Source: Spirochaetaceae bacterium (GTDB lineage Bacteria > Spirochaetota > Spirochaetia > DSM-27196 > Alkalispirochaetaceae). Taken from it: a stretch of DNA of 35,835 bases. Location of the stretch: the NCBI GenBank assembly GCA_007695175.1, contig REEH01000086.1, positions 1 to 35,835 on the forward strand. The letters run 5' to 3'. The notes beneath the pieces are model-generated. The model did no database searches. It was not told the DNA's origin and worked only from the letters and a program-made list of their open reading frames with translations. Made by a program: the position numbers and the translations under genes. Below, piece by piece: positions 1-35,835 of the stretch; the first letter of the stretch is position 1, and every line of letters begins with the position of its first letter.

Positions 1-896
1 GCGATATCTCCCCGGTGGCCCAGGAACGCAACCACACGGCGCTTTTCCGCAGCCGTGCCCGCCTCGGCGTTCCATCTCCTCCCGAATCCCAGCTCTATCG
101 CCAGCTCCTGCACCCGCTTCGACAACGGTCCCTCCTCGCCCACCAGGAACAGCTCCCACGATCCCGGTATCTCCGCCAGCGCGCGCAGCAGCGTTTCGTG
201 GTCCTTTTGCGCCTGAAACCGGGCGATCATGATCAGTCGCGGTGAGCGGGCGGGGATCGGAGCTTCCCCGGAGGGGGGCTCCCGGCGTGCCGGGCGATCG
301 ACAACGCCGGTCCCGGGCAACCCGTTATACACCAGGCGTAGTCGCCCTGGGGGGACCGCGGCGCTGCGTCGTGCCAGCCGCTGGTCGAATTGCGATACGG
401 TGATCACCCGCTGCGGTACGGGCAGGCGTGAAAGGAACAGCTCCAGTCCATATACGAAGAGGCGCTGTGCCGGCGGGATTCCCGGGGTAAACTGCCAGCC
501 GTGAGCCGTGAAAACCACCGGCGTGCTCGTCCAGCACGCCGCGAGCCGTCCCACCAGCCCCGCTTTTGCCGTGTGGGTGGATACGAGTCGCGGTCGGACT
601 CGCAGCAGGATCCGGTGTACTTCCCGTACCGCCCGGATATCCCGTACCGGATTTATACTGCGCGCCAGGCCGGGGCAGATGCGCCACGGTACGTCCCGCT
701 GGTCCAGGTCGTCTGTAAAGGGGCCGGAGCTGCCCAGGAGAACGAGTACAGCCTCGCCCTCCGCGCGCAGCCGTGACGCCAGGTCCCTCACGTGTATCTG
801 CGCACCGCCGACGGAGTCGCCCCGGGTGATTACAAAGACGACGGGGCCGCCCTCGTCCACCCGCACGGCTGTGGGGGAGAGCGGATCAATAGGCAT
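1..896 (-). CDS. Glycosyltransferase family 4 protein (3' end outside window)
   Basis: Reading leftward from ATG 896, an open frame of about 298 codons runs off the window edge without a stop. It has GT-B features: an N-terminal strand followed by a GGAQ motif (about residues 30-33), the linker segment TAHGWQF, and the start of the second Rossmann domain (LIMIARFQAQKDHETLL, then FLVGEEGPL), as in GT4 enzymes that use nucleotide-sugar donors. The usual catalytic EX7E region would lie beyond the edge. The start codon overlaps the end of the upstream sugar-phosphate transferase by 11 bases, so the two are probably translationally coupled. It likely adds a sugar during exopolysaccharide or O-antigen-like repeat assembly on the cytoplasmic face; donor and acceptor cannot be told. 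Confidence 0.85.
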   Translation of the reverse strand, partial: MPIDPLSPTAVRVDEGGPVVFVITRGDSVGGAQIHVRDLASRLRAEGEAVLVLLGSSGPFTDDLDQRDVPWRICPGLARSINPVRDIRAVREVHRILLRVRPRLVSTHTAKAGLVGRLAACWTSTPVVFTAHGWQFTPGIPPAQRLFVYGLELFLSRLPVPQRVITVSQFDQRLARRSAAVPPGRLRLVYNGLPGTGVVDRPARREPPSGEAPIPARSPRLIMIARFQAQKDHETLLRALAEIPGSWELFLVGEEGPLSKRVQELAIELGFGRRWNAEAGTAAEKRRVVAFLGHRGDI

Positions 897-2289
897 TCTT
901 GTTGATCATGCCTTTGAACGGCGTGAGGAGTATGATTTTCAGATCGAGCCAGAAGGTCCAGTTCTCGATGTAGAAGATATCCGCTTCCACCCGTTCCTGG
1001 ATCGAGGTGTCACCGCGCAGCCCCTTTATCTGGGCCCAGCCGGTTATCCCCGCCTTGACGGCGTGGCGGCGCATATAGTGATGGTATTCCATCTTGAACT
1101 TATCCACGAAGTAGGGGCGTTCCGGACGGGGCCCGACTACGGACATATCACCGCGCAGCACGTTGAGGAACTGCGGCAACTCGTCTATGGAGAGTTTGCG
1201 CATGATGCTGCCGATCAGCGTTACCCGGGGATCGTTCCGGGTAGTCCAGATCGTATCGGAGTCCTCTTTCGCCTGGACCCGCATGGTGCGGAACTTGAGC
1301 ATCTCGAAGGACCGGTTGTCCAGACCCATTCGCTCCTGGGTATAGAATACCGGCCCCGGTGAGGTGGCTTTGACGAGGAGTGCCGTCAGAAGCAGGAAGG
1401 GCGAGAGGAGGATCAGGATCAGGGCGGAGAAAGCCACATCAAAGGATCTCTTGATGAAGCGGTTCAACCCTACCCGGGCGGGTACCTCCCGGATGGAGAT
1501 TACCGGAATACCCTCCAGCGTCTCCACGTCTCCCTTTGCTGCCACCAGGCTGCTGAAGCCGGGGACAATCTTCAGGTTGATCCCCGCCTGGTCGCACGTA
1601 TCCAGAAGCGTTCTCAGTTCTTTCTCGCGGTAACTGTTGAGCGTGTACACGATCATGTCCGGTCGGTGTTCTTCCACAATACCGGCCAGGTCGGAGAAGT
1701 CTCCCAGGAGCGTCCATTCTTCCGGTATCTCCATGGTCTCGTCCGCTTTTACGTAGCCGACAACGTAGAAACCGAGCGTGCGGTGATGCGTGAAAACATC
1801 TGTGATTCGTCGCGCCGCGTCACCGGTACCCACCACGAGAACGGAGCGCATGTTGTTGCGCTTCCGGTTGAGCCGCGCCAGAACGCGATCGATCACCGCG
1901 TGCCGGGCCGATACCAGGAAGATATCGATTATCGCGTAGTACACGATTGTCAGGCGCGAGACGTGCTCCAGCCGGAAGAAGTAAAGCCCCGCTACAACGA
2001 GCAGGACGTTCACCGTTACGGCGAAGACGATTCGAGACACCTCGTGACCGGCTGTCGTCGGACGGCGCAGCTGGTACAACCCCATGGAGAAGAAGCCCGT
2101 CACCTGCACCAGCGCCAGGATCACTCCCACCATGGCGTACATCCACAGATCGAGCTCCCGGAACTCTGCAAGGTCCGGTTCCTGCAGAACAAAGCGCACG
2201 AACATCGCCAGGGCCAGCGCTCCAAAGGCAGCGATGAAATCGAAAAAGGCGAGGCTGAAAAACAGTGACTGACTGCGTTCTCTCAACAT
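886..2289 (-). CDS. Undecaprenyl-phosphate sugar phosphotransferase (WcaJ/ExoY-type)
   Basis: A 467-residue polyprenyl glycosylphosphotransferase that would start exopolysaccharide repeat units by moving a sugar 1-phosphate from a UDP-sugar to undecaprenyl phosphate. The N-terminal third has four hydrophobic segments, followed by a nucleotide-binding-like domain (VLVVGTGDAARRITDVF). The C-terminal catalytic domain has the family signature: a membrane helix (FDVAFSALILILLSPFLLL), then MLKFRTM, then SIDELPQFLNVLRGDMSVVG and PRPERP. The frame is open up to an ATG at 2328, but I chose ATG 2289 because a sigma70-like promoter (GTGACA, 17 bases, TATACT) lies at 2305-2333, leaving a leader of only about 9 bases, and because the membrane segment begins right after MLRERSQ. 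The GT4 gene follows with an overlap. Confidence 0.9.
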   Translation of the reverse strand: MLRERSQSLFFSLAFFDFIAAFGALALAMFVRFVLQEPDLAEFRELDLWMYAMVGVILALVQVTGFFSMGLYQLRRPTTAGHEVSRIVFAVTVNVLLVVAGLYFFRLEHVSRLTIVYYAIIDIFLVSARHAVIDRVLARLNRKRNNMRSVLVVGTGDAARRITDVFTHHRTLGFYVVGYVKADETMEIPEEWTLLGDFSDLAGIVEEHRPDMIVYTLNSYREKELRTLLDTCDQAGINLKIVPGFSSLVAAKGDVETLEGIPVISIREVPARVGLNRFIKRSFDVAFSALILILLSPFLLLTALLVKATSPGPVFYTQERMGLDNRSFEMLKFRTMRVQAKEDSDTIWTTRNDPRVTLIGSIMRKLSIDELPQFLNVLRGDMSVVGPRPERPYFVDKFKMEYHHYMRRHAVKAGITGWAQIKGLRGDTSIQERVEADIFYIENWTFWLDLKIILLTPFKGMINKNAY

Positions 2290-2304
2290 AACCGCGTAGC
2301 CTAC

Positions 2305-2333
2305 AGTATAACCCCCGCAGTGCGCCATGTCAC
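2305..2333 (-). promoter_or_regulatory. Sigma70-like promoter for the exopolysaccharide genes
   Basis: On the minus strand GTGACA (2328-2333) and TATACT (2305-2310) are separated by exactly 17 bases. Transcription would start near 2298, only about 9 bases before ATG 2289. This argues against using the upstream in-frame ATG at 2328, which lies inside the -35 box. Confidence 0.6.
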
Positions 2334-2422
2334 GAATGAGACGAGCCTTTCACCGGGCGCCGCGTTCCGGGAAAGCGCGGCGGCTTCCAGCGCACCGGCG
2401 CAAGGATTTCACCGATTTTCTC

Positions 2423-3496
2423 ATGAATTTCCAAATACAGCCAAGCGCGGATGCTCCCGACGCCCTATATATTTATATGTACAACTTCAATACCTGGCTG
2501 GATCACTGGGTGAGGGAGCGTCGGCGTCCTGTCGGCGTCCGGGAGGCGGAATCATCGGTCGTGCGGTTTCCCGACGATCCGGTGTGGAAACGGGCATATC
2601 CCGAGAAGGACGATGCAGCCCCGCACCGGGGTTCACAGGTGTGCGAGACGGCCCGACTGCGGGACTTTGCTCTTTTCCGCATCTCCCACCGTCCCGTGGC
2701 AAGGCTGCAGAACCTCTCGATAACGGGAGTTCGTGCTCTCCTGGGTGCCCGGGAAGAGCGTTTCGCCGGTATCCTGACGATCCGGGACGATCTCCCGCCG
2801 CACCGGTACCTGGAGCTGCCCTTCGTTCGCCGCTGCTGGCGTCTCCTGTGGATCCTGGACGAGTATGAACAGGGCGACTACCAGGGGGAGGCTCTCATCG
2901 TTCCCACCGGATCGGGTTTCTCCTTTTCCTGGTCCCTCGTGCGGGACCTGGATATGAATCCTGAAAGTGCCCAGGTCAATATGCGCGCTCTGCTTGTCTT
3001 TCTCATCGAAGCGGGCTTCCTGGATCTGCGACGGGACGGATTCCTCTCGGACCGCGCCCGCGCGCTGGTCGCCGCCGGTTCACCCGGGGCATTCTACAAA
3101 GCGCTCTGTATACGCACTTTCAACCGCTGTTCCTGGCACCGGGAGGATGGTCTGCCGCCCTTTCACTCCATTCAGCTGAACGCTCTTTATCTCCTGTACG
3201 TTCTCCATTCCCGACATGGAGGCGTTTCGAGGAGCGAAGGCACGTCCGCGGTGGTCCTGGCGGAGAGCATAACCGGGCTGAACCGGATGCTCCGGATCGA
3301 TCCCGAGCCCGACCTCTGGACACGGGACGTCCAGGTGATGGCCCGGGCGATTCAGTTCCGGCTGCTCTGCCGTATCGGGCGGATTCTGGGGCTGGTTGAA
3401 CAGATTCCCGACATCCTGGGGCAGACGCCGCGTGCGGAGGATACTCCGTACCGGCCCACGCCTTTCATGGAGCGTGTCCTTCTCTGGAATCCCTGA
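2423..3496 (+). CDS. Uncharacterised protein with possible winged-helix segment
   Basis: I do not recognise a family. The open frame starts upstream at 2327, but its first 32 codons are Arg-rich and read like noncoding GC-rich DNA. I place the start at ATG 2423 (MNFQIQPS), 357 residues; an alternative is ATG 2477. An AAGGA lies about 16 bases upstream, which is far for a ribosome site. There is no signal peptide or membrane helix. Most of the protein is charged and aromatic; the middle (NMRALLVFLIEAGFLDLR) looks like two helices and a strand, as in winged-helix modules, but this is weak. It is divergent from the exopolysaccharide genes and precedes the nucleoside ABC genes by about 90 bases. 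Confidence 0.6.
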   Translation: MNFQIQPSADAPDALYIYMYNFNTWLDHWVRERRRPVGVREAESSVVRFPDDPVWKRAYPEKDDAAPHRGSQVCETARLRDFALFRISHRPVARLQNLSITGVRALLGAREERFAGILTIRDDLPPHRYLELPFVRRCWRLLWILDEYEQGDYQGEALIVPTGSGFSFSWSLVRDLDMNPESAQVNMRALLVFLIEAGFLDLRRDGFLSDRARALVAAGSPGAFYKALCIRTFNRCSWHREDGLPPFHSIQLNALYLLYVLHSRHGGVSRSEGTSAVVLAESITGLNRMLRIDPEPDLWTRDVQVMARAIQFRLLCRIGRILGLVEQIPDILGQTPRAEDTPYRPTPFMERVLLWNP

Positions 3497-3505
3497 GCAG
3501 GGATT
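3488..3505 (+). terminator. Hairpin over the stop codon of the uncharacterised gene
   Basis: AATCCCTG and CAGGGATT form a perfect 8-base inverted repeat with a 2-base spacer around the TGA at 3494-3496. No T run follows (the next bases are TCCGGGG), so it is a stable 3' hairpin rather than a standard intrinsic terminator. Confidence 0.35.
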
Positions 3506-3525
3506 TCCGGGGCGGGAAGGGAAAA

Positions 3526-3585
3526 GTTTTGCGAATCCTCTGTACAAAACGCATCGATCCGTTACTATTGCTAGTCCGGAGGTGG
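3526..3585 (+). promoter_or_regulatory. Leader of the nucleoside ABC operon: inverted repeat, weak -10, strong ribosome site
   Basis: GTTTTG (3526-3531) and CAAAAC (3545-3550) form an inverted repeat with a 13-base spacer, in a locally AT-richer stretch. A TACTAT at 3563-3568 could be a -10 box but has no convincing -35. GGAGGTGG at 3578-3585 is a strong ribosome site before ATG 3590. The repeat could bind a regulator; this is only a suggestion. Confidence 0.35.
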
Positions 3586-3589
3586 CGCG

Positions 3590-5113
3590 ATGGGTAACGT
3601 GATCCTGGAGACGCAGCACATCGTCAAGCAGTTTCCCAAGGTCCTGGCCAACGACGATATCAGTATAAAGTTGCAGGAGGGTGAAATTCTCTGCCTTCTC
3701 GGCGAGAACGGTGCCGGGAAGAGTACGCTCATGAATGTACTCTACGGTCTGTACCAGCCCACGTCGGGACGCATCCTTCTCGATGGCAGGGATGTGCAGT
3801 TTTCCTCCCCTCGGGATGCGATCGATCGGGGACTCGGGATGGTGCACCAGCATTTCATGCTGCTCGATCCGTTTACGGTGACGGAAAACATCATCCTCGG
3901 TGCGGAGCCCGGCAGGGGTCCCACCATCGATTACGGTGCCGCGCGCAGGCAGGTGAAGGAACTGAGCGACCGCTACGGTCTGAGGATTGATCCCGACGCG
4001 AAGATCGAGAATCTCTCCGTGGGCTTGCAGCAGCGAGTGGAGATCCTCAAGGCTCTCTACCGACGGGCGCGAATCCTGATTCTCGATGAGCCCACGGCGG
4101 TGCTGACGCCACAGGAAGTGGATGAGTTTTTCTCCGTCATCCGGGGGCTCCGGGAGAGCGGTGTGAGCATCATTATCATTACCCATAAACTCGAGGAAGT
4201 GCGGGCCATATCCAATCGGGTGTACATCCTGCGGCGTGGTCGCGTCGAGGGCGAGCGGGAGACCGGAAATGTGACCACGGCGGAGCTGGCCAACCTGATG
4301 GTGGGCCGCAGCGTGGTGCTGACGGTGGAGCGCACCCCCCACGAGGTGCAGCCGGAACCGGTTTTCGAGATCGAGGGACTGCAGGTGCTCGATGACCGGC
4401 GGATACCTGCCGTACAGGATCTCTCCCTCACCGTCCGGCCCGGCGAGGTGGTGGGTATCGCCGGCGTGGACGGCAACGGCCAGCCGGAGCTGGCGGAGGC
4501 GATCATGGGGTTGCGTCCCGTCGAGTCCGGTATCATACGCCATCTCGGTGAGGACGTGGCGGGTGTATCCACGAGGGACCGGATTCACCGCAGCATCAGT
4601 TACGTTCCCGCGGACCGGCACCGCTACGGTCTGGTCCTTCCATTCACCGTCGCGGAGAACATCGCGCTCGGGTACCACGATCGTTCCCCCAACGCGTACC
4701 GTGGTCAGCTCGACTACGAGGGGATGAACGGCAACGCCGCCGACCTCATCAAGCGGTTCGACATCCGCACCTCCGGTCCCGAAGCGGCGGCGATGCAGCT
4801 CTCCGGCGGTAACCAGCAGAAAGTTATCCTTGCCCGGGAGTTCAGCCGCAAGCCCACGTTCCTTCTGGTCAACCAGCCCACCCGTGGTCTGGACGTGGGA
4901 GCGATCGAGTACATCCACTCGGAGATTCTTGCCATGAGAGACAAGGACGTGGGAATACTCCTCATCTCGCTGGAGCTGGAGGAGATATTCGGCCTCGCGG
5001 ACCGTATTCTCGTACTCTACGGAGGACGCATTGTCCGGGAGCTTCTCACGGACGAGACGAACGAGAAGGAAGTGGGTCTCTACATGATGGGTGGAAAGGA
5101 GCGCAGCGCATGA
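3590..5113 (+). CDS. Nucleoside-type ABC importer, ATP-binding protein (two NBDs)
   Basis: A 507-residue cytoplasmic ATPase with two nucleotide-binding domains, as in the NupO/YufO and RbsA/MglA classes. The first domain has Walker A GENGAGKST, signature LSVGLQQRVEILKAL and Walker B ILILDEPTAVLTPQE. The second has a degenerate Walker A (GVDGNGQPEL), a canonical signature (LSGGNQQKVILAREF) and an unusual Walker B (LLVNQPTRGLD), so probably only the first site hydrolyses ATP efficiently, as is common in the family. GGAGGTGG precedes ATG 3590 by a good spacing. Its stop overlaps the start of the first permease by 4 bases (ATGA). With the BMP-family binding protein at 7513 this indicates purine nucleoside import rather than sugar import. 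Confidence 0.9.
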   Translation: MGNVILETQHIVKQFPKVLANDDISIKLQEGEILCLLGENGAGKSTLMNVLYGLYQPTSGRILLDGRDVQFSSPRDAIDRGLGMVHQHFMLLDPFTVTENIILGAEPGRGPTIDYGAARRQVKELSDRYGLRIDPDAKIENLSVGLQQRVEILKALYRRARILILDEPTAVLTPQEVDEFFSVIRGLRESGVSIIIITHKLEEVRAISNRVYILRRGRVEGERETGNVTTAELANLMVGRSVVLTVERTPHEVQPEPVFEIEGLQVLDDRRIPAVQDLSLTVRPGEVVGIAGVDGNGQPELAEAIMGLRPVESGIIRHLGEDVAGVSTRDRIHRSISYVPADRHRYGLVLPFTVAENIALGYHDRSPNAYRGQLDYEGMNGNAADLIKRFDIRTSGPEAAAMQLSGGNQQKVILAREFSRKPTFLLVNQPTRGLDVGAIEYIHSEILAMRDKDVGILLISLELEEIFGLADRILVLYGGRIVRELLTDETNEKEVGLYMMGGKERSA

Positions 5114-6387
5114 TGGCTCCAGTTCTTCTGGCTCTGATCGTGATCCTGGGCGCTGCCGGTACGGTACTGTATCTGGCCAGCTACTTCTGGGGCGGGCTGC
5201 TGCTGATCGCGGCGATTGTCCTCCATGTCTGGCGTGTCGGGTTGCTGAAGGGATCCGGCGCGGTGCGGGAACTGGTTCGGCGCTCCCTGCGGAGTGCCGC
5301 CGTCCCGGTATTCGGCATTGTCATGGCGATCCTCCTGGGCGGTGTGGTGATGATTTTCTCCGGGTACAACCCCTTTGTCGCGTATGGAGCGCTCTTTTAC
5401 GGGGGCCTGGCGCGAAACTGGCACATCTCCGTCCTCAACGCCGCACCTCTGATCTTTACTGCCCTTTCGGTGGCTTTTGCCTTCAAGGCGGGGCTGTTCA
5501 ATATCGGTGCCGAGGGGCAGTACTACCTGGGCGCGATGGCGGCGGCCGCACTCAGCCTGTACATGCCCATTCCCGGATTCCTGGCGATTCCGGTAATTTT
5601 TCTCGCCGCGGGCCTTGCCGGAGCTGCATGGAACATCGTACCGGCGTACCTCAAGATGAAGACCGGGGCTCACGAGGTTATCACCACGATGATGCTTGCT
5701 CACGTGGCGCGGTATCTCTCGCCCATCTTCATACGCGCTTTCGGCGGTGACCCCTCTACGAGCACGCACCCCTACGTGACCACCCGTATTCCGGAGCACA
5801 CGATGCTGCTGCGCTTTCGGGCCTTCCTCCCGGAGGCAAACGCCCGGCTCCACACCGGTATTATCCTGGCGATCCTGGTGGCCCTCGCGGTGTACTACCT
5901 GCTCTACCGGACGAGCATGGGTTTCGAGATCCGCGCCGTGGGAGAGAACCGGGACGCCGCGCGTGCACAGGGCATCTCCGTAGGCAGAAACATCTTCCGG
6001 GCGCTCCTGATAGCGGGGTTCCTGGCCGCCCTGGCGGGATTCAACCAGGTGAATGGCCTGGACCATCGCCTCTTCGAGAATCTTCAGGCCGGCTACGGCT
6101 GGAACGGGATCTCCGTGGCGCTCCTGGCGGGGGGAAACCCCGTGGCCGTCATATTCACGGGCCTCCTCTGGGGAACGCTGGACGCGGGAGGGCAGTACAT
6201 GTCCCGCACCACCCAGACTCCGGGAGCGATCGTGGAAATCGTGAAAGGGATCATTCTCTTTCTGATCGTGGCCCGGTACATCTACACCGCCTTCTCCAAC
6301 TGGCGGAAGCGCCGCCGCTCCCGGGCGGTCAACGTCGCCACCGCCGCGGCCGACGCGGCGGGCGGAGCGGTACGAGGGGAGGGTTGA
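5110..6387 (+). CDS. Nucleoside-type ABC importer, permease 1
   Basis: A 425-residue integral membrane protein of the BPD_transp_2 superfamily, homologous in layout to YufP/NupP. It is strongly hydrophobic, with about ten helices and the conserved segments AFKAGLFNIGAEGQYYLGA and EIRAVGENRDAARAQGIS, typical of nucleoside and ribose-type permeases. It is longer than usual because of about 60 N-terminal residues with two extra helices and an Ala/Gly-rich C-terminal tail. The start ATG 5110 overlaps the ATPase stop (ATGA), implying coupled translation; ATG 5113 is an immediate alternative. The second permease follows after 4 bases. Confidence 0.88.
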   Translation: MMAPVLLALIVILGAAGTVLYLASYFWGGLLLIAAIVLHVWRVGLLKGSGAVRELVRRSLRSAAVPVFGIVMAILLGGVVMIFSGYNPFVAYGALFYGGLARNWHISVLNAAPLIFTALSVAFAFKAGLFNIGAEGQYYLGAMAAAALSLYMPIPGFLAIPVIFLAAGLAGAAWNIVPAYLKMKTGAHEVITTMMLAHVARYLSPIFIRAFGGDPSTSTHPYVTTRIPEHTMLLRFRAFLPEANARLHTGIILAILVALAVYYLLYRTSMGFEIRAVGENRDAARAQGISVGRNIFRALLIAGFLAALAGFNQVNGLDHRLFENLQAGYGWNGISVALLAGGNPVAVIFTGLLWGTLDAGGQYMSRTTQTPGAIVEIVKGIILFLIVARYIYTAFSNWRKRRRSRAVNVATAAADAAGGAVRGEG

Positions 6388-6391
6388 GAGG

Positions 6392-7342
6392 ATGTTTACC
6401 CTGGAGTTTCTGACAAACCTTCTTTCCGCCACGGTCCGGCTCTCCACTCCGATCACACTGGCCGCGATCGGAGCAACCATCTGCGAGCGCTCGGGAATCG
6501 TCAATATCGCCATGGAAGGCATCATGATCATGGGAGCCTTTTTTGCGGCGATCTTCGCATACACCACGGGCAACCCCTGGATCGGTCTCCTGGCGGGGGT
6601 CGCCTTCGGCGGGATTTACAGCCTGCTCCACGCTTTTGCCACGGTGACGCTCCACCTGGATCACGTGGTAAGCGGAGCGGTGATGAACGTCCTTGCCTTC
6701 GGGATCACCCGATTCCTTATGGTACTGATCATCGGCCATCCCGGGACGACGCCGGCGATTCCCATGGGACTCGGGCGATACCGGTTTGCGATTCCGATCC
6801 TCTCGGACATCCCGGTGATCGGGCGAGCGCTTTTCAACCAGACCCCCATTGTGTATCTCGGGTTCATACTGGTGGCCTTTCTCACGTGGTTTCTCTTCAA
6901 GACCAAAACGGGACTCCATATCCGCGCCGCGGGAGAGCACCCCCTCGCTCTGGAAACGATCGGTGTTTCGGTCTACAAAATGCGCTACCTGGGAGTATTC
7001 ATCAGCGGTCTTGCCAGCGGTCTGGCCGGAGCGTACCTCTCGATCGAGGCCAACGTGAGTTTTACCGAGGGCATGAGCGCCGGTCGTGGATTTATCGCCC
7101 TGGCGGCGATGATCTCCGGCGGGTGGCACCCGATCGGTGCATTCCTGGCGGCTCTCTTCTTCGGTTTTGCCGATGCGCTGCAGGTGCGCTTTCAGGTCTT
7201 GCGCGTGGTCCGGCTCCCGGAAGAGCTTTTCATCGTCTTTCCCTACCTGGTAACGGTCATTGCGGTAGCGGGACTGGTCCGCCGCAGTCGCCCGCCAAAA
7301 GCGGTGGGTAAGGATTTTATGATCGAGCGGAGTGAGGACTGA
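6392..7342 (+). CDS. Nucleoside-type ABC importer, permease 2
   Basis: A 316-residue permease, YufQ/NupQ-like, forming the other half of the channel with the preceding permease. Conserved parts are the N-terminal ICERSGIVNIAMEGIMIMGA, the cytoplasmic loop HIRAAGEHPLALETIGVSV (contact to the ATPase), and GMSAGRGFIALAAMISGGW near the C-terminus. GAGAGG lies just before ATG 6392. The gene ends 170 bases before the binding-protein gene, with a stable GC hairpin between them. Confidence 0.9.
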   Translation: MFTLEFLTNLLSATVRLSTPITLAAIGATICERSGIVNIAMEGIMIMGAFFAAIFAYTTGNPWIGLLAGVAFGGIYSLLHAFATVTLHLDHVVSGAVMNVLAFGITRFLMVLIIGHPGTTPAIPMGLGRYRFAIPILSDIPVIGRALFNQTPIVYLGFILVAFLTWFLFKTKTGLHIRAAGEHPLALETIGVSVYKMRYLGVFISGLASGLAGAYLSIEANVSFTEGMSAGRGFIALAAMISGGWHPIGAFLAALFFGFADALQVRFQVLRVVRLPEELFIVFPYLVTVIAVAGLVRRSRPPKAVGKDFMIERSED

Positions 7343-7354
7343 GTCGCCCCTCCC

Positions 7355-7372
7355 GCGCGGGACGCCCCGCGC
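7355..7372 (+). terminator. GC-rich hairpin between permease 2 and the binding-protein gene
   Basis: GCGCGGG, a 4-base loop ACGC, and CCCGCGC form a perfect 7-bp stem soon after the permease stop. There is no T run, so termination would be weak or Rho-assisted; it could instead protect the 3' end of the permease transcript. Confidence 0.35.
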
Positions 7373-7446
7373 AGGTCGCCCCTTGCATGACGCCCCGCAC
7401 GGGTCGTTCCGGCAGCGTTCGGATGCGGTCAGGCAACCGATTCCGA

Positions 7447-7475
7447 TTGTCTCTCCACCACCTCGGGTGTATACT
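7447..7475 (+). promoter_or_regulatory. Sigma70-like promoter for the BMP-family binding protein
   Basis: TTGTCT (7447-7452) and TATACT (7470-7475) are separated by 17 bases. The expected start near 7482 gives a leader of about 30 bases containing AAAGGAGG at 7498-7504 before ATG 7513. A separate promoter would allow more binding protein than membrane components. Confidence 0.65.
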
Positions 7476-7512
7476 CGGGACAGAACAGAAATATTCCAAA
7501 GGAGGAATTGGT

Positions 7513-8559
7513 ATGAAGAAAGCACTTGTATTGTTGGTACTGCTCGCAGTTGTGTCCACGTTTGTCGTGGCGGGGGGGCGCCCCGAAGCCGCGCCGACCC
7601 GTCGCATCGCCGCGATGGCAACCGACGTGGGCGGTCTCGGAGACCAGAGCTTCAACGACGGCGCCTATCAGGGTCTGCTCCTGGGTGAGCCCCTCGGCTT
7701 TGAGGCACGGGTCGTGGAGAGTAACCAGCAGACCGACTATATCCCCAACCTCAGTGGACTCGCCGAGGATGGCGCGGAGATCGTCTTCGCGGTGGGTTTT
7801 CTCATGGAGGAGGCGGTGAAGGAAGCGGCGCGCATGCATCCCGATACGTACTTTGGCGGTATCGATATCGGTGGCGACGACGATCTCGACAACTTCCAGG
7901 GTATTCTTTACCGGGAAGAGCAGAGCGGCTATCTCGCCGGTATCGTGGCGGGACTCATGACGAACCAGTACGCCGATGCCTCTCCTCGTCTGCGCTCCGA
8001 TCGGAACGTGGTGGGCATCGTCCTGGGCATGTTCATTCCCCCGGTGGAACGCTTTGAGGTGGGGTACATCCAGGGTGTGAAAGCGGTCAACCCTGACGCC
8101 ACGATCCTTTCCGTAACGTCCGGATCCTTCGTGGATCAAGCGGCGGGCCGCGAGGCGACGCTGGCCATGATCGAGCAGGGCGCCGATATCGTCTTCCAGG
8201 CGGCGGGACTCACCGGTCTCGGTGTTATCCAGGCTGCCAACGAGGAAGGTATTTTTGCTATCGGTGTGGACATCGACCAGAACCACGTTGCCCCTGAGAC
8301 GGTGCTCACCAGCGCGATCAAGAAGATCCCCGAGTCCGTGGAGGTCGTCCTCCAGAGCATCGTGGACGGCAATTTCCGCAGCGGCACCGTGAGTTACGGT
8401 CTGGCCGAGGATGCAACCGGACTGGCTCCCTTCCACCAGCACGACGCGATCGTTCCCCAGGCCGTGAAGGACGCGGTGGACGACGCAATCCGGGGTATCC
8501 TGGACGGCTCGATCGAGGTGGCGACCTCCCGGTCCCAGATTCAGCACCTTCTGGACTGA
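7513..8559 (+). CDS. BMP-family nucleoside-binding protein of the ABC importer
   Basis: A 348-residue periplasmic substrate-binding protein of the Bmp/PnrA/NupN family, whose characterised members bind purine nucleosides. Start ATG 7513 is preceded by AAAGGAGG; the open frame extends to 7387 but that part is leader. The N-terminus is a Sec signal (MKKALVLLVLLAVVSTF) followed by VVAGGRPEA, without the cysteine expected of a lipoprotein. Family motifs include DVGGLGDQSFNDGAY near the N-terminus, the FGGIDIGGDDD region, and EGIFAIGVDIDQN. Unusually it is the last gene of the cluster and has its own promoter. A terminator follows at 8684. Confidence 0.9.
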   Translation: MKKALVLLVLLAVVSTFVVAGGRPEAAPTRRIAAMATDVGGLGDQSFNDGAYQGLLLGEPLGFEARVVESNQQTDYIPNLSGLAEDGAEIVFAVGFLMEEAVKEAARMHPDTYFGGIDIGGDDDLDNFQGILYREEQSGYLAGIVAGLMTNQYADASPRLRSDRNVVGIVLGMFIPPVERFEVGYIQGVKAVNPDATILSVTSGSFVDQAAGREATLAMIEQGADIVFQAAGLTGLGVIQAANEEGIFAIGVDIDQNHVAPETVLTSAIKKIPESVEVVLQSIVDGNFRSGTVSYGLAEDATGLAPFHQHDAIVPQAVKDAVDDAIRGILDGSIEVATSRSQIQHLLD

Positions 8560-8633
8560 GGGGAGGCCCGGAAGCGGTATGACGCCGCGGGCCCGGCTCG
8601 ACTCGACCCGGCCCGGCCCCGGGCGCATTCGCA

Positions 8634-8671
8634 CGTTCCGCGGAACGCGGGGTGGCTTTCGCCCCCGTTCC
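8634..8671. repeat. 14-bp palindrome and alternative hairpin before a terminator
   Basis: CGTTCCGCGGAACG (8634-8647) is a perfect 14-bp palindrome. Its right arm GGAACG can also pair with CGTTCC at 8666-8671, aided by GGGG/CCCC, to make a larger hairpin with a bulge. It sits in the 3' untranslated region of the binding-protein gene. Confidence 0.5.
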
Positions 8672-8683
8672 GGATTACAATCG

Positions 8684-8717
8684 GCTGGACGGCAATACGC
8701 TGTCCGGCTTTTTTTTT
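8684..8717 (+). terminator. Intrinsic terminator after the nucleoside importer genes
   Basis: GCTGGACGG (8684-8692), a 7-base loop, and CTGTCCGGC (8700-8708) form a 9-bp stem with two G-T wobbles, followed by nine T residues. This is the best rho-independent terminator in the window and separates the importer from the phosphorylase gene. Confidence 0.8.
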
Positions 8718-8837
8718 GTGCGCCCGGCAGCAGGGCAAACCCGCGGTTTACCCGAGCCGAGGGCGCACCCTACGGGCCCGGCGTACCTCGGAAGGCCCCG
8801 GGAGGCCTCGACTACGGATGTGATGGAGGATCGTATT

Positions 8838-9701
8838 GTGAAAGACCACCAGGAAGAACGGTTGCGCGCAATCCGCGCCGCGGCGGACCATGTTCAGTCC
8901 CGTACGGATATACGGCCACGAATCGGACTGATCCTGGGCAGCGGCCTGGGTGTGCTGGGAAACGATATCCCCGGGGCGGATGCGATCGACTACGGGGACG
9001 TACCGGGCTTCCCCGTGAGTACCGTGGAAGGCCACGCCGGGCGCCTGGTCCTGGGTATGCTCGGTGGCGATGGACCCGAGGGTGACGGCGGTGTTGCCCG
9101 GCCGGTGGTGATAATGCAGGGGCGCTTCCATTACTACGAAGGGTACACGATGGAGGAGGTGGTCTTTCCCGTTCGCGTCATGAAACTTCTGGGGGTGGAG
9201 ACTCTTCTCGTAACCAATGCCGCCGGTGGCGTCAATACGGGTTTCGCTCCGGGAGATCTGATGGTGATCACGGACCACATCAAGTTCTTTACCGACAGTC
9301 CCCTGCGGGGACCCAATATCGGGGAGTTCGGGCCGCGCTTCAATGACATGAGTACCGCCTACACCCCGGAGTTGCGGGAGCTTGCTATCGACGTGGCGCG
9401 TCGCGTCGGTGTACCCCTCCGGGAGGGAGTCTACGCGCACATGGCGGGACCCAGTTTCGAGACCCCCGCGGAAATCAACATGCTTCGCACCCTTGGTGCC
9501 GACGCGGTGGGCATGTCCACCGTGCCGGAGGTCATCACCGCGGCCCACGCGGGGATGCGTGTTCTCGGGATCAGCGCAATCAGCAACATGGCGGCGGGAA
9601 TCCTCGATCAGCCGCTCAACCACGAGGAAGTGATGGAAGCGGGCCGTATGGTGCAGGATACGTTCGTAAAGCTGATCAAAGCGATCGTGGAGGAGCTGTG
9701 A
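8838..9701 (+). CDS. Purine-nucleoside phosphorylase, trimeric 6-oxopurine type
   Basis: A 287-residue cytoplasmic enzyme that phosphorolyses inosine or guanosine to free base and ribose 1-phosphate. I chose GTG 8838 because GGAGG (8825-8829) sits 8 bases before it; the frame is open further upstream, including an ATG at 8823 that overlaps this ribosome site. Motifs: GLILGSGLG (phosphate loop, residues 30-38), GRFHYYEG with His98, the AGPSFETPAE segment with Glu208, and SAISN with Asn250. In human PNP the equivalent Asn contacts O6/N7 of 6-oxopurines, while MTA phosphorylases have Asp, so adenosine is probably not the substrate. A short GD-rich insert occurs near residues 76-86. The stop shares one base with the ahcY start. 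Confidence 0.9.
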   Translation: MKDHQEERLRAIRAAADHVQSRTDIRPRIGLILGSGLGVLGNDIPGADAIDYGDVPGFPVSTVEGHAGRLVLGMLGGDGPEGDGGVARPVVIMQGRFHYYEGYTMEEVVFPVRVMKLLGVETLLVTNAAGGVNTGFAPGDLMVITDHIKFFTDSPLRGPNIGEFGPRFNDMSTAYTPELRELAIDVARRVGVPLREGVYAHMAGPSFETPAEINMLRTLGADAVGMSTVPEVITAAHAGMRVLGISAISNMAAGILDQPLNHEEVMEAGRMVQDTFVKLIKAIVEEL

Positions 9702-11050
9702 TGGGCAACCATGGGCACGTGAGCGCCGAGGCGCGCGGCCCGGTCCCGATGCCGCCCTGTATTGTCCGGGATCCTTCCCTCGCTCCCGAGGGAAACCGCA
9801 AGATCGAATGGGTGCGTCGCAACATGCCTGTCCTCCGGGGCCTGGAGGAACGATACGGCCGGGAGCGGCCCTTTGCCGGTCTCCGCACGACGGTAAGCGT
9901 TCACCTGGAAGCCAAGACCGCCTACCTGGCCCTGGTCCTCGCCGCGGGTGGTGCCCAGGTATCCGTCACGGGGAGCAACCCTCTCTCCACCAAGGACGAC
10001 GTGGTGGCGGCCCTGGCGGAGCGGGGACTCCACGTCTACGCGTGGCACGGAGCCACGCGGGAAGAGTTTGAGGAGCACCAGCTTACGGCGCTGCAGGTGG
10101 TGCCCCACTTCGTGATCGACGACGGGGGCGACCTGGTGCACCATCTGCACGAGGGAGCACGACAGTACGCCCGGGAGATGCTTGGCGCCTGCGAGGAAAC
10201 GACCGCGGGGGTGCTGCGAAACAGGGCCAGGCAGGACGCGGGGGCGCTGCTCTTTCCCGTGATCGCCGTGAACGACGCAAAGATGAAGCATCTCTTTGAC
10301 AACCAGTACGGTACGGGGCAGAGCACGATGGATGCCATCATGCGCACCACCAACCTGGTGGTGACCGGAACTACCGTGGCGGTGGCGGGCTTCGGCTGGT
10401 GCGGCCGGGGGATCGCCGCCCGTGCCGCGGGAATGGGTGCTCACGTTATCGTCTGTGAGGTGGACGAGATAAAGGCGCTGGAGGCGGTGATGGAGGGATA
10501 CCGGGTGATGCCCATGATGGAGGCGGCCCGAGAGAGCGACTTCATCATTACCACCACGGGTGTAAAGAACGTCCTGGCCGGGGAACACGTGGCGGCTCTC
10601 AAGGATGGAGCCATCCTGGCCAACGCGGGACACTTTTTTGACGAGATTGACCTGGATGCGCTCCGGGCCGGGAGCGATGAGGTGCTTGAGGTGCGGCAGA
10701 ACCTTACCGGATACCACCTGCGGGACGGCCGGTGGATCAACGTGATAGCGGACGGTAAGATTGTGAACATCTCCGCCGCCGATGGACACCCGGCGGAGAT
10801 CATGGACACCAGTTTTGCCGTTCAGGCCCTGAGTGCGGAGTATCTGGTGCGGCAGTGGAGCAGCGGTGCCGCTGGTAACACTGGCGCCGGTGACGTCGCC
10901 GGCACCGGCGCACCCCTGCCCGCGGGGGTGATTCCCGTACCGGAGGAAATCGACTACGCCGTGGCGCGGCTGAAACTGGAGTCTCTCGGCGTTCGTCTCG
11001 ATGAGCTCACCGGGGAGCAGCGGGCGTATCTGGCGGACTTCAACAAGTAG
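9701..11050 (+). CDS. ahcY: Adenosylhomocysteinase (Thermotoga/archaeal-type)
   Basis: A 449-residue NAD-dependent hydrolase splitting S-adenosylhomocysteine into homocysteine and a nucleoside. Start ATG 9701 shares a base with the PNP stop and has GGAGG just upstream; GTG 9698 is in frame but less likely. Motifs: SVHLEAKTAYLAL near residue 67, IDDGGDL near 139, EETTAGV near 165, NDAKMKHLFDNQYGTGQST with Lys196 and Asp200, the NAD loop GFGWCGRG (230-237), and ANAGHF. Two positions differ from Thermotoga maritima SAHH as I remember it (LEMKTA, EETTTGV); they could bear on whether adenine or hypoxanthine is preferred. Near the C-terminus three degenerate 15-bp units (10865-10909) encode a Gly/Ala-rich insert. 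Confidence 0.92.
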   Translation: MGNHGHVSAEARGPVPMPPCIVRDPSLAPEGNRKIEWVRRNMPVLRGLEERYGRERPFAGLRTTVSVHLEAKTAYLALVLAAGGAQVSVTGSNPLSTKDDVVAALAERGLHVYAWHGATREEFEEHQLTALQVVPHFVIDDGGDLVHHLHEGARQYAREMLGACEETTAGVLRNRARQDAGALLFPVIAVNDAKMKHLFDNQYGTGQSTMDAIMRTTNLVVTGTTVAVAGFGWCGRGIAARAAGMGAHVIVCEVDEIKALEAVMEGYRVMPMMEAARESDFIITTTGVKNVLAGEHVAALKDGAILANAGHFFDEIDLDALRAGSDEVLEVRQNLTGYHLRDGRWINVIADGKIVNISAADGHPAEIMDTSFAVQALSAEYLVRQWSSGAAGNTGAGDVAGTGAPLPAGVIPVPEEIDYAVARLKLESLGVRLDELTGEQRAYLADFNK

Positions 11051-11052
11051 CG

Positions 11053-11130
11053 GTCGGTAGCACGGGACATTACAAAACTGTAATGTTTCCGCAAGGACCG
11101 GGCAATGCTGGATTTGTACCTGTCGGTAGC
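11053..11130. promoter_or_regulatory. Perfect AT-rich palindrome and flanking 9-bp direct repeat upstream of the Gld-like operon
   Basis: ACATTACA (11067-11074), spacer AAAC, TGTAATGT (11079-11086) is a perfect 8+8 inverted repeat in otherwise GC-rich DNA. The 9-mer GTCGGTAGC occurs at 11053-11061 and again at 11122-11130, bracketing it. The first lies just after the ahcY stop and the second 6 bases before ATG 11137. A repressor operator is the simplest reading; a weak ahcY terminator is possible. No clear promoter was found here. Confidence 0.5.
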
Positions 11131-11136
11131 TGAACA

Positions 11137-12189
11137 ATGATACGTTTTCACGAAGTTACAAAAGATTACGGTGATATTCTGGCTCTGCAGGATGTGTCGT
11201 TCACGATCCCTCCGGGAGGGATAACGGGAATGCTCGGTCCCAACGGCGCCGGAAAGACCACGGCCATGCGCATCATGACGGGTTTCCTCGCGCCGACCCG
11301 GGGCGAGGTATACCTGGAGGGCGAGCCTTTCGGCCCGGAGAGCGTGGAAGCCCGGCGCCGCATCGGCTACCTGCCGGAATCGTCACCCCTCTACAACGAT
11401 ATGCTTGCCTGGGATTACCTCGCTTACGAGGCTCGTGTCCACGGTATCGATCCGGCCACGAGTGTTCCCAGGGTGATTCGTCGGGTGGCGCTCGGCAGTC
11501 ACGCCCACAAGCCGATCCGGGAGCTCTCCCGGGGGTTTCGGCAGCGTGTCGGCCTGGCGCACGCGCTGCTCCACGATCCGGAGCTCCTGATCCTGGACGA
11601 ACCGACCAGCGGTCTCGATCCCAACCAGATCATTGAGGTGCGCGCGCTCATCCGGGAAATTGCCGAGACCACCACCATCATCCTCTCCACTCATATCATG
11701 CAGGAGGTGGAAGCACTCTGTGACCGCGTGCTTGTCATCCACCGGGGGCGGATTCGCTACGAGGGGCCGATCGGTGAGTTTGTCGCCGCGGCGGAACCCG
11801 CCGCCGCGGAGTCCGGCGCCGCGGAGTCCGGCGAGGTGGGAGGGGTGCAGCGGATGCGCCTGCTCGTGGGCGGCATCGCCTTTCCGGCGCTTCGGGAGAT
11901 CCTGACGGCGGTACCCGGTTTCCGGGATCTGGAGCTGCTGGATGAGATTTCCGAGAACACCTCGGCCGGTACCGCCGATGGTCCACTTATGAGGGTGCGC
12001 CTCACCGTGGAGAATGCCCCGGATGCACGCCCCCGCGTCTTTCGGATCGCTGCCGGATACGAACCCGAAAGCGGTGGAGGCGTTCGGGGTGAGGCCGGCC
12101 CCCGCTTCATTCTGTACGAGATCTTCCGTGAAAAGACCTCCCTGGAGGATGTCTTCCACGATCTCACCCGGGAGGCCGTCCATGAGTGA
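11137..12189 (+). CDS. Gld-like ABC system, ATP-binding protein (GldA-type)
   Basis: A 350-residue ABC ATPase. Walker A GPNGAGKTT lies near residues 34-42, signature LSRGFRQRVGLAHAL near 128, Walker B LLILDEPTSGLDPNQ near 150, and STHIMQEVEALCDRV carries the switch His. The first 220 residues match the GldA/CcmA class of exporters and multidrug-type ATPases. The C-terminal 120 residues are an extra alpha/beta domain of a kind often seen in this subfamily, preceded by an Ala/Glu/Ser linker built from two perfect 15-bp repeats at 11803-11832. The ribosome site before ATG 11137 is poor. The stop overlaps the permease start by 8 bases, placing it in a four-gene operon. Confidence 0.88.
   Translation: MIRFHEVTKDYGDILALQDVSFTIPPGGITGMLGPNGAGKTTAMRIMTGFLAPTRGEVYLEGEPFGPESVEARRRIGYLPESSPLYNDMLAWDYLAYEARVHGIDPATSVPRVIRRVALGSHAHKPIRELSRGFRQRVGLAHALLHDPELLILDEPTSGLDPNQIIEVRALIREIAETTTIILSTHIMQEVEALCDRVLVIHRGRIRYEGPIGEFVAAAEPAAAESGAAESGEVGGVQRMRLLVGGIAFPALREILTAVPGFRDLELLDEISENTSAGTADGPLMRVRLTVENAPDARPRVFRIAAGYEPESGGGVRGEAGPRFILYEIFREKTSLEDVFHDLTREAVHE
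11803..11832 (+). repeat. Two perfect 15-bp tandem repeats in the ABC ATPase gene
   Basis: GCCGCGGAGTCCGGC occurs twice in direct succession, in frame, following a degenerate copy upstream. It encodes an AAESG-type linker between the ATPase domain and the C-terminal domain. Confidence 0.9.
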
Positions 12190-12973
12190 TGCACCGGTGC
12201 GGAAGCCTTCCGGCGGCACTCGTCGCGGCCACGCCCGTCGCGGCGGCACCCGTCCCGTGACCGGCCGGATATCGGCGGTGGCGGCGATAACCCGACGCGA
12301 GCTGGCGGCATACTTCCAGTCGCCCGTGGCGTACGTGGCGGCGGTGGTCTTTCTCGTGGCTTCCGGGAGCCTTTTCTTCTCCACCTTCTTTCTCTTCGAT
12401 CGGGCCGAGATGCGGCAGTTCTTTGCCACTCTGCCCTTCCTGCTGGCGCTTCTGATGCCGGCACTGGCCATGCGCCTGATCGCGGAGGAACGGCGCCGGG
12501 GAACGTGGGAGGTTCTGGTGACGCTCCCGGTGGGCACCACCGGCGTCCTCCTGGCGAAGTTTCTCGCCCTCTGGATCACCGGAACGGCCTTGCTGATTCC
12601 TACTCTCTTCTTCGGTATCTCCGTGAGTTCCCTGGGCTCCCTGGATCCCGGACCAGTGGTGGGTGGCTATATCGGAGCGGTCCTCCTGGTCGGCGCCTAT
12701 GGTGCAGTCGGGATATTTGCCTCCGCTTTCTCCCGCACTGAAACGGTAGCCCTCGTGGTCGGACTGGTGATTACCCTCGCCCTGGTAATCATGGAGGGCT
12801 TCCTCGTACTTGCACCGGCCCCGCTTGTACCGATCCTGCAGTTCCTGGGAACGACGTACCATTTTGCGGGATTCACCCGGGGTGTACTGGACTCCCGCTC
12901 GCTGGTCTATTTTTTCAGCGTGATCGCGCTCTTTCTCGGCCTGGCGGACTACCGTCTCGCGAGGGAACGGTAG
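12182..12973 (+). CDS. Gld-like ABC system, permease (GldF-type)
   Basis: A 263-residue ABC-2 permease. The start is ATG 12182, with GGGAGG about 7 bases upstream; the open frame to the left is a shadow of the ATPase gene. About 35 Arg/Gly-rich N-terminal residues, partly encoded by three 15-bp units at 12215-12259, precede the core. The core begins with ITRRELAAYFQSPVAYV, followed by about six membrane helices and the conserved loop AEERRRGTWEVLVTLPV, characteristic of GldF/ABC-2 type permeases. It probably pairs with the upstream ATPase, and the GldG-like protein 12 bases downstream is the usual third component. Confidence 0.88.
   Translation: MSDAPVRKPSGGTRRGHARRGGTRPVTGRISAVAAITRRELAAYFQSPVAYVAAVVFLVASGSLFFSTFFLFDRAEMRQFFATLPFLLALLMPALAMRLIAEERRRGTWEVLVTLPVGTTGVLLAKFLALWITGTALLIPTLFFGISVSSLGSLDPGPVVGGYIGAVLLVGAYGAVGIFASAFSRTETVALVVGLVITLALVIMEGFLVLAPAPLVPILQFLGTTYHFAGFTRGVLDSRSLVYFFSVIALFLGLADYRLARER
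12215..12259 (+). repeat. Three degenerate 15-bp tandem repeats at the permease N-terminus
   Basis: Units 12215-12229, 12230-12244 and 12245-12259 encode GTRRG, HARRG and GTRPV. They add a basic, probably cytoplasmic tail ahead of the first membrane helix. Confidence 0.75.
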
Positions 12974-12985
12974 GAGAGGCTGCCC

Positions 12986-15073
12986 ATGCGACGATTTGCC
13001 ACGGTAAACCTGATACTCCTTGTGCTCGTGATCATCCTGCTGAATCTGGTGGCGCGGGAGAGTTTCTTCCGGGTGGATCTGACCGCCGGTGGAGCGTACA
13101 GCCTCTCCAGACTGAGCCGCGAGATCGTCGCCGGCGCCGAGGACCCCCTGCACGTCAAAGTGTTCTACTCCGACCAGGTGCCGCCGCCCTACAACGGGGT
13201 GCGCCGTTACCTGCTGGATCTCCTGCGTGAGTACGAGGCGATAGGCCGCGGGCGCTTCAGTTACGAGATTGTGGACACATCGACGCCCGAGGGACGTGGA
13301 AGCGCCGGAGAATACGGGTTGCGGCAGGTGGAAATCCAGGAGGTGCGCTCCGACGAGTTTCAGTCCCGCGCGGTTTTTCTGGGAGCGGTTGTTCTCTACG
13401 GAAACGCCCTGGAACGGGTGGATCCCATCACTGCCACGGACGGCCTGGAGTACCGCCTGACTACCGCCATGGGAAGAGCGATCAGTCAGGTTGACGCTCT
13501 CGCCGGGTCCCCCGAGCCGGTGATCATGCGGGCTTTCCTCACCCCGGGTTTGCGCGATCTTGGCATACAGGGAATCGGAGAGTTACCGGAGCAGCTGCGT
13601 TCGATCCACTCGCGCCTCAACCGTGAAAACTACGAGCGCATCCGTTTCGAACTGCACGAACCGACCGGATCCGAGGTGGAAGAACTCGCGGCGGAGTACG
13701 GCCTGCGGCCTCTGCGCTGGCAGGACGGGGCGGGGCGGGAGCACCCGGGGCTGGTGGAGATCCTTCTCTCCCGGGGCGATCGCCACCAGGCGATACCTCT
13801 TGAGATCTATTCCGGGTTCCTGGGCGACTATTCCCTGGACGAGCCGTCGGCAATCGAGGAGGCGCTACGCCTCGGCCTGAGAGCGCTTGTCACGGCCAAT
13901 CCGCGCGTGGGATATGCTACGGGCACGGGTGAGCGGAGACCCGATGATTACCGGGCGGGGGCCGGCCCCTTCGCGGACCTTCTGGGGGAACGGTACGAGC
14001 TTTTTCCGATACAGGTCGCGGAGGAGCGGATTCCGCCCGATATCGAAACGCTGATCGTGAACGGCCCCCGCGAAGCGTACTCTGAAACGGCACTCTACCG
14101 CATCGACCAGTTCGTCATGAGTGGCGGTTCCCTTCTCGTCTTTCTTGACCGGTTTGAGGAGCAGGTGCCGACGCAGCAGGAGATGATGCTCGGCGAACAG
14201 CCGGAGTGGCACCGGATCAACAGTGGTTTGGAACCGCTTCTCTCCCACTATGGAATCCGCGTCTCGGACGAGCTCGTTCTCGACGAGGAGGGATTCGTCG
14301 CAAGTTCCCAGGGTCGGCGCGTCACGATCCATCAGGCACCGGTACTCCGGGGGTCCTCCCTCAACCGGGAGCACGTAATTACCCGGGACCTGGAGGATAT
14401 GATCGTCCTGAACACCTGGGAGATCCGGCCGGGAGCGGGGGTGATTCCGCTCCTGGAGACATCTCCCCGCAGCTGGACGGTGGAACATCCCTCCGATGCC
14501 GGTCCCTGGCTGGAAGGCGTGCCACCCGGCGTCACACCGGACCGCAGAATCGTGGCCGCATTGCGGGAGCATCAGTTTGAGAGCTTTTTCGCGGTGCCTC
14601 CGGAGCCGGACCGAAGCACCGAGGCGGACCGACGCGCCGAGGCGGACTCGGCGTCGGATAGTGCGCCCGGCGCGGCCCAGCCTAGCGCGACCGAGCCCGG
14701 CGCGACCCAACTCGAAACGGACCGGCACCGGTCGGAGGCGGTCCGGGAGGCTCGCATACTCGTCGTCGGTTCTTCGGAACTCACCACGGCTCAATTGATC
14801 GATCCGCAGCAGCGGACCGCCAACAGCACCTTCCTCATGAACGCTCTGGATTATCTTATGGGAGCACCCGCATTCGCGGAACTGCGCGGCAAGGGCCTTG
14901 GAGTGGCGCGGCTGGAGGTCAATAATCCCGCGCTGCCCGGAGTAATCCGGTGGCTCAATATCATCCTGGTACCCCTCCTGGTGGTAATGACAGGACTTCT
15001 GGTAAAGCTGAGACGTCGCGCCCGGAGCCGCCGTATCCAGCAGCTCTTCCGGGAGGAGGGTACGACCCCATGA
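12986..15073 (+). CDS. Gld-like ABC system, auxiliary protein (GldG-type)
   Basis: A 695-residue protein resembling the GldG auxiliary component (ABC_transp_aux). An N-terminal helix (LILLVLVIILLNLVA, about residues 8-22) is followed by FRVDLTAGGAYSLS, the usual GldG beginning, then a large presumably periplasmic domain, and a second helix near the C-terminus (IILVPLLVVMTGLLV, about residues 655-670) with a basic cytoplasmic end. The motif GGSLLVFLDRF near residue 375 is typical of the family. Residues about 540-590 are low complexity, coded by 18-bp and 15-bp tandem repeats. GGAGAGG overlapping the permease stop serves as ribosome site. In Bacteroidetes the complex is linked to gliding; in spirochaetes its substrate is unknown. 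Confidence 0.85.
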   Translation: MRRFATVNLILLVLVIILLNLVARESFFRVDLTAGGAYSLSRLSREIVAGAEDPLHVKVFYSDQVPPPYNGVRRYLLDLLREYEAIGRGRFSYEIVDTSTPEGRGSAGEYGLRQVEIQEVRSDEFQSRAVFLGAVVLYGNALERVDPITATDGLEYRLTTAMGRAISQVDALAGSPEPVIMRAFLTPGLRDLGIQGIGELPEQLRSIHSRLNRENYERIRFELHEPTGSEVEELAAEYGLRPLRWQDGAGREHPGLVEILLSRGDRHQAIPLEIYSGFLGDYSLDEPSAIEEALRLGLRALVTANPRVGYATGTGERRPDDYRAGAGPFADLLGERYELFPIQVAEERIPPDIETLIVNGPREAYSETALYRIDQFVMSGGSLLVFLDRFEEQVPTQQEMMLGEQPEWHRINSGLEPLLSHYGIRVSDELVLDEEGFVASSQGRRVTIHQAPVLRGSSLNREHVITRDLEDMIVLNTWEIRPGAGVIPLLETSPRSWTVEHPSDAGPWLEGVPPGVTPDRRIVAALREHQFESFFAVPPEPDRSTEADRRAEADSASDSAPGAAQPSATEPGATQLETDRHRSEAVREARILVVGSSELTTAQLIDPQQRTANSTFLMNALDYLMGAPAFAELRGKGLGVARLEVNNPALPGVIRWLNIILVPLLVVMTGLLVKLRRRARSRRIQQLFREEGTTP
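14609..14710 (+). repeat. 18-bp and 15-bp tandem repeats in the GldG-like gene
   Basis: Three 18-bp units (14609-14626, 14627-14644 and the diverged 14645-14662) encode DRSTEA, DRRAEA and DSASDS. Three 15-bp units (14666-14680, 14681-14695, 14696-14710) encode PGAAQ, PSATE and PGATQ. All keep the reading frame. Confidence 0.88.
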
Positions 15074-16068
15074 TTTCACGATTGGCGGGGACGCTTCCCC
15101 TTTCGACGCGGATACTTGGAACAGCCCTTCTCGTGCTCCTGATCGTCCTGATCGTACAGAACCGGAGCGGTGATCCACCCAATACGATCGCCGCACCACC
15201 GGTACCCTCCGATCCGGTGGAAATCGAAATCTCCTCCGCCGGGAAAACAATCCTTCTTGTCGGAAGCGACGGCCGGTGGTATCTGGAACCGGAAGCAGGT
15301 GAGGATGAGATGGTTGCGGGAGACCCGGATGCGGTGGATCGCGTGCTGGACGAGCTGAGAGCACTCGGGCGGCTTCCCGTCGTGTCCGTTCGGGGAAACC
15401 TGGGCGAGTACGGCCTGGAGGAACCGACGCAGCGCACCCTTGTGGTTCGGGGCGGAGAGGGGGAGCCCGATCTCCTGGTGGAACTCGGCTATTCCGCTTC
15501 CGGTGGGGATGCGGTCTATGGCCGCGTCGGGGCGGGACGGGAGATAGTGCGTTTTCCGCGGGCTCTCCACCACGCCATCAGCACCAGTCGCGACGACTAC
15601 CGGGACATGCGAGTGGCGAGCATCCCGGAGGAGCATATCCGACGGATCACGATACTCGGGGAGAACCATCGTCCGCTTCTGGTGGAACCGGCGGTCGCGG
15701 AGGATGCCGGGACGGGGGAGTTCGCCTGGGAGGTGAGGGGTGCCGGCGAGACGGGAGCGGACGTGATCCGGCAGGAACGGGTGAGAGATCTCTTACGGGA
15801 ACTCGCTCCGCTACGGGCGGTCGCCTTTCTCCGGCGGGGGGATCGCGGCACCGAGGGAGATCCCTTTGCCACCCTCGAGATCCTGATGACCGAGGGCAGG
15901 TCTCACCGTATCGAGCTGTATCCCCCCGATGGGGAGCGCCGCTTTCCCGCCCGGAGCACCATGGAAGCGTACCCCTTCTATCTGCCGGAATGGCGCGTGC
16001 GGCGTCTCCTTCTGGGAGTGGAATCCTATCTGGAACCGTTTATGGAGGACCCGCCGCCCATGATGTGA
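15070..16068 (+). CDS. DUF4340-type membrane-anchored protein
   Basis: A 332-residue protein. The start is ATG 15070, overlapping the GldG-like stop (ATGA), with GGGAGGAGGG upstream. One membrane helix near the N-terminus (GTALLVLLIVLIVQN, about residues 17-31) is followed by a soluble, probably periplasmic domain rich in beta strands. The start of that domain (VEIEISSAGKTILLVGSDGRWYL split by short loops) and the repeated GEYGLEEPTQR-type segment resemble DUF4340 proteins, which commonly follow GldG-like genes. No enzyme motif is visible. It is probably an accessory of the ABC complex encoded upstream; the role is unknown. Confidence 0.75.
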   Translation: MISRLAGTLPLSTRILGTALLVLLIVLIVQNRSGDPPNTIAAPPVPSDPVEIEISSAGKTILLVGSDGRWYLEPEAGEDEMVAGDPDAVDRVLDELRALGRLPVVSVRGNLGEYGLEEPTQRTLVVRGGEGEPDLLVELGYSASGGDAVYGRVGAGREIVRFPRALHHAISTSRDDYRDMRVASIPEEHIRRITILGENHRPLLVEPAVAEDAGTGEFAWEVRGAGETGADVIRQERVRDLLRELAPLRAVAFLRRGDRGTEGDPFATLEILMTEGRSHRIELYPPDGERRFPARSTMEAYPFYLPEWRVRRLLLGVESYLEPFMEDPPPMM

Positions 16069-16076
16069 GGCGCGGT

Positions 16077-16122
16077 GCGTCACGGCCGGGCGCGCGCGGC
16101 CAGCGCCGAGGCGCGGTGACGC
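16077..16122. other. Predicted three-way junction at converging gene ends
   Basis: GCGTCAC (16077-16083) pairs with GTGACGC (16116-16122). Inside, GGCCG (16084-16088) pairs with CGGCC (16097-16101), and GCGC (16103-16106) pairs with GCGC (16111-16114). Only two bases at the junction stay unpaired. The structure spans the 11-base gap between two converging genes and the last codons of the deaminase. It has no T run on either strand, so it is not a standard terminator. Confidence 0.6.
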
Positions 16123-17423
16123 GCTTCCTGAAGGACCTCCCGGCTATCCGGTATCGTCCGCCCTTCCATCAGTATCTGCCCGGCGCAGATCACCGTGTCG
16201 ACGACGCCACCGTTGGCGGCATAGGCGAGGTTGCTCTCCAGATTGTGCACCGGCACCATCTGCGGGTGGTCCAGATCAACCAGCACCACGTCAGCGGGGC
16301 CCCCCTCCGTGAGCGCCCCGCCTACACCGGAATCGGCAAAGAGCGTGCTTCGTGCCCCCGTGGCTATCGCCAGGATCTCCTCCGCCGGCAGGCGCGTAGG
16401 ATCGCCGTAGTGGTGCTTCTGAAGGAGCGCCGCCAGCTTCATCTCGTCAAACATGTCCAGGTTGTTGTTGCTCGCCACGCCGTCCGGCGCGAGCATGACC
16501 GGCACGCTCCGATCGGCGTACTCCCGCCAGGGGAAACAGCCCGAGGCGAGTTTCATGTTGCTCGCCGGATTGTGAGCCACCGTGACGCCGTACTTCGCCA
16601 CCAGATCAAGCTCGATCCTGTCGAGCCAGACCGCGTGGGCCGCGATCATGCGTGATCCCGCCGCCTCCAGGACACCCAGCTGCTCCAGCCACTGAAAGGG
16701 TCTCAGGCCACGGGCGTCGAGGCAGTCCCGCACCTCCTGCTCCGTCTCGCTCATGTGGATGTGAAAAACGAGACCCTGGTCCGCCGCCAGCGCCGCCGCC
16801 CACTGCAGGAGCTCGCCGCTGCACGTATAGATACTGTGCGGCGCGATGGTGGGGAAGACCGGGTCAGGTATCGGCGAAGGGGCTCCGTGCTCCTGGCGCA
16901 GCAGCTCCATCACCTCTTCCTGCAAGGCCGCCCGCCGGGCGGAGTCGCCAAAGTCAAAGAGCGCGTACCCCACGGCGGCGCGCATCCCCGCGTCCCGGAA
17001 GGCCTGCCGCACGCGCGGTGCCTGGAAATACATATCATTGGCAAAGGTGGTACCGCTGGAGATCATCTCCAGCGCCGCCAGGCGCGTTCCCCAGTAGATA
17101 TCCTCCCCCGTAAGCTGCGCCTCCGCGGGCCAGATCCGTTCCTGCAGCCACGGCAGGAGGCGCATATCGTCGCCGTACCCCCGCAGGAGCGTCATGGCCG
17201 CGTGGGTGTGGGCATTCTTGAAACCCGCCAGGGCCGCTTTTCCCCGGCCGTCAATCCGGCGCATTTCCGTATCGATCGGGCCGGTCGAGCCGATCGGGCC
17301 GGTGGACCGAATCGCCGCGATACGCCCCTGATCCAGAACGAGGTCGCATCGCTCCTGCACTCCCGCAGTGGTGAGTACGTAGTCCACGTTCTCCACGATG
17401 ATCGCAGTGGGCGGCACGTTCAT
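16080..17423 (-). CDS. mtaD: 5-methylthioadenosine/S-adenosylhomocysteine deaminase
   Basis: A 447-residue metal-dependent amidohydrolase that would deaminate S-adenosylhomocysteine to S-inosylhomocysteine and/or MTA to methylthioinosine. Zinc ligands and catalytic residues are visible: NAHTH (His72, His74), HIHMSET (His221, His223, Glu226), His263 in AAHAVW, and Asp314 in APDGVASNNNLDMFDE. The SNNNLDMF segment is highly characteristic of the MtaD/SAH deaminase branch of chlorohydrolase-like enzymes. I chose ATG 17423, overlapping the flavoprotein stop (ATGA). An 18-bp tandem repeat at 17273-17303 adds STGPIG units near residue 45. It is the last gene of the sulfur operon. Other adenine deaminations are possible and the substrate is not proven. 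Confidence 0.85.
   Translation of the reverse strand: MNVPPTAIIVENVDYVLTTAGVQERCDLVLDQGRIAAIRSTGPIGSTGPIDTEMRRIDGRGKAALAGFKNAHTHAAMTLLRGYGDDMRLLPWLQERIWPAEAQLTGEDIYWGTRLAALEMISSGTTFANDMYFQAPRVRQAFRDAGMRAAVGYALFDFGDSARRAALQEEVMELLRQEHGAPSPIPDPVFPTIAPHSIYTCSGELLQWAAALAADQGLVFHIHMSETEQEVRDCLDARGLRPFQWLEQLGVLEAAGSRMIAAHAVWLDRIELDLVAKYGVTVAHNPASNMKLASGCFPWREYADRSVPVMLAPDGVASNNNLDMFDEMKLAALLQKHHYGDPTRLPAEEILAIATGARSTLFADSGVGGALTEGGPADVVLVDLDHPQMVPVHNLESNLAYAANGGVVDTVICAGQILMEGRTIPDSREVLQEARHRASALAARARP
17273..17303 (-). repeat. 18-bp tandem repeat in the deaminase gene
   Basis: CGATCGGGCCGGT occurs at 17273-17285 and 17291-17303, a period of 18 bases, in frame. It encodes a duplicated STGPI-type hexapeptide in the N-terminal beta domain. 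Confidence 0.85.
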
Positions 17424-18688
17424 GGGAAAGATTCCACCACGTCCACGGGATCGTCCACGAGTTTGTTCAACTGTGCGATGATCGATTTGCGGTCGCACCG
17501 GGCGCGCGTTTCCACGATCTCACCGTCAACGGTGTAGAAGACCGTCATGGGTTCCACGTCGCATCCGAGTTGCTCGCAAAGGGAATGATTTCTGTACTGG
17601 TCAATAACGCTGAGCTTGACCTGTCCCCCGTAGGCGCTCTCCACTTCCCGCATGATCGGAAGCAACTCCTGGCTCGGCGCATCGATTGCGCTGTAAATGT
17701 AGATCAGTCCGATTTTCTCTTTCTGGAGGATGTCCCGTTCAAAGCGGGTCGATTCAGCGATATACTTTTCCGCCCCGACTCCCGCGACGGCGCCGTCCGA
17801 TACGGCGGTTACCACCTGGCGCAGGTTTTTCTCCCTCACGTCGCCGCAGGCAAAGACACCGGGAATGCCTGTTTCCATCGCCTCGTTCGTGATGATGTAG
17901 TTTCGTCGAGACATCTCCACCTTGCCGAGAAAAAGCTCCGTATTTGGCTCATAACCGATAAATTCGAAACAGGTATCCACCTCATAGGGCGTTACTTCGC
18001 CCGACTTGAGGTTTTTGAGATTGACCCGCTCAAGCGTCTCTCCCCCCTCAAAACTGTCGACGATCGTGTTCCAGGCGAAGCTCATTTTCGGATTTGCCAG
18101 GGCTGCGTCCCGGGCAGTTTCGTTGCAGTCCATCTGCGGCTCGTCATGAATGACACTCACGATCACTTCCCGGGCGAATCTGGTGAGGTACGTCCCCTCC
18201 TCGATCGCCGAGTCACCGGAACCGATTACCATGACCGTCTTGCCCTCGCTTGCCGCGGCATCGCAGGTTGCGCAGAACGAGATCCCCCGGTTGTAGAGGA
18301 ACTTCTCCTCGTTTTGCGCCCGCGTGACGCGGGGTCTTCCACCGGTAGCGATAATCACGACCCGGGCATCGTAGACGGTGCGAAAGGTCTCGATCCGCCT
18401 GGAATCACAGCGAAACTCCACGTCTTTCACGTCGGTCATCTTGAACTTGATCCCGAACTTGCGGGCCTGCCTGTGAAAGAGTTCCGTGAGTTCCGGACCC
18501 GTAATTCCTTCGGGGAACCCGGGGTAATTCTCGATCGTGTTCGTGTTGGTTGCGAGGCCACCCATCATCGTCTTTTCCAGGAGGAGCGTGTCGAGATGAG
18601 CCCGGCCGCAGTAGATTGCCGCGGCCAGACCGGCGGGGCCGCCCCCGATTATCACCACGTCGTAGTGTTCTTTCTTTTTCTCACCCAT
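17420..18688 (-). CDS. Thioredoxin-reductase-like flavoprotein with C-terminal degenerate thioredoxin domain
   Basis: A 422-residue protein. The FAD motif GGGPAG is at residues 15-20, the redox pair CATC at 139-142, the dinucleotide loop GSGDSA at 156-161 and FACGDV at 279-284, as in low-molecular-weight thioredoxin reductases. The HRRxxxR segment that binds the NADPH 2'-phosphate is absent; the corresponding stretch reads VIHDEPQMDCNETA, so NADH, ferredoxin or another donor must be considered. Residues about 327-410 have a thioredoxin-like pattern including a likely cis-Pro (VEPMTVFY), but SAIDAPSQ stands where CGPC is expected, so this domain is probably not redox-active. It follows the thiosulfate transport genes by 24 bases and overlaps mtaD. 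It may reduce TusA-bound persulfide or transported sulfur (inference). Confidence 0.85.
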   Translation of the reverse strand: MGEKKKEHYDVVIIGGGPAGLAAAIYCGRAHLDTLLLEKTMMGGLATNTNTIENYPGFPEGITGPELTELFHRQARKFGIKFKMTDVKDVEFRCDSRRIETFRTVYDARVVIIATGGRPRVTRAQNEEKFLYNRGISFCATCDAAASEGKTVMVIGSGDSAIEEGTYLTRFAREVIVSVIHDEPQMDCNETARDAALANPKMSFAWNTIVDSFEGGETLERVNLKNLKSGEVTPYEVDTCFEFIGYEPNTELFLGKVEMSRRNYIITNEAMETGIPGVFACGDVREKNLRQVVTAVSDGAVAGVGAEKYIAESTRFERDILQKEKIGLIYIYSAIDAPSQELLPIMREVESAYGGQVKLSVIDQYRNHSLCEQLGCDVEPMTVFYTVDGEIVETRARCDRKSIIAQLNKLVDDPVDVVESFP

Positions 18689-18712
18689 AACCGCGCATCC
18701 CCCCAGACAGGT

Positions 18713-19264
18713 CTACATGAAGAAGCGCACCAGCAGCTTCCCGCCAACGATCGCGCCGAGCAGGAGAAAAACACCGTACACCCACCCCGCCAGGGAGAGT
18801 ACCGATATCCCGGAGTAAAACGCGCCGATATTGCATCCCAGGGCAACACGCATTCCATAGCCCATCAGAAGACCTCCGAGTACCGCCGCGGTTACCTGCT
18901 TTCCCGTCCGTATTTTTTTCAGCTTGAAACTGGAAGCGATGAGGACCGAAAAGAGCGCCCCCGCGATGATCCCGAAGTTACGGATCGAAACGGGATCCTG
19001 CAGAATGCCCCGGTCCAGGACGGCGCGGGCGCTTTCCGAGGAGAAGTAGTACCAGTGCTCCACTGATCCTCCAAGCGCCTCGATCGTCCAGGCGCCCCAG
19101 TTGGTAATCGCACCGGAAATACCCCAGGGATTTCCCGCGACGGCCATCGTCGCGATCTGGAGAATCGAGAGAAGGAGTGCTCCCGTCAGATACGGCCAGG
19201 CGTCCTTGAGCCAGAGAAGGTAGTACTCGTTCCGCCCCAGGGCGTCGGAAAGCTTTTTCCACAT
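18713..19264 (-). CDS. YeeE/YedE-family thiosulfate transporter, C-terminal half
   Basis: A 183-residue membrane protein of the Sulf_transp family. The motif GYGMRVALGCNIGAFYSGI with Cys144 matches the C-terminal GCN motif of YeeE (TsuA), whose Spirochaeta thermophila homologue transports thiosulfate along a path of conserved cysteines. I prefer ATG 19264 because GGGGAG lies 7 bases upstream; ATG 19285, which overlaps the TusA stop (ATGA), is a real alternative that would add seven residues. About four to five helices are visible. The N-terminal half is a separate gene two positions upstream in the operon. Confidence 0.85.
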   Translation of the reverse strand: MWKKLSDALGRNEYYLLWLKDAWPYLTGALLLSILQIATMAVAGNPWGISGAITNWGAWTIEALGGSVEHWYYFSSESARAVLDRGILQDPVSIRNFGIIAGALFSVLIASSFKLKKIRTGKQVTAAVLGGLLMGYGMRVALGCNIGAFYSGISVLSLAGWVYGVFLLLGAIVGGKLLVRFFM

Positions 19265-19281
19265 GCGTGACTCCCCGTCTA

Positions 19282-19506
19282 TCATGATTTCTCTATAACC
19301 ACTTCCCATTCACCGTTGTCTATTTCCTCGATCTCCACGTTGTGGCCCGCGTCGCGCGCCCACTCGGGAAGACTCTTCATCGCACAGGAGTGGTCTATCT
19401 GCACGATCAGAATATCTCCTGCTTCGAGATCTTCCAGCGCTCTCTGTGCTTTGACCAGGGGTACCGGGCATGGTTCACCGAGACAATCGAGCACTCGTTC
19501 CTGCAT
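19282..19506 (-). CDS. tusA: TusA/SirA-like sulfur carrier
   Basis: A 74-residue cytoplasmic sulfur-relay protein. It has the family signature DCLGEPCPVPLVKAQ with the CPxP cysteine (Cys13) that carries persulfide, a preceding Cys8 and a third Cys41 in HSCAMK. GGAG lies before ATG 19506. It sits between the two halves of the YeeE transporter, so it most likely corresponds to YeeD/TsuB, which accepts sulfur from imported thiosulfate. Confidence 0.88.
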   Translation of the reverse strand: MQERVLDCLGEPCPVPLVKAQRALEDLEAGDILIVQIDHSCAMKSLPEWARDAGHNVEIEEIDNGEWEVVIEKS

Positions 19507-19524
19507 CGCCTTCTCTCCTTCCTC

Positions 19525-20214
19525 TTACTTCTGAGCCGTCCGGCCTGTGGCCGCGTGCTGCCGCGCTTTTCCGTACTTGTCCGCCGCGATCCAGAGAAGC
19601 GCAATTATCACCAGTTGTATCGCGATCGACCCGAACCAGCCGAAGAGCTGCGGCAAGTGTACCCGTGGTGCCGGTTGGATGATGGTAACGTCCCACCACC
19701 GGAAATGGGCCGCTCCCAGCAGGGAGCCGATGATAAAAAAGAGGAGGGCGATGATCTGCATTGTAAACCCCTCACCGACGCGCATGAGCGTTCCGGAAGC
19801 ACATCCCCCGGCGATCACCATACCCAGGCCGAAGAGAAAAGCTCCTGCGACGGTGTGGAGTCCCAGGGGAGCCACGAATGCCATTCCCGGTATAGGCCGG
19901 CCGGACTGGTGTGCCCCGAACATCAGAGCCCAGAAACCGACGCTGGTGATTGCAAAGGCCACCAGGACCGCCTTTGTCAGGCGCGTTCGGCCCGTGAGAA
20001 AGGCGTCCCGCATGGAAGCGGTAAAGCAGAACCGCGCCTTCTGCAGGACAAACCCGAAGGCGATTCCGGTAAACCAGAAAAAGGCGAGCGTTGGTGATGA
20101 GCGCAGAAAGCGTATTCCGATCCAGAGGACAAGCAGACCGAAAAGGATGCCCAGGGGTATCTGGCTCCGGTGCCTGCGCGGACGGGGATGGCTGTGACGT
20201 TTTATTCCGGCCAT
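19525..20214 (-). CDS. YeeE/YedE-family thiosulfate transporter, N-terminal half
   Basis: A 229-residue membrane protein and first gene of the sulfur operon. After a basic N-terminus (residues 1-18, His/Arg-rich) it has about five or six helices. The motifs GFVLQKARFCFTASMRD (Cys63) and GLGMVIAGGCASGTLMRVG (Cys138) correspond to the first two cysteine motifs of YeeE; the third is on the separate gene at 18713-19264. AAGGAGA lies just before ATG 20214. The C-terminal tail is short and charged. The split arrangement is inferred to make one transporter from two polypeptides. Confidence 0.88.
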   Translation of the reverse strand: MAGIKRHSHPRPRRHRSQIPLGILFGLLVLWIGIRFLRSSPTLAFFWFTGIAFGFVLQKARFCFTASMRDAFLTGRTRLTKAVLVAFAITSVGFWALMFGAHQSGRPIPGMAFVAPLGLHTVAGAFLFGLGMVIAGGCASGTLMRVGEGFTMQIIALLFFIIGSLLGAAHFRWWDVTIIQPAPRVHLPQLFGWFGSIAIQLVIIALLWIAADKYGKARQHAATGRTAQK

Positions 20215-20236
20215 GCTGTCTCTCCTTCGATGCTAC

Positions 20237-20265
20237 ACGGTAAACCGAAAAACGCGTCCTGTCAC
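20237..20265 (-). promoter_or_regulatory. Possible promoter of the sulfur operon
   Basis: On the minus strand GTGACA (20260-20265) lies 17 bases from TACCGT (20237-20242). The -10 box is poor. The divergent gene at 20326 shares this 111-base intergenic region. Confidence 0.35.
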
Positions 20266-20325
20266 CAGAGTTTTTCGTGTACAGAACGGCCTGGCCGCGT
20301 TACTCTGGACAAAGGGGGGCGTGGC

Positions 20326-20685
20326 ATGTTCGAGCGATTTCTCTCGCTTCTCGACGAGACGGGCGAGGTTGATGAAGAGGCTCTGAGAAACCTGTTTCTG
20401 CCGGAACTCCGGGAGTTCTCCTTCGCGGAGGAGCTGTTCCAGGAAACGGTGGAGCAGTTTGATGGTGAGGAGCTGCTGGAAATATGCAGCGAGATCGTGC
20501 TTACGATACAGGCGGAATGCGACGCCGACGATTTTCATAACTGGAATTACGATCACCTGGAGTTTATTATCGACTGCTCCAACCGGTACGGCTTTACCAT
20601 TCCCCGGAACCTTCTCAACGGTCTGCCGGAGCAGTTGATAATCCTGGTGGACAAAAACAAGCTCGCCGATCCGGAGTGCGAATAA
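20326..20685 (+). CDS. Small acidic protein of unknown function
   Basis: A 119-residue, strongly acidic, helix-rich protein without signal peptide or membrane segment. It starts at ATG 20326, preceded by AAAGGGGGG; the longer open frame to the left is noncoding. Residues 1-70 look like several amphipathic helices (FLSLLDETGEVDEEALR); a segment around 80-100 has Asn, Trp and Tyr (HNWNYDHLEF). I do not recognise a family. It is divergent from the thiosulfate operon and 85 bases upstream of ugd, which has its own promoter, so it is probably a single transcription unit. Confidence 0.7.
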   Translation: MFERFLSLLDETGEVDEEALRNLFLPELREFSFAEELFQETVEQFDGEELLEICSEIVLTIQAECDADDFHNWNYDHLEFIIDCSNRYGFTIPRNLLNGLPEQLIILVDKNKLADPECE

Positions 20686-20695
20686 CCGACGGCTC

Positions 20696-20724
20696 TTGAT
20701 TTCGCCATCCAGCCGCGATAGGAT
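20696..20724 (+). promoter_or_regulatory. Sigma70-like promoter for ugd
   Basis: TTGATT (20696-20701) and TAGGAT (20719-20724) are 17 bases apart. The expected start near 20731 leaves about 40 leader bases. Confidence 0.5.
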
Positions 20725-20739
20725 CGCCCCGAGACTCCG

Positions 20740-20765
20740 CGAAAGGAATACCCCGAAAGGAATAC
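20740..20765 (+). repeat. Duplicated ribosome-binding segment before ugd
   Basis: CGAAAGGAATAC occurs at 20740-20751 and again at 20754-20765, separated by two bases. The second AAAGGA lies 9 bases before ATG 20771, an ideal spacing; the first could act as a standby site. Confidence 0.85.
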
Positions 20766-20770
20766 ATCAT

Positions 20771-22153
20771 ATGGCAAAACAAATAACTGTCCTCGGCACC
20801 GGATACGTCGGTCTGGTGAGTTCCGTGGGCCTCGCCGACTTCGGCAACACCGTCACCGGCGTGGATCTCCGGCAGGATATCGTGGACACCCTTCAGAGCG
20901 GCACTCCCACGATCTACGAGATCGGCCTGGAGGATTACCTGCAGCGCAACCTCGAAGCGGGGCGGCTCTCCTTCACGACCGACGGCGCCGGAGCGATCGC
21001 CGATGCGGACATAATCTTCATCGCCGTGGGCACCCCTCCCGGCCCGGACGGCCACGCGGATCTCTCCCAGGTGGAACGGGCGGCGCGCACCGTGGGCGAG
21101 AACCTGAACAAGTACAAGGTGGTGGTCACCAAGAGTACCGTGCCGGTGGGCACCAACCGTCGCGTTCAGGAGATCGTCGCCGCCGCGAGCGGCCGGACCC
21201 CCGGGGAGGGGTTCTCCGTCGTGAGCAACCCGGAGTTTCTCCGGGAGGGCAAAGCGGTGCAGGACTTCTTTCATCCGGACCGGGTAGTGCTGGGGTGTGA
21301 GGACACCCGGGCGCGGGAGTACATGGAGGACGTGTACCGTGCCCTCTACCTGATCCAGACGCCCTTTGTCTGGTGCAACCTCGAGACGGCTGAACTGATC
21401 AAGTACGCCTCCAACGCCTTTCTGGCTACCAAGATCACCTTCATCAACCAGATGGCCAACCTCGCGGAAGCGGCGGGGGCGGATATCCACACGATTGCCC
21501 GGAGCATGGGCATGGATGGTCGCATAAGCCCCAAGTTTCTCCATCCCGGCCCCGGCTACGGCGGGAGCTGTTTCCCCAAGGATACCAAGGCGATCGCCGC
21601 CACGGGGGACGAGTTCGGCGTCAATATGAGCGTGATCAAGGAAGTGATCCGGGCGAACGACGAGCAGAAGACGTTGACCGCCCGGAAGCTGCTGCGCCTG
21701 ATGGGCGGGTCCGCCCGGGACCGGACAGTGGCCGTGCTGGGTCTCGCCTTCAAGGCGGAAACGGACGATGTCCGGGAGAGCCCCGCCATCGATATCGTGC
21801 AGGAGCTCCTTCTGGACGGCGCGCACGTTCGCGCCTTTGACCCGGAAGCGGTGGAGAACTTCAAGACCGCTCTGGTGGGAGAGGGCCCCTTCGGGGGCGG
21901 GCTCAATTCCGATCTGCAGGAGCGGGTGGCGGAGGCAGCAGCGCAGCGGCTGACATACTGCACCGATGAGTTTCACGCCCTGCAGGGAGCGGACGCTCTC
22001 ATAATCGTCACTGAATGGAACGCATTCCGCAACCTCAATCTTGAGCGGGCGGCGGCGCTCATGACGGGGCGGGTGATCTTTGACGCCCGCAACGTGCTGG
22101 ACCCGGAAAATGTCCGGGCGAGAGGCTTCGAGTACGCCGGCGTGGGGCGATAG
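20771..22153 (+). CDS. ugd: UDP-glucose 6-dehydrogenase
   Basis: A 460-residue NAD-dependent enzyme oxidising UDP-glucose to UDP-glucuronate, a precursor of acidic exopolysaccharides and pentoses. The NAD motif GTGYVG is at residues 10-14, the second conserved part is VGTPPGPDG, and the catalytic cysteine is Cys267 in GYGGSCFPKDTKA. Other conserved segments are NPEFLREG, the KYASNAFLATKI helix and VAVLGLAFKAETDDVRESP opening the C-terminal domain. Start ATG 20771 follows a duplicated ribosome site; the upstream frame reads through leader. It probably supplies sugar nucleotide for the envelope polysaccharide started by the enzymes at 886-2289. Confidence 0.93.
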   Translation: MAKQITVLGTGYVGLVSSVGLADFGNTVTGVDLRQDIVDTLQSGTPTIYEIGLEDYLQRNLEAGRLSFTTDGAGAIADADIIFIAVGTPPGPDGHADLSQVERAARTVGENLNKYKVVVTKSTVPVGTNRRVQEIVAAASGRTPGEGFSVVSNPEFLREGKAVQDFFHPDRVVLGCEDTRAREYMEDVYRALYLIQTPFVWCNLETAELIKYASNAFLATKITFINQMANLAEAAGADIHTIARSMGMDGRISPKFLHPGPGYGGSCFPKDTKAIAATGDEFGVNMSVIKEVIRANDEQKTLTARKLLRLMGGSARDRTVAVLGLAFKAETDDVRESPAIDIVQELLLDGAHVRAFDPEAVENFKTALVGEGPFGGGLNSDLQERVAEAAAQRLTYCTDEFHALQGADALIIVTEWNAFRNLNLERAAALMTGRVIFDARNVLDPENVRARGFEYAGVGR

Positions 22154-22164
22154 AGGAACACTTC

Positions 22165-22193
22165 TTGACCGTCTTGGCCTGCTTCCGTATTTT
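22165..22193 (+). promoter_or_regulatory. Strong sigma70-like promoter abutting the lysA start (leaderless)
   Basis: TTGACC (22165-22170), a 17-base spacer, and TATTTT (22188-22193). Only 6 bases separate the -10 box from ATG 22200, so transcription should start at or next to the start codon. There is no good ribosome site. Confidence 0.65.
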
Positions 22194-22199
22194 TCCGGG

Positions 22200-23456
22200 A
22201 TGAAGCACATTCCTTTCGACAAAGCCTTTATCGAAGGGGTGGTACAGGATCACCCCACCCCTTTCCATATCTACGACGAGAAAGCGATCCGCGAGCACGC
22301 GCGGCGCTTTCACGCCGCCTTCGACTGGGTGCCGGCCGGGGGGTTCCGCAACTTCTATGCCGTCAAAGCGCTGCCCAACCCGCATATCCTCTCGCTCCTC
22401 CGGGAGGAGGGGATGGGGTTTGACTGCAGCAGCTACACCGAGCTGGTGCTGATGGAAAAGCTCGGTGTGCGGGGTGAGGATATTATCTTCACCTCCAACG
22501 ACACGGCGGCGTACGAGTACGCCAAGGCGAAGGAGCTCGGAGCGATCATCAATCTCGATGACCTCACCCACGTGGACTATCTTGACCGCCATGTGGGCAT
22601 GCCCGATCTGATCTGTATGCGCTACAACCCGGGCCCTCTCAAGGAGGGCAACGTGATTATCGGCAACCCGGAGGAGGCTAAATACGGTTTTACCCGGGAG
22701 CAGCTTTTTGAGGGGTACGCCCGGGCCCGGGAGCTGGGAGCGACGCGCTTCGGGCTGCATACCATGGTAGCCTCCAACGAGCTCAACCCGGACTACTTTG
22801 TGGAGACGGCGCAGATTCTCTTTGATCTGGTGGTGGAACTGCACCAGCGCCTGGGCATCCGCATCGAGTTTGTAAACCTGGGCGGCGGGATCGGGATTCC
22901 CTACCGTCCGGAGCAGGTGGCGGTGGACTATGACCGTGTTTCCCGCGGGATCCGTGCCGCCTACGACTCGACGATCCGGCCGGCGGGTCTGGATCCGCTG
23001 CGCATCGTGACCGAGAATGGCCGCGTCGTGACCGGGCCCTACGGGTGGCTCGTGACACGGGTCCAGCACACAAAGGATATCTACAAGCGGTACCTCGGTC
23101 TGGACGGAAACATGGCTCACCTCATGCGTCCCGGTATGTACGGTGCGTACCACCACATGACGATCCTCGGCAAGGAGGAGGTGGCGCCCACGGAAACCTA
23201 CGACGTCACGGGGAGTCTCTGCGAGAACAACGACAAGTTCGCCATCGACCGGCAGCTGCCGCCCGCGGAGATCGGTGACTTTCTCGTGATACACGACACC
23301 GGAGCGCACGGCCACTCCATGGGGTTCAACTACAACGGGAAGACGCGCTCCGCGGAGCTTTTGTTGCGTCCGGACCGCACGGTGAAGCTGATCCGCCGGG
23401 CGGAGACGGTGGAGGACGTGCTGCAGACTATCCTGTGGGACGGGTTGGATACATAA
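22200..23456 (+). CDS. lysA: Diaminopimelate decarboxylase
   Basis: A 418-residue PLP-dependent group IV (alanine racemase fold) decarboxylase converting meso-diaminopimelate to lysine. PLP lysine is Lys56 in FYAVKALPN; the PLP phosphate loop is the GGGIG segment near residue 223; SLCENNDKF stands where the CESGD-type substrate segment is usual, and the C-terminal tyrosine region is MGFNYNGKTRSAELL. Related decarboxylases for arginine or carboxynorspermidine are less likely given the HDTGAHGHSM segment. I chose ATG 22200; the frame extends left into ugd but that is shadow. It appears to be transcribed separately from ugd by a promoter abutting its start. It converges with the PTS IIA-like gene 12 bases away. 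Confidence 0.85.
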   Translation: MKHIPFDKAFIEGVVQDHPTPFHIYDEKAIREHARRFHAAFDWVPAGGFRNFYAVKALPNPHILSLLREEGMGFDCSSYTELVLMEKLGVRGEDIIFTSNDTAAYEYAKAKELGAIINLDDLTHVDYLDRHVGMPDLICMRYNPGPLKEGNVIIGNPEEAKYGFTREQLFEGYARARELGATRFGLHTMVASNELNPDYFVETAQILFDLVVELHQRLGIRIEFVNLGGGIGIPYRPEQVAVDYDRVSRGIRAAYDSTIRPAGLDPLRIVTENGRVVTGPYGWLVTRVQHTKDIYKRYLGLDGNMAHLMRPGMYGAYHHMTILGKEEVAPTETYDVTGSLCENNDKFAIDRQLPPAEIGDFLVIHDTGAHGHSMGFNYNGKTRSAELLLRPDRTVKLIRRAETVEDVLQTILWDGLDT

Positions 23457-23500
23457 AAAAACGGTGTGCTACAGGGCGTATGACCGCTGAAGCACACCGT
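23455..23500 (-). terminator. Intrinsic terminator of the malQ operon, overlapping the last gene's stop
   Basis: AGCACACCGT (23491-23500) and ACGGTGTGCT (23461-23470) form a perfect 10-bp stem that can extend inward by CAG/CTG past one mismatch. On the minus strand it is followed by seven T residues. The stop codon of the PTS IIA-like gene (23469-23471) lies inside the stem, so the last ten codons encode the hairpin. Confidence 0.75.
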
Positions 23501-23954
23501 TGAAGGCGCTGCTGACCTTTCGCTCCACCTCTTCCGGGCAGAGGCAGGCGAGCAGATCCTGCCGGAACAGTTCGCTCCGGGCGAGTGTAGCCAGGGAAGA
23601 AAGGATGCGCAGGTAGTCGATCTGCCTGTCCGGATGGCTGGCGACTACAAAAAGCAGGTGCACCGGCCGGCCGTCGAAGGCCTGGAAGTCGATACCCCCG
23701 CGGGAGACACCCAGTGCGATCTCGCTGGTCGGCACCTGGGGCGTACGACCATGAGCGATTGCTATTCCCCGACCAAAGCCGGTGGATTGCTCCTCTTCGC
23801 GGGCTATCACCTCCCGGGTGAACTCCTGGAGGTCGAGGCCGGGGATCGATCGGAACGTAGTGGTCCCGTGAATGGTGTCGCGGATTGCTTCGTACTTGTT
23901 TCTTCCGGCAAGATCCCAGACCACGCTGCCGGGGGCGAAAAAACCCTGGTGCAT
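23469..23954 (-). CDS. PTS EIIA (PtsN/fructose-type) domain protein
   Basis: A 161-residue cytoplasmic single-domain PTS IIA type 2 protein. The phosphorylatable histidine is His68 in GFGRGIAIAHGRT, the canonical signature. Surrounding segments (TREVIAREEEQSTGFG before it, VHLLFVVASHPD after it) match the fructose/nitrogen family. No IIB or IIC domain is present nearby, so a regulatory PtsN-like role is more likely than sugar transport. AGGA lies 9 bases before ATG 23954. It follows the thioesterase gene by about 55 bases in the malQ operon. Confidence 0.87.
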   Translation of the reverse strand: MHQGFFAPGSVVWDLAGRNKYEAIRDTIHGTTTFRSIPGLDLQEFTREVIAREEEQSTGFGRGIAIAHGRTPQVPTSEIALGVSRGGIDFQAFDGRPVHLLFVVASHPDRQIDYLRILSSLATLARSELFRQDLLACLCPEEVERKVSSAFNGVLQRSYAL

Positions 23955-24009
23955 CAGATATTCCTGACTGGATTAATACCTGTTGGGCGCCGGGATGTCA
24001 AGGGGCTCC

Positions 24010-24840
24010 TCAGACGCATCGGATCCGCTGCAGGCGACAGGCACACCGCGCTTCATGAACCGATTGTCCCGGGTCGCGCACGTGAATTTCAGCAATGCCT
24101 TCCGACGATTCCGCGACTGTTTCCGTGACCAGGGCATACTCCTGGCCGATCCGCGTCTCCGCGGTGAAGCTCAGGGCAAGAATCGAATCGCCTTCTCCCT
24201 CGGTGGGAGCATTCCCGGTGTGGCCGGTCATCAGGGGATCCAGGAGCTGCGGTGCTTCATCGAGAAACCACTGGGCGTAGCGCGTATTGTTGACGTGGGC
24301 ATTGCGGTCCGTGTCGCTTGGCCGTACGCGGTGCCAGCGGGCTTGCTCGAGCTGCGTCGCCGCGGTGTCCCCGGGGATCGACGGCAGTTTTCCCAGGGGC
24401 ATCTCGATGGAATACTTTCCGCCCAGGTCTCCCTCGGGAAAGTGGCGGGCCGGGGGAACCGGTCGGCTGTCCCGGGCGCGCAGAACAATCCAGGCGGAAG
24501 AACCCTCTACCAGGAGGCTGCCCTCCGCTTCGGAACCGGCGGCACCGCGAATCTCGTATTCCCGCATCGCATAGAGGCGCTGGATTCTGCTGGGCCAGGT
24601 GGTAATCGTGATCGGTTCGCCCCAGAGGGGGCGGCGATGCACCCGCACACCGAGACGATGGAGCGCCCAGAAGACCTGGCTGTCCGCTTCCGTGAAGGCT
24701 ACGCCCAGGCGCCTGGCGTGCTGCCACGCAGCTTCCTGAAAGAGACCCGCGATACCGTCCAGCCCTACCTTGTCGTCGGGGGCGCAGAGGAAGCTGGGGC
24801 ACGTGATGGAGTACTCATGATGCATGATCGGTCCCGTCAT
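24010..24840 (-). CDS. Acyl-ACP thioesterase
   Basis: A 276-residue double-hotdog thioesterase (FatA/FatB-like bacterial family) releasing fatty acids from acyl carrier protein. The N-terminal hotdog starts at HHEYSITCPSF and contains LFQEAAWQHARRLG and WALHRLGVRVHRRP; the second holds RPSDTDRNAHVNNTRYAQW, with Asn180 and His182 matching the catalytic NxHVNN pattern. I chose ATG 24840, 10 bases after the GH13 stop; ATG 24825 is a close alternative. Upstream in-frame sequence is shadow of the GH13 tail. Its location in a starch/glycogen operon is unusual. Confidence 0.85.
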   Translation of the reverse strand: MTGPIMHHEYSITCPSFLCAPDDKVGLDGIAGLFQEAAWQHARRLGVAFTEADSQVFWALHRLGVRVHRRPLWGEPITITTWPSRIQRLYAMREYEIRGAAGSEAEGSLLVEGSSAWIVLRARDSRPVPPARHFPEGDLGGKYSIEMPLGKLPSIPGDTAATQLEQARWHRVRPSDTDRNAHVNNTRYAQWFLDEAPQLLDPLMTGHTGNAPTEGEGDSILALSFTAETRIGQEYALVTETVAESSEGIAEIHVRDPGQSVHEARCACRLQRIRCV

Positions 24841-24850
24841 TCCGCTCTGC

Positions 24851-27800
24851 TCAGGGGGAGTCGGAGCCCGGTTTGCCGGATTTCTTTCGGCGCGAACCGG
24901 TGCTGCCACTGCTCCTCTTTCCGCCGTTCCTCTTTCCGCCCGGGGAAGGTGAGGCACCTGACGGTTCCAGAGCCGCGAAGAGCTGGTCCACCCGGAATCC
25001 GCTATTCTGTTCCGCATCCATCCACTGACGGTACATCCGCGCCATTGCCGCCGTCTCCCGGGTGACTCTCTTCCAGCTGACACGTGCTCCCGTCGCGACC
25101 GCTGCCGTCAGCTCATGCCACGCTCCGATTACCAGGAGCCAGTCCGTGAGCAGCTCAAACGCTTCCTGATTGAACCAGGTCGTGCCCTGATGGAGGTGAA
25201 TCTGCAGAAATCTCTCCACGTTGGGGTCCGCCAGGAGTACCTCGATCACCGTTCGGGCCGCATCCTCGGGCTCGACCGGCGCGGTATAGCGCCACCAGTT
25301 GTGGTGGGCCAGCGTAATCTGGACAAGCTGCTCCCAGTATCCCGGCAGCTCGCCATCGGGCTGGATCTGCGCGAGAATCGGTTTGATCGTCTCGATCAGC
25401 TGCCACTCGCCGGCCTGGTCAAGCGCGTAAAACCCTACCAGCTGGGGACTGATCTCGTCTTCCCCGTTGATGAACACGTCCAACGGTAAAAGCAGGGTCA
25501 GGGCGAGGAAGACCGAGGCGTCCTCCCGTTCCGCTTCGAGATGGGAAGCTATCAGCGCTCCCACCTCGTCGGGAGCGTGCTTGACCAGCTGGGCGAGCCG
25601 GTCAAGCGCCTCGCCGTTGTGCTGGAAGAGCGCTATCGCCTCATCCATCCGCGTGGTGTGTTCGCAGAACTGGGCGGCTATACCCAGGAAGGTACGGTAC
25701 TGTCCGGCCAGCTCCTCCCAGTCCACGGGGGCGACCGTTCCCAGAAGCGATTCCCGGAGGTTGCGCAGTACACCTGTATTGGCCAGCATCCCGAAAGCGT
25801 CATGCAGCGGCTGAAGCATGAGCCGCTTCATGCAGCGGTGGATGTCCGGTGTCCCCGCGCCATTGAGGTGATCCGCCAGGCGTGCGTAATGGGAAAAGCG
25901 GTTGTCCTCCTCCTCGTATATGTTGAGAAAGACCTGGCTCTCGTACCCTTTCAGTTCCAGAAAGAGGCCGCGCTCGGCGATTTCCGCGCTGTTGCGGATA
26001 TACCAGAGGCCGCTGCGCTGTTCCTGGAAGATCACATAGTGATGCCATGAGGCATGCAGTCCCAGGGCCGGTATCAGCTGCTCCGTGTAGGGAGTGCGCG
26101 CCTCATCGCCGTGCAGGACGTACGGTGCCGAGGTGTGCACCCAGCCGGCGATGCTTTCATAGCTGTTGTTGTAGAGTACCAGAGCGCGCTCATCACCGTG
26201 GCGATTTGAGTAGACGTACACGTGGGGCTGAACGTTGCCGTCCGCGTCGTACACGTCGTACAGACGGAAGTGCGTGGCGTCGGCGAAGATGTGGCGCCGA
26301 TGTATGAGGGGAAAGATTTCCCGCGTGTGCCGCTCGATCAGCCCCTCGTTTGGTGTCTCGTCCCAGTACGCTTTGCGGTACTCCATGCCGTATTTTTCCG
26401 CCAGACCCTCGATCTGCCCGTGGCCGAACATGGGCAGTCCCGGCATCGTAACCATCAGGGTAGCCACGCCGAAGTACTTGTCTCCCGTGCCGAACTGGGC
26501 CACCGCCGTATCCTCGTCGGGATTATTCATGAAGTTGACAAATCGCTTGAGCACTTCCGGATCATATTCCAGGGTGTTCTTGATCGTCCGGCGGTATTTT
26601 TCGTTGTCCTCGTTCTTGAGCATGTTCATGAAGGCGCTGTTGTACACGCGATGCATCCCCAGGTTGCGTACGAAGTAGCTCTCCATCATCCAGAATGCTT
26701 CCGCCAGGAGGAGCGTGTCCGGCACCTCCTGAGCGACCCGGTCAACCACTTCGCGCCAGAACTCGACCGGTATCGCCGCGTCAAAGTCCGCCTGACTCAG
26801 GCCATGTTCCGCCCGGGAAGGAATATCTCCCCCCTGCCCCGGGGCGGGATACCACAGACGCTGGATATGCTTCTTCGCGAGCGTCATGGCCGCGTCAAAA
26901 CGGATGATCGGGAAGTTTCGTGCTACCTCGAGAATTGTCCGGATAACCGCCTCCCGCACCTCCGCGTTGAGGTAGTCCAGCTGCGCCGTGTCGTTCCAGG
27001 GCATGCTGGTGCCGTCGTTTCCGTGGTAGATGTAGCGTTCCTCACCGGTTCCGGAATCCACACGCTTGAACACTACCGCTGCGTCGCTGCGATCGTAGTA
27101 GTGGTCCTCCAGGTAGATTCCGACGCCGTCGCGGGTACTGAGATTCTCGCCGTGAAAGGTGTAGCCGGGAAAGGGCGAATGCGGCAGCGATATGTACCAC
27201 TCCGGGTGTTCGTGAACCCAGCGGGAATCGATGCCCGTGTGGTTGGGTACCATATCGCTGGCGACGCGAATACCCCGCTGCCAGAGGCGACGCCGCAGGT
27301 TGTCCAGGGCATCCCATCCGCCCAGCTCCCGGGCGATCTCGTAGTCGTAGAGCGAGTAGGCGCTGGCTTCCGCCTCGGGGTTGCCGCAGAGGTTCTTGAT
27401 TCTTCGTGATGCGCCGGAGCGCTGCCACAGTCCGATGAGCCAGAGCGCGGTAAAACCCTGCCGCCCCAGGGTATCCAGTTCCTGGTCGGGTATTTCCTCA
27501 AGCGTCCGGATCTCGTACTGGTACTTTTTTGAAAGCTGATCCAGCCAGACCAGGGTGCTTTTTGCGATGATTACCGCCCGGGGCATCCACTCCCGATCCG
27601 GACTGAAGCGGGCGTAGTCCTCATCACCTCCCCCGGAACTCCAGTCGTATTCAAGTACCTCGCTCTCCCCGGTACCAGGGAAGCGCGCCTTCTGTTCCTC
27701 CGTGATGTAGTCGAGGGAACGCAGAATGCGGTCGAGAAAGCTCCCCACCAGCGATCCCCACCGGGTGCGGATGTAATCCAGCTGTGCGTGAAGGTCCTGG

Positions 27801-28480
27801 GGGTGCCGGATCGCGGGGGCCCGCAGCAGCTCCAGGAGCGTCTGGTCCTCCGGTCCGAAGGCGGGCAGGTCCGCGAAGAAGGTTTGTACCGTCTTCATCG
27901 CCCGTTCGTATCCCGTGTCCGCGGCCAGGAGCTGCTCGTCAAAGAGCTCCAGGAGCGGATAGAAGGCGGGGTTGCGGTTTCCCACCCAAAGGACGATCAG
28001 CTCTTCCAGGGCTACATCCCGACCGGACACACCGCCCACCACGCGATCGAGGCTTTCCTGGGGAGTCTGCTCTCCCTTGTACGTTGCGACGGTGGGAAAG
28101 CGATCCGCAAACTGCAGCAGCAGACGATCTGTTTCAACGGGGCCCAGCGCATTCCGCAGCGTCTTCTGCAGGTTGTCCAGTAATTCCCGGCCGTACTGCT
28201 GCAGATACAGGCCGATTACGTAGTGGAAAATTTCGTCGATCAGTCCCATGGCGTAGATGTCGCCGGCTCGCACGGCCCGGTCCGGGTGGAGAGCGCTTTT
28301 ACGCACCGCATTGATACGCATGGCAAAATCCCGGGCGCCCCGGACTTCCGTGAAGAGCACGTGACCCTGGACGGAGAAGATGTTTTCGGAAAACTCGTAG
28401 GTGTCCCGGGCGGCACGGGCTACGTGGAACTCCCTCGGCGGGCCGGGTATCGGTATAGGCAGATAATATGTCGCTTGCAT
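24851..28480 (-). CDS. Giant GH13 alpha-amylase-family enzyme
   Basis: A 1209-residue, apparently cytoplasmic enzyme (no signal peptide). Residues 1 to about 330 are an N-terminal region with no family I recognise. The GH13 barrel follows: ASDMVPNHTG (Asp409, Asn413, His414), IIRFDAAM with probable nucleophile Asp529, LLLAEAFW with acid/base Glu594, and region IV NNPDED with Asp655, where Pro replaces the usual His of NHD. After the barrel, about 400 residues form a helical region with Trp-rich segments, ending in a Lys/Arg/Gly/Ser tail partly built of 15-bp repeats. AAAGGA precedes ATG 28480, 3 bases after the malQ stop. Action on intracellular alpha-glucan is likely; exact specificity is unknown. 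Confidence 0.88.
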   Translation of the reverse strand: MQATYYLPIPIPGPPREFHVARAARDTYEFSENIFSVQGHVLFTEVRGARDFAMRINAVRKSALHPDRAVRAGDIYAMGLIDEIFHYVIGLYLQQYGRELLDNLQKTLRNALGPVETDRLLLQFADRFPTVATYKGEQTPQESLDRVVGGVSGRDVALEELIVLWVGNRNPAFYPLLELFDEQLLAADTGYERAMKTVQTFFADLPAFGPEDQTLLELLRAPAIRHPQDLHAQLDYIRTRWGSLVGSFLDRILRSLDYITEEQKARFPGTGESEVLEYDWSSGGGDEDYARFSPDREWMPRAVIIAKSTLVWLDQLSKKYQYEIRTLEEIPDQELDTLGRQGFTALWLIGLWQRSGASRRIKNLCGNPEAEASAYSLYDYEIARELGGWDALDNLRRRLWQRGIRVASDMVPNHTGIDSRWVHEHPEWYISLPHSPFPGYTFHGENLSTRDGVGIYLEDHYYDRSDAAVVFKRVDSGTGEERYIYHGNDGTSMPWNDTAQLDYLNAEVREAVIRTILEVARNFPIIRFDAAMTLAKKHIQRLWYPAPGQGGDIPSRAEHGLSQADFDAAIPVEFWREVVDRVAQEVPDTLLLAEAFWMMESYFVRNLGMHRVYNSAFMNMLKNEDNEKYRRTIKNTLEYDPEVLKRFVNFMNNPDEDTAVAQFGTGDKYFGVATLMVTMPGLPMFGHGQIEGLAEKYGMEYRKAYWDETPNEGLIERHTREIFPLIHRRHIFADATHFRLYDVYDADGNVQPHVYVYSNRHGDERALVLYNNSYESIAGWVHTSAPYVLHGDEARTPYTEQLIPALGLHASWHHYVIFQEQRSGLWYIRNSAEIAERGLFLELKGYESQVFLNIYEEEDNRFSHYARLADHLNGAGTPDIHRCMKRLMLQPLHDAFGMLANTGVLRNLRESLLGTVAPVDWEELAGQYRTFLGIAAQFCEHTTRMDEAIALFQHNGEALDRLAQLVKHAPDEVGALIASHLEAEREDASVFLALTLLLPLDVFINGEDEISPQLVGFYALDQAGEWQLIETIKPILAQIQPDGELPGYWEQLVQITLAHHNWWRYTAPVEPEDAARTVIEVLLADPNVERFLQIHLHQGTTWFNQEAFELLTDWLLVIGAWHELTAAVATGARVSWKRVTRETAAMARMYRQWMDAEQNSGFRVDQLFAALEPSGASPSPGGKRNGGKRSSGSTGSRRKKSGKPGSDSP
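24914..24940 (-). repeat. 15-bp period repeat in the GH13 C-terminal tail
   Basis: CCTCTTTCCGCC occurs at 24914-24925 and 24929-24940, a period of 15 bases, in frame. It contributes to the basic, Gly/Ser-rich tail of the protein. Confidence 0.8.
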
Positions 28481-28483
28481 GGT

Positions 28484-30490
28484 TCAGTCCTTTCGTTTGT
28501 GGCGACTTTTCGCCAATGCCCGGATCTCCTTGCTCAGCACCTGGTGTTTCTGTAAAACCTCAATCGTGACCGGCATTCGCCAGGTCCAGTTGAAGGGGGT
28601 GCTGGTTCCGGGGATATTGATGCGCTCCTCATCCGGCTCGGCGTGGGTCAGCTCCGGTGTGAGCGCGAGGAAGTCCTGGAGCTGGAATACGAGGATCCTG
28701 CTGGCGCAGCGGGTGAGGCCCCGAAATACGGCCCGCGCCGTGGCGGGATCGAATGTTGTCGGGCAGGGCCCCTTCAGGCCCAGTGATTCCCAGAGCTGCT
28801 CCCGACCCGATTCCTTCTCCCACCAGCCGCGCATCGTGGATGTATCATGCACGCTGGCGGCGCAGACGCTCCCTTCCGGATACTCCTCAAGAGGTATCAG
28901 TGGTTGCCCGGGCTGGTCCCAGTAATGGCTCCACCGGGGGATGCGCAGGCTCAGCACATCCAGTTCCTCCAGCACGCGCGGGACCGCTTCCGGAACGACT
29001 CCCAGGTCCTCCGCGCAGGTGAGCATGTCCGTTGTTTTCCGCATGAAATGCAGAAGCTTGCGACCGTGATCGGCCCAGAGCTCGTTGCTTTGCCTGTCGT
29101 GCCGTGCCACAAGAGCCTCGAAGGCTGCCCGCTCCTCTCCACTCAGCTGGTTGTACCTGGTGCAGTCGCGGAATGTCCAGGTGGAGGCCATGGAACCGTC
29201 GGGCATTTCCACGAGCGCCCGGTCACGGTACTGGGCAAGAAGCCACTCGCTCTGCTCCTCGCTGAAGGCGGGGCGTGAGTCTCTCTCCTTCGCGGGCACA
29301 AGATCCAGCTCTCCCCGGATCTCCGGGGAGAAGAGAAAGAGATCCTCCTCGCCGATGCGCGAAAGGAGGGTGCCGATGAGACTTGTCCACTCCTCGCCGA
29401 AACAGGCCCGCAGAGCCTCGCCCGGCAGATGCGGCTCCGCCAGCCAGCGTATCCGGCCCTCATCAAAACCGGCCTCGTACATTTCTTCCCGGGTAATGCC
29501 CTTCTGGGGCCAGAAGAACCCGGGGATGCCGGAGAAGTTCGCCGCCGGTATCGCCCAGATCCGGAAAAACCCCAGCACGTGATCGATCCGGTAGGCGTGG
29601 TAGAAGCGGGAGGCCTGGCGCAACCGCTCCCGCCACCATTCGTAGTCGCTGCGTTCCAGATGTTGCCAGTTGTAGATCGGGAATCCCCAGTTCTGGCCGA
29701 GTTCGCTGAACATGTCCGGTGGCGCTCCCGCGCGCAGTTGCGGACGGAAGACGTCCCGATCGTACCACGCGTCCACGCTGTCCTCGCTCATGAGGATCGG
29801 AATGTCGCCTTTCAGGGCGACACCGCAGCGACCTGCCGCGTCGGAGGCGGCCCGAAACTGCTCGGTGAGCCGCAACTGTATCCACGCAAAAAAGCGGGTT
29901 GCCTCCTCCAGAGCCGGGTCATCCCACAGTTTCTTCAGCGTCTCCTCATCGATGTCCCGGTATTCATCCCAGGTTGTCCAGGAGCGGTGCTGCTGCTTTT
30001 CCTTCAACGCACGGAAGACCGCGTAGGGCGGCAGCCAGGGATTGTCACCCACAAACCGGTGGAGCACCGGGTCTTGGAGTATCTCCCGACGCGATTCCAG
30101 GAAGATCGTTCGAAGCAGGTTCATTTTGCCCGTGAGCACACTGAAGTAATCAAAACGGGCCGTGCTCTCGTGACTGGTTCGCATCTGATCCAGCGCAACC
30201 GCGATGGAATTCCGTTTCTCCAGGGGAAGTTCCGCCATCTCCGGGAGATCCGCGATCCGCAGGTAAAGCGGGTGGAGGGCGTAGGCGCTGAGGGCGCTGT
30301 AGGGAGAGCTTTCCCCGCCCGTGTCGTTCACCGGCAGGAGCTGTATCATCTCCAGCCCCGCCGAGGTGCACCACTGTGCCAGGGCGGGGAGGTCCGCGAA
30401 CTCACCGCAACCGACGCTCTGATCGCTCCGCAGAGCCGCTACGGGAACGAGGACACCTGTGACTCTTCTGGAGCCGTGGGGATATTTCAC
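28484..30490 (-). CDS. malQ: 4-alpha-glucanotransferase (amylomaltase)
   Basis: A 668-residue GH77 enzyme transferring maltooligosaccharide units in glycogen or maltodextrin metabolism. Catalytic residues are in place: Asp303 in YRIDHVLGFFR (nucleophile), Glu494 in CAEDLG (acid/base) and Asp549 in SVHDTST. The N-terminus GVLVPVAALRSDQSVGCGEF, the LLPVNDTGGESSPYSALSAY segment and the full length match the longer MalQ branch. The start is GTG 30490, with GGAGG 10 bases upstream and a promoter with perfect TATAAT at 30523-30551. It is the first gene of an operon with the GH13 enzyme, thioesterase and PTS IIA-like protein. Confidence 0.92.
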   Translation of the reverse strand: MKYPHGSRRVTGVLVPVAALRSDQSVGCGEFADLPALAQWCTSAGLEMIQLLPVNDTGGESSPYSALSAYALHPLYLRIADLPEMAELPLEKRNSIAVALDQMRTSHESTARFDYFSVLTGKMNLLRTIFLESRREILQDPVLHRFVGDNPWLPPYAVFRALKEKQQHRSWTTWDEYRDIDEETLKKLWDDPALEEATRFFAWIQLRLTEQFRAASDAAGRCGVALKGDIPILMSEDSVDAWYDRDVFRPQLRAGAPPDMFSELGQNWGFPIYNWQHLERSDYEWWRERLRQASRFYHAYRIDHVLGFFRIWAIPAANFSGIPGFFWPQKGITREEMYEAGFDEGRIRWLAEPHLPGEALRACFGEEWTSLIGTLLSRIGEEDLFLFSPEIRGELDLVPAKERDSRPAFSEEQSEWLLAQYRDRALVEMPDGSMASTWTFRDCTRYNQLSGEERAAFEALVARHDRQSNELWADHGRKLLHFMRKTTDMLTCAEDLGVVPEAVPRVLEELDVLSLRIPRWSHYWDQPGQPLIPLEEYPEGSVCAASVHDTSTMRGWWEKESGREQLWESLGLKGPCPTTFDPATARAVFRGLTRCASRILVFQLQDFLALTPELTHAEPDEERINIPGTSTPFNWTWRMPVTIEVLQKHQVLSKEIRALAKSRHKRKD

Positions 30491-30522
30491 CTTGGGACAA
30501 CCTCCAGTGTGGATGGTAGGGA

Positions 30523-30551
30523 ATTATAGGGAAGAAACGGCGTCCCTGCAA
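30523..30551 (-). promoter_or_regulatory. Sigma70-like promoter of the malQ operon
   Basis: On the minus strand TTGCAG (30546-30551) and a perfect TATAAT (30523-30528) are 17 bases apart. The expected start near 30516 gives a leader of about 26 bases containing GGAGG. Confidence 0.7.
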
Positions 30552-30560
30552 CGGAGAGAG

Positions 30561-31127
30561 TCAGAGCTCGTTGAGCCGGTCCCTGATCCGGGCGGCTTCC
30601 TCGTAGTCCTCCGTCGCCACGGCCCGCTCGAGCGCGTCTTCCAGCGACTTGCGGCTGTCCTGCGAGGCGCCCTCCGGTTCCTCGTGCGCTTCAAAGCCGG
30701 TATTGAACTGCGTGTCGTCCTCGGTTATCAGGTTGACAGCCACACCGGCCTCATCAACGATCGACTCCGCGATGAATACGGGGCAGTGCAGGCGGGAGGC
30801 AATGCCGAGACTGTCGGAGGGACGGGAATCGACGACGATCCGTTTCATACCCTGCTTGAGAAGGAGCCGGGAATAGAAGGTGCGATCCTTGAGATCCGTG
30901 ATCTCCACCCGCTCCACCACGATGCTGCTCTTCTCCAGGACCGATATAAAGAGGTCATGAGTCATCGGCCTGGGCACGGGAACGCCCGCCAGACCGAAGA
31001 GGATCGACTGGGCCTCCAGTTGACCGATGAAAATCGGAACGGCCCGATCACTCCCGACAGGTTTGACGAGTACTGCATTGCCCTTGTCCGTCCGTGCGAC
31101 TGTCCAGATTTCCGCTTCTACCAGCAT
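30561..31127 (-). CDS. DUF151 bifunctional-nuclease-like protein with UVR motif
   Basis: A 188-residue protein. The N-terminal domain (LVEAEIWTVAR, then VPIFIGQLEAQSIL and RIVVDSRPSDSLGIASR) matches the DUF151/bifunctional nuclease family. The C-terminal 36 residues, ending ERAVATEDYEEAARIRDRL, form a UVR-type helical hairpin as in UvrB, UvrC and ClpC. Its activity in bacteria is poorly defined. I chose ATG 31127 because it has AAGGG upstream and because the promoter at 31156-31184 would start transcription near 31149, excluding ATG 31154; ATG 31139 is possible. It is transcribed separately from nadE upstream and ends 70 bases before malQ. Confidence 0.85.
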   Translation of the reverse strand: MLVEAEIWTVARTDKGNAVLVKPVGSDRAVPIFIGQLEAQSILFGLAGVPVPRPMTHDLFISVLEKSSIVVERVEITDLKDRTFYSRLLLKQGMKRIVVDSRPSDSLGIASRLHCPVFIAESIVDEAGVAVNLITEDDTQFNTGFEAHEEPEGASQDSRKSLEDALERAVATEDYEEAARIRDRLNEL

Positions 31128-31155
31128 GATACCCTTCATACCTTCTCTGTACATA

Positions 31156-31184
31156 ATAATAGCGATCAACGGCACACATTTCAA
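31156..31184 (-). promoter_or_regulatory. Strong sigma70-like promoter of the DUF151 gene
   Basis: On the minus strand TTGAAA (31179-31184) and TATTAT (31156-31161) are 17 bases apart, among the closest to consensus in the window. The expected leader is about 22 bases. Confidence 0.7.
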
Positions 31185-31209
31185 TGTTCCGCGGCAAGGG
31201 CGTGTCGGT

Positions 31210-32940
31210 TCAACGCAGGGATTCGTAAATACGGCGTGCAATGGGCATGCGCCGGCCCGTCCCGAAGGCGCGGGGACTCACCTTGAGGACCGGGGGTGCC
31301 TGCCGGCGCTTGTACTCGCTCCGTCCTACCAGTTCCAGTACCCGGGCGACCAGGGCCGGATCGTTTCCTTCCGCTACGATCTGGGAGAAGGTGTGGCTCG
31401 ATATGAGATAGCTCGCGAGTATGCGGTCCAGCACAGGGTAGGGGGGCAGGCTGTCCTGATCCGTCTGGTTTGGACGCAGTTCCGCCGAGGGCGCCTTGGA
31501 AATGATCGATTCGGGAATGATCTCTCCCTGCCTGTTGATGTATCGGCACAGCGCGTATACTTCCGTTTTGAAGAGATCTCCGATTACCGCCAGAGCTCCT
31601 GCCATATCGCCGTAGAGCGTACAGTACCCCACGGCAAGTTCGCTCTTGTTACCGGTGGTGAGAGTGAGGGATCCGAACTTGTTGGACCATCCCATGAGGA
31701 GCGTGCCCCGCACGCGAGCCTGGATGTTTTCCTCCGTCACTCCCTCCTCCGTGCCGGCGAAGTGCTGCTCCAGGGCGGCCGCGAAAGCGTCGTAGACGGG
31801 CTGTATCGGTAAGGTATCGGCTCTGATGCCGAGGTTGAGCGCGAGCTGCCGGGCGTCGGTGATACTGCCCTCGCTGGAGTATCGTGAGGGCATGAGAAAG
31901 GCCCGTACCTTCCCGGCTCCCACGGCACGCACCGCGAGAACGGCCACGAGCGCGGAATCAACGCCGCCGGAGAGCCCCAGGTGTACCGTGGTGAATCCCG
32001 TTTTCTCCAGGTAATCCCGGATGCCGAGGATGAGCGCCGCTTCCAGTTCCATCAGGTCTCCCGCGGTGAGAGGGCGGGGTGTGTCCTCCGTCAGAAACGC
32101 CCCGTGGTCGGGAGGGACAACGTCCGGAGCTGAAACATCCGGTGTCGAAGCATCCGGGTCCGGAACATCGGCCGGCGGAACCTCGAAAACGCGCAGATCC
32201 TCCACGAATCCCGGAAGCTGGTGCAGAATCCTCCCCCTACCGTCGGCCACGATCGATGCGCCGTCGAAGACGAGGCTGTCGTTCCCGCCCACGGCGTTGA
32301 CATAGACCACGGGAACTCCGCCGTTCGTGCCGATCGAGGAGACCAGCTTGCGGCGGATCGCTCCCTTCCCCACGTGGAAGGGGCTCGCCGAGGGGGCTAT
32401 GATCATCGTCGCTCCCGCATCGAGCAGGTCGCGCACGGGATCTACCGGGTAACGTCGCCCTGCAACCGGTTCAGCCTCCCACCAGATATCCTCGCAGATC
32501 GCGATACCGATCCGTTCACCCCCATAGGGCCAGACCCGTGATTCCCGGGCCGGCTCAAAGTAGCGCGCCTCGTCAAAGACATCGTACGTGGGCAGCAGCC
32601 GCTTTGCCTGGCGGAACTGAATCGCTCCGTCCCGGAGAAGGGCCACCACGTTCCGCAGGCTCCGGCCGGCGGGGTCCCGACTCCGGTCCACGTAACCGAC
32701 CACGATGGCGATACCGGGAGGTTGCTGCTGCTGCAGGCTTCGCAGGGCATGCAGATTCTCTTCCACGAAGGTCTCGTGATCCAGCAGATCCATGGGGGGA
32801 TAACCGCATAGAGAAAGCTCCGGGAAGATGGCGATTTCCGCACCCTCCTGGAGTGCCTCCAGGGTGAAGCGCAGAATTCGGTTCCGGTTTCCCTCAAAAT
32901 CACCGATCGTACTGTTAATCTGGCCGATTGCAATCTTCAC
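31210..32940 (-). CDS. nadE: Glutamine-dependent NAD+ synthetase
   Basis: A 576-residue two-domain enzyme making NAD+ from nicotinate adenine dinucleotide, using ammonia from glutamine. The N-terminal nitrilase-type glutaminase has the triad Glu41 (FPELSLCGYP), Lys113 (RQAKRLLPTYD) and Cys149 (AICEDIWW). The C-terminal ATP-pyrophosphatase domain has LSGGVDSA at 323-330 and TGNKSELAVGYCTLYGDMAG. Between the domains, residues about 256-280 are a Pro/Asp-rich insert coded by four 15-bp tandem units. The start is GTG 32940, with GAGG 9 bases upstream. It is divergent from the SDR-like gene, sharing a very short promoter region. Confidence 0.93.
   Translation of the reverse strand: MKIAIGQINSTIGDFEGNRNRILRFTLEALQEGAEIAIFPELSLCGYPPMDLLDHETFVEENLHALRSLQQQQPPGIAIVVGYVDRSRDPAGRSLRNVVALLRDGAIQFRQAKRLLPTYDVFDEARYFEPARESRVWPYGGERIGIAICEDIWWEAEPVAGRRYPVDPVRDLLDAGATMIIAPSASPFHVGKGAIRRKLVSSIGTNGGVPVVYVNAVGGNDSLVFDGASIVADGRGRILHQLPGFVEDLRVFEVPPADVPDPDASTPDVSAPDVVPPDHGAFLTEDTPRPLTAGDLMELEAALILGIRDYLEKTGFTTVHLGLSGGVDSALVAVLAVRAVGAGKVRAFLMPSRYSSEGSITDARQLALNLGIRADTLPIQPVYDAFAAALEQHFAGTEEGVTEENIQARVRGTLLMGWSNKFGSLTLTTGNKSELAVGYCTLYGDMAGALAVIGDLFKTEVYALCRYINRQGEIIPESIISKAPSAELRPNQTDQDSLPPYPVLDRILASYLISSHTFSQIVAEGNDPALVARVLELVGRSEYKRRQAPPVLKVSPRAFGTGRRMPIARRIYESLR
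32119..32178 (-). repeat. Four 15-bp tandem repeats in nadE
   Basis: Units 32119-32133, 32134-32148, 32149-32163 and 32164-32178 are imperfect 15-bp copies sharing an AACATCCGG-like core. They encode a pentapeptide series related to STPDV and SAPDV between the two enzyme domains. Confidence 0.88.
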
Positions 32941-32944
32941 GCCG

Positions 32945-32974
32945 TTGACCTCGTTGAAAGCGGTTACTACTATA
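32945..32974. promoter_or_regulatory. Overlapping divergent promoters between nadE and the SDR-like gene
   Basis: Plus strand: TTGACC (32945-32950), 17 bases, TACTAT (32968-32973), with ATG 32982 only 8 bases on, giving a leaderless or nearly leaderless transcript. Minus strand: TATAGT (32974-32969) overlaps the same bases and would serve nadE, though its -35 is poor. The two -10 boxes share five positions, so the promoters should exclude each other. Confidence 0.5.
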
Positions 32975-32981
32975 CCGTACC

Positions 32982-33641
32982 ATGCAAGAGCCAGTCCTGA
33001 TAACAGGAAAACAGTCGGCCTTCAAGGACGATCTTGTCCAGGAAGTGCTTAATCGTCAGTTTCAGGTCTTCGCCACGAGCGATGCCGAGGACGAATTGCC
33101 GGAAGTACCCGATTCCGTCGGATCGGGACTCTGTTACGTTCCCTGGTCCCGCCGGTCTCTCCTCTCGGCCCGTTCCGTGCTGCTCTCCGTTGACCGGGAC
33201 AGCCAGGGTTTTTCCCGGGCTATCCTCGTCTGCGCGCCGGAGGGGATCAACACCCCGCTGCACCAGACGGAATCGGCCCTGATCGAACAGAGCGTGGATG
33301 CTGCTCTCAAGGGTTATCTCTTTGTCCTCAAGGAGCTTCTGGCCTATTTTATCCGCCGCGGCGAGGGTGACCTGACCGTAATCTGGTACGACGGCGGGGC
33401 GGAGGTTCTGCCTCCCTTTGATGCGGCTCTCGCCTCCATGGTACAGGGTCTTGTCCGGTCTCTGCTCACCTTCCATGAGGAGGAGCCGGTGGAAATCCGC
33501 GGCCTCTTTGCATCGGAGAGTGATTCCCGGGCGGTGGCGCGCTGGGTGGCGGAGCAGATCTTTGATAAGGCCGGAAAAAGCGCCGGCCGGACGCAGAAAT
33601 ACGGGCAGCGGTCGGGATTGCTGCCCTTCAAGCGAGCGTAA
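32982..33641 (+). CDS. Degenerate SDR-like protein of unknown function
   Basis: A 219-residue soluble protein. The N-terminus PVLITGKQSAFKDDLV resembles the first strand and turn of short-chain dehydrogenases but lacks the usual GxxxGxG glycines. A later segment, PPFDAALASMVQGLVRSLL, aligns by eye with the SDR active-site helix, but Phe and Leu stand where YxxxK has Tyr and Lys. If related, it is therefore probably not catalytic. ATG 32982 coincides with the predicted transcription start and has no ribosome site. The symporter gene follows after 3 bases, so the two are coupled and likely function together. Confidence 0.6.
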   Translation: MQEPVLITGKQSAFKDDLVQEVLNRQFQVFATSDAEDELPEVPDSVGSGLCYVPWSRRSLLSARSVLLSVDRDSQGFSRAILVCAPEGINTPLHQTESALIEQSVDAALKGYLFVLKELLAYFIRRGEGDLTVIWYDGGAEVLPPFDAALASMVQGLVRSLLTFHEEEPVEIRGLFASESDSRAVARWVAEQIFDKAGKSAGRTQKYGQRSGLLPFKRA

Positions 33642-33644
33642 CCG

Positions 33645-34880
33645 ATGCGGATCTGGTTTCGGTACCTGCTCGGCGCTTCTATCGGTGTGGCTCTCGGTCT
33701 CTTCCTTCCACTTGCCGCGGGTGATACGGCGGCACTGCTCATGAGCCTGACCGGCCTGGTGCTCTCCCTGGGGCGGATTCTGCTTTTCCCCCTTCTCTTT
33801 TTTGCCGTCATAATCGCTATCGACGAGCTTCACAGTGACGGCACGCTGCTGAAGACGGGAGGCGCTACCCTGTTCTGGACCATCCTCACCACCGTGACCG
33901 CAACGGTGGGAGGCTTGCTCGCGATTGTGCTGCTTTCGCCGCAGCGCATCCCCCCCATGGTGCAGGAAGGCCGGCCCTCGGCGGCACCTTCGATCCTCAT
34001 GGAACTCCAGCGCGGTCTGCCCCCCAACATGTTCCGGATTTTTGTGCTCGATAACAGTGCCCTGGCGGGGATCCTCCTGATCGGTCTTCTGGTGGGAGTG
34101 AATCTGCGTTTTGATCGCGGTGTAACCTCACCGGTTACCCTTGTGGCGGATTCCGCCAACCGCATTTTCTATCGCCTCAACAGCATGCTCGTGGAAGTGC
34201 TGGGGTTGCTGCTTGTCATTCCCTCGGCGGCGGTGGTGGTTCAGATGCGGGAGGTGACGGAGTTGCAGCTTTTCGGACAGTTTCTTCTGGTTGTCCTGGT
34301 GGCGGCGATCTTCATTGCGGTGATTCTTTATCCCGCGGTCATTTTTCTGCTGGACCGCCGGGGCGCGCGTCCCCTGAAGTGGCTCGCCTCGATGGGAGCT
34401 CCCGCTCTGGCTGCTCTGACCACCGGAGACAACTACTTCGCCCTGGGAACGATGGTGCGCACCGGCAAGGAGGACATGGATATTCATCGTCGGATCGGCG
34501 GCACGGTCATTCCCTTCGTCGCGCTTTACGGTCGCGCCGGGAGCGCCATGGTGAGCATGGCGGGGTTCCTTCTGGTAATCCGTTCCTATACCGCTCTCGA
34601 TATCGGTGTGCAGGACCTGGTGCTGCTTGCGCTGGCGGCGGTTCTCTATTCCTTTCTGCTGGCGCGGACTCCCGCCGGGGGGGTGCTGCTGATGCTTTCC
34701 TTTCTGGCTACGCGGTACGGCCGGGGGATGGAGGAATCCTACCTGATTCTCCTGCCGGTGATGCCCGCCCTGGAACGGATCGGAGCAGTTCTCGATATCA
34801 TGACGGTCGGATTCATTACCCGCCTGGTGGGTGGACCCCGGCCTGCTCCGGGCTCAGCGCATAAAGCGGCGTATCCGTAA
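33645..34880 (+). CDS. Divergent SDF-family (dicarboxylate/amino acid:cation) symporter
   Basis: A 411-residue membrane protein with the hydrophobic profile of the glutamate/dicarboxylate symporter family and family-like segments such as GRILLFPLLFFAVIIAI. The family's functional motifs are changed: the HP1 Ser-rich SSS segment reads LAALTTGDNYFAL, the TM7 NMDGT motif reads GRAGSAMVS, and in TM8 the pattern around LDIMTVGFI keeps the first Asp but lacks the Arg and Asn that bind the substrate in GltPh. The substrate is therefore probably not glutamate, aspartate or a C4-dicarboxylate. ATG 33645 follows the SDR-like stop. Its last 27 bases overlap the converging gene. Confidence 0.8.
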   Translation: MRIWFRYLLGASIGVALGLFLPLAAGDTAALLMSLTGLVLSLGRILLFPLLFFAVIIAIDELHSDGTLLKTGGATLFWTILTTVTATVGGLLAIVLLSPQRIPPMVQEGRPSAAPSILMELQRGLPPNMFRIFVLDNSALAGILLIGLLVGVNLRFDRGVTSPVTLVADSANRIFYRLNSMLVEVLGLLLVIPSAAVVVQMREVTELQLFGQFLLVVLVAAIFIAVILYPAVIFLLDRRGARPLKWLASMGAPALAALTTGDNYFALGTMVRTGKEDMDIHRRIGGTVIPFVALYGRAGSAMVSMAGFLLVIRSYTALDIGVQDLVLLALAAVLYSFLLARTPAGGVLLMLSFLATRYGRGMEESYLILLPVMPALERIGAVLDIMTVGFITRLVGGPRPAPGSAHKAAYP

Positions 34881-35564
34881 ACCCAGGCGCACCATCGTCT
34901 CGTCCAGGAAAGGCGCCGATACCTCCTGGGCCCAGGCGTTGTAAACGGGAATATACCATTCCGCACCGGCTCCGAGCTCATACAGTTCATTCAGTTGGTA
35001 GTCCGCCGCCAGGCTGACCTGAGGATAGATGAAGCGCCCGCTGATCCAGTACGAACCGACCTCGCTCCCGTCGGAGCCGTCGATCTCCTCGATCGGAATC
35101 CTGAAGACCAGGGCAGCGCCGAGGCCGGCGGAAAAACGCCATCCCGGGGCGTTGGGCCAGGGCAGTGTATAAAGCCAGGGGACCGAGAGGGCGATGCCCA
35201 GCGTGTTGGCGATGTCGCCCACGGCAACACCCGTCTCTATCTGCGTGGGAACGGTCTTGTCGTGATCCCGCAAAGCGGCATACTCCTGCAGGTAGAACCA
35301 CAACTGCGGTTCCAGACGATGCCGTTCATTGAGCGCTATTTCCGCCCCGCCTCCAAAGGTCATCCTCAGGGGACTCACGTCGCTACCCTGAACGTTGTTG
35401 CCCTCCCCGTCCCGGGTAAAGCCGTTATAGATCCAGGTCGGCATGGCTGTTACGAAGAACGCTCTCAGCTCAAAGGCCGGGAGGCGAGCAACCGGCCCCC
35501 CCAGGAAGAGAACGAGTAGCATCGGCAGGATCACCGGGCGCGGTATCGCGGGGCTGCACTTCAC
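34854..35564 (-). CDS. Exported outer-membrane-like beta-barrel protein
   Basis: A 236-residue protein. The start is GTG 35564, giving a signal peptide (LPMLLVLFLGGPVARLPA, cleavage near residue 31). The mature part has alternating hydrophobic and polar strands with many aromatic residues (ELRAFFVTAMPTWIYN, RFSAGLGAALVF, WYIPVYNAW) and ends in an RLGLRIRRF strand, as in small outer-membrane barrels. No specific family is recognised. TATAGT at 35572-35577 lies 7 bases before the start, so the transcript may be leaderless. The 3' end overlaps the converging symporter gene by 27 bases. Confidence 0.75.
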   Translation of the reverse strand: MKCSPAIPRPVILPMLLVLFLGGPVARLPAFELRAFFVTAMPTWIYNGFTRDGEGNNVQGSDVSPLRMTFGGGAEIALNERHRLEPQLWFYLQEYAALRDHDKTVPTQIETGVAVGDIANTLGIALSVPWLYTLPWPNAPGWRFSAGLGAALVFRIPIEEIDGSDGSEVGSYWISGRFIYPQVSLAADYQLNELYELGAGAEWYIPVYNAWAQEVSAPFLDETMVRLGLRIRRFMR

Positions 35565-35571
35565 AGAGATG

Positions 35572-35600
35572 ACTATAGCACGAAATCAGTATGCTTTCGC
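35572..35600 (-). promoter_or_regulatory. Possible leaderless promoter of the outer-membrane-like protein
   Basis: TATAGT (35572-35577) is 17 bases from a weak GCGAAA (35595-35600), the latter inside the end of proS. Seven bases separate the -10 box from GTG 35564. Confidence 0.4.
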
Positions 35601-35835
35601 GAAGACCGCCATGTATCGGGCCGGTTTTCCGCTGAAGATGCAGGAACGGCCTTGTGCATCCTGCTCGTTGCCCGGGGGGAGCACCCGGATCGTGGCGCGC
35701 GTCTCTTCCTTGATTCTGGCTTCCGTCACGGGATCGCCGTCCCAGGGCGCCACCACGAAGCCCCCACGTCCGACGGGCGCGTCCTCATCATTCCCGTTGC
35801 CGGCGGCGCCGGTATCGGAGCCGGTAGCGGCGCCG
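35586..35835 (-). CDS. proS: Prolyl-tRNA synthetase, C-terminal end (rest outside window)
   Basis: The last 82 codons of a gene entering from the right edge, ending at TGA 35586-35588. The sequence [20 protein letters not shown], then TRATIRVLP and [18 protein letters not shown] at the C-terminus match the C-terminal domain of the archaeal/eukaryotic-type (ProS type 3) prolyl-tRNA synthetase, which ends in a conserved Tyr. The visible start of the segment is a Gly/Ala/Asn/Asp-rich low-complexity stretch (residues coded by about 35760-35835) not expected in the family. Confidence 0.9.

Follow-up and report, generated by a model that had tools for sequence, protein, structure and literature searches.

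Tandem duplications of about 10 to 24 bp in nadE and other genes of a draft spirochaete genome, and their relation to reading frame

Replication slippage has been given as the origin of small variable segments and minisatellite-like repeats of bacterial genomes, most of which are too short for RecA recombination (PMC2884548). The arrays described here are likewise short in-frame segments within genes, but they consist of 12 to 24 bp units in two to four copies, are spread across ordinary enzymes and are denser than in the other phyla sampled. They share the richness in disorder-promoting residues and the bias to linkers and termini with the repeats of a census of protein tandem repeats (PMC7230257); that census covers proteins across life, whereas here the DNA-level origin and the excess in one lineage were tested. 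In a survey of prokaryotes, close direct repeats were often over-represented between genes, as they are here, and genes were mostly normal (PMC4060949), whereas here genes also carry an excess, almost wholly in multiples of three. No paper on such short tandem duplications in spirochaetes was found in the open-access literature searched. We propose, with a probability of about 0.78, that short stretches of about 10 to 24 bp are duplicated in tandem all over the genome, most likely by slippage, and that the arrays are those copies that have passed a filter of reading frame and tolerance and then decay.

Arrays of nadE and of the rest of the window

The window, that is the whole stretch of DNA analyzed, is an entire contig of 35,835 bases (62% GC) from a 3.72-Mb draft spirochaete genome (G000), whose closest named relatives are metagenome assemblies of uncultured Spirochaeta sp. 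with NadE proteins 67-68% identical. Comparisons drew on six congeners (G001 to G006), a genome of the same order (G012) and other phyla, which were sampled through their nadE loci. Sites in the window were scored by their lag identity at each position, with shuffles of the neighboring codons as the null, and the P values given below apply to sites chosen beforehand by eye. The nadE gene and its array are:

31210..32940, minus strand: nadE, glutamine-dependent NAD+ synthetase, 576 aa, intact (NF010588, 659.5 bits)
32119..32178, minus strand: 15-bp repeat of nadE in four degenerate units, encoding residues 255-274 in the stretch that joins the glutaminase (nitrilase) domain to the NAD synthase domain

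Four 15-bp units had been predicted in nadE, and they were recovered in degenerate form with a lag identity of 30/45 (67%, P 0.0005); Tandem Repeats Finder (TRF) reports 32119-32169 with period 15, 3.4 copies and 72% matches. The array falls between the two Pfam domains of the protein, nitrilase-type at residues 2-259 and synthase at 303-548, in a linker of about 42 residues as against about 16-20 in solved relatives. In the AlphaFold2 model the linker has the lowest confidence (pLDDT 44, 32 and 45 in the ten-residue blocks of residues 261-290, for a model mean of 83.5). Glu41, Lys113 and Cys149, the catalytic residues expected of a nitrilase-type domain, do not vary across the alignment. In G002, the nearest species, 2.7 copies of a 42-bp unit, 98% identical, occupy the same linker, which carries 12-bp units in G001 and 15-bp units in the more distant G061. 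The G002 array (locus L021) is apparently a recent expansion, and a perfect 24-bp direct tandem duplication was seen immediately upstream of nadE in G006 (locus L008).

The other sites of the window are:

7352..7398, no strand assigned: 14-bp array between genes, 3.4 copies, out-of-frame period (TRF)
10865..10909, plus strand: low-complexity Gly/Ala stretch in ahcY, no significant 15-bp repeat
11787..11833, plus strand: 15-bp array C-terminal of the ATPase domain of a GldA-like ABC ATPase, 3.1 copies by TRF
12211..12259, plus strand: array of 15-bp units, N-terminal tail of a GldF-like permease (TRF 12211-12254, 2.9 copies)
14603..14647, plus strand: 18-bp array in the linker of a GldG-like protein (TRF period 18)
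14665..14710, plus strand: 15-bp array in the same GldG linker (TRF 14665-14709, 3.0 copies)
17273..17303, minus strand: short repeat with a period of 9/18 bp, encoding STGPIGSTGPI, within the gene at 16080-17498
24914..24940, minus strand: 15-bp unit in 1.8 copies, C-terminal low-complexity tail of a GH13-like protein, below the TRF threshold

The ATPase has two perfect 15-bp units at 11803-11832 (15/15, P 0.0005), as had been noticed, with the array spanning residues 217-233 and the ABC_tran match ending at residue 158. The 15-bp repeats of the permease (20/30, P 0.001) and of the GldG-like protein (22/30, P 0.0005) were also borne out; the family match of the permease begins at about 12281, downstream of its array, and the gene probably starts at the ATG at 12182, in overlap with the 3' end of the ATPase gene. 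Other claims stood in part. The 18-bp repeat predicted at 14609-14662 was found at 22/36 (P 0.012), but its third unit mismatches and the array ends near 14647. The GH13 tail matches at 12/12 positions at lag 15 (P 0.0005), a weaker case with its 1.8 copies, and the 18-bp period at 17273-17303 (13/13 at lag 18) is also a weaker case that TRF reads instead as 9 bp in 3.2 copies. The degenerate repeat proposed in ahcY was not above chance (16/30, 53%, P 0.15). As anticipated, the arrays noted in genes of the window keep the reading frame and their unit sequences vary from gene to gene. The array at 7352-7398 lies between the ORF at 6392-7342 and a likely lipoprotein gene with a probable start near 7513, and its 14-bp period is expected because frame is irrelevant at an intergenic site. 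As for the GldG linker in relatives, an 18-bp unit in 3.4 copies occurs in G005 and 9-bp units in G006; G002 is without the insertion and has no array there, with 37 residues versus 73 over the aligned span (36 shorter).

Excess over chance and distribution among lineages

Arrays with a TRF score of at least 50 were counted in 0.75 Mb of G000 (about one fifth of the genome, including 0.69 Mb of genes), 0.80 Mb of G005, 0.40 Mb of G003, 0.32 Mb of G012 and nadE loci of other phyla totalling 0.84 Mb, and the null was obtained by shuffling codons within 30-codon blocks. Genes of G000 held 22 period-15 arrays with 1.2 expected and those of its congener G005 held 17 with 1.1 expected, an excess of about 15- to 18-fold, and 15 was the most frequent TRF period in the genes of both. 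No excess at this period was present in genes of the congener G003 (2 vs 1.3 expected), which has the highest GC content (64%) and gave 8 arrays at period 18 with 1.6 expected, nor in those of G012 (1 vs 0.8) or of the other phyla (2 vs 1.4). The two comparisons attached to the original prediction came out in its favor: the period distribution differs from that of codon-matched shuffles, and GC-rich DNA from elsewhere does not carry the repeats to the same extent, with one period-15 array in 0.495 Mb of other-phyla loci of at least 60% GC and the near-chance count of the 64% GC congener G003.

Between genes, the number of arrays per Mb was 498 in G000, 491 in G005, 294 in G003, 117 in the other phyla and 114 in G012, although gene calls relied on a home-made codon model, and part of the arrays counted as intergenic may sit in missed genes. 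The density in G000 and G005 is about four times that of the other phyla (p 1e-6 and 6e-8, respectively). The proposal of a lineage-wide process is therefore supported by G000 and G005 and more weakly by G003, and the excess is absent or much lower in G012 and the other phyla. The process is uneven within the genus, as G003 has less of the intergenic excess and, in its genes, no surplus at period 15. In the other-phyla sample (locus L093 and more) 14-bp duplications dominate, some of them of the GGCAAAGGAATGG type, a different repeat type.

Length spectrum, reading frame and origin of the copies

Near-perfect duplications were also tallied directly, without TRF, because a TRF score of 50 misses exactly two copies of a 12-bp unit, and the TRF spectrum favors 15 for this reason. 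By the direct count the excess over shuffles in genes of G000 and G005 was 17 and 11, respectively, at 12 bp, 14 and 9 at 15 bp, and 2 and 5 at 18 bp. The expected surplus of 15-bp over 12-bp periods in genes was not borne out, since 12-bp duplications are in equal excess. Between genes, arrays occur at every period from about 10 to 24: the pooled duplications of G000, G003 and G005 number 12, 7, 10, 9, 6 and 5 at 12, 13, 14, 15, 16 and 18 bp, with six more at 19-24 bp. Among duplications of 13-30 bp, 36 of 42 in genes are multiples of three as compared to 16 of 43 between genes (Fisher p 5e-6). The initial picture of 15- and 18-bp repeats is thus what a reading-frame filter makes of a smooth length spectrum, in which 15 is one in-frame value.

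These counts bear on a rival explanation, in which a process preferring 15 bp, that is pentapeptides, adds linkers to housekeeping enzymes and the added length is selected. In line with it, period 15 tops the TRF periods in genes of G000 and G005, and five of the twelve near-perfect intergenic duplications of at least 13 bp in G000 are 15 bp long, a larger share than in G005, on very small numbers. However, the TRF threshold is itself biased toward 15, the excess at 12 bp is equal, periods between genes range from about 10 to 24 and orthologous linkers use units of 9, 12, 18 and 42 bp. No five-residue unit with a length preference or a conserved sequence was found, as units differ and 12 bp is as frequent in excess, and we consider this explanation improbable. 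The 15-base repeats of nadE and its neighbors look like ordinary survivors of the general process.

The reading frame also bears on assembly artefacts of metagenome-assembled genomes. G000, G003 and G005 are drafts of 256, about 100 and about 70 contigs, respectively, and short-read assemblers can misplace tandem copies. Yet an artefact would hardly keep the frame in 36 of 42 genic duplications, the copies carry point differences, and the other-phyla loci, mostly metagenome assemblies too, are without the excess, all of which makes this explanation scarcely credible.

We then compared the arrays with a protein-preserving control in which synonymous codons were permuted within each gene. Period-15 arrays fell from 22 to 6.5 in G000 and from 17 to 3.6 in G005, that is 70-80% of them were removed, and the copies are therefore duplicated DNA. 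The alternative is a protein-level likeness, due either to the composition of low-complexity linkers with much Pro, Ala, Gly, Ser and Asp or to selection acting on their peptides. Some arrays may be partly of this kind, given that 6.5 of 22 survive the permutation, that disorder-promoting residues make up 0.82 of the arrays and that the ahcY stretch does not exceed chance. For most arrays it is contradicted by the loss on permutation; moreover, 30-codon shuffles retain local composition but give 1.2 arrays, and perfect arrays are found between genes too, so that as a general account it seems very unlikely. The idea of independent slippage-type duplication was supported, as the similarity is at the DNA level and the same linkers of orthologues carry different arrays. 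Of the features looked for in slippage-type coding tandem repeats, above-chance copies, DNA-level similarity and a frame filter in genes, with all periods outside them, were found; as to copy number, the differences seen in the same linkers are between species, the nearest genomes being only about 70% identical in NadE.

Slippage is the simplest and most likely source of such copies. The nascent strand would stall or dissociate and re-anneal a short way back on the template (replication slippage or template realignment), so that one copy becomes two, and more slippage between the copies could yield three or four. Between genes every length would survive; inside genes almost only multiples of three would do so, mainly in disordered linkers and termini, where the added residues of a linker are probably neutral. 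Point mutation would later erode the copies, and for this reason degenerate arrays such as that of nadE are presumably old and near-perfect ones, such as those of the ATPase and of G002 nadE, presumably young.

The two-copy arrays allow a further comparison. Subtracting two periods from their length mostly leaves -1 to 3, with little extra homology at the ends, and no strong microhomology was seen at the duplication ends in these arrays. Little terminal homology is what fill-in of staggered breaks would give, and the duplications might then come from end joining instead of slippage. We looked for Ku (PF02735) and it was found in none of the eight genus and family genomes G000 to G007, which are 80-97% complete, and in only one of the 81 genomes searched; classical bacterial end joining is therefore unlikely, and we give the end-joining origin as a whole little credence, a Ku-independent route being conceivable. 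As for repair genes, mutS was found in every genus genome but G001, which is 80% complete; mismatch repair works best on loops of 1-3 bases (PMC4060949), and the presence of MutS is therefore no argument against duplications of this size. The genes recJ (split in G004) and xseA (ExoVII large subunit) and a dinB-type polymerase gene are present in all genus genomes. Loss of a repair gene was considered as the cause of a raised rate, and these searches revealed no absence that could explain it.

Location of the arrays and supply of duplications

The original prediction placed the repeats at domain linkers or tails, and this is correct as a tendency: Pfam matches contain 9 of 25 arrays where 15.3 are expected (P 0.003), the outer 10% of the protein holds 17 of 39 arrays, and the proportion of disorder-promoting residues is 0.82 in the arrays as compared to 0.62 in the host proteins. 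Between genes of G000, G003 and G005 the density per Mb is 1367 in convergent, 540 in same-direction and 345 in divergent regions. The four-fold difference between convergent and divergent genes also fits a filter by tolerance. A lineage that differs in its tolerance of duplications and not in their supply is a less likely alternative, as the intergenic excess does not follow easily from it.

It is possible, though we regard it as rather doubtful, that the replication or repair machinery of this clade has changed so as to raise tandem duplication of 10-24 bp several-fold, with interdomain linkers of housekeeping enzymes being remodelled much faster than in other bacteria. If the supply is truly raised in one clade, a comparison of its members would show how linker length evolves in essential enzymes, and a search for the responsible change in repair or replication becomes possible. 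If it is not, the genomes still offer a clear case of a smooth spectrum filtered by frame into apparent 15- and 18-bp repeats.

As a separate observation, one protein with RRFEEQTASFN-like repeats (L201:1399-2049, minus strand) is built of 33-bp and 21-bp units that are up to 97% identical.
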